A stretch of 64,000 bases of DNA, taken from Methanoregula formicica SMSP (lineage in GTDB: Archaea; Halobacteriota; Methanomicrobia; Methanomicrobiales; Methanospirillaceae). Of this stretch, positions 1 to 64,000 are shown one piece after another; positions within the stretch are counted from its first letter, which is position 1, and each line of letters starts with the position of its first letter. The DNA lies in assembly GCF_000327485.1 (NCBI RefSeq), contig NC_019943.1, forward strand, positions 496,001 through 560,000, read 5' to 3'. The notes under the pieces were generated by a model that was not told the DNA's origin, searched no databases, and was given only the letters and a program-made list of their open reading frames with translations. The translations under genes and the position numbers were made by a program.

Positions 1-306
1 GGGGACAAGGTTATCTTCTCGGCAAATGTTATCCCGAACCCGATGAACCATGGCCAGCGGTATATGGTCGAGGCCCGGCTGAAGATGCTCGGCGTGCGGA
101 TCTTCGAGGATCTCCATGTCAGCGGTCACGGGTACCGGGAGGACCACTTCGAGTTTCTCCAGCTCCTGCAGCCGCAGCATGTTATCCCGGCGCACGGGAG
201 CCTGACGATGACGGCAGACTATACCCAGTTTGCCGGTGAGCTCGGGTACACGGCCCATTCGACCGTCCATCTCCTGAGAAACGGCCAGAGGGTCAAGATC
301 AATTAA
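1..306 (+). CDS. RNase J-type metallo-beta-lactamase ribonuclease, C-terminal part (5' end outside window)
   Basis: The frame is open from base 1 and ends at TAA 304-306, so this is the last 101 residues of a longer protein. The visible part has the late motifs of the beta-CASP/RNase J group: SANVIPNPMN, then SGHGYREDH (His of the beta-CASP region) and VIPAHGS, followed by a short C-terminal tail. Archaeal RNase J is a 5'-3' exoribonuclease acting in mRNA and rRNA turnover. The gene lies 12 bp ahead of the prenyl synthase gene, an arrangement I recall from other methanogens. The family is clear; activity cannot be judged without the N-terminal HxHxDH motif. Confidence 0.8.
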   Translation, partial: GDKVIFSANVIPNPMNHGQRYMVEARLKMLGVRIFEDLHVSGHGYREDHFEFLQLLQPQHVIPAHGSLTMTADYTQFAGELGYTAHSTVHLLRNGQRVKIN

Positions 307-318
307 CGGTGAATAACA

Positions 319-1284
319 ATGTCAGAACTTTCACTGTATCTGAAATCGGTCGCAAAGCAGATCGATCACATGATCGACCGTTACTATGTCGACAAGGCCG
401 GCGAACTGAACAAGGCATCTGCCCACCTCCTTGCAGCCGGGGGCAAGCGTCTCCGCCCTGCTGTTGTCATGCTTGCGGCTGACGCGGTGAAGCCTGGCAG
501 CTCGGACGACATTATGCAGGCAGCGCTGGCCCTCGAGGTGACCCATACCTTCACGCTTATCCATGACGACATCATGGACGATGACAGCCTGAGGCGCGGT
601 GTCCAGACCGTGCACACGAAGTGGGATATGCCGACGGGGATCCTTGCCGGCGATGTCCTCTATTCCCGGGCATTTGAGCACATCTCGCTTGTCACCGCAA
701 AGGACGATGCCAAGGTGAAGGCTATCAACATGCTCGCCCGGGCCTGTGCCGATATCTGCGAGGGGCAGCACATGGATATGTCCTTTGGGCACCGGGACGA
801 TGTCATGGAAGGCGAGTACCTGGAGATGGTCAAAAAGAAGACCGGCGTCCTGTATGCAGCGGCGGCCGGTATCGGTGCCGTCCTTGCCGGCGGAAACGGC
901 GTGCAGGTGAAAGCCTTGTACAACTTCGGGCTCAACACCGGTATCGCCTTCCAGATCCAGGACGATCTCATTGACCTGTTAACCCCCTCCGAGAAGAGTG
1001 GGAAGGACCAGGCGTCCGACCTCCGCGAGGGCAAGCAGACGCTTATCATGATCAAGGCACGCGAGAAGGGCCTTGACCTGCAGAAGTACCGGCGCGAGCT
1101 CTTGAAATCTGATATCGACGAGGCCATCCGGGAACTGACCGAATCGGGGGTAATCCCCGAGGTGAAACAGATGGCCGCCGATCTCGTGAAGGACAGCAAT
1201 CGGCACCTCGGACTTCTTCCCGAGTCAAAGGAGCGCCAGCTCTTGATGGACATTGGCGAGTTCTTCATCACCCGGAGTTATTAG
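319..1284 (+). CDS. idsA: Short-chain trans-isoprenyl diphosphate synthase (GGPP/FPP synthase)
   Basis: This 321-residue protein has normal length for the family. It shows GGKRLRP (41-47), the first aspartate-rich motif DDIMDD (83-88) and the second, FQIQDDLID (to 219). It condenses isopentenyl diphosphate with allylic diphosphates to make the C15/C20 chains that become archaeal ether lipids. The gene follows the RNase J gene by 12 bp and abuts gltX, so the three probably form one transcript. Product chain length cannot be read safely from the sequence, so GGPP versus FPP is open. Confidence 0.92.
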   Translation: MSELSLYLKSVAKQIDHMIDRYYVDKAGELNKASAHLLAAGGKRLRPAVVMLAADAVKPGSSDDIMQAALALEVTHTFTLIHDDIMDDDSLRRGVQTVHTKWDMPTGILAGDVLYSRAFEHISLVTAKDDAKVKAINMLARACADICEGQHMDMSFGHRDDVMEGEYLEMVKKKTGVLYAAAAGIGAVLAGGNGVQVKALYNFGLNTGIAFQIQDDLIDLLTPSEKSGKDQASDLREGKQTLIMIKAREKGLDLQKYRRELLKSDIDEAIRELTESGVIPEVKQMAADLVKDSNRHLGLLPESKERQLLMDIGEFFITRSY

Positions 1285-1285
1285 G

Positions 1286-2977
1286 ATGGCAGGGGACGAT
1301 CCCAAAGAAGCCCTCTTTTTGTGTGCACTGCAGAACGCGGTGAAGCACGGCGGCGTGCCACAGGCCGGTGCGGTCATCGGCATGGTGATGGGCGCCCACC
1401 CGGAGCTCCGCTCACGGGCAAAAGAAGTCTCGGCACTGGCAAAAGAGGCGATTGCCGAGGTGGCAAAACTCTCACCGGAGGAGAGGCTTGCCACGCTCCA
1501 GACCCGTGCACCGGAGATGATCGCCGCCATGTCCGAGAAGCACGAGAAGAAGAAGGTGCTCCCGGAACTCGAAGGTGCGGAGAAGGGCGTTGTGATGCGG
1601 TTTGCCCCGAACCCCTCCGGCCCGCTCCATATCGGTCATGCCCGGGCTGCGGCGCTCAACGATGCCTACGTGAAGCAGTATGGCGGCCGCTACATCCTGC
1701 GGATCGAGGACACCGACCCGAAACGCGTGGACCCGGAAGCATACCAGACCGTGCAGGAAGATATCAGATGGCTGGGCCTTGGCATCACCGAAGTCGTCAC
1801 CCAGAGCGACCGGCTGTCGATCTACTACGATCTCTGCAAACAGCTGATCGAGAAAGGCGGGGCGTATGTCTGTACCTGCGACAATGAGCAGTTCAAAGAA
1901 CTCAAGCAGAACAAGACAGCCTGTCCCTGCCGCGGGAACTCTGCTCTGAAGAACCTTGAGCTCTGGCAGAAGATGCTCGACCATACCTTCAGAGAGGGCG
2001 AGGCGTCGGTCCGGATCAAGACCGATCTTTCCCACCCCGACCCGGCCATGCGGGACTTCCCGGCGTTCCGGATCCTCGATGCACCCTCGCACCCAAAGGT
2101 GAAGGCGCACGTGTACCCGCTGATGAACTTCTCGGTGGTGGCTGACGACCACCTGCTCGGCGTCACGCACGTGATCCGGGGCAAGGACCACATCGCCAAT
2201 ACCCGCCGGCAGAAGTTCATCTACGACCACTTTGGCTGGCAGCAGCCGGTGTACCGGCACTATGGCCGGATGGGGATCGAGGGAGTTGTCCTATCCACCT
2301 CGCAGATGCGGGCCGGGATTAAGGAAGGGCTCTATTCCGGCTGGGACGATATCCGGCTTGGTACCCTGCGGGCCCTTGCCCGGCGCGGGATCCTGCCAGA
2401 AGCCGTGAAGAACGCGATGATTGCGATCGGTATCGGCGACGTTGACATCTCGTTCTCGTGGGACAACCTCTACGCAGAGAACAAGAAACTGGTCGACCCG
2501 ACAGCCAACCGTTACTTCTTCGTACCCGACCCGGTCGAGGCGAAGATCGAGGGGGCACCGGCCCACACCGCCCACGCCCTCCTCCACCCGTCCGATGAAG
2601 CCCGGGGCACGCGAACACTGGAGTTCACCGGCACAGCGCTCATCCCGAAGGCAGAGCTGGTGTCCGGCACTGCCATGCTCAGGTTAAAGGACCTCTTCAA
2701 CGTGAAGATCGCGTGGAACGGCGAAACACCCACGTTCTCCTATGGCGGCGATTCGCTGGCCGATGCCCGTGCCGCAAAGGCCCGGATCATCCAATGGCTC
2801 CCGGCGCAGGCTATCGTGCCCTGCACGCTCATTACGCAGGAAGGCGAGGTCAAGGGGGCCTGCGAGCCCGCGGTGAAGGGAGAGGCCGGAAAGGTCGTCC
2901 AGTTCGAGCGGGTCGGGTTCGTGAAGATCGATGCCGTGGATGCGTCCGGTGTCCGGGCATACTTCACGCACAAATAA
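1286..2977 (+). CDS. gltX: Glutamate--tRNA ligase (archaeal/non-discriminating type)
   Basis: This class I aminoacyl-tRNA synthetase has an archaeal-type N-terminal extension of about 100 residues, then RFAPNPSGPLHIGHAR (HIGH at 115-118), RIEDTDP and the KMSKS-equivalent VLSTSQMRAG. The C-terminal half is the beta-barrel anticodon-binding domain found in archaeal GluRS/GlnRS. It charges tRNA-Glu, and usually tRNA-Gln as well, since archaea make Gln-tRNA by GatDE. The frame is open from an ATG at 1253, but that start would overlap idsA by 32 bp. The ATG at 1286, one base after the idsA stop, gives the expected N-terminus and 563 residues. Confidence 0.95.
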   Translation: MAGDDPKEALFLCALQNAVKHGGVPQAGAVIGMVMGAHPELRSRAKEVSALAKEAIAEVAKLSPEERLATLQTRAPEMIAAMSEKHEKKKVLPELEGAEKGVVMRFAPNPSGPLHIGHARAAALNDAYVKQYGGRYILRIEDTDPKRVDPEAYQTVQEDIRWLGLGITEVVTQSDRLSIYYDLCKQLIEKGGAYVCTCDNEQFKELKQNKTACPCRGNSALKNLELWQKMLDHTFREGEASVRIKTDLSHPDPAMRDFPAFRILDAPSHPKVKAHVYPLMNFSVVADDHLLGVTHVIRGKDHIANTRRQKFIYDHFGWQQPVYRHYGRMGIEGVVLSTSQMRAGIKEGLYSGWDDIRLGTLRALARRGILPEAVKNAMIAIGIGDVDISFSWDNLYAENKKLVDPTANRYFFVPDPVEAKIEGAPAHTAHALLHPSDEARGTRTLEFTGTALIPKAELVSGTAMLRLKDLFNVKIAWNGETPTFSYGGDSLADARAAKARIIQWLPAQAIVPCTLITQEGEVKGACEPAVKGEAGKVVQFERVGFVKIDAVDASGVRAYFTHK

Positions 2978-3068
2978 CCAGCCCTCTTTTTATCCGGGTA
3001 ATGATAGGGCAGCCGGACGGCGGCCCCGTACCTTTTTCCCCGTTCACGTCCCATTAATCAAGACGTAC

Positions 3069-3980
3069 ATGCAGCCTGACGGAAATGCCAGCGGGAACAG
3101 GGAACCCAAAGAGTCCCGCGAGAAGCTTGTCTTCACCGGCTTCTGCATGGATCTCCTCATTCTCGTTCCCGAGACTGCGGCCCTCATCCTCTCCGGGTCT
3201 GCCGCTCTCCTGTCCGATGTGTTCAAGTGCGCAAACGAGATCCTTGCCACGCTCTTTGCCCTCCTGATCATCCGGAGAATGAAAGCAGGCGGGAAGTTCA
3301 CCTACGATTACGGCATGGGGAAGTTCGAGACCCTGACCCGGATCATCACCGGCAGCGTGATGGTGGTTTCGATCATCATCCTTGTCCTCTTCACTATCCA
3401 GCGTCTCATGCATCCCGAGAAGTTCGAGATGATTGCCGCTTACATCGGCATCCCGCTCATGATCTTTGCCAGTATTGCCGACTACCATCACTGGCATGCC
3501 TATCACCGCCGTTCAAAGGAAGATCCGTCCCCGATCATGGAGGCACAGTGGCGCCTGCGGCGGGCCAAGACGTTCTCCAACCTCCTGCTGCTCTTCGCGC
3601 TCACGTTCTCGGTCATCTGCATCCAGTATGAATGGGCGCATTACATCGACCCGATCGTTTCGTTCGTCATCATCGGATTCCTCCTCTTTGCCGGGTACCG
3701 GGAGTTCTCCTCCTCGCTCCCCGACCTTTTCGACAAGACCTTGGACGAGGAGCTCCAGCTGGTCATCCTGCGGGAACTCTCTGGCTCGTTTGATAAGTAC
3801 GATGAGTTCCATGGGGTCCGGTCTCGTCGGTCCGGAAGCCGGATATACATCGAGATCTTCCTCGGATTCGATCCGGAGCAGAAGATGGGGGATGTCCAGC
3901 AGTTTGCCACCACGCTCAAGCGCTCTCTGGAGAACGAGATTGCGGGAAGTGTGGTCTCGGTTGTTCTGAGCCGCGAATAA
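3069..3980 (+). CDS. Cation diffusion facilitator-like membrane transporter (copy 1)
   Basis: This protein of about 303 residues has several hydrophobic helices and a cytoplasmic C-terminal domain (IYIEIFLGFDPEQKMGDVQ) typical of the CDF ferredoxin-like fold. YDYGMGKFE matches the CDF signature after TM2. The usual acidic/His metal site is altered: TM2 has SDVFKCANE where zinc CDFs carry D/H-xxx-D, and TM5 has YIDPIVS. The start at 3069 was chosen over 2931 because the latter overlaps gltX and lacks family similarity. A close paralog follows. CDF proteins export divalent metals in exchange for protons; the metal is not predictable here. Confidence 0.82.
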   Translation: MQPDGNASGNREPKESREKLVFTGFCMDLLILVPETAALILSGSAALLSDVFKCANEILATLFALLIIRRMKAGGKFTYDYGMGKFETLTRIITGSVMVVSIIILVLFTIQRLMHPEKFEMIAAYIGIPLMIFASIADYHHWHAYHRRSKEDPSPIMEAQWRLRRAKTFSNLLLLFALTFSVICIQYEWAHYIDPIVSFVIIGFLLFAGYREFSSSLPDLFDKTLDEELQLVILRELSGSFDKYDEFHGVRSRRSGSRIYIEIFLGFDPEQKMGDVQQFATTLKRSLENEIAGSVVSVVLSRE

Positions 3981-4036
3981 CGGGCCCCCTCTCTGTCCGG
4001 TCCGCTGCCTTTCCCGTTTCTGCAACGCAGAGTATG

Positions 4037-4050
4037 ATCCTATATAGGTT
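4037..4050 (+). promoter_or_regulatory. TATA-type promoter for the second CDF gene
   Basis: The sequence CCTATATAGG lies about 30 bases before the ATG at 4073, the spacing expected for a TATA box serving a nearly leaderless archaeal transcript. It is itself palindromic, so it could also be a regulator site. Inference from spacing and composition only. Confidence 0.45.
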
Positions 4051-4072
4051 TCCGGATTAATATTGAAAGAAT

Positions 4073-4999
4073 ATGGATGGCAGTGGTCTCGCGTATTGCG
4101 GGGGAGATGCCGATGGCGGGGAAGCGGCGGCGACGAAGCAGAAGACGGTCGCGGCCAGCCTTGGGTTTGACATCCTGCTCTGGGTCCCGGAGATCATCGC
4201 GTTTGTCCTCTCCGGGTCCATTACCCTCTTTGCCGATGTGATGAAATGCGGCAACGAGATCCTTGCTACGTTCTTTGCGCTTCTCATTCTCATCCGGATG
4301 CGGAGGGGTGACCGGTTCTGCTACGATTACGGTATGGGCAAGTTCGAGACGTCCACCCGGTTCATCACGGGTGCGGTCATGATGGTCTCGATCCTCATCA
4401 TCACCTATTCAGCACTGACCAGGATCTATAATCCGGAACCGGTCGGCATTGAGGGAGCCATGATCGGTATCCCTCTCATGCTGGTCACCGCAATCATCGA
4501 TACCTACCTCTGGCAGAAGAACTACCGCGTCTCCCTGCACGATCCGTCGCCGATCATGGAGTCCCAGTGGCGGCTCCGGAGGGCCAAGGCTTTTGCCGAT
4601 GTCTCGGTCCTTCTGGCCCTGGTGCTTTCGTTCCTGCTTGGCCACCACGCCCTCTCGGTCTACATCGACCCGGCAGCCTCGTTCATCATCATCGGGTTCC
4701 TGATCCTTGCCGGGTACCGGGAGATATCCTCATCCCTTCCGGATATCTTCGACAAGACCCTGTGCGAAGAGCTCCAGATTGTCATCCTCCGGCACCTCGC
4801 GACATCGTATGACAGGTACCATGAGTTCCATGGCGTACGGTCCCGCCGCTCAGGCAGCAGGATCTACATCGAGATCTTCCTTGGATTCGATCCAGACCAG
4901 AAAATGGGGGATGTGCAGGATTTCATCGACTCCTTAAAGCAATCTCTTGAGGCAGAGATTCCGGGGAGCGAGGTCTTTGTGATACCAAAACGGCGGTAA
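4073..4999 (+). CDS. Cation diffusion facilitator-like membrane transporter (copy 2)
   Basis: This 308-residue protein parallels the preceding gene along its whole length: YDYGMGKFE, DPSPIMESQWRLRRAK, and a near-identical C-terminal domain (RSRRSGSRIYIEIFLGFDP). TM2 carries ADVMKCGNE and TM5 YIDPAAS, so both copies share the same altered metal-site pattern. The N-terminus differs, and it has its own promoter-like TATA box, so the two copies may be expressed separately. This looks like a tandem duplication that has diverged mainly in the N-terminal tail and the first helices. Confidence 0.82.
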   Translation: MDGSGLAYCGGDADGGEAAATKQKTVAASLGFDILLWVPEIIAFVLSGSITLFADVMKCGNEILATFFALLILIRMRRGDRFCYDYGMGKFETSTRFITGAVMMVSILIITYSALTRIYNPEPVGIEGAMIGIPLMLVTAIIDTYLWQKNYRVSLHDPSPIMESQWRLRRAKAFADVSVLLALVLSFLLGHHALSVYIDPAASFIIIGFLILAGYREISSSLPDIFDKTLCEELQIVILRHLATSYDRYHEFHGVRSRRSGSRIYIEIFLGFDPDQKMGDVQDFIDSLKQSLEAEIPGSEVFVIPKRR

Positions 5000-5062
5000 T
5001 CCTGCGGCACGTAGTGGGGACTGTGGAACCGGATACGGTATGTCTGTGAAGGTGACGGGCCC

Positions 5063-5647
5063 TTATGCAGTGCGGGTGAGCTGCGTTATGGCAGCAATCC
5101 AGACCGCCTTTGCCTCGACCTTGTCCATGCCCATCAGGACATCCATGAGAAGGCCGTTTGCCAGTGCATCGCAGGCAAGGGCAAGGACCCGCGGATCGAG
5201 GTCGCGCGAGACAAGGCCGGTCTCCTGCTGGCGGCGGATGAACCGCTCGATCACCCAGATATCCTCTCTCCGGTCCTGGACGAGCACGGCCCGGATGCGC
5301 TCGTTCCGGGTTGCAAGGAGGAGCATCTCGGCATACATGCTGTTGAACTGCGGGACATAGTGCAAGAGAGCATCGAACAGTGCGGCACTGCCTTCCTTCA
5401 GGTCACGGCCGGCATATGACCGTTCGAGCGTTCCCTTGAATTCGTCGCGCGCCAGTTCGGCAACTGCGGCAAACAGGTCTTCCTTTCCGGGGAAATACTG
5501 GTACAGTGCGGGTTTCGTAACGCCGAGGCTCTCCGCGATCGAGCCCATGGTTGTGCCATGGTATCCTTTTTCGAGAAAATGGGTGAACGCGGTCCGGATG
5601 ATCTTCTTTTTGACGTCATCACGGTATTCACCAATAATGCGTGGCAT
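5063..5647 (-). CDS. TetR/AcrR family transcriptional regulator
   Basis: This 194-residue protein has an N-terminal TetR helix-turn-helix (GTTMGSIAESLGVTKPALYQYFPGKEDLF, about residues 31-59) and a helical ligand-binding C-terminal domain. TetR proteins bind palindromic operators and release them on ligand binding, often controlling efflux. It is divergent from the PadR/ABC operon across a 396-bp region that contains a perfect palindrome. It may regulate itself, that operon, or both. The ligand is unknown. Confidence 0.88.
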   Translation of the reverse strand: MPRIIGEYRDDVKKKIIRTAFTHFLEKGYHGTTMGSIAESLGVTKPALYQYFPGKEDLFAAVAELARDEFKGTLERSYAGRDLKEGSAALFDALLHYVPQFNSMYAEMLLLATRNERIRAVLVQDRREDIWVIERFIRRQQETGLVSRDLDPRVLALACDALANGLLMDVLMGMDKVEAKAVWIAAITQLTRTA

Positions 5648-6043
5648 AACGTACCAATATGTTCCTGCGCGGGCAGGGAAAACAATACCGCCCGGTTCTC
5701 ATTACTATGGGTATGAATAACTTACCTATGGTAAGGTTAATACTTGTGGGTAATGCACTTTTGTACAGGTGATTCTGCGCCTAATCAGGGTGCGGCAGAT
5801 CATACAGGTATGGTCTGGATCCATATGACTGTGCCGTCAAAGGGAGGTGACCTGTTCCGCTGTTCAAAGAGATTAAAAGCGATTTAATTATATATGTGAC
5901 ATTCTCAATAGTGGTAAGTACCTTGCAACGCAAGATACTGTGCCAAACACAAAACATGTGCAGGCCCGGCACCACTACCCTCTGTATCTGTCCCCGGGGC
6001 TCCGGCACCGGGGGCGGGCATGCACTCTGACCAGGGAGATCCC
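5648..6043. promoter_or_regulatory. Divergent regulatory region between tetR and padR operon
   Basis: This gap has no gene. It contains a perfect inverted repeat CTTACC-TAT-GGTAAG at 5721-5735 and a second site sharing the half, GGTAAGTACC, at 5913-5922. An AT-rich TATA-like stretch (TTAATTATATATG, about 5884-5896) points rightward. GGGAGAT just before 6044 can serve as a ribosome-binding site. The second site lies about where transcription would begin from the TATA element, a position suited to repression. Confidence 0.5.
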
Positions 6044-6370
6044 ATGAATATCCAGTTCAAAAAAGGCGTACTTGAGATATGCGTTCTCTCTGTTCTGGCC
6101 CGCAAGGACTGTTACGGGTATGAACTCGTCAACGAGATATCGAAACGGATCGACATCTCGGAAGGGACCATCTACCCGCTCCTGCATCGCCTGAAGGATG
6201 AGGGCCATGTCACCACGTACCTGCAGGAATCTGCCGGGGGAGCGCCACGGAAGTATTACCGCCTTACCGAAAGCGGAAGGAAAGAAGAACATGAACAGAA
6301 GGAAGAATGGATGCGGTTTTGTGCATCGGTGAACGCGCTCCTGGAAGGGAAGAACAATGCTGCAGAATGA
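6044..6370 (+). CDS. PadR family transcriptional regulator
   Basis: This protein of about 108 residues is a compact winged helix of PadR type: [18 protein letters not shown], then [10 protein letters not shown] and [18 protein letters not shown], ending in a charged helix. An upstream in-frame ATG at 6020 exists, but 6044 has GGGAGAT before it and gives the canonical N-terminus. Its 3' end overlaps the HAAS-domain gene by 14 bp. PadR plus HAAS-domain pairs commonly control or sense envelope stress and ABC exporters, which fits the genes downstream. Confidence 0.9.
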
Positions 6371-6950
6371 ACAGGAATTTGTCCGGATCTTACAGAACCG
6401 GCTAGAGGGCACTCTTTCCCCCGAGGAACTGAACGATATTATCTCTGATTATACCGAACATTTCCGGATCGGGAAAACCGAAGGCCGTTCGGAAGAGGAT
6501 CTCTTCCGTTCGCTGGGATCGCCGGAGGATATTGCGCGGGAGATCCGTGCCACCCACCTGGTGAAGAAAGCCGAGGATGTCAGGAGTTGCCGGAATATCC
6601 TCCATGCAGTCCTCGCAACCCTCGGGCTCGGGCTTTTCAACCTGGTGTTTGTCCTCATCCCGTTCATCCTCCTCGTACTGCTGCTGTTTGTGATCTTCGT
6701 TGTCGGGATTGCATTCATGGTCTGCGGGCCGGTTGCGGGAATCTTTGCCCTGCTCCAGCTGGCCGGTATTCCGGTATTTGCGATATGGCTCTCTCCCGCA
6801 GCAGGAATTTTCTTCTCGACCGGTATCACAACGTTCGGCCTGCTGCTCGTGATAGGGAATTATTTCCTTGCACGGTTCTTCTACCACATCGGGATACGGT
6901 ATCTCAAGTGGAATATCGGTGTGATCACCGGAACGGAGCGTCTCGCATGA
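6357..6950 (+). CDS. HAAS (DUF1700-like) membrane protein
   Basis: This 197-residue protein has a soluble N-terminal HAAS signalling domain of about 75 residues ([49 protein letters not shown]), followed by four or so hydrophobic helices. HAAS domains accompany PadR regulators and are thought to pass signals from the membrane. It overlaps padR by 14 bp and the next gene by ATGA, so translation is coupled. The function is inferred from domain and context. Confidence 0.82.
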
Positions 6951-7792
6951 CTGACAGCAGAGAAAAACCGGGACTGCAGGTTTCCAGCCATGATACCCTG
7001 AATATCGGCAGCACCAGGGTAACCCGCATAGTTCTGTGGCTTGGTGCGATCACCATCGTATCGTTTCTTATCGGGTTTGGCATCCTTGCCCTCTCGGGCG
7101 AGCTCCCGCAGTCAAAAGACCAGGATTTCTCACCCTTCCGCCATACCGCTTTCCTCTCGCCCGGTAAAACAACGGTTCCGCTTGACGGTGCCGGCTATGG
7201 TGATGTAGCCCTGACCCTCGGGGCCGGCGAACTCCGGGTCCAGGGAGGTGCACCGGATGATATGCTGATGGATGCATCGATCTTCTCTAAAGCGCCGGAA
7301 TGGGAGCCTGAACTGGTCCAGAGTGTCAACGGGTCGCGAAAAACCGTTGCCCTGACTGACAAAGGACATAAGACAAAGGAATGGTTTTCCGTGGATTCCC
7401 CAAACAGCTGGACAATCGCATTAAACAACGGGGTTCCTGTAAACCTTGAAGTGAATGTCGGGGCCGGCGACTGCCGGATCGACCTCGATGGAATGACGCT
7501 GGGATCCCTGGACGTCCACAACGGCGCCGGGGATACGACCATCACCCTTGGCAGGAGCCAGAACCAACCGTTCGATGCCGTGATCCGGAATGGGATCGGC
7601 GACCTTACCCTCCGGGTGCCGCGGGAGAGCAACACGCGGATCCGGGCAGTGACCGGCCTCGGCGAGATCAGCAACAACGGATTAGTACAGGACGGCGATA
7701 TCTTTGTAACAGCGGGGTTCAACCCGGCAATCGCGGTCAATGAGATTACCCTGAACCAGGGGGTTGGTTCAATCAGCCTTGAAGCACTATGA
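6947..7792 (+). CDS. Membrane-anchored toast-rack (DUF2154/DUF4097-like) beta-helix protein
   Basis: This 281-residue protein starts at the ATGA overlap with the preceding stop. It has one membrane helix at about residues 25-50 and then an extracellular repetitive beta domain in which GAG/GIG turns recur (LTLGAGELRVQG, VNVGAGDCRIDL, VHNGAGDTTITL, IRNGIGDLTLRV, VTGLGEIS). This is the toast-rack/adhesin pattern seen in LiaF-type and DUF4097 envelope-stress proteins. It is probably an extracytoplasmic sensor or scaffold for the ABC system encoded after it. The frame is open much further 5', but that part is a shadow of the HAAS gene. Confidence 0.78.
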   Translation: MTDSREKPGLQVSSHDTLNIGSTRVTRIVLWLGAITIVSFLIGFGILALSGELPQSKDQDFSPFRHTAFLSPGKTTVPLDGAGYGDVALTLGAGELRVQGGAPDDMLMDASIFSKAPEWEPELVQSVNGSRKTVALTDKGHKTKEWFSVDSPNSWTIALNNGVPVNLEVNVGAGDCRIDLDGMTLGSLDVHNGAGDTTITLGRSQNQPFDAVIRNGIGDLTLRVPRESNTRIRAVTGLGEISNNGLVQDGDIFVTAGFNPAIAVNEITLNQGVGSISLEAL

Positions 7793-9090
7793 TCAAATAT
7801 CACAATACCAGGATGGGGATTATGGGAATACTGAGGACAATTATCGCGCTGGGTGTCCTGTTTGCACTGGTCGTCGCCGTTATACCGGCAGTGCATGCTG
7901 CCGATGCCCCGACCGTAACGATCACAAATTACGAGGTCTCTCCCTCGGTGCTGATGCCGGACAGTCTGGGGACCATCACGGTCACCCTCACGAATACGGC
8001 ATCCAGCGCATCCACGACCGAGAAGACCGGAAAACTCGCAGCGGACGACTATTCAGTAATCACGACTGCGGACATAACCGTCAATATCGAAGATGTCCGT
8101 CTCGAGGGAAACGGTCTCCGTGTCCTGACCAAGAGCTATGACAAGGCAGGAAGCCTTGGCCCGGGCCAGTCCATCCCGCTTACCTTCTCGTTCCAGGCAC
8201 CCGCACAAAGCGGGCTCTACTACCCGGAGGTCTGGGTAGCGGTCAAGGGCGGAAGCAGCACGAAATACCCCATCCCGGTCAATGTCAACACCGCTCTTGG
8301 GATCCAGAAGAAAGCGATCCTGATCACGGAGAGTTCGCTTGATGGCAGTGTCAACCCGGGTGATGAGATCCCCGTGACCCTGATCGTTACGAATTCCGGC
8401 GAGCTGCTTGCCGATGACGTTACCCTGACCGTCACAAATGTCAGCGGGAAACTGGCGCCAAAAAGCGCTGACCTGTACCACCTTGGTACAATCGGTCCCG
8501 GCGAACAGAAGACCGTGTCGCTTGTCCTCCTCTCTGACAAGCAGGCCGGCTACGGCCTCGTCCGCGTGCCGGTGACGATCAGCTACAATACCATCGACGG
8601 AAAGCCTGTCTCCGAATCCACTGGTATCGACGTTGTTCTGAAGGGTAAGGCTGAACTGGGTTTCGTCTCGGTTGACACAAGCCCGGCGCGGCTCACGGAA
8701 AGTACACCGTTCGATCTCACGATCCGGATAGAGAACACCGGGACCGGTGAGGCGAAGCAGGTATCGGCGAAGGTAGACCTTCCTGCTGACGGGACAAAGG
8801 AGGCATTCATCGGCAAGATCAAGCCGGGCAACGATGCCCCTGCCATCTTCCTGCTCGAGGGCCTGAAAGGCGGCAATTATCCCTATAACCTGACGATCAC
8901 GTACACGGATGATATGGGGGTCCATACCTATACCCGGCAGATGAACCTGCGGGTGACACCCACAGACAACTCCGGCAGCATCATCCTCGTACTCCTTGTG
9001 CTTGCAGTGATCGGGTTCCTGGCCTGGCGGTACTGGTACCTGCCCAGGAAGAACGGTGACGGTACATTCCCATGGGAAAGAAAGAGTTGA
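7789..9090 (+). CDS. Exported CARDB/NEW3-type beta-sandwich protein with C-terminal anchor
   Basis: This 433-residue protein has an N-terminal signal sequence (GILRTIIALGVLFALVVAV, ending AVHAA), three or so Ig-like repeats with the VTLTNTGS / VTNSGELLADDVTLTV / IRIENTGTGEAKQVSA pattern of CARDB/NEW3 domains, and a C-terminal helix (IILVLLVLAVIGFLAW) followed by basic residues. It overlaps the preceding gene by ATGA and the permease gene by 19 bp. By position and topology it is probably an extracytoplasmic partner of the MacB-like permease, comparable in place to a periplasmic adaptor in bacterial systems. Confidence 0.75.
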   Translation: MIKYHNTRMGIMGILRTIIALGVLFALVVAVIPAVHAADAPTVTITNYEVSPSVLMPDSLGTITVTLTNTASSASTTEKTGKLAADDYSVITTADITVNIEDVRLEGNGLRVLTKSYDKAGSLGPGQSIPLTFSFQAPAQSGLYYPEVWVAVKGGSSTKYPIPVNVNTALGIQKKAILITESSLDGSVNPGDEIPVTLIVTNSGELLADDVTLTVTNVSGKLAPKSADLYHLGTIGPGEQKTVSLVLLSDKQAGYGLVRVPVTISYNTIDGKPVSESTGIDVVLKGKAELGFVSVDTSPARLTESTPFDLTIRIENTGTGEAKQVSAKVDLPADGTKEAFIGKIKPGNDAPAIFLLEGLKGGNYPYNLTITYTDDMGVHTYTRQMNLRVTPTDNSGSIILVLLVLAVIGFLAWRYWYLPRKNGDGTFPWERKS

Positions 9091-10286
9091 GGGTCGCCTT
9101 CCTGCTCGCCCTGCGGTCACTCCAGCGGGGCAGCAGGTCGAGCGTGCTGCTTACCATCCTGATCATCGGGATGTGCTTCACCAACATGATCTTCCTGCCC
9201 GGCCTCTTCAACGGGATCGGGCAGAGCATCACGAAGCAGGTCGTGGACTACGAGATTGGAAACGTGCTCGTCAGCCCCAAGTCCGGCGAACGGTACATCT
9301 CCGACATGGACGCAACCCTCGACCTCATCAACGGCATGCCTGGCGTGGAGCGGGCCACACCGCATTTCAGCAAGGGGGCTACCCTGACGTACCGCAAACG
9401 GGTGCTCGGCGCCACGGTGCGGGCGATCCGGCCCAATGACGAGAAGCTCATCTCACCCCTGTACACCAAAATGGTTGCCGGCAGTTACCTCGGCGATGCG
9501 GATACCGGTGAGGTGATCATCGGCAAACCGCTTGCCGGTGATGCGTCGGTGAAGGAGGAGGACGAGTTCCAGGCCTCGCTTGGCGGGGTCCGGGTCGGTG
9601 ACTCGATCACGATGGATTACGGTAACGGGTACGTGAAGGACTACCGGGTGAAGGGGATCTTCTACACCGGCTGGTACCAGTCGGACACCGCTGTTTACGT
9701 GAGTTATACGGATATGGCGCTTGCGGACCCGCGGGCTGCTGACAATGCGGAGTATATCACGGTCAAGATCAAGCCCGGGTATTCCGAGAAGTTCGTAAAA
9801 GACGAGCTCCAGCAGTACGGTGTCTCTGAAAAAGTCCAGACAACCGCCGACCTGCTCGAAAAGAGCATGGGGCGGGCGCTCCAGAGCTTCGCCATCATCA
9901 ACATGGTCTCGCTCATCGTGGGCATCATTATCACCACGGTGGTGCTCTTCATCGTGATCACAATCAAGACCATCAACAGCCGTCGGCAGATCGGGATCCT
10001 CAAAGCAATCGGGGTGGACAAGGAGGTCATCATGCACAACTACGGGTTCCAGGTGGTCATCATGTCGGTGCTCGGGATCCTGTTCGGTCTCGTGCTCACG
10101 CTCCTGATGGCAGCGTACCTCGCGGCACATCCCATTGTCACGCCCGAGTGGTCGGCGACCCTGTACCTGACACCCTGGGACCTGGTCCAGAACTCCCTGA
10201 TCCTCTTTGCCGCATCGCTCGTTGCGGGATATGTGCCTGCGTACCAGGTATCGCGCGAAGACATCCAGTCCGCCATGAGGGCCTGA
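9072..10286 (+). CDS. MacB/FtsX-type ABC transporter permease
   Basis: This 404-residue protein has one N-terminal helix, a large extracytoplasmic domain (about residues 45-270) and three C-terminal helices with the FtsX signature (IGILKAIGVDKEVIMHNYGFQ). This is the type VII ABC (mechanotransmission) topology, in which ATP hydrolysis drives extracytoplasmic movement more than direct transport through the membrane. The partner ATPase follows after one base. Confidence 0.88.
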   Translation: MGKKELRVAFLLALRSLQRGSRSSVLLTILIIGMCFTNMIFLPGLFNGIGQSITKQVVDYEIGNVLVSPKSGERYISDMDATLDLINGMPGVERATPHFSKGATLTYRKRVLGATVRAIRPNDEKLISPLYTKMVAGSYLGDADTGEVIIGKPLAGDASVKEEDEFQASLGGVRVGDSITMDYGNGYVKDYRVKGIFYTGWYQSDTAVYVSYTDMALADPRAADNAEYITVKIKPGYSEKFVKDELQQYGVSEKVQTTADLLEKSMGRALQSFAIINMVSLIVGIIITTVVLFIVITIKTINSRRQIGILKAIGVDKEVIMHNYGFQVVIMSVLGILFGLVLTLLMAAYLAAHPIVTPEWSATLYLTPWDLVQNSLILFAASLVAGYVPAYQVSREDIQSAMRA

Positions 10287-10287
10287 C

Positions 10288-10980
10288 ATGATCCAGATAT
10301 CCGACCTGACGAAAATTTACCGGATGGGGACTGTCGAAGTACGGGCGCTCGATGGTGTCACGCTCGACATCGCAAAGGGGGAGTTTGTCGGCATCATGGG
10401 AGCGAGCGGGAGCGGCAAGACCACCCTCCTGCACATGCTCGGCCTCCTGGACGATCCCACCAAAGGGAAGATCAATATCGAGGGTACCGACGTGCTTGCG
10501 CTCTCGGACTACGAGAAGACGATGTTCCGGCTGTACAAGCTCGGGTACGTCTTCCAGGACTATGCCCTGGTCCCTGACCTGACCGTGATGGAGAACGTCT
10601 CCCTGCCGGCAATGCTCCGGAAGGACCGGAGCGAGGAGCAGATCAGGAAGGACAGCGACTTCGTTCTGGAGAGGATCGGGCTTCTCGACCGGTGTGACCA
10701 CCTCCCCCGCGAACTCTCGGGAGGCCAGCAGCAGCGGGTCTCGATTGCCCGTGCTATCGTGAACAAACCCGACATCCTGTTTGCCGACGAACCGTGCGCG
10801 AACCTCGACACCGAGAACTCGCGGATGGTGCTCGACCTCTTCCATGACATCAACGAAGAGATGAAGCAGACCATCGTGATGGTCTCCCACGAGGACTGGC
10901 ACAAGGAGTACTTCCACCGGATCGTCCGGCTCAAGGACGGGAAGGTCGTGAGCGACGGGACCAATCCGTCAGCACACTAG
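10288..10980 (+). CDS. MacB/LolD-type ABC transporter ATPase
   Basis: This 230-residue protein has all nucleotide-binding motifs: Walker A GASGSGKTT (about 39-47), Q-loop YVFQDYALVP, signature LSGGQQQRVSIARA, Walker B ILFADEPCANLD and switch His in VMVSHE. Length and sequence fit the LolD/MacB/FtsE group that pairs with FtsX-like permeases. It is the last gene of the PadR-led operon. Confidence 0.92.
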   Translation: MIQISDLTKIYRMGTVEVRALDGVTLDIAKGEFVGIMGASGSGKTTLLHMLGLLDDPTKGKINIEGTDVLALSDYEKTMFRLYKLGYVFQDYALVPDLTVMENVSLPAMLRKDRSEEQIRKDSDFVLERIGLLDRCDHLPRELSGGQQQRVSIARAIVNKPDILFADEPCANLDTENSRMVLDLFHDINEEMKQTIVMVSHEDWHKEYFHRIVRLKDGKVVSDGTNPSAH

Positions 10981-11018
10981 ATCCCCTTTGGCGGATCCCT
11001 CACCTTTTTTTCCTGCTG

Positions 11019-11717
11019 ATGCCGACTATTCCGGCAGTGATGCAAACTCCCGAAATTCCCGTTGAGAAGATCGTCCGTTCGCGCCGGAAGACGATTGCGC
11101 TGGAGGTGACCCCTCAGGCAACCCTCGTCGTGCGTGCACCGCACCGGGTGCCGCAGGCATACATCGATCGCATGATCCTTGAGAAGAGCACATGGATCAA
11201 AAAGAAGATGGCCGAGATGCGGGCACGGCCGCAGGCTCCGGTGCGGCTGTATGAAGAGGGGGAGGTCTTCTGGTTCCTCGGCCGTGCGTATCCGCTGCAC
11301 TATACGGACGATCCCGTCGGTGCGATCGTGCGCACCGACAGGCTTGAGGTCTCCCGAACCCTCCGTCCCGATATCCGGAATGCCCTGCAGCGCTGGTACG
11401 TGGAGGAGGCCAAAAAGGAGATTGCTGCCCGCTGCATGTACTTCTCGATGATGACCGGCTACTCTCCCACCTCGCTCCGCATCACCAATGCAAAAGGGCG
11501 GTGGGGTTCCTGCACGTACAAGGGCGGGCTCAACTTCAGCTGGCGCCTTGTCCAGGCCCCGCTTTCGATCGTGGACTATGTCATCGTCCACGAGCTCGTC
11601 CACCTCCGTCAGCACGACCATTCAAAAAAGTTCTGGGCAAAGGTCGAAGCGCTCATGCCTGATTATCAGCGGCGGCGGGAGTGGTTGCGGGAGAACGAGC
11701 GGCTGCTCAGGATTTGA
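11019..11717 (+). CDS. YgjP/SprT-like zinc metallopeptidase (DUF45)
   Basis: This 232-residue protein carries the WGSC motif (RWGSCTYKGGLNFSWRL) and zinc site HELVH at 191-195 with a third ligand region LRQHDHSKKFW, as in the M48-related YgjP/DUF45 family. The molecular role in archaea is not established. A second possible start is the ATG at 11040. It stands alone between the ABC operon and a GNAT gene. Confidence 0.88.
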   Translation: MPTIPAVMQTPEIPVEKIVRSRRKTIALEVTPQATLVVRAPHRVPQAYIDRMILEKSTWIKKKMAEMRARPQAPVRLYEEGEVFWFLGRAYPLHYTDDPVGAIVRTDRLEVSRTLRPDIRNALQRWYVEEAKKEIAARCMYFSMMTGYSPTSLRITNAKGRWGSCTYKGGLNFSWRLVQAPLSIVDYVIVHELVHLRQHDHSKKFWAKVEALMPDYQRRREWLRENERLLRI

Positions 11718-11771
11718 GATCCCTCATCCATAAGCCGTTCCCTTTTCATCCCGCCCGCCCAACATGTAGAG

Positions 11772-12308
11772 ATGAATTCCTTTTTTATCCGGCAGGAACT
11801 CCCGGACGATGCCCTGGGTATATCAGAAGTCCACCTCCAGGCCTTCGGCCAGGACAGGGAATCGCGACTCGTCGATGCCCTTCGCAACGATGGTGTTGTC
11901 AACCCGGATCTCTCCTTCGTTGCCGTGCATGGAGAACGGATCATCGGGCATATCCTCTTCACCCCGGTCCAGATTGTATCCGGAACGGTCGCATCACCGG
12001 CCCTTGCCCTTGCCCCGCTCGGTGTCCACCAGGACTACCAGTGCCGGGGGATAGGGGCAGCCCTCATCGAGGATGGATTGGCGGAGTGCCGGCGTCTTGG
12101 CCATCATATCGTGATCGTGGTCGGCCATCCTTTGTATTATCCCCGGTTCGGGTTCACGGCTGCAAGTGACGCCGGGATCACTGCACCGTTCCCCTGCCCG
12201 GATGATGCATTCATGGCACTCCCCTTAAAGCCCGGAGCACTCGATGGAATCGGGGGAATGGTCCGGTACCCGGCTGCGTTCGACGCGGTCGGGGCCCATA
12301 CCTCGTAG
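11772..12308 (+). CDS. GNAT family N-acetyltransferase
   Basis: This 178-residue protein has the GNAT core with acetyl-CoA loop LGVHQDYQCRGIGAALIEDGL and VVVGHPLYYPRFGF, resembling the YhbS-type subgroup. It transfers an acetyl group to an unknown small molecule or protein. No partner gene suggests the substrate. Confidence 0.88.
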   Translation: MNSFFIRQELPDDALGISEVHLQAFGQDRESRLVDALRNDGVVNPDLSFVAVHGERIIGHILFTPVQIVSGTVASPALALAPLGVHQDYQCRGIGAALIEDGLAECRRLGHHIVIVVGHPLYYPRFGFTAASDAGITAPFPCPDDAFMALPLKPGALDGIGGMVRYPAAFDAVGAHTS

Positions 12309-12450
12309 ACTGTATTCCGGGGCGGTCCCTTTCCGGTCACCACTCTATCGCCTTTCAAATGACCCTATCCGTCGGCACGTGAACGTATCGGTGGCGGCAA
12401 CTCCGGACCGCACAGCATATACCCTTTCCTCGCCAACCCCTCCTTACGAC

Positions 12451-13695
12451 ATGACGCCCGGGGTACCCCTTCCCGCCGGCATGGATCTGGCGGATTATCT
12501 GCACGACGTAGTACTGCACGCAGGCCCGTCCATGCAGGAGGAGCCTGTATCCTTTGCCGGAACGGTGGTGAAAAAATTTACCGGGGAGTTCTGGACCTCC
12601 CGGCAGCGGCAGGGAGGATCTCTCCACGAAATATCATACCGTGCATGCTTCAAGCCGCAACTGCCACGGTTCTTCATCTCGCTTTTGACAAAGAAAGGAG
12701 ATGTTGTCTACGATCCCTTCAGCGGCAGGGGGACGACCGTCATCGAAGCTGCGCTCATGGGAAGGAGCGTGGTGGCAAACGATATCAATCCGCTCTCCCG
12801 GGTAATGACCGAGCCCCGTTTCTTCCCTCCGGAACTCGAACAGGTGGAGAAGCGGCTCACGCTGATCCAAAAGGAGGGGTGCAGCGCGGATATCGATCTC
12901 TCGATGTTCTATCATCCCGCAACAGAACAGGAGATCGCTGCCCTCAGGGAATACCTTCTGGCGAGAAAGGAAGCCCACCGTGACGACATGCTTGACCGCT
13001 GGATTGCAATGGTTGCGACCAACCGTCTCACGGGCCACTCGAAAGGGTTCTTCTCGGTCTATACGCTCCCGCCAAACCAGGCAGTCTCTCCGGCGAGCCA
13101 GGAGAAGATCAACAAAAAGCGCCGCCAGGCACCGGAATACCGCGATACCCGGCAGCTTATTCTCACCAAGACAAAAAGCCTGCTCAGGACGCTTACCGGA
13201 GAGGAGAGAAGGAACCTTGCACGGGCGGGAAAGAGTGCCCGGCTGCTCTCGGAAGATGCCCGCTGCACAAAAGAGATCCCTGATGAGTCTGTGGACCTGA
13301 CAGTAACGTCGCCCCCGTTCCTTGATATTGTCCAGTACCGGGAAGACAACTGGCTCCGCTGCTGGTTCAACGGTCTTGACGAGCAGGCCATCGGGAAACG
13401 GATCACCATGGCACGGACTCTTGACGGCTGGTCGTCCATCATGGGGCAGGTCTTCGGTGAATTATACCGTATCACAACACCGGGCGGGTACGTTGCTTTC
13501 GAAGTCGGGGAGGTGCGCAAGCGGACTGTCCGGCTCGAAGAGCAGGTTGTCCCCCTCGGGATTCACGCCGGGTTCACCTGTGATTGCATCCTGATCAACC
13601 AGCAGGTCTTTACGAAGACCTCCAATATCTGGGGTGTTGAGAATAATGCCTGTGGCACGAACACCAACCGCATTGTTGTATTCCGGAAATCCTGA
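12451..13695 (+). CDS. DNA methyltransferase, N4-cytosine/N6-adenine type
   Basis: This 414-residue protein has motif I DPFSGRGTT (88-96), in the form used by beta-class amino-methyltransferases, and catalytic motif IV TSPPF (286-290). A long central region of about 150 residues lies between them. No restriction endonuclease is adjacent, so it is an orphan modification enzyme or a solitary regulator. The start is uncertain: the frame is open upstream to 12244 with a GTG at 12379, but 12451 is the first ATG that does not overlap the GNAT gene. The recognition sequence cannot be predicted. Confidence 0.85.
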   Translation: MTPGVPLPAGMDLADYLHDVVLHAGPSMQEEPVSFAGTVVKKFTGEFWTSRQRQGGSLHEISYRACFKPQLPRFFISLLTKKGDVVYDPFSGRGTTVIEAALMGRSVVANDINPLSRVMTEPRFFPPELEQVEKRLTLIQKEGCSADIDLSMFYHPATEQEIAALREYLLARKEAHRDDMLDRWIAMVATNRLTGHSKGFFSVYTLPPNQAVSPASQEKINKKRRQAPEYRDTRQLILTKTKSLLRTLTGEERRNLARAGKSARLLSEDARCTKEIPDESVDLTVTSPPFLDIVQYREDNWLRCWFNGLDEQAIGKRITMARTLDGWSSIMGQVFGELYRITTPGGYVAFEVGEVRKRTVRLEEQVVPLGIHAGFTCDCILINQQVFTKTSNIWGVENNACGTNTNRIVVFRKS

Positions 13696-13781
13696 TACCG
13701 CACAATGAGCACCGGATGCGGAAAAAAAGGCAGGATCCGGCAAATCTTGATATTTGAACAACAATAATTTCTTTGTTGATA

Positions 13782-14870
13782 ATGCCGGGACAGCAGCACG
13801 TAATCGGGAGAGGGTGCAAAACATGGCGGAGGACACTCCGGCCGGTTATAGCGATAATCTTCCTGTCTCTTCTTTTCCTCCCTGTCACTGCCGCCGATGA
13901 CGGGAGTAGCTCCGATACCGTGGCGATCCGGCAGGCCCATCTTGCCTGGACTGCCCTTGACAAGGAGTACGATTTTTCCACTGCCGTCATGTACTGCAAT
14001 ACCCTCTATGGTTCGGATACAACAGAGATGAGCCGGCTCTTGGCAGAGTTCAGAAAGCAGGAAACCCGCATTAAGGACACAGCAACCAGCACGGAGGTCG
14101 ATGCGCTCATCGAGGATATGCGGAACACCACCGGCCGGTTCCGGGAAGAGACCTTCTCCGTGATGACAAAAGGGCAGGGAAAGTGGGACGTGCTGGAGAG
14201 CCAGATCCTGGACGCAAAAAACAACAATCCCTACCTCCTCCAGAAAAAGGACCAGTACTGGACGACCAGGACAAAGGCCCAGCTTGCTGCCTTCGATACC
14301 TGGGTTCGCGAAGGGCAGGAGCGGCTCGATATCCTGAAGGCGCAGGGGTACGACACGACAACGACCCAGCGCTCTCTCGACGTCTTCGCCTCGAAAAAAC
14401 CAACCGTGAGTGCAGCGTTCGCAGCCAAATCCGAGACATCGATCAGGTCCGCAAACCAGCTTATCCAGCCGCTCTCGCAGGATTTCATCCAGGAACTCGC
14501 AGAAGTCCAGGAACAGGTGCCGGACACTATCCGGTTCCAGTTCTTAATTGACCAGGCATACCGGGCAACAGCGTTGTGCGACAAGGCAAATGCCGAACTC
14601 CTCCCGATCCTGCTTGATATCGACAATACAGTGGCTCTTGTGAAAAAGACCAAGAGCGATCTTACCAACGCCCAGCGGATGCTCAATACGGGAAGCCTTG
14701 AAAATACAAAGACCCCGCTGAGGCTTGTCCAGAAAGACCTGTCCGACCTTGCCCAGGTGTACCGTGACATTGCTTCCACCATGGACCTGGGAACAGAACT
14801 GAATTCTGAGCTGAACACCATTGCCCTCAGGCTTGACAATACCGCAGACCAGATGAGGGATGCACTATGA
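13782..14870 (+). CDS. Exported helical protein of unknown function
   Basis: This protein of about 362 residues has a signal sequence (PVIAIIFLSLLFLPVTAAD) and an otherwise mainly helical, charged and polar sequence without cysteine clusters or catalytic motifs that I recognise. TTG codons at 13773 and 13776 are alternative starts; the ATG at 13782 was preferred. It overlaps the next lipoprotein-like gene by ATGA, so the two are translationally coupled and probably act together at the cell surface. Confidence 0.65.
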   Translation: MPGQQHVIGRGCKTWRRTLRPVIAIIFLSLLFLPVTAADDGSSSDTVAIRQAHLAWTALDKEYDFSTAVMYCNTLYGSDTTEMSRLLAEFRKQETRIKDTATSTEVDALIEDMRNTTGRFREETFSVMTKGQGKWDVLESQILDAKNNNPYLLQKKDQYWTTRTKAQLAAFDTWVREGQERLDILKAQGYDTTTTQRSLDVFASKKPTVSAAFAAKSETSIRSANQLIQPLSQDFIQELAEVQEQVPDTIRFQFLIDQAYRATALCDKANAELLPILLDIDNTVALVKKTKSDLTNAQRMLNTGSLENTKTPLRLVQKDLSDLAQVYRDIASTMDLGTELNSELNTIALRLDNTADQMRDAL

Positions 14871-15337
14871 CGGCGTCCCGGAGGGTCTTCGCCCTCTCTG
14901 CAATCCTGCTGCTGGTTATTTTCCCTCTGGCTGCGGGATGCCTATCCGTCCCGGGTCCCGAGAGCCAGAAAAAGACCCCGACGGTAACTGCCGCGGTGAC
15001 CCGTTCTCCTGAGACCACGGTTCCGGTAACAACCGTGGTGCAGAGGGCAATTGTGACAGCGCCCGCGGCTGAGAGGACAACCACGCTTCCCCACCCTCCC
15101 GTAACAACAGCACCCACCGTCTCACGCTATGCGGCTGATACCTGCACGGGGCAGGGGGGATCCCTGGTCCTCCCCGGCCAGACGTGCCCCGGCGCCTGGC
15201 TGGTTGCAACCAATACCTTCAGCTGCTGTTCTGTAAAACCCGTGGACGCCACCAACGGGAGCAACAAAACCCTCTCTGCTGCCCCGTTCACCCTGACGGT
15301 GAACATTGATGATGATCTTGGCAGCATCCGCCCGTGA
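14867..15337 (+). CDS. Probable lipoprotein with Thr/Pro-rich linker
   Basis: This 156-residue protein has a signal peptide ending in the lipobox LAAGC (Cys about 25), then a Thr/Val/Pro-rich low-complexity linker (to about residue 85) and a small C-terminal domain with four Cys (DTCTGQGG, QTCPG, SCCSV), possibly disulfide-bonded. It follows the exported helical protein with ATGA overlap. Function unknown. Confidence 0.65.
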   Translation: MTASRRVFALSAILLLVIFPLAAGCLSVPGPESQKKTPTVTAAVTRSPETTVPVTTVVQRAIVTAPAAERTTTLPHPPVTTAPTVSRYAADTCTGQGGSLVLPGQTCPGAWLVATNTFSCCSVKPVDATNGSNKTLSAAPFTLTVNIDDDLGSIRP

Positions 15338-15452
15338 AACTGGGGGCAAATCGTGTTTATTCAGACCAGACATCACGGCCTCTTTTTTATAACCTCACCC
15401 TTGCTGCTGGCAGAAAGCACGCATTAAGTATCACCACATCCAAGTGGTACGC

Positions 15453-17114
15453 ATGGTCACCCGTATCGTCCGGTACGCTCAGATCGTTGATATCCTGAGC
15501 AAGTATGGTTTTGGCATCGGCCTTGAGAAGCTCTTTCCCGGGCGGGCACGGTTCAAACTGCCCGGAGAAGACAAAGCGGCCGAAGGCACGACCATCTACG
15601 AACGGATACGGCTTGCCCTTGAGGAACTCGGCCCGACGTTTGTGAAGTTCGGGCAGATCATGAGCACAAGGACCGAACTGCTGCCGCCGGAGATGATCGA
15701 GCAGCTCAAGCGGCTGCAGGATCATGCGAAACCAGTGCCCTTCTCCGAGGTCATGGCTATCATCGAGGAGAACTGCCCCGAGTGGGAGGACTACTTCGGT
15801 GATATCGAGGAGACCCCCGTGGCATCTGCCTCCATCGGGCAGGTCCACCGGGCGTACCTCCGTGACGGGACCAAAGTCGCCCTGAAGATCCAGCGCCCGG
15901 GCATCCCGGAAATAATCGAGCTGGATATCGGGATCCTCCAGTCCATGGCCGAGCGGATCGAGACGGTCCTCCCTGAGACCCGGGTCTACAATCCCAAGGG
16001 AATGGTGGATGACTTCGCTCACCAGATCGTAAAAGAACTGGACTTCACGCGTGACGCACGGAACGCTAACCGGATGTCCCGGAACTTCCAGAACTTCCCG
16101 GGGGTCCGGTTCCCGAAGATCTACTGGGAGTATTCAAAGCCCCATTTTCTGGTCATGGAATTTGTCGAGGGAGTCCGGATCGACGACCGCGAGGCCATCA
16201 GAGAGATGGGCCAGGACCCTCATGCGATCGGTGTCCGCGGATTCCATGCATACCTCAAAATGATCTTTGAGGACGGGTACTTCCATGGCGACCCGCACCC
16301 GGGCAACCTGCTCGTGACAAAAGAGGGGGACATTGTCTTCCTGGACTTTGGGATCGTGGGTATCCTCCGGCCGGAGAAACGCCAGAACTTCATCAACCTC
16401 CTCTTTGCCCTGACAACGGACAACATCGAGCTGATGATCCGATCGCTTGAAGGCTTCGGGATCGTGATCGCCGAGGAGGATCGCGAAGCACTCCGCGATG
16501 ATCTCTATATCATGATGCATGACTTCTCGGGAGGCGAAGGGGACGGCGTCTCGCAGCTGAACTTCGGGCTTGTTGTCACCGAGCTGACCGAAGCGATGCG
16601 AAGGTACCGGCTGAAGGTACCGATGAACCTGATGCTTCTTTTGAAGGTCTTTGTCATGGTCCTCGACATTGGCGTGCGGCTCGACCCGAAGTTCAACTTC
16701 GGTAAAGAAGTAACCCCCTACCTCTCCAAGCTTGCCGATGCAAACACATTCTCGGAAGGATATATGAAGCGTGCGTCCATGGCGCTCCTCGAGGGTGCCG
16801 ATGCACTGCTCGACATGCCCCGGAACATCAACCTGATGCTCAGGAGGCTCTCGACCGGTTCGTTCAAGCTCGAGATCGTGGAGAACGATATCCAGAAACT
16901 CCAGATGGCCCTCGACCGGTTCAGCGACAAGCTCCTGATGGGGATGGTCGTGGCATCGCTTGTCGTCGGCTCCTCGCTCGTACTTCAGGTCTCGTCTGTC
17001 ACGCTACCCACTCAAATCTCATGGATTGCCATTGGCGGGTATACGGCAGCAGTGCTCTGCGGGTTTTATGCGATCTACCACGTCATCTTCCTGAAGTTCC
17101 GGATGGAACGGTAG
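15453..17114 (+). CDS. UbiB/ABC1/ADCK family atypical kinase
   Basis: This 553-residue protein has the diagnostic KxGQ motif (FVKFGQIMSTRTELLPPE), the A-rich loop region (ASASIGQVHRA), catalytic loop HGDPHPGNLLV, metal-binding FLDFG and two C-terminal membrane helices. UbiB proteins are atypical kinase/ATPases tied to isoprenoid quinone or lipid handling. Methanogens often lack ubiquinone, so an isoprenoid-lipid role is more likely. A GTG at 15444 is an alternative start; the ATG at 15453 was chosen. Confidence 0.9.
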   Translation: MVTRIVRYAQIVDILSKYGFGIGLEKLFPGRARFKLPGEDKAAEGTTIYERIRLALEELGPTFVKFGQIMSTRTELLPPEMIEQLKRLQDHAKPVPFSEVMAIIEENCPEWEDYFGDIEETPVASASIGQVHRAYLRDGTKVALKIQRPGIPEIIELDIGILQSMAERIETVLPETRVYNPKGMVDDFAHQIVKELDFTRDARNANRMSRNFQNFPGVRFPKIYWEYSKPHFLVMEFVEGVRIDDREAIREMGQDPHAIGVRGFHAYLKMIFEDGYFHGDPHPGNLLVTKEGDIVFLDFGIVGILRPEKRQNFINLLFALTTDNIELMIRSLEGFGIVIAEEDREALRDDLYIMMHDFSGGEGDGVSQLNFGLVVTELTEAMRRYRLKVPMNLMLLLKVFVMVLDIGVRLDPKFNFGKEVTPYLSKLADANTFSEGYMKRASMALLEGADALLDMPRNINLMLRRLSTGSFKLEIVENDIQKLQMALDRFSDKLLMGMVVASLVVGSSLVLQVSSVTLPTQISWIAIGGYTAAVLCGFYAIYHVIFLKFRMER

Positions 17115-17127
17115 AAAGGACCCCGGT

Positions 17128-17610
17128 TCAGATATCTTTTTTCAGGACTTCCCAGGCAAGGACTTTTTCAGGGAATGGCATTGCAGCATAAGCGGGGCTC
17201 GTTGAAGGCAGCGCCACGCAGGGCAGGTTCGGTACTTCACACCACCGGTGGTAGAGCCGGCCGGCAGTACTCCCGTTCAGCGCAACCATCAGAATTGACG
17301 GGTGTTTTTGGACAAACCCAGCAATGTTGTTGGGAACCAGCTTTCTGATCCGGCTATCGGCACTGCCAGGCCGCTCGCAGGATGCGACAACGTCCCAGAG
17401 CGCAATACCGCACGTGGTCAGAAGTGCTATCCGCTCCGGATAGGGAAGCGATGATGGGACGGAAAAGAGCAGTTCCATGACCGCCCAGAACTGGTTCTTT
17501 GGGTTGCCGTAGTATTCCTGACGCTCAAGTGAGAGGACGCTGGGAAAGCTCCCGAGAATAAGGACGCGGGGGTTGGGGGATGAGACGGGAAGGAGGCCGG
17601 AACAGGGCAT
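17128..17610 (-). CDS. DNA-deoxyinosine glycosylase (uracil-DNA glycosylase superfamily, HDG type)
   Basis: This 160-residue protein has GSFPSVLSLERQEYYGNPKNQFW near the N-terminus and ALNGSTAGRLYH plus LPSTSPAYA near the C-terminus. This matches the family 6 UDG/HDG group, which removes hypoxanthine (from deaminated adenine) from DNA. It acts in base excision repair. It is convergent with the UbiB gene (14 bp between stops) and lies 18 bp after the FTR-like gene on the same strand. Confidence 0.85.
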   Translation of the reverse strand: MPCSGLLPVSSPNPRVLILGSFPSVLSLERQEYYGNPKNQFWAVMELLFSVPSSLPYPERIALLTTCGIALWDVVASCERPGSADSRIRKLVPNNIAGFVQKHPSILMVALNGSTAGRLYHRWCEVPNLPCVALPSTSPAYAAMPFPEKVLAWEVLKKDI

Positions 17611-17628
17611 AGAAAAATAAGTCGGCCT

Positions 17629-17922
17629 CTATTGGGGCTCTTTGAAATAAAGGTTGCAGTGGCAGTGGCCCAGGCTTGCCACTTCTTCCTTGTGATGGAC
17701 GCACGGGCATTCGATTGCCCGGTCTTTCTCCTCGTCGCCGCTCCGGAGCCGGCAGGGGCAGTAGGGGTGCCCGAACTTTGTCTTGTTCCGAACGAGCCCG
17801 CGTATTACCGTACCGAGTTGTTTCTCGTCCTTGTTGAGGCTCCATCCGTGCTTCTGGGCATACCCCTGAGCCCACTTGAGCATATCCGCTTCTTCCGGTG
17901 AAATATCTGTCATGGTATCCAT
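17629..17922 (-). CDS. Ferredoxin:thioredoxin reductase catalytic subunit-like protein
   Basis: This 97-residue protein has the cysteine set CPC (55-57), CPC (72-74) and CHC (87-89), which in FTR supply the 4Fe-4S cluster and the redox-active disulfide. In methanogens these proteins pass electrons from reduced ferredoxin to thioredoxin-like partners. It is upstream of the glycosylase gene and may share its transcript. Start ATG 17922, with another at 17913. Confidence 0.88.
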   Translation of the reverse strand: MDTMTDISPEEADMLKWAQGYAQKHGWSLNKDEKQLGTVIRGLVRNKTKFGHPYCPCRLRSGDEEKDRAIECPCVHHKEEVASLGHCHCNLYFKEPQ

Positions 17923-17982
17923 TCAGGCAGTTTTGTCACCATAGTGTAGGCATCAGGCACATTAGTCTTTGCGATCGGAGGC

Positions 17983-18771
17983 TCACTTCTTTTTTATTGG
18001 GCTTTTCTTAACCGGCTTCTTCACCGCGGTCTTCAGTTTTCCTGCAGCTGCTTTCTTCGGAGCTGCAGTCTTCGTGATCCGTTTCACAACGCGGTTGTAG
18101 GTAGCCATCACGTCCCCCTTGTCGAACCGGTACACGTCCTTGTCGAGCGATTCTTTCGTCTTCTTGTCCCACAGGCGCATCGAGTCCATGCTGATCTCGT
18201 CGCCAAGATAGATCGTCTTTCCTGCACGGCCGAATTCGATCTTGAAGTCCACGAGCGTGATCTCCTGCGCTGCCATCAGTTTTACGAGAAGGGCATTGAT
18301 CTTCAGGGCTGCTTTCTTGATGGCTGCCAGCTCCTTTTGTGTTGCCAGCTTCAGGGCAATGATCAGGTCGTCGTTGAGCATCGGGTCATGCCGTGAGTCG
18401 TCCTTGAAATCGATGACGATCACGGGGGGATTGAGTCTTGCCCCCTCCTTGAACGGGTAATTGCGCACAATGGAGCCTGCAGCAACGTTCCTTACGATCA
18501 CTTCAAGAGGGATCATGGATAGTTCCCGCACCAGCATCCGGCGCGGGTCGATCATTTCCAGGAAGTGGGTTTTCACGCCGTTCTTTTCCAGGTACTGGAA
18601 GATAAAAGCTGACGCCTCTGCATTGTAGCTGCCCTTGTTCTTCAGTTTGTCCTTCTTCCCGCCATCGAACGCGGTGATGTCGTCGCGGAACTCCACGATC
18701 AGCTGTCCTTTCGTGTCTGTCCGGTATACGGATTTTGCCTTTCCGGTATAGAGGAGGCCCTTCTGTTTCAC
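17983..18771 (-). CDS. purC: Phosphoribosylaminoimidazole-succinocarboxamide synthase
   Basis: This 262-residue SAICAR synthetase shows LLYTGKAKSVYRT, the ITAFDGGKKD phosphate loop, SMIPLEVIVRNVAAGS, DPMLNDD and VDFKIEFG. It condenses CAIR with aspartate in purine synthesis. The last 25 residues form a Lys/Ala-rich tail (KKAAAGKLKTAVKKPVKKS) not needed for catalysis, perhaps binding nucleic acid or membranes. The start is GTG, overlapping the cofG stop as GTGA, with AAGGAG ten bases before it, so translation is coupled to cofG. Confidence 0.95.
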   Translation of the reverse strand: MKQKGLLYTGKAKSVYRTDTKGQLIVEFRDDITAFDGGKKDKLKNKGSYNAEASAFIFQYLEKNGVKTHFLEMIDPRRMLVRELSMIPLEVIVRNVAAGSIVRNYPFKEGARLNPPVIVIDFKDDSRHDPMLNDDLIIALKLATQKELAAIKKAALKINALLVKLMAAQEITLVDFKIEFGRAGKTIYLGDEISMDSMRLWDKKTKESLDKDVYRFDKGDVMATYNRVVKRITKTAAPKKAAAGKLKTAVKKPVKKSPIKKK

Positions 18772-19763
18772 AATCCACTGCTCCTTGCCTGTATTGTATG
18801 TGCGAGCCGGTTTATCAGGGGTTGCATGCCGGGGTCGAACCAGCCCTTGTCAATGAACCGCTGATAGATGCAGAGCCGCTCGACAAGCCGGGCATTTCCT
18901 GCAATAACCCTGAGCTCATCGAGTGCCGGCCATGGGTGCTCGGGGTTCACGTAATCGATGGTCAGAGGGGAGACTCCCCCGAGGTCGTCGACCCCGCATT
19001 CTATCAGGAGGCTGGCGTCGATCAGGTTCGGCGGGATCTGGACCGCGATATCGGGCTGGAGGATGTCTTTTGCCATTCGGATGGTTGCACAGACTTCGTC
19101 CGTGGTGGGGATGGGGCTTTTGTCAAGCGGCGTCCCGGGTTTCGGGCAGAAGTTCTGGATGATGATCTCCTGGATATGGCCGTAGCGCTTGTGGAGATCG
19201 CGGATGGCAAAGAGCGAGTCCTCGCGGTCGGCCATGGTCTCACCGATCCCGAGAAGGAGCCCGGTCGTGAAAGGGATCTTCAGTCTGCCCGCGTCCTCTA
19301 TCATGGCGAGCCGGACATCAGGCGACTTTCCCTTCGAGGTTGCATGGGCGGGGATCTCCGCGGTGGTCTCGAGCATCAGTCCCATGCTCGCGGTGACCGG
19401 CCGGAGTCGTTCCATCTCTCCATACGTCAGGATCCCGGCATTCGTGTGGGGGAGGATCCCGCATGCAATCGCTTTCCGGCACATGGCCTCGCAGTAATCA
19501 AGAATCGTCTTATAACCATGCGTGGCGAGCATCGCGGAAAAGCCCGGCTCCTCCTCCGGCCGTTCGCCAAACGTGAAGAGTGCCTCGGTGCACCCGAGAG
19601 CAGCACCGTTCTGCAGGGTCTTTTCCACCTCTGCCTGTGCCATGATGCAGCCTTCCTGTACAGGTGTGCGGAAACAGCAGTACCCGCACCGGTTCCGGCA
19701 CACGGTCGTGAGCGGAAGGAAAGCATTTCTTGAGAAGGTGATCGTGCGGCGATCCATGTACAT
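18768..19763 (-). CDS. cofG: FO synthase subunit 1 (7,8-didemethyl-8-hydroxy-5-deazariboflavin synthase)
   Basis: This 331-residue radical SAM enzyme has CRNRCGYC (CX3CX2C) near residue 20 and the CofG-typical RNAFLPLTTVC and later IQEIIIQNFCPKPGT. With CofH it makes the deazaflavin chromophore FO of coenzyme F420, the hydride carrier of methanogenesis. cofH is not in this window. It overlaps purC by 4 bp. The gene is divergent from a histidine kinase across about 125 bp. Confidence 0.95.
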   Translation of the reverse strand: MYMDRRTITFSRNAFLPLTTVCRNRCGYCCFRTPVQEGCIMAQAEVEKTLQNGAALGCTEALFTFGERPEEEPGFSAMLATHGYKTILDYCEAMCRKAIACGILPHTNAGILTYGEMERLRPVTASMGLMLETTAEIPAHATSKGKSPDVRLAMIEDAGRLKIPFTTGLLLGIGETMADREDSLFAIRDLHKRYGHIQEIIIQNFCPKPGTPLDKSPIPTTDEVCATIRMAKDILQPDIAVQIPPNLIDASLLIECGVDDLGGVSPLTIDYVNPEHPWPALDELRVIAGNARLVERLCIYQRFIDKGWFDPGMQPLINRLAHTIQARSSGL

Positions 19764-19889
19764 GAAATTATCGCTTGGATCTCATGAAAGCTGGTGTCGA
19801 GCCCGGCTTATGGGTCAGTTCATGCAGGAAGGGCAACTCTAATGAGGTTTCGGGGTTAACCATCTCTAACCTGTTATATTCTGCCGTGA

Positions 19890-20687
19890 ATGATCATGGC
19901 GGACCGGGACCTGCAGATGTCACCATTCGAAGTCCATGTCAAGGAGGGAGATGCGAGGGGCGACGGTGACCGTACCGCGTCACTCCCTGATGAGTGTGCT
20001 GCCCTCAGGGCCGAGAACGAGTTTTTGAAAAAGAAGCTCCATCTTGTCGGCAGTGTCACCCGGCATGATGTCCTCAACCAGATGACCGCGATTGTCGGGT
20101 ACAATGAACTGCTCGAGATGATTGTCACCGATGAGAAACAGAAGTCCTACATCGAGCGCGAGAAGTTCGCGGTTGACAAGATCCGGCGTCTCTTCCAGTT
20201 TGCCAAGGATTACCAGAACCTTGCGGTGGAACCCCCCCGCTGGCAGGGGCTTGACAATGTGATCCACCGTGCCATGGAAATTTTTGACAATCCTGCAATT
20301 CAGGTCACCGTTTCTATTGGCCGGATTGCGGTGTTTGCCGACAGTTTCCTGGATAAGGCGATCTTCCAGTTCCTTGACAATGCTGCCCGGTACGGGGGAC
20401 CCGTGACAGAGGTACGGATTACGTTTCAGGACCGTGGCACCCACGCAGAGGTGACCATCGAAGACAACGGGTGTGGCATCCCTGCTGCGGACAAGGACCG
20501 GATCTTTGAACGGGGCTATGGCAAAGGGACCGGATGGGGCCTCTTTTTAGCCCGGGAAATCCTTGCAATGACCAGCATATCGGTAACAGAGAGCGGGGAG
20601 CCGGGGAAAGGCGCCCGGTTTGTCATCACGCTCCCCAAAGGCACGTACCGCGAAGGGGGAGAGGCACCCCCGCTTACGGTCCGGTAG
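19890..20687 (+). CDS. Small histidine kinase without sensor domain
   Basis: This 265-residue protein has a short N-terminal coiled-coil-like segment, the phosphoacceptor box SVTRHDVLNQMTAIVGYNELL and an ATPase domain with FLDNAARYG (N box), IEDNGCGIP (G1) and GTGWGLFLAREI (G2). There is no PAS domain or membrane segment, so it must take its signal from a partner. The TRHD box is shared with the kinases at 33.8, 39.3 and 62.4 kb. No response regulator is adjacent. An alternative ATG is at 19896. Confidence 0.85.
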   Translation: MIMADRDLQMSPFEVHVKEGDARGDGDRTASLPDECAALRAENEFLKKKLHLVGSVTRHDVLNQMTAIVGYNELLEMIVTDEKQKSYIEREKFAVDKIRRLFQFAKDYQNLAVEPPRWQGLDNVIHRAMEIFDNPAIQVTVSIGRIAVFADSFLDKAIFQFLDNAARYGGPVTEVRITFQDRGTHAEVTIEDNGCGIPAADKDRIFERGYGKGTGWGLFLAREILAMTSISVTESGEPGKGARFVITLPKGTYREGGEAPPLTVR

Positions 20688-20759
20688 GTTTGTGAACACT
20701 GCTTCCCCCTGCTATCCACAATCAGAGGCTTTTTTGTCCCTGGCAGCCAAGATGCAACG

Positions 20760-21329
20760 ATGCAGGAGTTCGTCCGCAAACTCATCCACCTCATCGCCGG
20801 TCTCCTCGTTGCAGCAATGGTCTATGTCGCCGGGCAGGCAGCTGCGACCGCAATCCTCGCAACAGGACTCCTTGTTGGCATCGTGCTGGTGGACCTTCTC
20901 CTTCGCGGGTACCGCATCCCGCTCTTCTCGTTTCTGGTCGGGCACCTTGACCGCAACGACCGCCTTCCCGGCAGGGGGGCGCTCACCTTTGCCGTCAGCG
21001 CGCTCGCGGTAGTTGTTCTCTTTCCCGTCGCTATTTCGGTACCGGCAATCGTGACCGTCGCGGTGCTTGACAGCGTGACAACGATTGCGGGGCTGAGGTT
21101 CGGGAAACACCGTATCTACAATGGCAAGTCATGGGAGGGCACCCTTTCCGGCATTGCTGTCACAGCTATCGTCCTGCTCCCGCTCCTGACCCCAGCCGGG
21201 GCTGCCGCTGTTGCGATACTGGCAGGAATCATCGAACTCATCTCACCGGTCGATGACAATCTCGTCATCCCTGTGGCAGTCTCGGTCCTGCTGGCATTCA
21301 TGCCGGCGTTCCTTGTCGTTGCGGTGTGA
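20760..21329 (+). CDS. Dolichol/polyprenol kinase-like (SEC59/DGK1) membrane protein
   Basis: This 189-residue, very hydrophobic protein has five or six predicted helices, RKLIHLIAG at the N-terminus, and GKHRIYNGKSWEGTLSG in a loop, the features of the diacylglycerol/polyprenol kinase and CTP-transferase-like family. It probably uses CTP to act on an isoprenoid alcohol or lipid in the membrane. It is close to phosphatidate cytidylyltransferases, so exact activity is open. Confidence 0.72.
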   Translation: MQEFVRKLIHLIAGLLVAAMVYVAGQAAATAILATGLLVGIVLVDLLLRGYRIPLFSFLVGHLDRNDRLPGRGALTFAVSALAVVVLFPVAISVPAIVTVAVLDSVTTIAGLRFGKHRIYNGKSWEGTLSGIAVTAIVLLPLLTPAGAAAVAILAGIIELISPVDDNLVIPVAVSVLLAFMPAFLVVAV

Positions 21330-21343
21330 AAAAAAGGTTGAGG

Positions 21344-21883
21344 TCAGGAAGTCTCTTTCAGCCGATCCGGGTTCACGGCCACGTACACGTCTGCCTCCTT
21401 TGCCACCGGGCGCGTGAACCGCTTGTCATACACCTCGAAGTCGAACGTGTAGGTCCGCGGGAGATCCGACGACCAGACATTCGCCCAGACGCCCACGATC
21501 TCGTCCGGCATTTTGCCTTTCGCCGTGAAGACCGCATAGGTCTGGGCAGGGATATGGCGGACTTCCATGCCTTCCGGCACCTTATCAGCACGGGTCACGC
21601 CGCACCCGAGCAGGTACGAGTACGTCCCGGTCCAGTCCTTCTCGTATTCCGAGTAGACCGCATACATGACCGGGGGATTCACCCGGTGGGAAATCCGTGC
21701 CGGCCCGTTGTTCATGAGGAATGCCTGCCAGCAGCCCGGGATGGTGCCTGCCGCATCTGCGTTCGATGTGCGCCGGGCAATACCGACCACGGTGCGGGCG
21801 GGCAGTCTCCGCAGGGTATAGTGTTGTCCGTCCATTACCGGAATCTGGGACGGCAAAACTGTTAAACCATTCATTTCGTTCAC
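21344..21883 (-). CDS. GyrI-like/effector-binding domain protein
   Basis: This protein of about 179 residues matches the GyrI-like small-molecule-binding fold: YTLRRLPARTVVGIARRTSN, GCWQAFLMN, YAVYSEYEKDWTGTYSYLLGC, VRHIPAQTYAVFTAKGK and FDFEVYDKRF. No DNA-binding domain is attached, so it is a free-standing ligand-binding or hydrolase-like member. The start is GTG at 21883 or ATG at 21874. It is convergent with the polyprenol kinase-like gene. Confidence 0.8.
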   Translation of the reverse strand: MNEMNGLTVLPSQIPVMDGQHYTLRRLPARTVVGIARRTSNADAAGTIPGCWQAFLMNNGPARISHRVNPPVMYAVYSEYEKDWTGTYSYLLGCGVTRADKVPEGMEVRHIPAQTYAVFTAKGKMPDEIVGVWANVWSSDLPRTYTFDFEVYDKRFTRPVAKEADVYVAVNPDRLKETS

Positions 21884-21932
21884 GGACGCATATCAGCACC
21901 TATTTTTGGTCACCCTGCACACGATCTCTGGT

Positions 21933-22559
21933 ATGTGCCCGCATGCGTTGATCCCGTACAAGCCGAAGAACCCGAAGACAAGGCTCTCCTCCCTCCTCTC
22001 GCAGGAAGAGCGCGAGGCATTCGCGTTTGCGATGCTCGAGGATGTGGTCAGCGCAGCAAAGGACGCCATGTGCAGCCCGGTGGTCGTGGGAACGGAACTC
22101 TTTGATTCGGAACTTGTGCAGGTGACGGTAAAGGATGCGGACCTGAACCAGACCTTGAACGAGATCCTCCCCACGGTAGAGACCGGCCTCCTGATCCTGA
22201 TGGCGGACCTCCCGCTTGCCGACGAAGCATCGATCCGCCGGGTCACGTCCACAGAAAAGGACATGGCGATCGTTCCCGGCCGTGGCGGAGGTACGAATGT
22301 CATCTTCATGAAGGAGCCGAAAAAATTCCATGTCGATTACTATGGCACGAGTTTTGTAAAGCACATGAAGATCGCCGCAGACGCCGGGCTCTCGGTCGAG
22401 GTGGTGGACTCGTTCCGGCTCCATACGGATATTGACGAAGAGGATGACCTGGTCGAACTCCTGATCCACGGCACCGGGAAGAGCAGGGCATACCTCGAGA
22501 GCCTCGGGTTCTCCCTTGCAACCGAGACCGGCCGGGTCCGCTGTGTCCGGAAACGATAA
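21933..22559 (+). CDS. cofC: 2-phospho-L-lactate guanylyltransferase
   Basis: This 208-residue protein begins LIPYKPKNPKTRLSSLLSQEER, the nucleotide-binding signature of CofC, and contains ILMADLPLA and VPGRGGGTNVIFMK. It activates 2-phospholactate (or the equivalent C3 acid) with GTP for the side chain of F420. The start at 21933 was chosen for this signature; the frame opens at 21906. RNase III follows after 32 bp. cofG and cofE lie within 3 kb on either side. Confidence 0.93.
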   Translation: MCPHALIPYKPKNPKTRLSSLLSQEEREAFAFAMLEDVVSAAKDAMCSPVVVGTELFDSELVQVTVKDADLNQTLNEILPTVETGLLILMADLPLADEASIRRVTSTEKDMAIVPGRGGGTNVIFMKEPKKFHVDYYGTSFVKHMKIAADAGLSVEVVDSFRLHTDIDEEDDLVELLIHGTGKSRAYLESLGFSLATETGRVRCVRKR

Positions 22560-22591
22560 CAATATCTCATCCAATATCCGAATAGCATGAA

Positions 22592-23350
22592 ATGACCGGA
22601 CACTCGTGCCTGCCCCTTATCGAACTTCTCCGTGCGCCCAGGCCGGACTTGGGGCGGACTATCACGACGTTTGTCTCCTGCTTCAACACAACCTACGGCG
22701 ATCCCGCAAAGGACCACTGGGACATCTCTATTGCCGAGTGGGAGCGCTACGAGTTTTTGGGAGACCGCGTTTTGAACCTCATTGTTGCCCAGGCCCTTTT
22801 CACCAGGAAACATTCCGCGCTCACTGAGGGAGAGATGACCCGTGCAATCAGCGGGATCGTCTCGAACCATGCGCTCGATGCCATTGTCCGGCACCTGGTG
22901 GATTTCGAAGTCTTCTCCCGTCTCATTCCCCCGGCGATTGCAGGGCAGAACACGTATGGCGAACGAATAACCGGGGGGGCGTTCGAGGCATTCATCGGCG
23001 CCCTGTACTGCGAGATAGGGCTTGACGAGGTGGCATTCTTCATCAATGCCCTGTTGCGGGAACCCATCGACCAGGCCAGTCCCGAAGAGAACACCATAGG
23101 GATGCTGCAGGAATATTTCCAGAAACGGTTCCGGGCCGTTCCCATCTACCGGGAAACAAAACGGGAGGGACCGGACCACCGGCCCATCTTCACCTTTGAA
23201 GTGCTCTTCAACAACCAGGTGCTCGGTACCGGGAGTGGCGAGAGCATCCAGAAAGCAGAGCGGGAAGCGGCCCGGGCCGCATGCAGGAAGCTTGGCCTCT
23301 CCCTCCCGGATCCGGTGGGGACGCAGCCAGGTGATCCCGGCACATCCTGA
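22592..23350 (+). CDS. rnc: Ribonuclease III
   Basis: This 252-residue protein has the RNase III signature ERYEFLGDRVLNLIVAQALF (about residues 50-70), a second acidic region GGAFEAFIGALYCEIGLDEVA, and a C-terminal double-stranded RNA-binding domain (FTFEVLFNNQVLGTGSGESIQKAEREAA). It cleaves double-stranded RNA. RNase III is uncommon in archaea, where pre-rRNA is normally cut by the splicing endonuclease. It is probably cotranscribed with cofC. Confidence 0.9.
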   Translation: MTGHSCLPLIELLRAPRPDLGRTITTFVSCFNTTYGDPAKDHWDISIAEWERYEFLGDRVLNLIVAQALFTRKHSALTEGEMTRAISGIVSNHALDAIVRHLVDFEVFSRLIPPAIAGQNTYGERITGGAFEAFIGALYCEIGLDEVAFFINALLREPIDQASPEENTIGMLQEYFQKRFRAVPIYRETKREGPDHRPIFTFEVLFNNQVLGTGSGESIQKAEREAARAACRKLGLSLPDPVGTQPGDPGTS

Positions 23351-23366
23351 CATTTCCTGAACCGTC

Positions 23367-23849
23367 TCAGCGCAACACCCGGTATCCTGCTGCCGAAAGG
23401 ATCCGGGCCACCTCTTCTTCCCAGCACATTTCATCAGCGATACTGATCGGTGCGATCTCCTTGTCCCAGAGGGCGCGGAGTTCATGGTCCATGGTCGTGA
23501 AATACCGCGTGTTATCCATCACGCGACCAACCCGCTCTCCCCTCCTGCCACAAACAAGGATCCGGAAGCAGCCATACTGGCGGCAGAGATCGGGGCGTGT
23601 CTGGTGAACCGTACAGATGACCGTTCCCGGCGTCCGCTCCCGCAGGAAAGGGCAGGCCATCGGCCGGTTCTCCAGGATATCCTGTGACGAGAAGAGATCC
23701 CGCTTGTCCGGATCGATCCGCACCTGCCGTTCCTCCCCGGTAATGGAAAACCCGAGACGGTACTCGAAGGGACCTGTCTGCTCCTTTATGCAAATGACAT
23801 GGCCCATGGAACTGCAGCATTCACCGCACTGCTGGCACCGGAATACCAT
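23367..23849 (-). CDS. YkgJ-family cysteine-cluster protein
   Basis: This 160-residue protein begins FRCQQCGECCSSMGHVICI and has CPFLRE, CTVHQTRPDLCRQYGC further on. This is the Zn/Fe-S-binding pattern of the YkgJ/UPF0153 family. The metal is thought to be iron-sulfur or zinc; the function is unknown. It is convergent with the RNase III gene. Confidence 0.85.
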   Translation of the reverse strand: MVFRCQQCGECCSSMGHVICIKEQTGPFEYRLGFSITGEERQVRIDPDKRDLFSSQDILENRPMACPFLRERTPGTVICTVHQTRPDLCRQYGCFRILVCGRRGERVGRVMDNTRYFTTMDHELRALWDKEIAPISIADEMCWEEEVARILSAAGYRVLR

Positions 23850-24283
23850 TTATCAGCACCACCTCCATGAAATGTCAGGGGGGGAATCCGATAAAGCCCC
23901 CGTGCTGCAGATCATCGCCCGCAGGTAGTATCCGGAACAGGTGAACGTGTCTTTTCCATGACTCCCCGGTCGCGCACCGGTTCATGCAGCCTCTCTCTGC
24001 CCCCGTCCGCTCATAACCACCATTCCTTTCCAAGTATTCACCTTTTTCCTGATAAGGGGGTGCCCTGTAAGGAGCAGATCTTCATCAATTTCACGATAGT
24101 GGGGACATTCCGAAGATGCCGGATGGCTGGGAGCAGAAGAATGGCCCTGGCCTCCTTCTGGAATTATCCTGGCCGGAACCCTTTTACGTTCCGTGAGGGT
24201 GAACGGGAGCATCCTCCAGGCCCGCTGGGTTAATATGGATCGCGGAAAAACGCTCTTTTACGACTTGGTGGCAGGCAGACCTG
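23850..24283. other. 434-bp intergenic region, no gene supported
   Basis: This is the spacer between two divergent genes. Short open frames exist on both strands (for example 23958-24233), but they have no start signal or family similarity and their composition is not gene-like. GGTTAATATGG at about 24226 is a weak TATA candidate for the rightward gene. I see no RNA gene or repeat. Confidence 0.5.
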
Positions 24284-24670
24284 ATGTTTGAATCACTCTT
24301 CTCCCGGCATGCAGAAGGCATCTTAAAAGCGCTGACGCTGGAATGGTCCTGCCCGAAATGCGACGGGAGGAACTTCCGGATCCTTTCCGTGAAGGACCGT
24401 ATGGCCGGAGAGTACGTGAGCAGGTGCCGCTACTGCCATACAAAGTGCCGTGTCACATTCCCCCCTCCTGTATCGGCGGTGGAAGGCGAGGCAGAGTTCC
24501 GGGAACTGATCGATGAAGAGGATTTTACCCCGGAGGAGCAGCTCGACATGATACGTGACTTTGCCGAGATAGCATCTCTTATGGTTGATAATGCTCCCCC
24601 GGGTGTTATTCAGGAAAAGAAAAAGGCGCTTGAGGCAAAGATTACCTTTGCCAAACGACGGAGACGGTAA
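24284..24670 (+). CDS. Zinc-ribbon protein of unknown function
   Basis: This 128-residue protein has two CxxC pairs, SCPKCDGRNF (about 23-26) and SRCRYCHTKCRV (about 48-51), forming a likely zinc ribbon. An acidic helical middle and a basic C-terminal end (KKALEAKITFAKRRRR) follow. It may bind nucleic acid. It is convergent with cofE, whose stop lies 2 bp away. Confidence 0.65.
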   Translation: MFESLFSRHAEGILKALTLEWSCPKCDGRNFRILSVKDRMAGEYVSRCRYCHTKCRVTFPPPVSAVEGEAEFRELIDEEDFTPEEQLDMIRDFAEIASLMVDNAPPGVIQEKKKALEAKITFAKRRRR

Positions 24671-24672
24671 CG

Positions 24673-25449
24673 TCACCACTGTGTCCGGTTTTTGGCAAAT
24701 GCCCCCATGAAGAGGCACTCGGTGGCATCGATCGTTTCGACACCGAGATGATCGCCCAGCGGGAGGCCGATCCCGCGGATGATCGCGGCTGGCGTGCACT
24801 CATCGGCTTCACCCATGACGAGTTCAGCAGCGGAAGCAATGTTATCTGCAACCGCCCGTTTTGTCACCTCCAGCTTGCGCCCGAAAAGGTCGGACCTTCC
24901 CTGGTCATTGATCACCGAGGGGATTCCCGAAGAACCGATCGCAACGCCGCTGCACCCGAGGCGCATGGCATGCGTGCGGCTGTCAGCGATGATGACCCCG
25001 ATCCTGACACCGGTCTTTTCTTCGATGGTCTTCCGGATGGAGGTGGCACTCTGGTCCGGGTCAGCGGGCAGGGGCGTGACGCAGCCCGGGGGAGCGTTTG
25101 ATGCATCCACCCCGGCATTCGGGAGGAGCGTGCCCCCTTTCATGCAGAGCAGAAATCCCGGGATGCCCCCGACAATGGAATCGCTCTCCTGAATCACTAC
25201 CTCGGCCATGCGGGGATCGATCCTGTACTTGTCCCCGAGTTCCTGGGCTTTGGGGGTTGGCGCGATCTTGTCGAGCCGGACGATATTGCCTTCAGATGTT
25301 GCAACAGCGGTCTCTGCAAGGACAAGCACGTCTCCCTCCTCGAATCCCCCGCAGGTCTTCTCCGCAGTTTCGATGACCCGCTCTGCGATGGACTCCCCGC
25401 TTGTGATGATGCCGGTTGCAAGGCCGAGGACCTCGTACGATGAGTTCAT
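24673..25449 (-). CDS. cofE: Coenzyme F420:L-glutamate ligase
   Basis: This 258-residue protein has LGLATGIITSGESIAE, VLAETAVATSEGN, GVIIADSRTHAMRLGCSGVAIGSSG and RSDLFGRKLEVTKRAVADNIASAAEL, all characteristic of CofE. It adds glutamates to F420-0 in a GTP-dependent reaction. It is the last gene of the glyA-folD-folP-cofE cluster, 2 bp after folP. Confidence 0.95.
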   Translation of the reverse strand: MNSSYEVLGLATGIITSGESIAERVIETAEKTCGGFEEGDVLVLAETAVATSEGNIVRLDKIAPTPKAQELGDKYRIDPRMAEVVIQESDSIVGGIPGFLLCMKGGTLLPNAGVDASNAPPGCVTPLPADPDQSATSIRKTIEEKTGVRIGVIIADSRTHAMRLGCSGVAIGSSGIPSVINDQGRSDLFGRKLEVTKRAVADNIASAAELVMGEADECTPAAIIRGIGLPLGDHLGVETIDATECLFMGAFAKNRTQW

Positions 25450-25451
25450 AA

Positions 25452-26258
25452 TTATTTCCCCATCCGCTGGTACACCTTGATGGTATCAACGGTCTCTTTC
25501 ACATCATGGGTCCGGATGATCGAGGCCCCTTTCTGGAGGAGGAACAGGGTGACTGCGAGGCTCCCCGCGAGGCGTTCCTCCGGCTCCCGTTTCACAAGGT
25601 CGCCGATGAAACTCTTGCGGGAGATGGCCCCAAGGAGCGGGCGGTCAAATGCGAGGAACTCATCGAAATGCCGGCAGAGTTCCCAGTTGTCATCATAGGA
25701 ACGCTGCGGCGTCCAGATCCCGACACCCGGGTCGAGGACATAATTATCGACTCCTGTGGCCTGACAGCGCTTAACAACTGTCGCTAGTGCGACCTTTGTC
25801 TCCTCAAGACCGACAGCATCGCCCGGCGTGTAATCTGTTGCCATCAGGAACGCGGGCAGACCCGCCTGCGCCACGCGCCGGGCATAGGCATCAGAGGCAA
25901 AACCGGCAATGTCGTTTACCGCATGGACCTCGTGTTTTAAGCAGATGTCCAGCACCCCCGGGTTCATGGTGTCGACCGAGATGGTGAAGCCGGTGCCGTC
26001 CAGTTCCTTTAAGGCAGCATCGATCCGGCCACCCTCTTCTCTCCCGCTGATCGCCTGTGCATTGGGTGCAGTGCTCCGGGCCCCCACGTCGAGCATGTCC
26101 GCACCCTGCTCGATCATCTCCACCGCTTTCTTGTGGATCTGGTCGGTCGGGATAAACGAGTCGTGGTAAAAGGATTCGGGGCTGACATTTAAGACACCCA
26201 TGACCCGGGGAGGCGCATCACCGCCAATTGTGAGTTTGTTTACAATACACGGTCGCAT
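25452..26258 (-). CDS. folP: Dihydropteroate synthase-like enzyme
   Basis: This 268-residue TIM-barrel protein has [13 protein letters not shown] (family DPS signature 1), [14 protein letters not shown] (signature 2), VNDIAGF, DPGVGIW and RKSFIGDL. It joins a pterin diphosphate to an aromatic amine for folate or methanopterin. In methanogens the true substrate is debated, so the gene name is by homology. It overlaps folD by 19 bp, and folD and glyA use the C1 carrier it helps to make. Confidence 0.87.
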
Positions 26259-27088
26259 GCCCGCTCCTGTGCTGACCGGAATGTATTCTCCATCAGGGTT
26301 GCAATTGTCATCGGTCCTACGCCGCCCGGGACCGGGGTGATCGCTGATGCGACCTCCTTTACTGCCTCGAAGTCCACGTCACCGACCAGTTTTCCTTCGA
26401 GCTGGTTGATGCCGACATCGATGACCACGGCGCCCTCTTTCACCATCTCTTTCGTGATGAAATGCGGCTTTCCCACGGCAGAAACAAGGATGTCCGCCCG
26501 CTTCAGCTCTTCGGCCAGGTCCTTTGTTTTGCTGTGGCAGATGGTGACCGTTGCATCCGCATTAAGGAGGAGTGCTGCCATGGGGCGACCGACATCGATG
26601 CTCCGGCCGGCAACGACTGCACGGGCGCCTGCAACAGGGATCTGGTACTCGGCAAGGAGGGTCATGATCCCTGTTGGCGTGCAGGACGAGAACCGGGGTT
26701 TCCCCAAAAAGAGGTGCCCCATGTTCTCCGGGTGATAGCCGTCCACGTCTTTCTCCGGGCTGATGGCATTGATTACCCGCCCGGTGTCGACCTGTGAGGG
26801 AAGGGGGAGCTGGACAAGGATCCCATCGACGGACCCATCGCGGTTCAGCGCCCTGACCTTGTCCACAACTGTCCGGGTTGTTGCGTCTGCAGGGAGTTCA
26901 ACCCCGACAGACGCGATCCCGACCTTCTCGCAGGCCTTGTGCTTCATCCGCACGTACATCTGCGAGGCGGGATCGTTGCCCACGATGACCGTGGCGAGCT
27001 TCGGGTGGAGCCCGGAGCCTGCAATCGCTTCCCTGAGGGTCTCAAGGCGCTTCTCCGACGTCTGTTTTCCGTCAAGGATCGTGGCCAT
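26240..27088 (-). CDS. folD: Methylenetetrahydrofolate dehydrogenase/cyclohydrolase
   Basis: This 282-residue protein has [14 protein letters not shown] with the catalytic Lys, [48 protein letters not shown] and [14 protein letters not shown]. It interconverts methylene-, methenyl- and formyl-tetrahydrofolate. The frame continues upstream to 27205, but the ATG at 27088 gives the canonical N-terminus MATILDGKQ and avoids overlap with glyA. Its presence implies some folate-linked C1 metabolism beside methanopterin. Confidence 0.94.
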
Positions 27089-27104
27089 GGGCAGATCTCC
27101 GCAG

Positions 27105-28343
27105 TTATTCGGGATAGAGGGTGAACTTCGAGGCCAAGGCTTCGACCTTGCCGCGCACGTCGCTCGTGTTCTTCTCGTTCTTGATATCCTTAATGACGCT
27201 GGCAATCCAGCCGCCGATGAGGCGCATCTCGGCTTCCTTCATGCCCCTTGAGGTGACAGCGGGGGTGCCGATGCGGAGACCGCTCGTGACAAACGGGCTC
27301 TTGGTCTCGTTCGGGATGGTGTTCTTGTTGACCGTGATGCCGGCTTTACCGAGCGCAGTCTCGGCCTCGAGGCCGGTGATGCCCTGCTCGGTCAGGTCGA
27401 GGAGCATGAGGTGGTTGTCGGTGCCGCCCGAGACGAGCCGGAGGCCGTTGGCCATGAGAGTCTCGGCAAGGACTTTGGCGTTCCTGATGATCTGCTTGTT
27501 GTATTCCCTGAACGAGGGCTTGAGGGCTTCCTCGAAACAGACCGCCTTTGCCGCGATGGTGTGCATCAGGGGACCGCCCTGCATGCCGGGAAAGACCGCC
27601 TTGTCGATGCCAACGCCGAGGTCAGCGTTGCACATAATGGCGCCGCCGCGGGGCCCGCGGAGGGTCTTGTGGGTGGTTGTGGTGGTATAGTTGACCACAC
27701 CGACCGATGTCGGGTGGAGTCCGGTGGCAACGAGGCCGGCGATGTGGGCGATGTCGGCAAGGCAGACCGCACCGACGTCATCGGCAATCTCCTGGAAGGC
27801 CTTGAAGTCGATGGTCCGCGGGTAGGCCGAGGCGCCGCAGACGATGATCTGGGGCCTCTCCTTCTTTGCCATCTCCGCTACCACGCCGTAATCGAGGACT
27901 TCGGTCTTCGGGTCCACACCGTATTGAGCTACCTGGTAGAACTTTCCGGTGAAGCTGACCGGGGAACCGTGGGAAAGGTGGCCTCCCTGGTTCAGCTTCA
28001 TGGAGAGGATCTTTTCTCCCAGCTTGATGGCTGCAAAATAAACCGCCATGTTCGCCTGGGTTCCCGAGTGGGCCTGCACATTCGCGTGCTCGGCGCCGAA
28101 AAGCTTCTTGAGCCGGTCGCGGGCAAGGTTCTCGGCCATATCGTGGAACTCGCATCCGCCATAGTACCGCTTGCCGGGGTAGCCCTCGGCATACTTGTTG
28201 GTCATGATGGACCCCATCGCCTCGAGCACCGCACGCGAGACAACGTTCTCGGACGCAATCAGCTCCAGGCCGTTCACCTGGCGGAGCCTCTCCTTTTCGA
28301 TGATATCGGCAATTGCCGGATCTGTTTTTGCCAGATAGGACAT
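27105..28343 (-). CDS. glyA: Serine hydroxymethyltransferase
   Basis: This 412-residue PLP enzyme of usual length contains [48 protein letters not shown] and the PLP-lysine motif [14 protein letters not shown]. It interconverts serine and glycine with transfer of C1 to tetrahydropterin. It is the first gene of the cluster and is followed after 16 bp by folD. Confidence 0.96.
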
Positions 28344-28407
28344 ATGCAGAAAAGTTCGCTCGGATCAGGTAATACCTTTTCCCGATCCGAGGGGTCCATC
28401 AGGACCC

Positions 28408-28606
28408 TGAGGATGAGAAGAACCCGGAGGGTTCTTCGAAATCCGAAAGGTGCATCTAACAGTGAGGACGAGGAAAGCCCGGAGGGTTCTTCGAAATCCG
28501 AAAGGTGCATCTAACAGTGAGGACGAGGAAAGCTCGGAGGGTTCTTCGAAATCCGAAAGATGCATCTAACAGTGAGGATGAGAAGAACGCGGAAGCGTTC
28601 TTCGAC
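28408..28606. repeat. 55-bp tandem repeat, 3.6 copies, each carrying a hairpin
   Basis: Exact 55-bp periodicity starts at 28408, 28463, 28518 and 28573 (last copy partial). Copy 1 has a perfect 9-bp hairpin GAAGAACCC / GGGTTCTTC (28417-28437, loop GGA). Copy 4 has GAAGAACGC / GCGTTCTTC with a GGAA loop (28582-28603). Copies 2 and 3 keep the stem largely through G-U pairs. A similar hairpin occurs at 53601-53622. Short frames cross the array, but a 55-bp period cannot encode a protein repeat. Confidence 0.85.
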
Positions 28607-28867
28607 TAGATCATGGCATGTATTCAATCCTGCCCTTGCCGCAGGTTCCCCGTTTTCAGAATTCCCGCCATCGTTCCCGCCGCTGCCTCCCCCCTCAGCG
28701 GAAGCATTGACCGTTTTTTGTAAAGCCGGCCGCTCATTTTTCCTGATATCAGATAAGAACGGCAAATTTCATTTTAAATGCCGGGTCCAGCCACAATGCT
28801 TTTTACCTAACCAGACGATCATTACTATTATTATAAGAGGAATGCGCCGCACGAGTACTATACAAGT
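28607..28867 (+). promoter_or_regulatory. Intergenic region with promoter for the coiled-coil/smc/scpA genes
   Basis: This region holds no gene. ATTATTATAAGAGG at about 28826-28839 is a TATA-type element ending about 28 bases before the ATG at 28868. The leader would be short or absent. Two further AT-rich tracts lie upstream, around 28715 and 28770. Confidence 0.5.
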
Positions 28868-29407
28868 ATGGCGCACGAAGATGCAAAGATCAAGTACCTT
28901 GAGCACGAACTCGATCAACAGGAGAAACTGATTCAGATGATGGAAGGTTCAGCAAGCGAGGACCGCATTGCCGCCCTCGAGAAGAAAGTAAAAGAGATGG
29001 AGGCGCTTGTCAAGGGGCTGACCCAGGAGCTCCTCGATCTCAAGTCCGTTGCGATGAAGATGTCCAAGCAGACCGAGGAACGCCGCATGCAGGAATTGAA
29101 GCGCGGCCCGATCGTCCAGGGATCGCAGGGCGCAGCCCCGGCAGCACCCGCCCAGTCCCCGTCCGGCAGCACGGTCATCCGCCCCAAGAGCCGTGCCCCC
29201 GAGGCACCCGCAGCACCCGCCGAGCCGGTCATGGACATGATCATGCAGCCCGACGGCACCATGAAGCTCGAGCCCCGCCGCGGCGACAAGGACTACATCG
29301 TTGCCCGCGCCGGCTATGGGCAGGGAAAGAAGGGCTCACGGCCCAAACAGGGCGAACTCATCTACGCAACCGAGGATGAGCAAAAGAAGGATCCTGCAAA
29401 GAAGTAA
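28868..29407 (+). CDS. Coiled-coil protein encoded before smc
   Basis: This 179-residue protein has an N-terminal coiled coil (about residues 5-75, heptads rich in Leu/Glu/Lys), an Ala/Pro-rich linker (about 85-120) and a charged C-terminal part ending in a polar tail. No catalytic motif is visible and I do not recognise a named family. It sits 12 bp before smc, so a role with the SMC complex is plausible from context alone. Confidence 0.65.
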   Translation: MAHEDAKIKYLEHELDQQEKLIQMMEGSASEDRIAALEKKVKEMEALVKGLTQELLDLKSVAMKMSKQTEERRMQELKRGPIVQGSQGAAPAAPAQSPSGSTVIRPKSRAPEAPAAPAEPVMDMIMQPDGTMKLEPRRGDKDYIVARAGYGQGKKGSRPKQGELIYATEDEQKKDPAKK

Positions 29408-29422
29408 GGAGCCGGATCTTTG
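29408..29422 (+). promoter_or_regulatory. Ribosome-binding site setting a TTG start for smc
   Basis: GGAG at 29408-29411 lies eight bases before TTG at 29420. No ATG occurs near the conserved N-terminus HITGLEIDNFKSF, so the TTG is the supported start. Confidence 0.7.
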
Positions 29423-32400
29423 CATATCACAGGTCTGGAGATCGACAATTTCAAGTCTTTTTCAAAAAAGACAAAAATTCCCTTTTTAGAGGGGTTCACC
29501 GTAATATCCGGGCCCAACGGCTCCGGCAAGAGCAATATCATCGATTCTATCCTTTTTGTCCTTGCGCTCTCGAGTTCGCGCAACCTGCGGGCAGAGAAAC
29601 TGACCGACCTCATCAACCTGAACTCCGGCCGGAACACGGCCGAGGTTGCGCTCGAATTCTCTGACGGGACGAAGATCCGCCGGCGGATCAAGCGGACCGG
29701 CAACGGTTATTACAGCTACAACTACCTCAACGAACGCCTCTGCAAGCAGAGCGATATCGTCGACCACCTGGCAAAGCACGGGATCAAGCCCCACGGCTAC
29801 AACGTTGTCATGCAGGGCGATGTCACCCGCATCATGGAGATGAGTGACTTCGAACGCCGGAAGATCATCGATGAGATTGCGGGCGTTGCAGAGTTCGACA
29901 CCAAGAAGCAGCAGTCGCTCGCTGAACTCGACATTGTCCGTGAGCGGATCGAGCGCGAGGAGCTCCTCTTGATCGAGCTTTCAAAGCGTGCGAACGAACT
30001 GAAACGGGAACGGACCCACGCCCTTGAGTACCAGAAATGGCAGAACGAGCTGACATTCTACCAGAACTGCCGCTCCGCAGCCCAGCTCCATGAGCGGGAG
30101 AAGGAGCTCAGGTCCCTTTTACAGTCGGCCGAGGACCATACGATCCAGCTGGGACGGATCGCATCCGACCGGGGGATCGAGGAGAACGAGCTCTCCTATC
30201 TCAAAGCCGATCTGACCGATATCGACGAACTGATCAACAAGAAGAGCGGGGCCGACTACCTGAAGCTGATCGCGGAGCTCGAAGAGGCAAAGGGCGGGAT
30301 CAAGCTTGCCGAGCAGACCATCGTCCGCCTCAAAAAAGAGAAGGAGACGAACCTCGAAGCAATCAACCGCGTGTTCACGGACTCGAAGCGTGCCGAGACC
30401 CGGGTAGCCGAGTGCACGGACCAGATCCGGACCCTGACCATTGACCGCACCAACATTGCGATGGAGGTTGCCACCGCAAAGGCCCAGCTGGAGAAGTTCG
30501 AGACCGAGATCAAGCAGCACAGTGAGGACACCGAGGGCGCCCGCGAGAAGCTCTTCAGCCTCTTAAAAGAGGTCGAGGAGAAGAAAGGCCAGCGGTCGGG
30601 CATCCTCCACCAGCAGGACCTCTTTATCGAGAAGAGCCGGATGCGGACCTCCGAACTCGAACGTCTTACCGGTCTGTTGCGGCAGCTGGACGAGGAGTAT
30701 ACCGCAAAGCAGACCCAGCTCACGGACAGCGAGAAGAGCATCGCCGACCTCCAGGCCGAGAAGACGGCGCTGGACCGGAACCTCTCGGAACTGGAGAGCA
30801 CGCTCTTTGCCCAGCGGTCGTCCCTTGAACGACTCCGCTCCGAGATCCGCGACACCGAGCAGGACGCGATCCGGCTGGAGGCGGCCCGGGATGCAAGGGG
30901 CGAGTCTGGCGGACGGGCGATCGAGGCCGTCCGGGCCATGGAGGGCGTGCATGGCACCATCTCCGACCTGGGGAAAGCCCCCGCGGAATACACGACCGCC
31001 CTGAATGTCGCGGCAGGCAACAAGCTCCAGTTCGTTGTCTGCGACACCGATCAGATCGCAGCGGACGCAATCCGGTACCTGAAGGACGAGCGGCTGGGGA
31101 GGGTCACGTTCCTCCCGCTCAACAAGCTCAAGCCCCCGCAGCTTCCCCCGCTCAAAGAGCCCGGTGTCATCGACTATGCGGTAAACCTGCTGGATTACGA
31201 TCCGAAATATGACCGGGCGTTCTCTGTGGTTCTTGGAGGGACGGTTGTTGTCGATACCCTTGAGCGTGCCCGGAAACTGATCGGGAAATACCGCATGGTC
31301 ACGCTCGAAGGCGAACTTATCGAGAGGAGCGGGGCAATGACCGGCGGCTCGATGAAGAAGCAGTCTGGCCCGAAAGGGTTCGGCGCTGCCGTGGACGACG
31401 AGATCCTGCGCATCCGCTCGCACCTTGGAGAACTGCAGGGAGAGGCTGCAACCCTGGAAACCGGCGTGAAGCGCCTTACGGAAGAAGTAGATGCAAAACG
31501 CGGGGCACGGAACGAGATCGACCAGAAGGTGGCCCGCTTCGGGATGTTCACCGAGGAGTTCTCGCGACGGTTCGATGCGATCACGGTCGAGAAACAGACC
31601 ATCGAGGCAGCGGTTGCCCGGCAGCAGGAGGAGACAAAGAGCAGCGCCTCCGAACTTGCCGCACTCGAGGCGGAGCTGGACAAGGCCACGGAGGAGATCA
31701 ATGGCCTGAATGCTGAGATCGATGCCATCAAGAAACGGCTTGACGACACCAACATTCCCGCTCTCACCGAGCAGATGGAGAAGAAACGCCGGGAGATCGA
31801 GGAGTTCGAGCGCCGGCTCCGGAACAAGGACGGCGATATCAATGATGCGCAGCGGGAACGCCAGCACTTCTCGGCCCGGCTTGGCGAACTTGCAGAAGAG
31901 CGGAAACGCCTGGATGATGCCAACCAGCGGATCGATTCTGATATTGCGGGTGCGAACGGGCAGATCGCCGCCCACAAAGCGCAGATTGCCACTCTTGAGG
32001 AGAAGCAGAAGGAGTTCTCGGGAGAACTGGACGAACTGCGGACAAAGCGCAGCGAGGTCTCAAAGCACATCCAGGAATCGGAGCTGAAACTCCTGAAGCT
32101 CGATGCCGAGAAGGACCGGATCACGGCCCAGCAGGTGGCCATCGAGGAGCGGGCAAAGACCCTCGGCATCGAGATCGACATGCTGAAGCAGCAGGTCGGT
32201 GAGATGGACACGGAACTGACGCTCTCGGAGATTGAAGGAAAGATCGCCGAGGCCGACGGGGCCCTCCGGAAGATCGGGGCGGTCAACATGCTCGCCATCG
32301 AGGAGTACGACAAGGTCCAGCGGCAGGTAACCGAGCGGACAGAGAAGAAAGAGATCCTCTCGACCGAGCGGGAGACCCTGATCCAGCGGATCGAGCGGTT

Positions 32401-32866
32401 CGAGAAGATGAAGTACGAAGCCTTCACCACCGCGTTTAAGGCCATCGATGCGAACTTCCGGGAGATCTTTGCCCGGCTCACGAGCGGCAGCGGTAACCTT
32501 GTGCTGGAGAACGAGGAGGATCCGTTTGCCGGCGGCATGACCTTTGCCGTCAAGCCCCGGGACAAGAAGGTCCACCTCTTAAACTCCCTCTCCGGCGGGG
32601 AGAAGTCGCTTACCACCCTTGCCTTTATCTTCTCGATCCAGCGTTTCATCCCCGCACCGTTCTATGCCTTTGACGAAGTGGACATGTCACTGGATGGTGC
32701 AAATGTCGAGCGGATCGCCTCCATGGTGGAGGAGCTTGCCCCGAGCACCCAGTTTATCATCATCTCGCTCCGTAAACCGATGATCGAGGCCGCCGAGCGG
32801 ATCATGGGAGTAACCCTCCGGCCCGACAAGAGCACGCTCGTCACCGGGGTAAAGGCCAATGGCTGA
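29420..32866 (+). CDS. smc: Chromosome segregation protein SMC
   Basis: This 1148-residue protein has Walker A GPNGSGKSN (about 30-38), two long coiled coils, a hinge (about 515-650, with GVHGTISDLG and AMTGGSMKK), ABC signature LSGGEKSLTTLAF and Walker B FYAFDEVDMSLD. It forms the ring that organises and separates chromosomes. The kleisin gene scpA follows with an 8-bp overlap, so the two subunits are made together. The start is TTG. Confidence 0.96.
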   Translation: MHITGLEIDNFKSFSKKTKIPFLEGFTVISGPNGSGKSNIIDSILFVLALSSSRNLRAEKLTDLINLNSGRNTAEVALEFSDGTKIRRRIKRTGNGYYSYNYLNERLCKQSDIVDHLAKHGIKPHGYNVVMQGDVTRIMEMSDFERRKIIDEIAGVAEFDTKKQQSLAELDIVRERIEREELLLIELSKRANELKRERTHALEYQKWQNELTFYQNCRSAAQLHEREKELRSLLQSAEDHTIQLGRIASDRGIEENELSYLKADLTDIDELINKKSGADYLKLIAELEEAKGGIKLAEQTIVRLKKEKETNLEAINRVFTDSKRAETRVAECTDQIRTLTIDRTNIAMEVATAKAQLEKFETEIKQHSEDTEGAREKLFSLLKEVEEKKGQRSGILHQQDLFIEKSRMRTSELERLTGLLRQLDEEYTAKQTQLTDSEKSIADLQAEKTALDRNLSELESTLFAQRSSLERLRSEIRDTEQDAIRLEAARDARGESGGRAIEAVRAMEGVHGTISDLGKAPAEYTTALNVAAGNKLQFVVCDTDQIAADAIRYLKDERLGRVTFLPLNKLKPPQLPPLKEPGVIDYAVNLLDYDPKYDRAFSVVLGGTVVVDTLERARKLIGKYRMVTLEGELIERSGAMTGGSMKKQSGPKGFGAAVDDEILRIRSHLGELQGEAATLETGVKRLTEEVDAKRGARNEIDQKVARFGMFTEEFSRRFDAITVEKQTIEAAVARQQEETKSSASELAALEAELDKATEEINGLNAEIDAIKKRLDDTNIPALTEQMEKKRREIEEFERRLRNKDGDINDAQRERQHFSARLGELAEERKRLDDANQRIDSDIAGANGQIAAHKAQIATLEEKQKEFSGELDELRTKRSEVSKHIQESELKLLKLDAEKDRITAQQVAIEERAKTLGIEIDMLKQQVGEMDTELTLSEIEGKIAEADGALRKIGAVNMLAIEEYDKVQRQVTERTEKKEILSTERETLIQRIERFEKMKYEAFTTAFKAIDANFREIFARLTSGSGNLVLENEEDPFAGGMTFAVKPRDKKVHLLNSLSGGEKSLTTLAFIFSIQRFIPAPFYAFDEVDMSLDGANVERIASMVEELAPSTQFIIISLRKPMIEAAERIMGVTLRPDKSTLVTGVKANG

Positions 32867-33767
32867 AGAAGAGCGGGGCAGGAGGAGCGAGGCACCGACC
32901 CCCTCTCCTGAGGAAGAAGGACTGTCCGGGCCTCCCGGGCAGCAGCCGGACAAACAGCCGGAGGAGCCCGTGGAGGACCCGCCCTTGCAGTCTCCGGTTC
33001 CGGCCGCTATGGAAGACCCGGTCGAGATCCTTGTGGGCCTTGCCGAACGAGGGGAGATCGACCCGTGGAACATCGACATCATCGAGGTGACCGACCGTTT
33101 CCTGTCCGAACTGGAACGACGGCGGGAACTCAACCTCCAGATCTCCGGGCGGACGCTCTTCTTTGCTTCGACCCTTGTCCGGATGAAGTCCGAGCAGCTG
33201 GTGAAAATCGATGAACCCGAAGATTCCGGTGACGGGGAAGGGGACGACCTGTTCGGGGAGTTCGGTGCGGGGGACGGCGAGGACATCGACTACACCGGCC
33301 GGCTCGGCCCCATCGAGCGGCTGGAGCACGAGATCCAGCGCCGTCTTGACCGCAAGAGCATGAGGAAGAGCCCGACCACCCTCTTCGAGCTCATTACCGA
33401 GCTGAAGAACATCGAGAAAGAAGAACGCCGGCGCCGGAGGATGGCGGAAGGGGGCCGCGATGACTATACGGACTCCCTGATCGATGCCGATGACGTGGTC
33501 AGCATCGCCCACGAAGAGGGATTCCAGGAGTCGTCCATGACCCGGCTTGCCGAGTACCTCGAAGGGCTGGAGATCGATGAAGAGATGACACTCGCTGAAC
33601 TCTGCAAACGGATGGAATGGGGCATACCCGAGGTTTACATCCCCCTGCTCTTCCTTGCCCTCGATGGCCGCTGCTCGCTCCGGCAGGAGGAGTTCTTCGG
33701 GGATATCTGGGTGCAGATCTGCCGGGTTGACGCCGCCGCCCCTCCTGCAGAATCCTCATCGGAATAA
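32859..33767 (+). CDS. scpA: Segregation and condensation protein A (kleisin)
   Basis: This 302-residue protein has a Pro/Glu-rich N-terminal extension of about 45 residues, then the ScpA pattern PVEILVGLAERGEIDPWNIDIIEVTDRFL and RTLFFASTLVRMKSEQL. It ends in a winged helix (ELCKRMEWGIPEVYIPLLFLALDGRCSLRQEEFFGDI) that binds the SMC head. It overlaps smc by 8 bp. No scpB is adjacent. Confidence 0.92.
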   Translation: MAEEERGRRSEAPTPSPEEEGLSGPPGQQPDKQPEEPVEDPPLQSPVPAAMEDPVEILVGLAERGEIDPWNIDIIEVTDRFLSELERRRELNLQISGRTLFFASTLVRMKSEQLVKIDEPEDSGDGEGDDLFGEFGAGDGEDIDYTGRLGPIERLEHEIQRRLDRKSMRKSPTTLFELITELKNIEKEERRRRRMAEGGRDDYTDSLIDADDVVSIAHEEGFQESSMTRLAEYLEGLEIDEEMTLAELCKRMEWGIPEVYIPLLFLALDGRCSLRQEEFFGDIWVQICRVDAAAPPAESSSE

Positions 33768-33772
33768 TAAGG

Positions 33773-36700
33773 TCATTTCGAGGCGTTCCGGTACGCGTTC
33801 TCCGGTACATGGATCTCGAACCGTGCGCCCTTCTCCCCTTCCCCCGTTTCACGGATTGTCATGCCCGTGATGGAAAGAATTTCCCGTGCAAGGAAGAGGC
33901 CGAGGCCGGTGTTCTTCCCGTATCCCCTCTCGAAGATCTTTTCCTTCTTGTTTGCCGGGATGCCGATCCCATTGTCCTCGTAGGTAATCGTCAGCCCGCT
34001 GTCATCCGGGTGGGAAGCCAGTCGTATCTCCGTGACCCTTTCGCCATGACGGAGCGAGTTGTCGACAAGGTTATGGAATACCTTCTCAAGCATCATGTCG
34101 GAATAGATCTCCAGATCCCCAAGGTCACTTTTCAACCGGACTGACTTCGGGACCGATGCCGATGCGAGGAACTTTTTCTCACTTTGCCATTCAGGCTCTT
34201 TTGTCCCGAGGTTCTGGTATACGCGGGTGAACTCCACCTGCTGCCTGATGATGGTGATGAGGGGAGCTATCTTCTCGATGAGCGCAGGGTAATCCGGGGT
34301 GGCACCCTGCCGCTGGGCAAGTGCAAGGTGGCCCTGGATGATCGCGATCTTGTTGAGGACATCGTGCCTCGTGATGCCCGAGAGGAGACTGAGCTGCTTG
34401 TTGGTCCGAAGGAGCGTCTCCTCCATCTGTTTCCGGGCAGTGATGTCCCGGATGGAGACAAGAACTGCGGGGACAGTGCGGTACAGGATCTTCCTGCCGA
34501 TGCCCTCGATCCAGATCCGTTTTCCGGTTGTTGTGAATGCCGGGTATTGTACCGGGTACCGGTCAAGCCCCTCTTTCACGTTCCGGAAATCCTGCACTAC
34601 GGCATCCCGTGCCTCCGGGGCAATGAAATCCAGCACGTTCCTTCCGCCTTCATGGCTGTCATATCCGAGGTCGCTGTCAGAAGCAACCATTGCTGCCATT
34701 GCCTGGTTTGCGAAGAGGATCCTTCCTGTCATATCGACGATAAGAATCCCGTCAAGGGAATGCTCCACAAGGGTCCGGAACTTTTCCTCGCTCTCGCGGA
34801 GGGTCTGCTCTATACGGCTGCGTTCGATCTCGGCAGCAGCTTTCACCGCCATGATGTCAAGGATCTCCCGGTATCCCGCTATGGATTTTTGCGCGGTCCG
34901 GAAAAATGCGCTGAGGACCCCTACCACTCCGCCGGCAGAATCATGGAGAGGGGTACCGATATATGCGGAAAACCCGAATTCTGCAACAGCCTCTGCCGTG
35001 GGGAAGAGCTGTCCGAGGTTGTCCCCGTAGAACAGGAATCCCTGCTCCGTCACTGCATTACAGGGCGTCCCCGGCAGGGAGCAGGAGAATGCAGCGACAC
35101 GGTTCCCGTCAAGGATCATGGAGCGGGCTACGAGCGATTTCCTGTCCGGTGACACTTCGCTGACCATTACACAATCGGCACCCAGCCATGTGGCAACGTT
35201 CTCGGTGATCGTGTGGAGGGAATCCACCCCGGTTGTCCCGACCATGCTTTTCACAAGCGTGTTGAGTGCCTTTTCTGCCTCCTTCTGCTCGTTGATGTTC
35301 TCCACGTTGGAGAGGATGTGGGGGATCGCGTTCATGAGGATGACCGATGAGGTGAAGCGGCAGGTCTGGACCTTCCTGTCTTTTGACAGGCACCGGATCT
35401 CCATACCTCTGACACCGCCCCGGCTCCGGAGAGCAGAGGAAAACTGCTCATATTCCCCGCTGTCGGCAAAGAGATGGATCTCGGTTGCAGTCTTCCCGAT
35501 GACCTCCTCGCGGGTAAACCCGGTGTTCTCAACAAACGCGTCGCTCACATCCACGAATGTTCCGTCCTTTGCCGCGACGAGTGTCAGCGCCACCGGGCTG
35601 CTGCGGAAGAGGGTGGCGAGACGGCTCTCGGACTCCCGCAGGACTTCTTCTGCCTTCCGGCGCCCAGTCACGTCACGCATGGAGACGAGCATGGCAGTGT
35701 TTCCTTCAAAGGAGATCTTCTTGCCGATGCACTCGACCCAGATCTCCCTCTTCTTTGCGGTGATGAGGTTGTAATGGACCAGGTAGGCATCGATCCCCCG
35801 GGCGACCTGTGCAAGGTCTTTTACCACGGCAGGCTTCGACACCAGGGCAACAAGGTCCATGACATTGAGGGATCCGACAACGGACCTGGTATCGTCGATA
35901 TCAACAATCCGTGCTGCCGCCGGGTTGGCAAAGAGCAGTTTCCCCGTGAAGTTGACAATGAAGATCCCTTCCAGCGAGTTATCGACCAGCGCCCGGAACT
36001 TCTCCTCGCTCTCCTTAAGTGCCAGCTCCATCTCCTTTCGTTCGGTGATATCCCGCAGGATGCCGGAGAGGCCAATGACCCGGCCTGATGCGTCGTGGAC
36101 TGCTGCTCCGTTGTCCTCGAGCCAGCGGATATTTCCGGCCCTGTCCCGCATCTTCAACTGGGTGACCGTGGACTGCCCGGTGGTAATCGTTGTTTCCATG
36201 TCGGCCAGTGCCCGCGAGGCATCATCACTCTCCAAAAATTCGGTGAAAGAATGGGAGAGGACCTCTTCCAGCGTGTAGCCGTACCGGGCGATCTGCGGGC
36301 CGACATGGGTGATGATGCCGTTTTTGTCCATCATGTAGATTACGTCGGTCGTGGTCTCGGTCATGAGCCGGTATTTCTCTTCGCTCTCGCGCAGTCCCTG
36401 CTCCCGTTTGTAAAGTTCCTCGTAGTTGGCCCGGAGTTCTTCCTCGGTTGCTGCCAATTCTTCATAGGCCGCGCGGAGGTCCTCGTTCTTGCGCATGAGC
36501 TCTTCTTCTACCCGTTTGAGCTGAGTCACCTCGACTGTCACGGTCAGGGCAGCCGACTTCCCTCCGATGGTGATCGGGATGGTTGAGAAGAGGACATGGA
36601 CCTTGTGCCCGTCTTTTACGTTCAGCGCAAGCGGTACGTTCTCAATCTTCCCGGCAAGGACCGCACGTGAGACCAGCTTGGCTGCACCGGTAATGGAGAG

Positions 36701-38020
36701 GAGGCCCAGCTCGACCGGGTTCTTCCCGAGGATCTCCTCTTCTGCGTACCCGCTTGCCTTCACAAAGGAGGGATTGACCGCGATGAACTTCTGGTCCGGC
36801 ATGCTGTTGATCGCTATCGGGTAGGGGCTTGACTCAAAGATGGTCCGGAACTTCTCCTCGTTTTCCTTTATGGTGGACTCGGATCGCATCCGGTCGGTAA
36901 TATCCCGGAGCGAGATGAGGATGGCCTGCTTCCCCTCGAACGTGATGGCTTTCCCGATGCTCTCGACCCACCGCACCCGGTGCAGCACGGTGATGATCTT
37001 GTATTGTGCAAGGAACCCGTCAATCCCCTGCGCCACCTTCCTGAAATCCCGGATCACCGTCTCCTTCGATTCCGGTGCGATAAATGCCATGACATTCTGC
37101 CGGCCCATCACCTTCTGGTAGTCCTCTTCTTCGACGAGTTTACCGGCAGCCTGGTTGGCAAAGAGGATTAATCCGCCCGGGTCGAGGATCAGGATCCCGT
37201 CCAGCGCGTGCTCAACAAGGGTCCGGAACTTCTCCTCGCTCTCTTTTAGGGCCTGCTCAGTCTCCCTGCGGTCGGTTACATCCTTGAAGATCCCGCGGGT
37301 GTACTGGGGTTTCCCGTCGGCGATTTTACAGCTGGCAAATCCCTCGGCATAGATCTTCCTGCCGTCCTTTGCCCGGAAGGTGACGTCGATGATACCCACA
37401 TCCTCGCCGGCAATTACCCGCGGGAAGGTTGCCATGCAGTGCTCCCTGCTCTCCTCGTGGATGATATCGAACAGCGAGAGCTCGGGCAGTTCTGCCTCCC
37501 CGTACCCGAGCGTGTCCTGCCATTTTTTGTTGGTGAAGAGGAAACGGCCCTGCGGATCCACGCTCTGGATCATGTCGCTTGCATTCTGGAGGTCGTGGAA
37601 CCGCTGCTCCTGCTCGGCAAGGGTCAGCCTCGCCTGCCGCATCTCGATAGCACGCTTAACGACATGCCGGAGCTCGGCATAGACGGCCTCTGCGTCGCTT
37701 CCCTTCTGGAGGTAGAAGTCAGCCCCGTTGTTCAGGGCTTCGATGACAACCTCCTCTCTCCCCCGACCGGTGAAGACGATGAAGGGGAGATCGCCGTATT
37801 GTGCGCGGACCTGCTTGAGAAATACGATGCCGTCCATGTCCGACATCTCGTAATCGGAGACGATTGCATCGGGACGCTGCTCCCTGATGAGAGTCTGCGC
37901 TGTGAGGGCAGAATCGCTTGTCCCGACAATGAACTCCTGCGTACTTTCGAGGAATGATTTGCCGAGTTCAAGGAGATCGGTGTCGTCATCGACATACAGG
38001 ATGGAATAGGGCGGGGGCAC
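33773..38020 (-). CDS. Hybrid REC-multi-PAS-GAF sensor histidine kinase
   Basis: The 1415 residues begin with a receiver domain (YSILYVDDDTDLLELG; phosphoacceptor in IVSDYEMSD). About seven PAS/PAC units follow, several ending in RDITxR-type motifs, and a GAF domain (about 925-1080, WLGADCVMVSEVSPD). A short coiled coil lies near 505-550. The C-terminus has phosphoacceptor box GITRHDVLNKIAIIQGHL and an ATPase domain with VDNSLRHG, YEDNGIGIP and GLGLFLAREI. No membrane segment is seen, so it is a cytoplasmic sensor. The start is GTG with GAGGAG just upstream. The REC-first order suggests an input from another kinase. Confidence 0.9.
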   Translation of the reverse strand: MPPPYSILYVDDDTDLLELGKSFLESTQEFIVGTSDSALTAQTLIREQRPDAIVSDYEMSDMDGIVFLKQVRAQYGDLPFIVFTGRGREEVVIEALNNGADFYLQKGSDAEAVYAELRHVVKRAIEMRQARLTLAEQEQRFHDLQNASDMIQSVDPQGRFLFTNKKWQDTLGYGEAELPELSLFDIIHEESREHCMATFPRVIAGEDVGIIDVTFRAKDGRKIYAEGFASCKIADGKPQYTRGIFKDVTDRRETEQALKESEEKFRTLVEHALDGILILDPGGLILFANQAAGKLVEEEDYQKVMGRQNVMAFIAPESKETVIRDFRKVAQGIDGFLAQYKIITVLHRVRWVESIGKAITFEGKQAILISLRDITDRMRSESTIKENEEKFRTIFESSPYPIAINSMPDQKFIAVNPSFVKASGYAEEEILGKNPVELGLLSITGAAKLVSRAVLAGKIENVPLALNVKDGHKVHVLFSTIPITIGGKSAALTVTVEVTQLKRVEEELMRKNEDLRAAYEELAATEEELRANYEELYKREQGLRESEEKYRLMTETTTDVIYMMDKNGIITHVGPQIARYGYTLEEVLSHSFTEFLESDDASRALADMETTITTGQSTVTQLKMRDRAGNIRWLEDNGAAVHDASGRVIGLSGILRDITERKEMELALKESEEKFRALVDNSLEGIFIVNFTGKLLFANPAAARIVDIDDTRSVVGSLNVMDLVALVSKPAVVKDLAQVARGIDAYLVHYNLITAKKREIWVECIGKKISFEGNTAMLVSMRDVTGRRKAEEVLRESESRLATLFRSSPVALTLVAAKDGTFVDVSDAFVENTGFTREEVIGKTATEIHLFADSGEYEQFSSALRSRGGVRGMEIRCLSKDRKVQTCRFTSSVILMNAIPHILSNVENINEQKEAEKALNTLVKSMVGTTGVDSLHTITENVATWLGADCVMVSEVSPDRKSLVARSMILDGNRVAAFSCSLPGTPCNAVTEQGFLFYGDNLGQLFPTAEAVAEFGFSAYIGTPLHDSAGGVVGVLSAFFRTAQKSIAGYREILDIMAVKAAAEIERSRIEQTLRESEEKFRTLVEHSLDGILIVDMTGRILFANQAMAAMVASDSDLGYDSHEGGRNVLDFIAPEARDAVVQDFRNVKEGLDRYPVQYPAFTTTGKRIWIEGIGRKILYRTVPAVLVSIRDITARKQMEETLLRTNKQLSLLSGITRHDVLNKIAIIQGHLALAQRQGATPDYPALIEKIAPLITIIRQQVEFTRVYQNLGTKEPEWQSEKKFLASASVPKSVRLKSDLGDLEIYSDMMLEKVFHNLVDNSLRHGERVTEIRLASHPDDSGLTITYEDNGIGIPANKKEKIFERGYGKNTGLGLFLAREILSITGMTIRETGEGEKGARFEIHVPENAYRNASK

Positions 38021-38220
38021 GCTCTCCTCTTTTTCTTGTTGATGGATTCTGGATCTGCTCCTGTTTTCAGATATATGTTTGGATATTGCCGGTTACCATT
38101 TTAATTGATTATATGCACTTGAAACAGAAAAAGGGGTCATTTAAGGATTTTTTGGTTTCCTTCCCATCCCGGCTTCTCTGGTGCAGGGATTTCTCCGGAA
38201 CCTGATGGTGGCCTGCCGAA

Positions 38221-38724
38221 TCACGCCAGTTCCGGCACGCTGTCCACCCACTTCTCAACCTTCTTCCGGATCGCATCATCACTATAGGATGTCAGGGTCA
38301 TCCGGTCCCGGGCGATATTGAGGTAATAGAGTTCGTTGTTGGGGTCATGGCATTTCATCATAACACTGAAGAGGTCAGCGGCCGGGAGGTGTTTCACCTT
38401 TCCCCGGTGTGCCTCGCGATTTGCCATGTTCGCAATGACAGCAGAGATACCGGTTTCATACCCTTCCACGGAATCGTACATCTCAATTGTCGTCCCGATT
38501 CGTTTGCCCTTCCCGTTCCGGTACTCGAACTTTGCCGTATACATTTCACGGACTTTCTGGACGGGGGGATATGCCCTAAGGTGGGAATTATAGGACGTGC
38601 ATCCGAGCGGGTTCGTGTACACAAGGGAGCGGATGATGGCCGAAAAAGCGGCGATACCCGCGATGGGTGTCTTCAGCCTGCGGGAGGATTTTTTCGTATT
38701 GGGTCGCGGTCGGAAATCCGGCAT
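38221..38724 (-). CDS. Conserved protein of unknown function, intact paralog
   Basis: This 167-residue protein has a basic N-terminal part (MPDFRPRPNTKK), a middle hydrophobic segment and a C-terminal domain beginning MYTAKFEYRNGKGKRIGTTIEMYD and ending near WVDSVPELA. A broken copy lies at 47073-47605, related over the full length and in its upstream DNA. I do not recognise the family. A shorter protein starting at the Met at residue 61 is possible, but the N-terminal part is also conserved between the copies. Confidence 0.65.
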   Translation of the reverse strand: MPDFRPRPNTKKSSRRLKTPIAGIAAFSAIIRSLVYTNPLGCTSYNSHLRAYPPVQKVREMYTAKFEYRNGKGKRIGTTIEMYDSVEGYETGISAVIANMANREAHRGKVKHLPAADLFSVMMKCHDPNNELYYLNIARDRMTLTSYSDDAIRKKVEKWVDSVPELA

Positions 38725-39305
38725 ATGCTAAAGGAGAATGGCAGGGTCCGATAAAGCCTTGGTGGTGGGAGGGGGGGTCGGGCGGGGGCAATTCATTCAT
38801 TTTGCGATCGCGAGTGAAGGAATAAAAACCAGCCGGCTCACAATTTCAGATTACGGTATCGTACACGCTCCCGGCTTAATTTCGGAAATTTTTCCGATAT
38901 TTTGCAAAAAAAGCCATACTGGGCCCTGGAGTGATACCTCCACCAGCCTGTCCGGATCGTGTTTGCGAATGTATTTGTTGCATGCGATGAGTGACGCTGT
39001 TCTGCAAATGAAAAATCTGCCCCAGCCCGACCCCCTTTTCAGAGGAAGCTGAAAACGCCTTTATTTCCTGTGGAGATTATGACGAAAATAGGGGGGATTT
39101 TCCCTCCACTGGAAATAAAGGGGGGTCGGGCAGGGGATGAATGTTGTTTTTTTTGTGCGATGATCATGAGCGTTCTGTGGACGTAAGATATCATTGATCA
39201 AGGGACCGCCACCATGCTTAACTTCATGAAAAAATCCCATAAAGCCGGATATAAACAGGAAGGAATATCATAAAACAAGAATAAAAATGCCGGGCTGACA
39301 CCGCT
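38725..39305. other. 581-bp intergenic region with G-rich and inverted repeats
   Basis: No gene is supported. A run of four G-tracts (GGG-A-G7-TC-GGG-C-G5) occupies 38767-38788. The related motif GGGGGGTCGGGCAGGGG lies at 39120-39136, and its near-complement GCCCCAGCCCGACCCCC at about 39019-39035. Arms TTTATTTCCTGTGGA (39060-39074) and TCCACTGGAAATAAA (39105-39119) form an inverted repeat with one mismatch and a 30-base spacer. Confidence 0.6.
39060..39119. repeat. Inverted repeat, 15-bp arms
   Basis: The arms 39060-39074 and 39105-39119 pair at 14 of 15 positions across a 30-base loop. The C-rich and G-rich motifs lie outside the arms in inverted orientation, so the symmetry extends over roughly 39017-39136 with an extra segment on the left. 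It may be a terminator, a remnant of a mobile element, or a structured RNA. Confidence 0.6.
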
Positions 39306-40346
39306 ATGGCATCTCGAACCGTCCTGGCCCCCCTGTCCGGTATGCAAAGGATCCGCCACTTCCCGCTCTTTTTCATCGTCCCGGTCCTGCTCTGCCTTTC
39401 CGTGATCACCAATCCCCTGCACCCCCTGTACTACACGGGATTTTCCTTGGTATCATACGAGGGGCTGAACCTCTGGGTCTACCACCACGGGCCACTCTTC
39501 TGGATTGCCGTTGTGTACAGCTACGGGCTGTCATTTCTTGCTGTCCTCCTGATCCTGTCGCACATGTCCGAGACCGGGCGCTGCCACCACCGGCCGCTCA
39601 TCTGCCTGTTGTTTGCATCGCTTGCGCCGTTTATCGCAAACCTGATGTACGTGCTCAAGGTCCCGCCCAGCCCGTAACTCGACCTGACACTGCTTGCATT
39701 CATGGTTACGACCCTCCTCCTCATAGCCGGGCTCTTCCGGTACCTCTTCACCCGGGTGCCCGTTGCCTATGCACGGATCATGACGACAATGCGGGATGCT
39801 ATCATCATCACCTCGGGACCCTCCCGTGTCATCGATCTCAACCCGGCTGCAGAGAATGTCCTTGGGATTCCCCTCAGGGAAGCGATTGGTAAGGATATGG
39901 GGGTGCTTCTCCCGAATCTCCCGGAACCGCTTGCCGGCCCGGTGCTGCCCGAAGAAGGGGTACGGGCGGAATACCAGATTGCGGGCAAGGGTCCGATCCG
40001 GTATTTTGATATCATGGCATTACCTCTTGCCGAGGAAGGATCTGCATCCGATGGCAGTCTCTTTGTCCTGCGGGATATCACGGAGCGGAAAGAAGCCGAA
40101 CTGGCGCTTGCGGACGCAAACCGGAAGATCCGTCTCCTGACCAGCATTACGCGGCATGACATCCGCAACCAGCTCACGGGTCTCTCCGGCTACCTGGAGC
40201 TGAGCAGGGATTCCGTGGATAATCCCGTTGATATGACACGCTATGTGTCGCGGATGCAGATGGTTGCAAAGGCGATCGAGAACCAGATCGCCTTTACCCG
40301 GGACTACGAGAATCTGGGCGGCGGGCCCCCGTCGGGAGATCGGTGA
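39306..40346 (+). pseudogene. 7TM-PAS histidine kinase pseudogene
   Basis: Two frames in the same register are separated by a TAA at 39675-39677. The first (123 residues) has three or so membrane helices of a 7TM kinase sensor region (FWIAVVYSYGLSFLAVLLILS). The second continues with two more helices, a PAS domain (AIIITSGPSRVIDLNPAAENVLG, DITERKEAE) and the phosphoacceptor box SITRHDIRNQLTG. It then stops at YENLGGGPPSGDR, where the ATPase domain should begin. The first stop and the missing catalytic domain make a working kinase very unlikely. The 3' end overlaps a lipoprotein gene on the other strand. Confidence 0.8.
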
Positions 40347-40605
40347 GTATCCTGTCCTTCACGGTGGCAAACCCGATGGAGAGCCGAGTGATCTTCGTCC
40401 ACGGGATCCGGTCCTTCGCCGGCATGACAAGGGAATAGGTGTCGTCGTTCGGGTCCGGGAAGGGGTACCCGTAGGCAGCCATTACGCTGCCGGTCTGCGG
40501 GGATACAGGTACCGGCGTTTTGACCTCCGGGGCGTTGGCCTGGGTGCATCCTGCGGCGAGGAGGAGCATTGCCGCGATAACGAAGGCCGGAAGCATCAGT
40601 CTCAT
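40294..40605 (-). CDS. Small lipoprotein, C-terminus probably lost
   Basis: This 103-residue protein has a signal peptide MRLMLPAFVIAAMLLLAAGC with the lipobox LAAGC, then a short Pro/Val-rich linker and a segment containing PDPNDDTYSLVMPAKDR and ITRLSIGFATVKDR. The last dozen residues are encoded by DNA complementary to the end of the kinase pseudogene, so the original C-terminus seems to have been removed by the same deletion. The start ATG at 40605 was chosen for the signal peptide. Confidence 0.6.
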   Translation of the reverse strand: MRLMLPAFVIAAMLLLAAGCTQANAPEVKTPVPVSPQTGSVMAAYGYPFPDPNDDTYSLVMPAKDRIPWTKITRLSIGFATVKDRILTDLPTGARRPDSRSPG

Positions 40606-40845
40606 GCAGGATCCCTGTCTCCTGATCAGGTATTCCGGCGCAATCCATTTATAGCAGGCCTGCTCCGCACCTGAATCCTGCAGGCAGTCCCCGCAACCGG
40701 GTCGGTTTATCAAATCCTGCCATAAGGATGTATAACAGTATCGATAAACTGGATCGGCAGGGGTCCGGCACGGCCGGTTCCTCCCGGATCCCCCCCAAGG
40801 ACCCGACCAGAAAGGTTATCGAAGTTCCGTATCCACGGTGTAACC

Positions 40846-41772
40846 ATGGCAATGAGCACCGGCCGGTCTTCTGTTGCCGATCTGGTCAGGGCGTTTGCGA
40901 TCCTTCTTGTCATCAGTGTCCATATGCAGAATTTCCTGTCTGTACCGCTAAGAGCGGATCCTTTCGCCTTCGAGGTTCTCAAATTCATTGCCATCGCATG
41001 TTTCACAGCGGTATCTGGGTATGTTATCCATGCAGCAAACCGGAAAATCCGAAGTATTCCGGAAGCAGTGCACTTTTATAAGAAACGTAACGTGAGGGTA
41101 TACCCGCTGTACCTCGTTGCACTCGTACTCTTCTTCCTCGGTTTCCAGGTCGCGGGATTCTTTCCCCCGCTGCATCTCACCCCCGCGGACTGGATCGTTA
41201 ACGTCCTGTGTCTTCAGGTGATCCTCTCCCCCGCATTCGCCGAGCCGGTGTTCACCCTTTGGTTCATCGGGTTTATCATGGCAATGTACGCCATCTATCC
41301 TCTGCTCTCCGGTATTGCGGGGGTGTGGCAGAAGGTTGCGGCTGCTGCCGGAATCATCCTTGGTGCGGTCCTGTTCCATTACACGCTGGGTATCATTGAC
41401 TTCCGCTTCTTCCTGTATTACTTCTTTTTTATCGGTGGGATGATCGCCGCAGAATGCGGCAACCGGTTCACGTGTGGCGCGAGATACAGCCAGATCGTGC
41501 CAGGGAGCAGGCTGGCCCGGGCCGGCGGAGCAGTTGCTTACTCTTCGTATTGCGTCTTCCTGTTCCATATGCCGGTCTTCACCATTGCCGGTTCCCTGCT
41601 GTCTGCCAGTAGTATTTCAGGCAACCTTGGGGATGCAATAATCGTACTTCTGGTAATCCCCGCCATCTTCTTTTCCTGCTATCATGTCCAGCGGTCGTAC
41701 GACCGCCTTACCGGTGATTTGCAGGCGCGTTTGCGAAATGAAGAAACAGCAACTCCTGCAGGATTGTTGTGA
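40846..41772 (+). CDS. Acyltransferase 3 family membrane protein
   Basis: This 308-residue protein with about ten predicted helices has the family motif VADLVRAFAILLVISVHMQNF (the conserved Arg and His) at the N-terminus, and RNVRVYPLYLVALVLFF. Such enzymes move acyl groups onto surface carbohydrates or lipids at the membrane. It is not in an obvious operon, so the acceptor is unknown. Confidence 0.85.
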   Translation: MAMSTGRSSVADLVRAFAILLVISVHMQNFLSVPLRADPFAFEVLKFIAIACFTAVSGYVIHAANRKIRSIPEAVHFYKKRNVRVYPLYLVALVLFFLGFQVAGFFPPLHLTPADWIVNVLCLQVILSPAFAEPVFTLWFIGFIMAMYAIYPLLSGIAGVWQKVAAAAGIILGAVLFHYTLGIIDFRFFLYYFFFIGGMIAAECGNRFTCGARYSQIVPGSRLARAGGAVAYSSYCVFLFHMPVFTIAGSLLSASSISGNLGDAIIVLLVIPAIFFSCYHVQRSYDRLTGDLQARLRNEETATPAGLL

Positions 41773-41830
41773 CGGAAATCCCGAATAACGGACGGATGAC
41801 ATGGGATGAAAAAAGGGGCAGGGTGCACCC

Positions 41831-43303
41831 TTACCGCCGGCTGTACTTCCGGAACATGTAGTACACGATGCCCCCGATGAACACCAGCAGGACAACCCCC
41901 AGCACCGCCACGAGCGACTGCTCCTTCACCTGGATGCGGAAGTCGTCCTTTGCTTCCGTCTGGTCGGACGCCACCTTCACCGAGATCTTGTACTCGCTGG
42001 CCACGATGTTGCCCGGCGGGACGATCTTCAGGTTCACGTCCGCCGACTCCCCCGGGGCGATCCCGGCGATAGTCTCCGGGGTGACCTGGGCGTTCCACCC
42101 CTCCGGGGCCGAGACGGTGGTCTTCACGTTCGTAAGCGTGCCGGCATTACCGGCATTGGTCAGCCGGATCTTAAAGGAGAGGGACTCCCCCTTGTTCACG
42201 GGATACTGGTACTTCTCGGTATAGACTTTGATCTCGTAGTTGCCCTTGATCTTCGCGGTCAGGTTCTCCTGGTAGGTGTCCTGGGACGAGTCGATGACGA
42301 GCGGGACAGGGTAGTCGCCCACGGGCACGTCGTACGGCGGGATCGCCTCGGCCACGAGCGCCTTCTCCTCCCCGCTCTTGATGAAGATCTCGGAGATATC
42401 CGTGCCGGGTGCGGCCTTTGCCTCGTACCGCACGTACCAGCCCGGCGGGACGGTCCCGGTCCCGAGGCGGAAGGTATCGTCGCTCTTCCCGATGTTCCGG
42501 ATGGTCAGTTCGAAGCGGGGCTTCTTGTCGGCCGTGGTCGAAAGGACCGGGGAGTTCACCGTGACCTCGGCAGCAAAGGGGGCCTTCTCCAGCATCACGG
42601 TCCCGGCATCGGTGGTGATCCCGCCCTTGATCCGGACGTCCTTCTTCTCGACCTCCTTGTACCCGTCGCGCCCGATCTTCAGGGTATACCGCCCGGGTTC
42701 GACGTCGGCGGCCACCTTCCCGTCGGCCGTGCTCATCACCTGGTCGGCGATGGCGTGGTCCGCATCGCGCACGAGCGTCACCCTCGCCCCCTTGATCTTC
42801 TCCCCGTCCTTGTCCACGACGCTGAGCTTGAGGGTTCCCTTCTCCCCCGCGTGCGTCTCGGAGACAGTCACGTATACCCAGTACCACCCGTCCCCGATAT
42901 GGAGGCGGACGGAGTACTCGCCTTTCGGCGTGTCGGAGTTGGTCTCCACGGAGAGGGTGATGGTCTTCGACCCCCCGGACGGGAGGGAGAGCTTGTTGAT
43001 CTCGGTATCCCCGTCCATGAACCGGATCTCCCAGTCGTACTTCACCGTATCGAAGGACTCGTACCAGAGCTTCTTGTTGTTGTCCATGCCGGTGTTCGTC
43101 ACTTTCAGGCTGAAGGTGGCCGTCTCCCCGGCCTCGACGATCTGGCCCGGGAGATCGCAGGAGACTGTGACGTAGGTGTCCTTCGACGAGGTAAAGTCGG
43201 CGGCCGCTGGCTGGGGGAGGACGATACAGAGGATCGCAGCGCCGATAAGACCGGCGAGAAGGAGGGGCCCCCCGGCCCCCTTCATCACGGCTCTCGTTGT
43301 CAT
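41831..43303 (-). CDS. Exported NEW3/carboxypeptidase-regulatory-like protein with C-terminal anchor
   Basis: This 490-residue protein has a signal peptide, Ig-like NEW3 domains (ETATFSLKVTNTG, RFELTIRNIGKSDDTF, SFKIRLTNAGNAG), a carboxypeptidase-regulatory-like repeat (KGARVTLVRDADH, GRYTLKIGRDGYKEVEKKDV) and a C-terminal helix (VAVLGVVLLVFIGGIVYYMF) before basic residues. It overlaps the permease gene by ATGA. By position it is the extracytoplasmic component of the ABC system; NosD-like in place but not in fold. Confidence 0.78.
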   Translation of the reverse strand: MTTRAVMKGAGGPLLLAGLIGAAILCIVLPQPAAADFTSSKDTYVTVSCDLPGQIVEAGETATFSLKVTNTGMDNNKKLWYESFDTVKYDWEIRFMDGDTEINKLSLPSGGSKTITLSVETNSDTPKGEYSVRLHIGDGWYWVYVTVSETHAGEKGTLKLSVVDKDGEKIKGARVTLVRDADHAIADQVMSTADGKVAADVEPGRYTLKIGRDGYKEVEKKDVRIKGGITTDAGTVMLEKAPFAAEVTVNSPVLSTTADKKPRFELTIRNIGKSDDTFRLGTGTVPPGWYVRYEAKAAPGTDISEIFIKSGEEKALVAEAIPPYDVPVGDYPVPLVIDSSQDTYQENLTAKIKGNYEIKVYTEKYQYPVNKGESLSFKIRLTNAGNAGTLTNVKTTVSAPEGWNAQVTPETIAGIAPGESADVNLKIVPPGNIVASEYKISVKVASDQTEAKDDFRIQVKEQSLVAVLGVVLLVFIGGIVYYMFRKYSRR

Positions 43304-44424
43304 CGGACATCCAGCCGCATGAACCGCAGGTACGCCAGGCCGAAGAATACTGCCGGGAAGAGCAGGAGGGCCACGATATTGGCGAGGATCTTCCCGAAGA
43401 TATCCTCAACCGCCGGCCCGTTGCCTACGGACGCTACGGTGAACGAGGTGGCCACGCCGCTCCTGGTGGAGAGCAGGATATCCGGGGTCATGGTGGTGGT
43501 GGACGTGAGCGCGGAGGTGACCGCCTGGTAGTCCATCGTGGGGGAGAAGAGGGCGCAGGTGTCTCTCACCATCTGCCGCTTCTCCCAGTAGGCCTGGACG
43601 CGCTCGTTGTACTCGTCCCAGGCCCGGTTGCTGCCCGCGTTGGGGATGGAGTCCAAGACAACGCCAAACGATCCGTCGGTCACGTTGGTGGCGGCCGGCC
43701 GCTGCATCTGGTCGAGGAGCTCCTGCGGGAGCTCGGGCTGGCTGCCGACCACGTTCTCCATCACGGTGTCGTTGGCGAGCGTCGGGACGAGGACCGAGAG
43801 GAGGATGAAGACGATGATGGTGTAGATGAGGGCCGGCCCGCTCTCGTCCATCGCGGTCGACATGAAGAGGGCGATGGCGAAGTACGAGAAGATCAACAGG
43901 AACGAGACTGCCGCAAAGATGCCGATGAGGACCAGTTCGCTCCCGTCCGGCACGATCCCGTAGATGAGGAGGGTGGCAAGCGCAATGAAGAGCACCACGA
44001 AGAGCGCCCCGGCAAGGGCTGCGATGCCGCCCAGCGCCTTGCCGTTGATCACCTCGTCGCGGTACACCGGGTGCGAGAGGAGGATCTTTAGGGATTTGCT
44101 CTCCTTCTCCTTCGATACGAGGTCGAAACCCATCGCGATCCCGAGGATGGCCCCGACGAAGACGAGGTACGTGGCCACCGATGCGAAGACCGAGAGGATG
44201 GACGGCTTCTGGGCTATGTAGCTGGAGAGCGGGGAGTCGATGGTGGACTGGTGCTTGTTGTAACTGTCCAGCGCCTTGTTGTACTCGGTGATCCCGCCGA
44301 TCATACCGACGATGGCGATGACGAGGAGGATCCCGAAGATGAGGAGGAACTTGCGGCTCTTCAGGTGGTCGAAGAGCTCCTTTTTTGCAACCGTAGCAAG
44401 CCTGCCCTGCGCCATCGCCCTCAC
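43300..44424 (-). CDS. ABC-2 type permease (NosY-like)
   Basis: This 374-residue protein has an N-terminal helix after KKELFDHLKSRKFLLIFGILLV, a large extracytoplasmic loop and five C-terminal helices, with EKESKSLKILLSHPVYRDEVINGKALGG, the ABC-2/NosY signature. The start is GTG at 44424, overlapping the ATPase stop as GTGA; the ATG at 44415 is an alternative. Confidence 0.88.
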   Translation of the reverse strand: MRAMAQGRLATVAKKELFDHLKSRKFLLIFGILLVIAIVGMIGGITEYNKALDSYNKHQSTIDSPLSSYIAQKPSILSVFASVATYLVFVGAILGIAMGFDLVSKEKESKSLKILLSHPVYRDEVINGKALGGIAALAGALFVVLFIALATLLIYGIVPDGSELVLIGIFAAVSFLLIFSYFAIALFMSTAMDESGPALIYTIIVFILLSVLVPTLANDTVMENVVGSQPELPQELLDQMQRPAATNVTDGSFGVVLDSIPNAGSNRAWDEYNERVQAYWEKRQMVRDTCALFSPTMDYQAVTSALTSTTTMTPDILLSTRSGVATSFTVASVGNGPAVEDIFGKILANIVALLLFPAVFFGLAYLRFMRLDVR

Positions 44425-45338
44425 CCCGCCACCCGGTAGTAGGAGAGGAAGGTCTCTTCAAGGGTCATGCCTTCGCAGGAGAGGCCCCGGATCCGGACAT
44501 TGTGGAGCGCAAGCATCTCGGCCACCGCATCGCGGATGTCGGAGCGGGCACGGATCACGGCCCCGCACCGGTCGGCCTCGTACCCTACATCGACGATGTC
44601 CGGGTGCGAGAACTCCGGCATCGGGTCGCGGGTCTCGATATGGAGGGTCACCGGTTCCCCGGCTTTTCCGGCAAGGTCGGCTGCCAGGTCCTTCCAGGAG
44701 CCCTGCGCCACGAGCCGGCCGGCCGAGAGGATCCCGACCATGGTGCTGACCCGGCTCACCTCTTCGAGGATATGGGAGGAGACGACAACGGTGGTCCCGG
44801 CCCGGGCAATGCCGGTGACGATCTTCCGGTAATCGGCAACGCCCCGGGGGTCGAGGTTTGCGGTCGGCTCATCGAGGATGATCATCTTCGGGTCGTTGAG
44901 GAGGGCCTTTGCGAGGCCGAGGCGCTGGCGCATCCCCTTGGAGTAGCCGCCGACCGTCTTGGCGACGCCGGCAAGGCCGACGAGATCCAGGAGTTCTTCG
45001 ATACGCTCTCGGCAGGTCCGGTGGTCCATGCCGTACAGGGCCCCGAAGTAGGCGAGGTTCTCTTCGGCACTGAGCGTTGCATAGAACCCCACGTCCTCGG
45101 GCATGTACCCGACCTGCTGCTTCACGGCAATGGGATCTCGGACCGTGTCGAGGCCGTTGATCAGGCACCGACCCCCGGTCGGTTCGATGAGGCCGACCAG
45201 CATCAGGATGGTCGTGCTCTTCCCGGCGCCATTGGGGCCCAAAAGGCCGAAGATCTCCCCGTCGGGGATATCCGCAGTCAGGTCGTCGACCGCACGGATT
45301 TTGTCATATACTTTTGTCAGGTGTTCGAGTTGAATCAT
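44421..45338 (-). CDS. ABC transporter ATPase (CcmA/NosF/DrrA type)
   Basis: This 305-residue protein has Walker A GPNGAGKSTT, Q-loop YMPEDVGFYATLSAEENLAYF, signature YSKGMRQRLGLAKALL (LSGGQ variant), Walker B MIILDEPTANLDP and switch His VVVSSHILEEV. An ~80-residue C-terminal extension follows the nucleotide-binding domain. The start is ATG at 45338; the frame is open upstream to 45419 without homology. It is the first gene of the three-gene ABC operon. Confidence 0.92.
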   Translation of the reverse strand: MIQLEHLTKVYDKIRAVDDLTADIPDGEIFGLLGPNGAGKSTTILMLVGLIEPTGGRCLINGLDTVRDPIAVKQQVGYMPEDVGFYATLSAEENLAYFGALYGMDHRTCRERIEELLDLVGLAGVAKTVGGYSKGMRQRLGLAKALLNDPKMIILDEPTANLDPRGVADYRKIVTGIARAGTTVVVSSHILEEVSRVSTMVGILSAGRLVAQGSWKDLAADLAGKAGEPVTLHIETRDPMPEFSHPDIVDVGYEADRCGAVIRARSDIRDAVAEMLALHNVRIRGLSCEGMTLEETFLSYYRVAG

Positions 45339-45562
45339 GGTATGCACCCCGACCGGGGCATGTCCCGGCCGAACGGATGCCCCAAGGCTCGACCCCTGTA
45401 TAAAAAGGAGTTCTCGCACAAGCCTCTACCGGTCGGGCCACAGGAAGAGGGGTGTGCCGGAACGCTCAAATACCGGGTCCGGCCCGCGCTGGCCCGGGCC
45501 CTGCGGTTTTCCGGTTTTTCACCCACGCCCGCACGAAAAAACGTGTAGACAGTTGTGCCAGA

Positions 45563-45574
45563 TACCTTATTTAT
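45563..45574 (+). promoter_or_regulatory. TATA-type promoter for the exported protein/regulator pair
   Basis: TACCTTATTTAT at 45563-45574 lies about 23 bases before the ATG at 45597, fitting a leaderless archaeal transcript. Inference from spacing and AT content. Confidence 0.45.
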
Positions 45575-45596
45575 CCCCAAAACCGGATATTTTATT

Positions 45597-46274
45597 ATGA
45601 ATTTCCGGTTCATGGCAGGGATCTGCCTCCTCATTCTGGCAGCTGCCGCCCTTCCGGCATCCGCGTTGTCAGGAGAGGTCTCCATTCCTGTCATGTCAAA
45701 TCAGAAGAGCGGAACAGTTTGGGTCACCCTCACCAACATCTCCGGTCCCGGACAGGAAGGGCCGGTGGAGGTCGCGTACGCGATAGGGAATGTCTCCGAG
45801 ATCAACCGGGCATTCGTTACAGAAGATCCCCTGAGCGGTGTCGTAACCGTTACGGTGAACGCGAGCTCTCCGTACATGTACACCCTTACCAACAGGGAAC
45901 CTGAAGGAAATGAATCGTACGCGATCAACAGCATTGCGGTCGCGCAGGAGAGTGCCCCCCTCCTCACCAACCACCAGTCGTTTGCCGTAGTTCCCGCAAC
46001 GGCTAATTATTATGCGGATACCGTGCCGGAGGGCAAGCAGCACGAGTGGATCGACCTTGACTGGAGGGATAAGAACAAGGATCTCGGGCTCACGGTCTTC
46101 GCCCCGGACGCGACCCTCGGGCCCTACACCGACACCTCGGACGGCCGGAAAGACGGGCGGATCTTCCTCGACATCGCCAGCCGGCTGAACGTGACCGCCG
46201 GCACCTGGTTCTTCCGGGTCCAGAACAGCCGCGAGGACTACACCCCGTATACCCTGAACACCTATTCCGCATGA
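45597..46274 (+). CDS. Exported protein of unknown function, pre-peptidase-like
   Basis: This 225-residue protein has a signal peptide (FMAGICLLILAAAALPASA) and an all-beta mature part with several N-x-S/T sites and a C-terminal domain (HEWIDLDWRDKNKDLGLTVFAPDA, ...TAGTWFFRVQN) resembling bacterial pre-peptidase C-terminal domains. It is followed after 7 bp by a membrane-anchored regulator and is divergent from the ABC operon. It may be an extracytoplasmic partner or ligand of that regulator. Confidence 0.65.
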   Translation: MNFRFMAGICLLILAAAALPASALSGEVSIPVMSNQKSGTVWVTLTNISGPGQEGPVEVAYAIGNVSEINRAFVTEDPLSGVVTVTVNASSPYMYTLTNREPEGNESYAINSIAVAQESAPLLTNHQSFAVVPATANYYADTVPEGKQHEWIDLDWRDKNKDLGLTVFAPDATLGPYTDTSDGRKDGRIFLDIASRLNVTAGTWFFRVQNSREDYTPYTLNTYSA

Positions 46275-46281
46275 GGTACCC

Positions 46282-47058
46282 ATGAGACCTGTCGCCGTCC
46301 GCTTCCTCCTTTCGGCCCTCCTCCTCGCGGTTCTCGCCGCTCCCCTGGTGTCGGCCCAGGAGTATACCGTGACGTCGGGATACGACAGCCCGGTTCCGGT
46401 GGACGCTGCGGCGCGGGTGCCGGCGCCGGTCGGGTTCTTTGCCCTGCCGCTCTGGGTGCTGATCGCCCATTTCTTCCTCTTCCCCCCGGAAGTTTTCCTG
46501 GCGATCAAACTCTGGGCCGCGCTGGGGATCCGGCGGGTCTTCGGGGGAAACGTCCTCGACCAGGGCCTCCGCGCCCGGATCTTCGAGCACATCTGCCACA
46601 ACCCGGGGATTCACCTACGGGGCCTTGCGGCCGAGATGGACCTGAAGATGGGCACCCTCCGGTACCACCTGGGCATGCTGCAGAACACCCACAAGATCGC
46701 CGTGAGTGGCGATGCGGCCTCGGTCCGGTACTACGAGAACAGCGGGACGTACAGCGCTGACGAGCAGCTGATCCTCAAGCACCTCCGGAACGAGACCACG
46801 AAGATCCTCCTCCGCGTGCTGGTCGAGCGGCCGCTGGCCACCCGGCAGGACCTGGCCGATGCGGCGGGGATCTCCGGCCCGTCGGTCTCGTGGCACATGA
46901 AGCGCCTGCAAAAAGACCGGATTGTCCATGCCCGCCATGAGGGGCGGACCTCCGTGTACGAGATACCGACACCGGTGGCGGGATATATTATGCGGGCCGT
47001 CCAGGTTCCTGCCACGGTCCCGCTGGGCGAATGCCCGGGCGCAACCGGGCACGCGTAA
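46282..47058 (+). CDS. Membrane-anchored double winged-helix regulator
   Basis: This 258-residue protein has a signal-like N-terminus and a second hydrophobic helix (FALPLWVLIAHFFLFPPEVFLAI) before two winged helices. The first is at about 95-145 (IFEHICHNPGIHLRGLAAEMDLKMGTLRYHLGML). The second is at about 165-225 (LATRQDLADAAGISGPSVSWHMKRLQKDRIV). With the cytoplasmic DNA-binding part tethered to the membrane, it can couple an outside signal to transcription. Likely targets are its own operon and the divergent ABC genes. Confidence 0.82.
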   Translation: MRPVAVRFLLSALLLAVLAAPLVSAQEYTVTSGYDSPVPVDAAARVPAPVGFFALPLWVLIAHFFLFPPEVFLAIKLWAALGIRRVFGGNVLDQGLRARIFEHICHNPGIHLRGLAAEMDLKMGTLRYHLGMLQNTHKIAVSGDAASVRYYENSGTYSADEQLILKHLRNETTKILLRVLVERPLATRQDLADAAGISGPSVSWHMKRLQKDRIVHARHEGRTSVYEIPTPVAGYIMRAVQVPATVPLGECPGATGHA

Positions 47059-47072
47059 GCGTCCCCCCCCTC

Positions 47073-47605
47073 TTATTCTTTCGGCCCGGGCCGGCGGTCC
47101 GGTCCGGCCAGTTCCGGCACCCCTGCCGCCCATGCCTCCACCCTCTCCCGGATCCTTACGTCGTGGTAGGACGAGAGGGAGAAGCGGTCCCGGGCGATGT
47201 TCAGGTAATATAGTTCGCCCGATGGGTCGTGGCACTGGAGCGTCACGGAAAAGAGGTCTTTTTCTGGTAGGTGCTTCGGCTTCCCCCGGTGGGAGGCGAT
47301 GTTGGCCATGTTCGAGATGACCGCCGCGGTGTCGGTCTCGTAGCTTTCCTCGGAATCGTACATCTCGATGGTCGTGCCGATCCGTTTCCCGCGTTCGTTC
47401 CGGTACTCGAACTTTTCCGTGTACATCTCCCGGACCTTTCTGACCGGGGGATGGCCCTGTCTCCGGACGGCTAGCGGGTACAGCCGAGCGGGTTGTCGTA
47501 TGCAAGCCTGCGGGCGATGGCACCAAACGCGCTGATATTGGGCAGTGGCGTCCTGAGCCGGTAGGTGGTTGTGATCGTATTCGGGCGGCGCCTAAAATCG
47601 GGCAT
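47073..47605 (-). pseudogene. Broken paralog of the 38.2-kb unknown gene
   Basis: From ATG at 47605 the frame reads MPDFRRRPNTITT... and matches the intact gene to NPLGCT. It then hits TAG at 47471-47473 (a Tyr codon in the intact copy) and loses one base a few codons later. The rest continues in another frame from MYTEKFEYRNERGKRIGTTIEMYD to PELAGPD. A 117-residue protein could still start at the Met at 47426. The upstream DNA is also similar between copies, so the duplication included the control region. Confidence 0.72.
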
Positions 47606-47751
47606 ATATCTGGGAGATTGTCAGGGTCGGGGATGTGCTTGGTGGTCGGGCAGGGGCGATCCGGTTTTAATTTCCCGGGACTGGGGCGAATGATCCCGAG
47701 AATCTATAAAATCCATTACCGCAGGTCTGCACGCTCCTAGAAGATGAGGAC

Positions 47752-48171
47752 GTGAGCAACGAGATTCTCGCTTGGCACAGCTATGGCGGGATGGTAATAA
47801 CCGGTATTGCAGCGCGGATGTCTGGACGAATCCGCCGGCTGGTTTATGTCGATGCAGCCCTGCCGGACCCGGGAGAGTCGCTCTTTGACCAGTTCGACAA
47901 AGGAGGGGTCAATCCGCTCTCGTTTACCGGGCTGGAAGCTGCCGCGGCTTACGTAGAGAAGATCACGTTTGATCCCCATGCCTTGCGAGGGATCCAAAAG
48001 ACCTACGTGCGCTGTTCAAAAAGCGAGTTTGCACCGGTCACAAGGGTGGCAAAGCAGAAGACCGCAGCGGAGGGAGGGTGGAGGTATCTCGAACTCCTGA
48101 CATCCCATGTGCCGATGGCCACACAGCCTCAGCGGTTTTACCGGGTGATGCTGGAAGCAGGGTGGGCGTAA
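47752..48171 (+). pseudogene. Alpha/beta hydrolase remnant lacking its N-terminal half
   Basis: The 139-residue frame begins (GTG) just before the nucleophile elbow WHSYGGMVITGIA (normally G-H-S-x-G; the first Gly is Trp here), continues with RRLVYVDAALPD and ends with SHVPMATQPQRF, which holds the catalytic His. The N-terminal strands and oxyanion-hole motif HGxW are absent. No start with a binding site is present. It reads as a 5'-truncated remnant. Confidence 0.6.
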
Positions 48172-48797
48172 TGTGCGGCCCGAACGGGGCCTCCAAATCC
48201 CTGGAGCGCGCCGTACCGTCGGGAATGCAGTACGGGGTTCCCCGCGCTCTTTCCGGAAATGGCACGAAAAGCCGTTTGCATGCATGCGCCCCCTGCTGTT
48301 CACCAACTATGCTTGGACGATAGCGAAACAGCCAAAATGGGTGAGAACTGTATTTCACAAGCCAAAATGGCGGTATATGTGCGGGACATAATTTTCCGTC
48401 AATAATATGCGCGGAAAATCCTGCCTTGTCCTAGGGGTAATCCTTAAATGTCCGGGTGTGCAATAATGTGATCCACAAATTCTGGTGACGAACCGACGAA
48501 AACGGCCTGCGGGCGGTGTCGGTTCTGAAGAGACGCGGAGGAAAGCGATCGATGAATGTCGTTTTCCGACGTAAAAAATGTGCAGGCAACAAGGTATAAA
48601 TAATACCGCAACCTACACTATAGGCCTGTGTTTGATACAACAAACACGACGATAAAAGCGTAAATTCTCTTTGATGGAGATCCAACAATACCCGGCATGA
48701 CCGGAGTTGGTTCTGACGTTGGCATTGGCAATGCGGAAATTTGTTTAGTAACCGCTCAATTCCTTAGAAAGTTCAGATAGTGTGCGTATATTTGTGA
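48172..48797 (+). promoter_or_regulatory. rRNA promoter and leader region
   Basis: This 626-bp region has no supported gene. Its first part is plain spacer with a short direct repeat GCCAAAATGG at 48331-48340 and 48361-48370. GGTATAAATAATACC (TATAAATA at 48595-48602) is a strong TATA element, so transcription should begin near 48627. A small hairpin GTGTTTG/CAAACAC lies at 48628-48647. The 5' arm of the pre-16S processing stem is at 48739-48755. Confidence 0.65.
48739..48755 (+). ncRNA. Pre-16S processing stem, 5' arm
   Basis: This arm pairs with 50284-50300 at nearly every position (two G-U pairs, one end mismatch), enclosing the 16S gene. In archaea such stems carry the bulge-helix-bulge cut by the tRNA splicing endonuclease. 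Confidence 0.65.
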
Positions 48798-50264
<1,467 letters not shown>

Positions 50265-50283
50265 AACGAAATTTCAGGGAAAC

Positions 50284-50300
50284 GCGGTTGCTAGACAAAC
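50284..50300 (+). ncRNA. Pre-16S processing stem, 3' arm
   Basis: Complement of 48739-48755; begins 20 bases after the mature 16S end. See the 5' arm. Confidence 0.65.
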
Positions 50301-50307
50301 TGTAAAG

Positions 50308-50382
50308 TTGCCGATGTCGACAAGAAAGGTTCAGTCGCCGTAAATTGGGGCGAATGACCGGGTTCGAATCCCGGTGAGCCGG
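50308..50382 (+). pseudogene. tRNA relic in the 16S-23S spacer
   Basis: A perfect T-arm CCGGG-TTCGAAT-CCCGG is at 50358-50374. An anticodon-like arm TCGCC / GGCGA at 50335-50353 has a nine-base loop instead of seven. The seven bases after the T-arm (TGAGCCG) have no 5' partner upstream, so no acceptor stem forms. Many Euryarchaeota carry tRNA-Ala here; this looks like its decayed remains. Confidence 0.5.
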
Positions 50383-50456
50383 TTTAGATGCACCTCGAGA
50401 TGTGAATCACGAGGGAAGGGCTGAGAGTCAAACCAATGACTCTTCGAGGCCGTGTA

Positions 50457-50487
50457 AAGGTTGCACTCAGGACGTTAAATGGGTTTA
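50457..50487 (+). ncRNA. Pre-23S processing stem, 5' strand
   Basis: AAGGTTGCACTCAG (50457-50470) pairs with 53437-53451, and GGGTTTA (50481-50487) pairs with 53420-53426, with unpaired bases between, as in a bulge-helix-bulge. Confidence 0.65.
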
Positions 50488-50492
50488 GCGGA

Positions 50493-53405
<2,913 letters not shown>

Positions 53406-53419
53406 AGTGCTCACCACGT

Positions 53420-53451
53420 TAAACCCAGACGAAATTCTGAGTGCAAACCTT
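53420..53451 (+). ncRNA. Pre-23S processing stem, 3' strand
   Basis: TAAACCC (53420-53426) and CTGAGTGCAAACCTT (53437-53451) complement the 5' strand at 50457-50487, enclosing the 23S gene. Confidence 0.65.
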
Positions 53452-53496
53452 ATATTCTATCCTGACATACAGGATAGGGTATCATCCTACACGGCT

Positions 53497-53568
53497 GCCA
53501 AGGTGGCGGAGCGGCCACGCGGTTGACTGCAGATCAACTACACTCCGGTTCAAATCCGGACCTTGGCT
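53497..53568 (+). tRNA. tRNA-Cys (GCA)
   Basis: A 72-base tRNA: acceptor GCCAAGG/CCTTGGC with discriminator T, anticodon arm GTTGA-CTGCAGA-TCAAC (anticodon GCA), T-arm TCCGG-TTCAAAT-CCGGA. CCA is not encoded. It lies between 23S and 5S. Confidence 0.95.
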
Positions 53569-53592
53569 TTCGGAGATGTGCGTCAGCACATC

Positions 53593-53625
53593 GACGAGGA
53601 GAAGAACTGCTTGCAGTTCTTCGAC
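53593..53625. repeat. Dispersed GAAGAAC hairpin element
   Basis: GAAGAACTG / CAGTTCTTC at 53601-53609 and 53614-53622 (loop CTTG), preceded by GACGAG and followed by GAC, resembles the hairpins of the 28.4-kb tandem repeat. The inner pairs differ in a compensated way. Confidence 0.65.
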
Positions 53626-53682
53626 CAAGTCGACCAAATGTGTCCGCCCTCCGTTACAAAGCATCTAAAGCAAACAACATGT

Positions 53683-53809
53683 GGTGATTGCGGCCATAGC
53701 TGTCGGGAAACACCTGGTCTCATTCCGAACCCAGCAGTTAAGCTGACACACGTAGTATGCTGTACTGAGGTACGCGAGTCCCCGGGAACCATACCAAGCT
53801 GCAATCACC
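53683..53809 (+). rRNA. rrf: 5S ribosomal RNA
   Basis: Helix I is GGTGATTGC (53683-53691) paired with GCAATCACC (53801-53809). Between them are the conserved CCGAACCCAGCAGTTAAGC-type loop and GGTACGCGAGTCCCCGGGAACC. Length is about 127 bases; ends inferred from helix I. Confidence 0.93.
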
Positions 53810-54032
53810 TTTCCTTCTTACACGACTGTTCTCGAAAAGTTACTCTAACGAGCGAATGCTTTCGTTCAAAAATTGTTATTGTATCGTTTACACGGATACC
53901 GGCAGGTCCGCGGCCTGCGTAACGCATATTCATTATTTTAAGTGAACGCATTTCATAATAAAGAAAAATAAACTGAAATATTCCACCGGTAATTTGCTGG
54001 ATTTATATCTGATGACCCTCTGTTGCTTTTAG

Positions 54033-55895
54033 TTAACTCTCGATGATGGTGATGAATTTTGAATACTGCCACCACGGATATGCAACCTCCCCGTTTGTCA
54101 GTCTCTTATAGATGATAAGACTGAATTCATATGCGCATACATCCCAGTCTCGTTCCGGGCTCTTTCCGCAATAATCCGTACGACCTTCCCACGAAGGATG
54201 ATCTGCTGGAGGAACATCATTATAATGCTGGTATTCAGCAGTTCCTGAGCATCCGTTTTTCAGTGGTCTCATTCCTGGACCGACAATAATAACAGGAGAA
54301 TCACACTGCGAGTTCCCAAACTTTGCTTTAATCTCTAGCGCATAGAGATTTTTATGGAAGTCCGTTGCAGTGAAGGATACTGTAATCGTTCCTCTTACAA
54401 TCTTTCTTGAATAGGGTGATGGTTCATAATCACATATCCGGGATTCAGTTCTCTGAAATGGCAGTTTTACGAATCCACATGAAGTTGCTGATCCTACGGG
54501 TCCTGTGATCTCGCCGATAGATCCATCGGGTGCAGTATTATCAACAAGTAATGTACAACTCAAATCGGCCGGGTTGTCTACGATTATTGGTGTTATCTTA
54601 TCCGCTTTCAGGGGCTCCAGCGTGAATGTAAATTTTCCGTAGGTCCGGGGCAACGTTCTTGTATCAAGTACCAAAACCAGACCTTTGTATACCCAGTCCT
54701 TATCTGGGGCAGTATCGTACGGATTGGGATATGTGTAGAGATCTCCATCAGGGCCCATGTATTCGGTTTTATAAAATCCTGAAGCGGGGATCTCTGCGAT
54801 AGTGGATTCACGGACACAATAAAAAGGCACGCGGATGAAAGATTCGACTACCGAACCATCCAGTTCATAGGAACACTTGATCCGATAGAATTTGACAATA
54901 TCCTTGATCCCATCCCCGATATTGGCATAAAATTTTATAATTCCAAAGAACGCTGAATCGACAACTTTGAGGGTTGCACTGTCCGTTGCACCTGTTGTAT
55001 TGGCATACCCGTGGAACGGCTTAGTCGGATCTGTATAAAGATATTTTACTGGAATGTTTCCAATGTGGTCGAATTTGAATACGTTACCTGTCAGGATCTC
55101 CGGAATATCCGGTGAGATCACCTTCCATTTGTCGATATGGATATCTTCACAGAGATCAGATTCGAGTTTTCGTAATTTGGTGTCCGGATCTTTGTATACA
55201 GATTGGAAAACACCATCAACAATCCACCCAACCTCAACCACGTACCCGAGACGTAGGTGAATCGGAAATATACAGAGGGAATACCTCATGGTTGTTCTGA
55301 AGTAACCGTAGATATCGGTATCTCCTTCAGCAACCAGCACGGTCTCTTTGATCTTATTAGTACCTAATGGCTTGACATAAGGTATACGGATTTCATAAAT
55401 CCGTACATGAGCTTTGGAAACAGGCTCTTCGTCATAACAGAGAGATCCATTAATTCTTGAGCATCCGAGTACATGGACACAAGGGCGCCATTCAATGAAA
55501 AAGTGTTTCAACCATGGTACGATATACTCCTTAACGTATGTGCTTTTTACTATCTTTCCAATTATGGCTGTGGAAACAGATATGGTAAATGTCTCATCCT
55601 TTGCTGAGAAATCCTTCGGCAGAAGTGATGTTCTTGGAAATTTATACCGGAGAATCTGATCTCCAGGCAGATCCGGACCAAAAATCAAAGCAGGAGCGAT
55701 TGCAAGTGTCTTCTTTTTGTTTTCGAAGACATCATACGAGTAGATAATGATAAATGATCCATCCTTTTCAACTGCAGAGGATCCTATAACTTTCCGGTCT
55801 CTCACAGCATATACTTTCATCGTGATGCCGGTAGGAAGCGCCCTGAACGCTTCAGAAGGGATCTTTCCCTTAATCGAGTATTTCGCCTCTTTCAT
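54033..55895 (-). CDS. Large multi-domain beta-sandwich protein of the peptidase/radical SAM operon
   Basis: This 620-residue protein lacks a signal peptide or membrane helix. The start (KYSIKGKIPSEAFRALPTGITMKVYAVRDRKVIGSS) and residues about 150-215 (INGSLCYDEEPVSKAHVRIYE ... EGDTDIYGYFRTT) look like transthyretin/carboxypeptidase-regulatory-type beta domains. A middle region has FKFDHIGNIPVKYLYTDPTKPF, and a C-terminal region is rich in Cys and aromatic residues. I recognise no enzyme motif. Codon and base use are AT-richer than in the genes before the rRNA locus. It overlaps a 50-codon ORF by ATGA and may be a structural substrate or partner of the maturase and peptidase. Confidence 0.72.
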   Translation of the reverse strand: MKEAKYSIKGKIPSEAFRALPTGITMKVYAVRDRKVIGSSAVEKDGSFIIIYSYDVFENKKKTLAIAPALIFGPDLPGDQILRYKFPRTSLLPKDFSAKDETFTISVSTAIIGKIVKSTYVKEYIVPWLKHFFIEWRPCVHVLGCSRINGSLCYDEEPVSKAHVRIYEIRIPYVKPLGTNKIKETVLVAEGDTDIYGYFRTTMRYSLCIFPIHLRLGYVVEVGWIVDGVFQSVYKDPDTKLRKLESDLCEDIHIDKWKVISPDIPEILTGNVFKFDHIGNIPVKYLYTDPTKPFHGYANTTGATDSATLKVVDSAFFGIIKFYANIGDGIKDIVKFYRIKCSYELDGSVVESFIRVPFYCVRESTIAEIPASGFYKTEYMGPDGDLYTYPNPYDTAPDKDWVYKGLVLVLDTRTLPRTYGKFTFTLEPLKADKITPIIVDNPADLSCTLLVDNTAPDGSIGEITGPVGSATSCGFVKLPFQRTESRICDYEPSPYSRKIVRGTITVSFTATDFHKNLYALEIKAKFGNSQCDSPVIIVGPGMRPLKNGCSGTAEYQHYNDVPPADHPSWEGRTDYCGKSPERDWDVCAYEFSLIIYKRLTNGEVAYPWWQYSKFITIIES

Positions 55896-56044
55896 GTTTT
55901 CCCCCCGGTTGTATTCATATTCATAATCTCGTCATGCCCATCTGCATTAACAGTCGGGCCTTTGATCTGAATTTCCGGATCAAGAAGATGACAATGCGGA
56001 GATTCCCTGAAAATCACTCTCGCAATTGATACAGGGTGCTCCAC
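55892..56044 (-). CDS. Possible small ORF between the maturase and the large beta-sandwich gene
   Basis: A 50-codon frame starting at GTG 56044 (or GTG 56014) encodes EHPVSIARVIFRESPHCHLL... and ends in TGGKT, its TGA overlapping the ATG of the next gene as ATGA. The composition is protein-like, with one Cys and two His, and it fills most of the 187-bp gap. No strong ribosome-binding site precedes it. It could be a small partner protein, a precursor peptide, or chance. Confidence 0.4.
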   Translation of the reverse strand: MEHPVSIARVIFRESPHCHLLDPEIQIKGPTVNADGHDEIMNMNTTGGKT

Positions 56045-56082
56045 ACTACATTACAACTCTCGATCCTGAAGATCACCTTGCA

Positions 56083-57498
56083 TCAATGTCCTCTTTCCCC
56101 ACCCCCGGCAGTGATATCTCCGTAACTGTTCAGTTCCGAGAAGATGAAGGCGCCAAGTTCAGTGAAATACCGGCTCATCTCACAGTCAAACAGGCAGGGT
56201 TTGGTAATATCCTGGTTGAATATAAGAGAATGAGCACGACAACCCCCCCCGCAGATATACCTTGCCCAGCACCCGGAACATTTTTCCAGAGACTTGGGCC
56301 GGAGGTTCCGTATTTTCTCGACGATTTCGGGTTTCGTTATCCCCGTATAAACATCCCCAAGCCGGTAATCATCTATCTCAATCATTTTGTGGCAAGGGTA
56401 CAGGGATCCGTCAGCAGAGACCGCCAGATAGTTTAATGCCGCCCCGCAGGAAATGGGCCGGAGGCTGATCCTTCCGGCACGTGATGCGAACTCCTCAAAC
56501 TGGTAGAATGGGACATATCGGCCACTACATGCAGAATTCAGATATATCCGGGCCAGTTCCAGATATTTACTCTTTATTATATCCAGATCTTCAGTTCTGA
56601 TTCCCAACGTTCCTGATGGATCCAAGCAGGGCTCCACCGCCACATCCGTACTCCCGGTCTCCCAAAGATGTTCGGCAATCTGGACAAGCTCCATGCAATC
56701 CCGCGTCATGGTTGCTCGGACCGCTACCGGAATGCGATTTTGATCCTTAAGGATATTCATGAGATTATTTTGCACGATATTGTGTGAACCTCGCCCGTCA
56801 GAGAAATGACGCATCGAGTCATGGATCTCCCGTGGCCCGTCAAGACTCACCATCAGACCGATATCGTTATCCAAGATATATTTCTGGACCGTGGGTGTAA
56901 GGAGTGTTGCGTTTGTTGTCATGGAAAATCCGACCTGTTTATGGTTTGCGGTAGCTTTTCTCCTAGCGTACTCAACAGTGTGTTTGATCGTATCGAGATT
57001 CAGGAGCGGCTCCCCCCCAAAGAACGTGATGCCGAGTTCCCGGATTGCTCCGGATTGTTGAATAAGGAAATCCACAGCATGTTCAGCGATCTCCGGTGAC
57101 ATGTATCCCCGGCTCCGACCAAACGTTCCCTCTTTAGCATAACAATAGGGGCACCGGAGGTTGCAGTCTTGCGATACAATAAGACATATGGTACTGATAC
57201 CGGTATCTGCAATCAGGGAATCTCCAGAAAACGGATCCGGTCCAAATACTATGCCATCTGCTATGATCTGGTCGAGTTCGACAAGAGTATCTACGATCTT
57301 CTCGGGATCGTGCGTCTGGCTGAGTTGTTTTTTAATATCTTCGTGTGGAATCCCGGTGACTGCCAGACTCAAGGCTTCAGCAGCAATCTCGTCTAGTTTG
57401 AAAAAAACACCGCTGTTTCCATCAACGGCATACCGTTGTCCTTCAATCATAAAAATATGGAGATATCGGGCCGTATCAGTACCATTTTTGGTAGTCAT
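56083..57498 (-). CDS. Radical SAM/SPASM peptide maturase
   Basis: This 471-residue protein has three parts. An N-terminal domain of about 95 residues resembles the RiPP-recognition-type domain of SPASM maturases (FMIEGQRYAVDGNSGVFFKLDEI). The radical SAM core has CNLRCPYC (112-119) and GGEP (161-164). The SPASM domain has all seven cysteines in the pattern CX12GX4C (351-369), CX2CX5CX3C (407-420) and C435. Such enzymes cross-link or otherwise modify cysteines in peptides. A strong GGAGG precedes the ATG. It lies 54 bp after the Cys-repeat peptidase gene. The nearest characterised relatives from memory are thioether-forming (SCIFF/ranthipeptide) enzymes; the reaction here is inferred. Confidence 0.88.
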   Translation of the reverse strand: MTTKNGTDTARYLHIFMIEGQRYAVDGNSGVFFKLDEIAAEALSLAVTGIPHEDIKKQLSQTHDPEKIVDTLVELDQIIADGIVFGPDPFSGDSLIADTGISTICLIVSQDCNLRCPYCYAKEGTFGRSRGYMSPEIAEHAVDFLIQQSGAIRELGITFFGGEPLLNLDTIKHTVEYARRKATANHKQVGFSMTTNATLLTPTVQKYILDNDIGLMVSLDGPREIHDSMRHFSDGRGSHNIVQNNLMNILKDQNRIPVAVRATMTRDCMELVQIAEHLWETGSTDVAVEPCLDPSGTLGIRTEDLDIIKSKYLELARIYLNSACSGRYVPFYQFEEFASRAGRISLRPISCGAALNYLAVSADGSLYPCHKMIEIDDYRLGDVYTGITKPEIVEKIRNLRPKSLEKCSGCWARYICGGGCRAHSLIFNQDITKPCLFDCEMSRYFTELGAFIFSELNSYGDITAGGGERGH

Positions 57499-57552
57499 AA
57501 CACCTCCAAGATGCGGTGCAGCCGTTGGCCGGCTGCACCGGGAACACTGAAA

Positions 57553-58851
57553 TCAGCGTGTAAGGCGGCTGAAATGCCTGTTGGATGCTCTCAACTGCTG
57601 GGCAGAATTGAGTATATCCGCCAAATCCTCCTGGAGCTGAACCGCAAGGTTCTCCAGAGTGTCTGCTACCTCATCATTGGAATATCCCGAGCTCATCATG
57701 TCCTGGATAGTCTGGATGTAGGATGATTTCACCTCGTTATATTGTGTCATGACAAGTTCTTCGGGACGGATTCTTACTGTCATATCGTCAGGTAGACGTA
57801 CATGCCGGCCACAGGGTGGCTGAACGAATTGTTTGGCTGTGCAGGTTGCCGTCTCCGTGAATTCTGGAATAATTTTACTAAGCGGCTGACAGATTGGTGC
57901 GATTATCCGCGAAGGACAACCAGGGCCAATTAACCGGCTGATCGGTGTGCATAGGAACCGAGAGAGCGGAGTGCATGTGTGACGGATTAGAGGTATACAG
58001 TCCGGTATGATGCGGGAGAGTGGAATGCAGCGGATGATCCGGCTTATTGGTGTGCAGATACTACCATCCCGTACAAGACAAAGATGGCGTGCATAACTGC
58101 CACAGGTATCGATAATAGTTAACGGCCCGCATAGCGTGTATTGGCTGCCGATACCTGCCGGATTCTCGTAGTACTGTGGCTCCTCCGCAGTACTGTCGTT
58201 GGCTTTGGCATAGTCAAACGCCTCCTTTAACGTTACCTTGCCGTCGCCTCCGCTCGCATCGACAACTGTACCGTCGGGTTGCTGGCCTCTGACAGCAGCT
58301 GTCCAGTGATAGACGAATTCATCATAGTTACCGTGCGAGTCGCATGCCCATGATACCTGATCCCAACGGCAGGCCGTTGCAATAACCCGGTTGGCCCCCT
58401 GGAGATTATCAAGGAATCCGCCGCTGTAACACTGCTCCATGGTCAGGATAGCGAGCTTGTAGGACATCGCGTCAAGACAAACAGCAAATTCAGTATCCTG
58501 TATGAATTCAGCATTCCAGAGCCAGAGTTTGGCTTTGTTCGTGCCGGTCGTAACCTGCCCGCCATGATTCGTTGAGTAGAAGAAGAAGAGGTCGTTGGCC
58601 GTGACTTTTGTTTTCATGGTAGTGAATGCGTTCAGGAGATTTGCCTTTGTGGCCGAGGCACTGATCTCGCTTGCACCATCTCCATCGAGATCATGCGGGC
58701 TTCCATCGGCATAGAGAACAGTGATATTTGCTTTCGGGTAACCACACTTTGTTACGAGGGTTTTGTAGATCTCCATAAGGTCATTGAGATACCTCCCATA
58801 GTTGGATGAAGCGTTTACACCCCCGGATACAAGTAATGCGTATTTCTCCAT
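57553..58851 (-). CDS. Caspase-like (C13-type) peptidase with cysteine-repeat tail
   Basis: This 432-residue protein opens with a clan CD peptidase domain (KYALLVSGGVNAS..., ITVLYADGSPHDLDGDG) with catalytic His96 in STNHGG and Cys141 in MEQCYSGG. After about residue 240 come seven units of the type C-x-P-I/L-S-R-I/F-I/L (Cys 266, 275, 285, 293, 301, 312, 321), then a Cys-containing linker and a helical C-terminal domain (about 355-432). The start at 58851 has GAGGG six bases upstream; ATG 58857 is the alternative. No signal peptide is evident. The repeat tail has the look of a maturase substrate, next to the radical SAM gene. Peptidase call firm; tail modification is inference. Confidence 0.85.
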   Translation of the reverse strand: MEKYALLVSGGVNASSNYGRYLNDLMEIYKTLVTKCGYPKANITVLYADGSPHDLDGDGASEISASATKANLLNAFTTMKTKVTANDLFFFYSTNHGGQVTTGTNKAKLWLWNAEFIQDTEFAVCLDAMSYKLAILTMEQCYSGGFLDNLQGANRVIATACRWDQVSWACDSHGNYDEFVYHWTAAVRGQQPDGTVVDASGGDGKVTLKEAFDYAKANDSTAEEPQYYENPAGIGSQYTLCGPLTIIDTCGSYARHLCLVRDGSICTPISRIIRCIPLSRIIPDCIPLIRHTCTPLSRFLCTPISRLIGPGCPSRIIAPICQPLSKIIPEFTETATCTAKQFVQPPCGRHVRLPDDMTVRIRPEELVMTQYNEVKSSYIQTIQDMMSSGYSNDEVADTLENLAVQLQEDLADILNSAQQLRASNRHFSRLTR

Positions 58852-58860
58852 AGCCATCCC

Positions 58861-59169
58861 TCACATGATCTTCTCCAGATTTTTCAGATTGTCCGGAGGG
58901 CTTGTTCCGTGGACCACATGCTTTTCACCTGTCTTATCATTGATGAAGACATAGTCAACGGGATGCTCGAAATTGGCATTCGGGCTATGGTCGATGAATG
59001 CAAACCAGAAGTCACTGATGGGATCATTGGTCGGGGGTTTGATCTCATCTGTCCAGTTCTTAATTACAGTATTTTGCGCAAGCTTTGTGGGATTCAGGTG
59101 GACATTAACCCCCCTTTTGTTTCCCAGCATTTGTTCCAGAATCAGACTCTCCACTTCATTTTTTTTCAT
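58861..59169 (-). CDS. Small protein heading the peptidase/maturase operon
   Basis: This 102-residue protein has an N-terminal helical, polar part and a C-terminal half SDFWFAFIDHSPNANFEHPVD / YVFINDKTGEKHVVHGTSPPD. It has no Cys in this form and no signal peptide. The ATG at 59169 was chosen because GGAGGTG lies just upstream; the frame is open to ATG 59199. It ends 9 bp before the peptidase start at 58851. A pro-domain, inhibitor or chaperone of the peptidase are all possible; I do not recognise the family with certainty. Confidence 0.7.
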   Translation of the reverse strand: MKKNEVESLILEQMLGNKRGVNVHLNPTKLAQNTVIKNWTDEIKPPTNDPISDFWFAFIDHSPNANFEHPVDYVFINDKTGEKHVVHGTSPPDNLKNLEKIM

Positions 59170-59199
59170 GACAACACCTCCAAAAGGACAGATGTCCAT

Positions 59200-59352
59200 G
59201 GAGGAATGACCATAGGGAAATTAAAAATATATTATAACCTGTAAAGGGGCTTTCGTCTTGTTAAAAGGACTTCCTTGTTGTGTTAATCTTATCATCCGAT
59301 AAAAAAATTATTCTCCAGTTGTAATATTTTCCTCATCGTATGTGTTTACTAT
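59200..59352. promoter_or_regulatory. Divergent promoter region of the peptidase/maturase operon and ubiA-like gene
   Basis: On the minus strand TATAATATATTTTTAA (59222-59237) fits a TATA box, with transcription beginning near 59200 and a leader of about 30 bases. Rightward elements around 59297 (GATAAAAAAATTATTC) and 59322 (GTAATATTTTCC) could serve the UbiA-like gene. No clear palindrome for the adjacent regulator is seen. Confidence 0.5.
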
Positions 59353-60204
59353 GTGGACTACAGATTATCGGCGACTGCTGCTCTCCTTAATGCATCCTGC
59401 CTGACGGCTCTTTCTGGCAGTGCCCGCCTTTATCTGGCGTTTCTCCTTGCAGGGTTGCCGCCAGATTGTCTGGCCTGTTTTGCCGCCGGGTTGGTAATTT
59501 ATTCTACATACACACTGGACCGTGTGTTCGCTTCCAGCGAAGATAAGATAAACCGTACGGATTACGCACATGCCAGAAGGGATATCGGAGTTGCTGTAAC
59601 GTTTGTGGCATTCATTACCGGCACTGCATTATTCTGTTCGCGGAATATCTGGGTAGCCCCATTTATTCCATTTTTCATTGGATACTTGTACTCGAAAGGG
59701 ATCAGAATTGGTAACCTCCGGTTGAGGCTCAAGGGCAGTCTCGGCGGGAAAAACCTGGTGATAGGGTTGACATGGGGGGGAACAATCGCCATGGTTATTG
59801 CAGGCTCTGATGTCAGTATCCTGTCAGTGTTGGTGGTTTTCCTTTTCTTTTTTGGGAAATTGTTCATCAATTCCGTGATTTACGACATGAAAGATACATT
59901 AGGTGATATGAGTGCGGGAATCCGGACTCTGCCCGTGGTCCTTGGAGAGAATAACACCCGTCTCGTGCTTGCCGGTATTTTCATTTTCATCCATCTTCTC
60001 GTTGCTCTGTCTATGACCTTTGGATTATTATCTCAAGAAATTGTTATCTTAACAGTCAGTTCCCTGACCACATGTCTAATCCTCGTTTTCTATTCTAGCG
60101 CACTGGAAACCTCTGTCTCCTGGCTTATGAGGAATCTCCGGATCTCATTAATCGATTGCGAAGCCCCGGTAACCGTTCTTATCCGGTTTGCCATTACGCA
60201 TTGA
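59353..60204 (+). CDS. UbiA-family prenyltransferase-like membrane protein
   Basis: This 283-residue protein with about eight helices contains YTLDRVFASSEDKINR (first Asp-rich region) and VIYDMKDTLGDMSAGIRTLP (second, close to DxxD), as in UbiA enzymes. These join prenyl chains to aromatic or other acceptors in membranes. The start is GTG, as no ATG is in frame nearby. It is divergent from the peptidase/maturase operon and overlaps the FilR1-type gene at the 3' ends by 11 bp. The acceptor is unknown. Confidence 0.75.
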   Translation: MDYRLSATAALLNASCLTALSGSARLYLAFLLAGLPPDCLACFAAGLVIYSTYTLDRVFASSEDKINRTDYAHARRDIGVAVTFVAFITGTALFCSRNIWVAPFIPFFIGYLYSKGIRIGNLRLRLKGSLGGKNLVIGLTWGGTIAMVIAGSDVSILSVLVVFLFFFGKLFINSVIYDMKDTLGDMSAGIRTLPVVLGENNTRLVLAGIFIFIHLLVALSMTFGLLSQEIVILTVSSLTTCLILVFYSSALETSVSWLMRNLRISLIDCEAPVTVLIRFAITH

Positions 60205-60973
60205 GCCGTTCAGACCGGTTCTGATAGAATGTGAAGAGGTCCTCCCCGAACCTTAGTGCTGATTTACTTGTCGAGATGAGGTCCTGTTTTGAATCAAACA
60301 ATCCGTTGTTCAGGAAGAATGAGATGGAAAAACAGTAATCCGTTACGATATAGGCGAAATGAATGTCGTCCGGGTAGATAAACAGGCTGGCATTCGCATA
60401 ACCGAGGCCCTCCATCAACATATTGTAATACTCTCGTTTGATCTTTTCAAATGCACTTTTTGTCAGGATAAGGGAGATTGATTTATTCTCTTTTGCCAGG
60501 TTCAGGAACAGATTTGGGTAGCGGGGATGCACGATAGGGGAAATTCCTTTGATCCGGGATGCCTGCTGCAGGGATGCAATGAACTCTGTGTGGGGTTCGA
60601 AGCTATCCTCAACACAGCACTCAATAATCTGGATCTTTTCCAGCTCCCCTATACGCAGGAGGAACTCTTCCGGGAGTGCATGGATATTATGATCCTCCCA
60701 GAATTTCCTCTGCTGTCCCAGAACGGCAAGTGCGCCGTCAAATGGTCCGAGGAACCGGACGATCAGCTGCCCGGTCTCGGTGAGATAGAACTGTCGCCCT
60801 TCCCTGCAGAGCAGTTTCTGGTCCTCGAGAATCTTGATCTGGGGGAGGATTCCCGTTGCAGTTACATGCAGTGTGTCCTTGATCTCGTCCCAGGTTCGGG
60901 GGCCAGCAGCCAGAAAGAGGAGAAGTCTCTTCCGTTTTTCCGATGATGTTGTGACAGCCAGGAGATCGGACAT
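60194..60973 (-). CDS. Winged-helix regulator with FilR1 (DUF1724) domain
   Basis: This 259-residue protein has an N-terminal winged helix (RLLLFLAAGPRTWDEIKDTLHVTATGILPQIKILEDQKLL) and a C-terminal domain of about 150 residues (IIECCVEDSFEPHTEFIASLQQASRIKGISPIVHPRYP...) of the methanogen FilR1/DUF1724 type. FilR1 relatives control metabolism and cell form in methanogens. An AT-rich promoter (ATATATGATAATTATTAATAG) lies just upstream. It probably regulates itself or the neighbouring operon. Confidence 0.82.
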   Translation of the reverse strand: MSDLLAVTTSSEKRKRLLLFLAAGPRTWDEIKDTLHVTATGILPQIKILEDQKLLCREGRQFYLTETGQLIVRFLGPFDGALAVLGQQRKFWEDHNIHALPEEFLLRIGELEKIQIIECCVEDSFEPHTEFIASLQQASRIKGISPIVHPRYPNLFLNLAKENKSISLILTKSAFEKIKREYYNMLMEGLGYANASLFIYPDDIHFAYIVTDYCFSISFFLNNGLFDSKQDLISTSKSALRFGEDLFTFYQNRSERLNA

Positions 60974-61082
60974 ATATGATAATTATTAATAGTAATCTTA
61001 ATGTTTACTGTAGATATGTTGGCATTATATAATTTCTATGTGGTATTTAGATAATTTAAATTCGGCAACATGGAGAGAAATT

Positions 61083-62091
61083 TCACCATGCAGGATGACT
61101 CACCCGTTCCTTTGTGCAGTGTATCTCTCCCAACCACATCACCTGGCACCCTCCCCTGCAGAGATCCAGTACCGTACACTCCCGGCATTCCCTGGAGATG
61201 TGAGGAAGTCCCTCGTTACGGCAGGGGAAAGATCCCTGCTCCCAGATCTTCTCGAACGTCTCCTTTCGCAGGTCTCCGGCGATGATTACGGCTCCACAGA
61301 AGAAGAAGTCCAGCCGGTGGATTTCCTATCATAGTCTTTTCCCAACCAGCCAAGATTATCCCCTATGAGAATCGGGACGCGGTCCTCAATCTTCCCGGTG
61401 ATGAAATCGAGGAGTGATCGCAACTGACCGTCCGATAAGAAGAGTGAAGCATTTCCTGCAGCCCTCCCAACCGGCATCACCGTCCCGACCCTCCAGAGAT
61501 CGGCATTCTCCCTTGCGATGTCGTAAAGATCCCCAATCTCGGGGAGATTCAGGGGCGATATAATGGAGGTCATGCAGGACTGGCGGCAGCCGTGGGATTT
61601 CAGCAGCTTCAGGGCTTGTATTGCACCAGAGAATGCACCCGGGGGGTCTTTCGCAGGGCATCGTGGGTCTTTTCGGTTCCATCCACGCTGACCTGCACCG
61701 AGGCGGCAACCCGGACAATTCTCCCGATGTTTGCCTCCGATACTGCCAGCCCGTTTGTGGAAAATCCCGTCTCCATGCCCCCTTTTTTTGCCAGTTCCAG
61801 GACATCGAGGAGATCTGCACGTAAGAGCGGTTCGCCTCCGGTAACGAGAAACCTTCTCACGCCAAGACCTGCAGGGTCCCGGACAATTCCCGATATCGCC
61901 GCCGTTGACAGTTCATCCCCAGCAGTATCACACCCCGACGATGCCCCGCCGTGGATGCATGCCATCGTGCAATCCCGGGTACACTCCCATATCACGGTCT
62001 TTGGTGGCGGTGTCTTCCCCCATCGTTGCATGGTGCTGAACCCTGCAGTAAGGGCCTTGACCTGTAATCTCCGGAGAAAAGAACTGCTCAT
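61083..62091 (-). pseudogene. Radical SAM/SPASM protein pseudogene
   Basis: Reading from ATG 62091, the first frame has WECTRDCTMACIHGG, VTGGEPLLR and VSVDGTEKTHDALRKTP, then breaks at a C-run near 61637-61646. A second frame carries GAFSGAIQALKLLKSHG, MTSIISPLNLPEIGDLYD and IGDNLGWLGKDYD, and breaks again near 61315-61325. The third frame gives DFFFCGAVIIAGDLRKETFEKIW and the SPASM cysteines (CRECTVLDLCRGGCQ) to a stop at 61083. The third cysteine of the CX3CX2C motif is Gly (61948-61950). Three lesions make activity unlikely. AT-rich promoter sequence remains upstream. Confidence 0.85.
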
Positions 62092-62125
62092 TATAGTTTT
62101 ATACTAAATATTTTCATATTAATGT
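62092..62125. promoter_or_regulatory. Short AT-rich divergent promoter
   Basis: TTATAGTTTTATACTAAATATTTTC between the radical SAM pseudogene and the small membrane protein gene can serve as TATA elements for both directions. Inference from composition. Confidence 0.4.
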
Positions 62126-62383
62126 ATGGTTAACAGAGCCCGGATAGCGAAATCGGTTTGTATCCTCAGCTTTCTGGGCATTCTGCTCTTTGGTTTTTAT
62201 GCCTTCCTGCTGTCCACTGCCATGTATGCTCCGCCCGAGATGATGGCGCAGGCCGCCGCAAGAAAATCGCAGGAATTTATGCGGATCAGCATCGCCGTCG
62301 TGATCCTCGTCGTCGTCTGTATTGCCAGTTATCTCTATGGCAATAAACAGGAAGCTCCCCGGCCTCCAAACGAAGGGATGTGA
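62126..62383 (+). CDS. Small two-helix membrane protein
   Basis: This 85-residue protein has a helix at about 10-30 (SVCILSFLGILLFGFYAFLLS) and another at about 55-71 (ISIAVVILVVVCIASYLYG), with a short polar loop and tail. No family is recognised. Start ATG 62126, just downstream of an AT-rich promoter. It is convergent with the kinase gene. Confidence 0.6.
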   Translation: MVNRARIAKSVCILSFLGILLFGFYAFLLSTAMYAPPEMMAQAAARKSQEFMRISIAVVILVVVCIASYLYGNKQEAPRPPNEGM

Positions 62384-62437
62384 TCTCCTGAGTGGGGGAT
62401 ATTCCGACAAACGGACATTCACCCGCAGATCTTTCTA

Positions 62438-63529
62438 TTATCCGGGAACGCGCCACGTCTCTTTCGGCACCGTGATCTCGAACACAACGCCCTTTCCGAC
62501 CTCACCGGTCTCCCGAATGGCAAGACCGGTGATAGCCAGCACCTCACGGATAAAGAACAGTCCGAAACCGGTATTCTTGCCGTATCCCTGCTCGAAGATC
62601 TTCTGTTTCTCATGAGGCGGAATGCCGCACCCGTCATCCCGGTAGCGGATGATGAGGCTCCCGTCCGGGACGGTCTCCGTCTCCACCGCGATGTTCCGGA
62701 CCGGTCCCCCGTGCCGGATGCTGTTGTCGATCAGGTTGTAGAACACCCTGCCAAAGAGCGGGTCCGCATAGATCCGGGCATCGTTTGCGGGCAGGTGAAT
62801 ATGGATCGACTCCCTCCCGACTGCCGCTGCCGCGTCCCTGACGCACTGGCAGAGCCCCTGCCATTGTGGTGCTTTCACACCGACACTCTGGTAATCTTTC
62901 GTGAAGAGGATCTGGTCTTTTATCCTGACGACCTGGTCACGGATACCGGCAGCGAGTTCTTTTGCATCGCGGTCCGTTGTCGTTGCAGCGAGCATATCGC
63001 AGAGCCCGAGGACGCCGGTGATGCTGTTCAACACATCGTGCCGGGTCACGCTGTTCATCATGTTCAGTTTCTGGTTGGTGAGCGCAAGGGCCTTCTCGAG
63101 CCGGGCCTGCTCCGAGATATCGACGATAACGCCGTGGACCCCTGCGATCCGCTTCTCCCCGATGATCGGCGAGGCGTAGATGATGGCCGGGATCTTCCGG
63201 CCGTCGTGAGCAGTGATGCAGCACTCGATATGGCCGCTGGTCACATCCTGCTGGATGCGGGTGAAAAAGGACCTGACTTTCTCCCGGTCGGGCTCGCAGA
63301 CGATATCGAAGATGCCGGCCCGGTCCTCTGCCTGCTCGTCGTAGGCATGCCCGATGATATCGATAGCGCTCCAGTTGAAGAACGTGAACCTGAGATCTTC
63401 ATCAAGCTCGAAGACGATCTGGGGGAGGAGCTCAGCAAGGTCTTCGAACCGGGTATCGCAGTTGGTGTCCGGTTTCCGCTTATGCGTTGGGGGATGGAGG
63501 GGATTATGGTTGTTTTGCATTCGTTTCAT
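62438..63529 (-). CDS. PAS-domain histidine kinase
   Basis: This 363-residue protein has a PAS/PAC unit (about 30-145; PQIVFELDEDLRFTFFNWSA ... VIVDISEQARLEKAL), phosphoacceptor box SVTRHDVLNSITGVLGLCDML and an ATPase domain (IDNSIRHGG, YRDDGCGIP, NTGFGLFFIREV). It is cytoplasmic. The start ATG at 63529 overlaps by one base the stop of a seven-codon ORF as TAATG; the frame also runs to a TTG at 63592. It belongs to the TRHD group of kinases seen elsewhere in the window. No cognate regulator is adjacent. Confidence 0.88.
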   Translation of the reverse strand: MKRMQNNHNPLHPPTHKRKPDTNCDTRFEDLAELLPQIVFELDEDLRFTFFNWSAIDIIGHAYDEQAEDRAGIFDIVCEPDREKVRSFFTRIQQDVTSGHIECCITAHDGRKIPAIIYASPIIGEKRIAGVHGVIVDISEQARLEKALALTNQKLNMMNSVTRHDVLNSITGVLGLCDMLAATTTDRDAKELAAGIRDQVVRIKDQILFTKDYQSVGVKAPQWQGLCQCVRDAAAAVGRESIHIHLPANDARIYADPLFGRVFYNLIDNSIRHGGPVRNIAVETETVPDGSLIIRYRDDGCGIPPHEKQKIFEQGYGKNTGFGLFFIREVLAITGLAIRETGEVGKGVVFEITVPKETWRVPG

Positions 63530-63552
63530 TAAGATGAGCGGAAGCTGTTCAT
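63529..63552 (-). CDS. Possible leader peptide before the PAS kinase
   Basis: A seven-residue frame (MNSFRSS) begins at ATG 63552, preceded by GGGAGG three bases upstream. Its TAA overlaps the kinase ATG as TAATG. The strong binding site belongs to this mini-ORF; the kinase has none of its own, so its translation may depend on re-initiation. Confidence 0.4.
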   Translation of the reverse strand: MNSFRSS

Positions 63553-63601
63553 AAACCTCCCGGAAAAGCGTGTTCGACCGGAACTGCGGCAATATGCGGT
63601 T

Positions 63602-63625
63602 TTTACAATAATTATTTATTATATT
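63602..63625 (-). promoter_or_regulatory. AT-rich promoter region of the PAS kinase
   Basis: ACAATAATTATTTATTATATTGAG is markedly AT-rich and lies about 50-75 bases upstream of the leader ORF on the minus strand. A TATA element for the leftward gene is likely; a rightward role is possible. Confidence 0.4.
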
Positions 63626-63693
63626 GAGCGATCAATAGCTCTCCGGAGCAGGATGCCCGGAGGAGGATGGTCCGCCGGAGGCATCGCTCTGGG

Positions 63694-64000
63694 ATGAATG
63701 ATATGGCAGATTCATTGAGAATTGGGTCATTCAATGTCCAGAATCTTTTCCAGCGTGCAAAAGCCCTCAACTACCAGAACCATGACAATGTAGACAAGGT
63801 ACTCCAGAAGATCCAGGAATTCAAGGACACTATTGAAAAGAACGTGTACACGGACAACGACAAACAGAAAATATTCGAGATGTACACCGGCGAGCTTTGG
63901 AAATTCATAGAAGTGCGGGAGAACCGGGGAAAACTCTTCTCACGGAAGGGCCAGAAGATCACCGGGGTCCAGGCAAACGGAAGAGGGGATGACTGGGACG
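63694..64000 (+). CDS. Endonuclease/exonuclease/phosphatase family protein, N-terminal part (3' end outside window)
   Basis: The frame from ATG 63694 runs to the window end (102 residues). SLRIGSFNVQNLFQRAKAL is the N-terminal strand and metal-binding Asn motif of the EEP fold. The rest (DKVLQKIQEFKDTIEKN, YTGELWKFIEVRENRGKLF) fits that family's long-insert members. GGAGG at 63677 lies 12 bases before the ATG; an in-frame ATG at 63703 is an alternative. Substrate unknown. Confidence 0.72.
   Translation, partial: MNDMADSLRIGSFNVQNLFQRAKALNYQNHDNVDKVLQKIQEFKDTIEKNVYTDNDKQKIFEMYTGELWKFIEVRENRGKLFSRKGQKITGVQANGRGDDWD

Follow-up and report, generated by a model that had tools for sequence, protein, structure and literature searches.

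The known targets of radical SAM/SPASM maturases are short precursor peptides and, in a few cases, enzymes or their subunits (QhpC, sulfatases). A gene block in Methanoregula formicica SMSP raises the question of whether a protease may also be such a target. We analysed a stretch of 64,000 nucleotides (the window) from this archaeon, in which a sequence-only reading had proposed that the cysteine-repeat tail of a C13 peptidase is the substrate of the maturase encoded beside it. Our analysis suggests that the block is rather likely to be a protein-maturation module in which the maturase modifies this tail.

Gene block and flanking genes

The four main ORFs of the block (encoding 620, 471, 434 and 102 aa) all lie on the minus strand, with the same coordinates as in the earlier reading (Table 1). 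Its identification of the flanking genes as UbiA-like and FilR1-type was reproduced, with matches to PF01040 and PRK13591 above cut-off for the former and to FilR1_middle (121 bits) for the latter. The AT-richness it described was likewise evident, the block genes having a GC content of 43-51% versus 58.3% in positions 1-48000 of the window. Acquisition of the block, which it had also suggested, is supported because other genomes of the order carried no close relative of the maturase or the 620-aa protein, and their peptidase relatives were secreted types. Searches of 232 genomes of the class, of plasmids and phages, and of Pfam, NCBIfam and the PDB gave no homologue of the 620-aa protein itself. 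An intergenic hairpin in the RNA between the peptidase and maturase genes could favour production of the substrate over that of the enzyme.

Table 1. Features of the block, with positions in the window and the basis of each assignment
Feature	Position	Strand	Basis
Small protein, 102 aa, standalone homologue of C13 peptidase prodomains, no signal peptide	58861..59169	-	Profile, BLASTP, ribosome-binding site
Cytosolic C13 (legumain-type) peptidase, 434 aa	57553..58857	-	PF01650, conserved dyad, high-confidence model, PDB folds
Cys-repeat tail of peptidase (residues 249-361), proposed substrate region	57775..58113	-	Repeat statistics, pLDDT
C-terminal helical hairpin of peptidase (residues 365-433)	57556..57765	-	Model, pLDDT about 80
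RNA hairpin in the gap between the genes for peptidase and maturase	57499..57552	-	-32.8 kcal/mol, z-score -4.3
Radical SAM/SPASM maturase (471 aa) carrying an RRE-like region at its N-terminus	56083..57498	-	Pfam, NCBIfam, alignment with CteB 5wgg, ten cluster cysteines
50-codon ORF, doubtful	55892..56044	-	GTG start, no Shine-Dalgarno, one Cys, no match
Orphan protein, 620 aa, possibly in operon	54033..55895	-	No homologue found

The C13 peptidase, its tail and the small upstream protein

The peptidase matched PF01650 with 47.5 bits against a gathering cut-off of 22.8, and the His98 and Cys143 dyad was conserved in all of its relatives, in agreement with the earlier C13 assignment. Its catalytic domain (residues 1-248) was modelled with high confidence; the best PDB fold matches were legumains, and an invariant Arg aligned with the S1 Arg of legumain. 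The Cys-repeat tail reported previously was also recovered, with 12 cysteines within residues 243-349 at intervals of 8-16 aa and six copies of the motif CxP[LIV][SI][RK], of which 20,000 composition shuffles yielded at most two. Disorder is predicted for the tail, as pLDDT fell below 50 across exactly residues 249-361, whilst the regions on either side, including the C-terminal helical hairpin, were folded in the model.

A profile built from 27 fused prodomains matched the 102-aa protein as the only hit among 1173 ORFs of the window (E=2.4e-22), and BLASTP in a small set gave 3e-11. On this homology, the small protein is the split-off prodomain of the C13 peptidase, an identity absent from the earlier account. 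Its ATG is preceded by a GGAGGTG ribosome-binding site, and its gene is in frame with that of the peptidase, from which it is parted by a single stop. We considered whether a single gene had recently been broken by this stop. This was ruled out because a related Desulfobulbus locus, described below, keeps the in-frame split with another stop codon and a ribosome-binding site of its own. A fused prodomain-peptidase relative was predicted as one confident unit (pTM 0.89).

The maturase and its candidate substrates

The maturase scored above the Pfam cut-offs for Radical_SAM (56.8 bits) and SPASM (23.3 bits). All seven auxiliary-cluster cysteines noted by the sequence-only reading were present alongside an intact CxxxCxxC, giving a complete set of ten cluster cysteines. 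Its top PDB match, CteB (5wgg), aligned over the full length, including the N-terminal part that in CteB constitutes the RRE (PMC8172795), which agrees with the recognition-type N-terminal domain proposed earlier. Scores for individual families were all below the curated cut-offs: 317.5 bits versus 425 for the SCIFF maturase model TIGR03974, 303.1 versus 340 for the PapB ranthipeptide model NF047865, 287.4 versus 453 for QhpD (TIGR03906), 122 versus 350 for TIGR04115 and 99 versus 600 for NF038107. A tree of maturases gave the protein no reliable placement, no dehydrogenase subunit genes were found among the neighbours examined, and neither a scan of the genome collection with the maturase alone nor single-protein queries against viral sequences returned matches. 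Archaeal maturase matches in G343, G129 and G333 were set aside, as their neighbours were Nif11-like leader peptides rather than peptidases. Plasmid matches in Nostoc, Bradyrhizobium, Mesorhizobium and Streptomyces had no C13 gene alongside and were likewise discarded; judged from their neighbours, these loci look like LodA-type protein maturation clusters. PADLOC matches to viperin and caspase reflected superfamily membership only.

No conventional Cys-rich precursor with a ribosome-binding site was found near the maturase within positions 52500-62500; the same kind of reading at an Acetoanaerobium maturase at once revealed an adjacent SCIFF-like peptide. The 50-codon ORF was rejected as a precursor, having a single cysteine and lacking a ribosome-binding site. 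It overlaps the start of the 620-aa gene by ATGA, yet with its GTG start, lack of a Shine-Dalgarno sequence and lack of family matches in Pfam or NCBIfam, its earlier listing as a possible gene was not upheld. A RiPP system in the sense of its product found no support either: neither a leader-core precursor nor a transporter was identified. RiPPs entail a short leader-core precursor and a released product, whereas the best candidate substrate here is part of a 434-aa enzyme.

The sequence-only reading had offered absence of the peptidase-maturase pair from other genomes as grounds for its own refutation; one further, distant genome also encodes the pair. When about 85,000 species were searched, the protein nearest to the peptidase (57%) came from a Desulfobulbus MAG (L032), in which prodomain, cytosolic C13 peptidase with Cys tail and SPASM maturase are encoded in the same order and on one strand as in the window. 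The contig ends shortly past the maturase gene. The Desulfobulbus tail contains seventeen cysteines and fourteen near-identical 11-mers (C-x-PGTPIPRPx). Both tails are Cys-rich and have a [TN]PI[SP]R core in common, and their similarity was modestly above that of composition shuffles, being reached by 8 of 2000. The two maturases share just 22.8% identity and belong to different SPASM subfamilies, although both keep the ten cluster cysteines. An adjacent radical SAM gene was present at both tailed loci and beside none of 80 untailed relatives (p=3e-4, with one of the two tailed loci having prompted the hypothesis). Neither a comparable tail nor an adjacent radical SAM gene was seen, where readable, for a C13 gene on a Methanomethylovorans plasmid or for the other C13 matches in the order, in the archaeal phylum and in the Desulfobulbus MAG's phylum.

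The strongest evidence at hand for the tail being the substrate is that such a tail occurs beside two maturases unrelated to each other. Together with the predicted disorder, this recurrence with a non-orthologous SPASM protein strengthens the original proposal of the tail as a candidate substrate. It is highly improbable that the radical SAM gene is a chance neighbour unrelated to the protease. Anaerobes commonly carry such genes, there are two loci only and their differing SPASM subfamilies are what unrelated neighbours would show, but order, strand and tight spacing are alike in an archaeon and a bacterium and the 80 untailed relatives have no such neighbour. Alternatively, the maturase may target the 620-aa protein, the small protein or the 50-codon ORF, with the tail being structural or metal-binding. 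Cys-rich tails can bind metals, and the 620-aa gene and 50-codon ORF lie downstream of the maturase gene. We consider this unlikely, as the small protein is Cys-free in Desulfobulbus and, counted from the ATG at 59169, in the window, the 50-codon ORF has no ribosome-binding site, and the adjacent radical SAM gene tracks with the tail and not with those proteins. The fourteen near-identical units of Desulfobulbus, and the peptide asparaginyl ligases among C13 relatives, would also suit a multi-core RiPP precursor joined in one chain to the protease that processes it, in which each repeat is modified and the C13 domain then frees many small peptides. This appears quite improbable: no transporter was seen adjoining the genes, the repeats in the window are irregular, and the Desulfobulbus units lack the Asn or Asp needed if, as the aligned Arg suggests, specificity is legumain-like.

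Proposed mechanism and known systems

These data suggest that the protease tail is probably cross-linked chemically by the neighbouring radical enzyme. In our model, a cytosolic legumain-type protease would be translated together with its separately encoded prodomain, which, by homology to fused prodomains, probably aids folding and holds the protease inactive. The maturase may bind the peptidase via its RRE-like domain and, judging from enzyme family, tail and co-occurrence, would cross-link the disordered tail through its cysteines, most likely by thioethers. In the most tentative step, cross-linking might make the floppy linker between the catalytic domain and the C-terminal helices compact, so that it could position, regulate or stabilise the protease. 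There is about an even chance that the system represents a radical SAM target of a new class, in which a dedicated SPASM maturase acts on the Cys-repeat tail of an active cysteine protease. This protease would be held in check by a separately encoded prodomain, and archaea and bacteria would between them use at least two non-orthologous maturases for it. If true, a protease as substrate would widen the range of radical SAM/SPASM targets and suggest a new mode of protease regulation or stabilisation. The split prodomain is a possible activation switch that is immediately testable, and the Desulfobulbus copy with its fourteen repeats offers an unusually clean test substrate.

Legumain and the peptide asparaginyl ligases (C13, clan CD) share fold and catalytic dyad with the window peptidase, but legumain has a C-terminal prodomain, whereas the window peptidase is cytosolic with an N-terminal split prodomain and a Cys-repeat tail. 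Secreted archaeal and bacterial C13 peptidases share homology with the catalytic domain of the window peptidase, at about 40-49% identity, and with its split-off prodomain, but have a fused prodomain and a hydrophobic N-terminus and lack both the Cys-repeat tail and the radical SAM neighbour. In CXXX-repeat and Cys-every-fifth systems (TIGR04115, NF038107), a SPASM maturase likewise has a regular run of Cys repeats as its proposed target; here, the period is 8-16 (window) or 11 (Desulfobulbus) and the repeat is carried by a protease. SCIFF and ranthipeptide maturases (CteB, Tte1186, PapB) are nearest to the window maturase by sequence and act on Cys-rich substrates, but it falls short of their curated cut-offs and its gene has no adjacent small precursor peptide. 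QhpD, which belongs with the window maturase in one broad SPASM group, forms three Cys-to-Asp/Glu thioethers within one protein subunit, QhpC, encoded in its operon (PMC7876137), resembling the protein substrate and several Cys cross-links per chain proposed here. The block differs in that the neighbours examined include no dehydrogenase subunit genes and the proposed substrate is a protease with a repeat tail. Cys-to-Asp/Glu chemistry is inapplicable to the Desulfobulbus tail, because its 11-mers contain no Asp and almost no Glu to serve as acceptors. In sum, the best reading is that the system works like QhpD or SCIFF chemistry yet lies outside those families.

A predicted cytosolic C13 peptidase with a split prodomain

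The genome holding the window is a single contig of 2.82 Mb with archaeal rRNA; the named relatives met repeatedly in the species scan place it probably in Methanomicrobiales. Downstream of an rRNA operon, an AT-rich minus-strand block (GC of genes 43–51 % versus 58.3 %, confirming by measurement what had been noted by eye) runs, in the direction of transcription, from the gene for a 102-aa protein through those for a 434-aa C13 peptidase and a 471-aa radical SAM/SPASM protein to a 50-codon ORF and a 620-aa orphan. All four proteins of the sequence-only reading were found in one block; the 50-codon ORF exists but is rated doubtful. The peptidase start lies in frame with the small gene (TGA-GGG-ATG junction), and a strong RNA hairpin (-32.8 kcal/mol, z=-4.3) separates the peptidase and maturase genes and could reduce maturase expression relative to the peptidase. 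The UbiA-family prenyltransferase gene is a second copy, sharing 42 % identity with the other, which is roughly as near as copies in related genomes. A NirJ/AhbD-like radical SAM gene remnant was also present, its two pieces in different frames.

Positions of features in the window, its genome and homologous loci
Feature	Sequence	Position	Strand	Remark
16S rRNA	window	48798-50264		rRNA operon
23S rRNA	window	50491-53412		rRNA operon
tRNA-Cys	window	53497-53568	+	between 23S and 5S rRNA genes, immediately ahead of AT-rich block
5S rRNA	window	53686-53807		rRNA operon
620-aa orphan	window	54033-55895	-	
50-codon ORF	window	55892-56044	-	
Maturase	window	56083-57498	-	
C13 peptidase	window	57553-58857	-	
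102-aa protein	window	58861-59169	-	
UbiA-family gene	window	59353-60204	+	divergent
NirJ/AhbD-like remnant	window	61286-61573	-	C-terminal-looking piece
NirJ/AhbD-like remnant	window	61609-62091	-	N-terminal half, CxxxCxxxC motif altered
Other UbiA copy	genome	1067695-1068513		
Second repeat at peptidase C-terminus	L032	4337-4523		Tyr/Asp/Trp-rich, 42 bp, 4.5 copies
Prodomain/C13 pair	L112	7510-8756		IMG/VR contig 3300042922_000922

Four observations identify the small protein as a split-off C13 prodomain: it resembles the N-terminal region of secreted C13 peptidases from the same order (BLASTP); a profile from 27 fused relatives, which carry the prodomain in the same chain, matched it alone among 1173 window ORFs (E=2.4e-22); the fused-form profile aligns over both window genes with one stop within; and the fused form models as a single confident unit with a legumain fold (pLDDT 88.5, pTM 0.89). 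By analogy with prodomains in general, it may inhibit the protease or aid its folding. At five bacterial loci (L034, L036, L037, L039 and L048), an extra prodomain gene, lipoprotein-like or signal-bearing, lies directly upstream of an already prodomain-fused C13 peptidase; these are possible trans-acting inhibitors.

The catalytic His98 and Cys143 of the peptidase are invariant. In a profile alignment with legumains and plant asparaginyl ligases, a further invariant Arg (R22) coincides with a legumain Arg belonging to the S1 pocket, which suggests, as a lead, cleavage after Asn/Asp. Fused relatives have an N-terminal hydrophobic segment and the window peptidase does not, so it should be cytosolic. 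Its AlphaFold model falls into a high-confidence catalytic domain (1-248), the disordered Cys-repeat tail (249-361) and, at the C-terminus, a helical hairpin (365-433).

Co-occurrence of tail and maturase

We scanned one genome per species (84,980 species) with a catalytic-domain alignment and kept 80 loci. The best, L032 on a Desulfobulbus MAG contig, showed 57 % identity (the next 44-49 %) and supplied the second peptidase/maturase pair by which co-occurrence could be judged; a GGDEF-like protein on its contig, judged by eye, marks it as bacterial. L032 encodes a standalone prodomain (119-aa frame) and a C13 peptidase without signal peptide, sharing one frame with TAG and a GGGAGGG ribosome-binding site between them, and a SPASM frame opening at most ~20 bp from the peptidase stop. 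Its tail has seventeen cysteines, in fourteen consecutive near-identical 11-mers (C-x-PGTPIPRPx) and three degenerate units. The Tyr/Asp/Glu-rich peptidase C-terminus bears its own 42-bp repeat, possibly another modification target.

No other locus of the scan had such a tail, and nearly all had a hydrophobic N-terminus. Among them, only L066 has a flanking radical SAM gene, 1.7 kb off on the opposite strand. An adjoining radical SAM gene accompanied both tailed loci versus none of 80 untailed ones (79 from the scan plus one viral contig; p=3e-4, with some flanks ending early at contig ends). Since the window locus prompted the hypothesis, independent support comes from one locus of 81.

L112, a phage-like contig (tail genes), carries a third cytosolic pair adjoining an ATPase gene: the prodomain homologue stands alone in a 157-aa frame, and the C13 peptidase lacks a Cys tail; no radical SAM gene was found in the flank covered. 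This possible phage pair indicates that the cytosolic split pair exists alone, and tail and maturase look like an addition to it.

As to origin, other genomes of the order yielded no relative of the 620-aa protein, no close relative of the maturase and only secreted-type peptidase relatives. Acquisition, as proposed from sequence, is therefore likely, although these genomes may instead have lost the block.

Two maturases and the proposed chemistry

The window maturase retains the full set of auxiliary cysteines, as first read, with ten cluster cysteines in all. Its top families (SCIFF, PapB, ScfB-like, QhpD and NlpM; 317 to 270 bits) each scored under the curated cut-off, placing it by sequence in no named maturase family tested. 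The L032 maturase was nearest AhbD, StsB, NirJ2 and mycofactocin-type families, none above cut-off, and its N-terminal end gave a weak PqqD-like match. The two share 22.8 % identity and all ten cluster cysteines. That two SPASM subfamilies adjoin the same kind of tail has no easy explanation other than that they act on it.

The most fitting classification for the block is a new form of radical SAM/SPASM protein maturation. The idea of a Cys-tailed protease as maturase substrate is partly supported and sharpened: tail, maturase, gene order and co-occurrence at L032 favour it, and cross-linking itself is a proposal. We found no open-access full text linking peptidase C13 to radical SAM, or radical SAM to a Cys-rich RiPP repeat tail and caspase, an absence that is no proof of novelty; a review of RiPP leader proteases does not mention C13, legumain or caspase under these terms.

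Most likely, the maturase would cross-link tail cysteines with neighbouring residues, and the product may serve as a stiff spacer, regulatory brake or source of released peptides. The L032 repeat units lack Asn/Asp, which argues against their self-release if specificity is legumain-like. For cross-linking, candidate acceptors are Thr, Ile or Arg of the [TN]PI[SP]R core common to both tails. Tte1186 forms a Cys-Thr thioether in a SCIFF peptide (PMC8172795), and QhpD several Cys-to-Asp/Glu thioethers within one protein subunit (PMC7876137). The L032 repeats contain no Asp and hardly any Glu, which excludes Asp/Glu as acceptor there.
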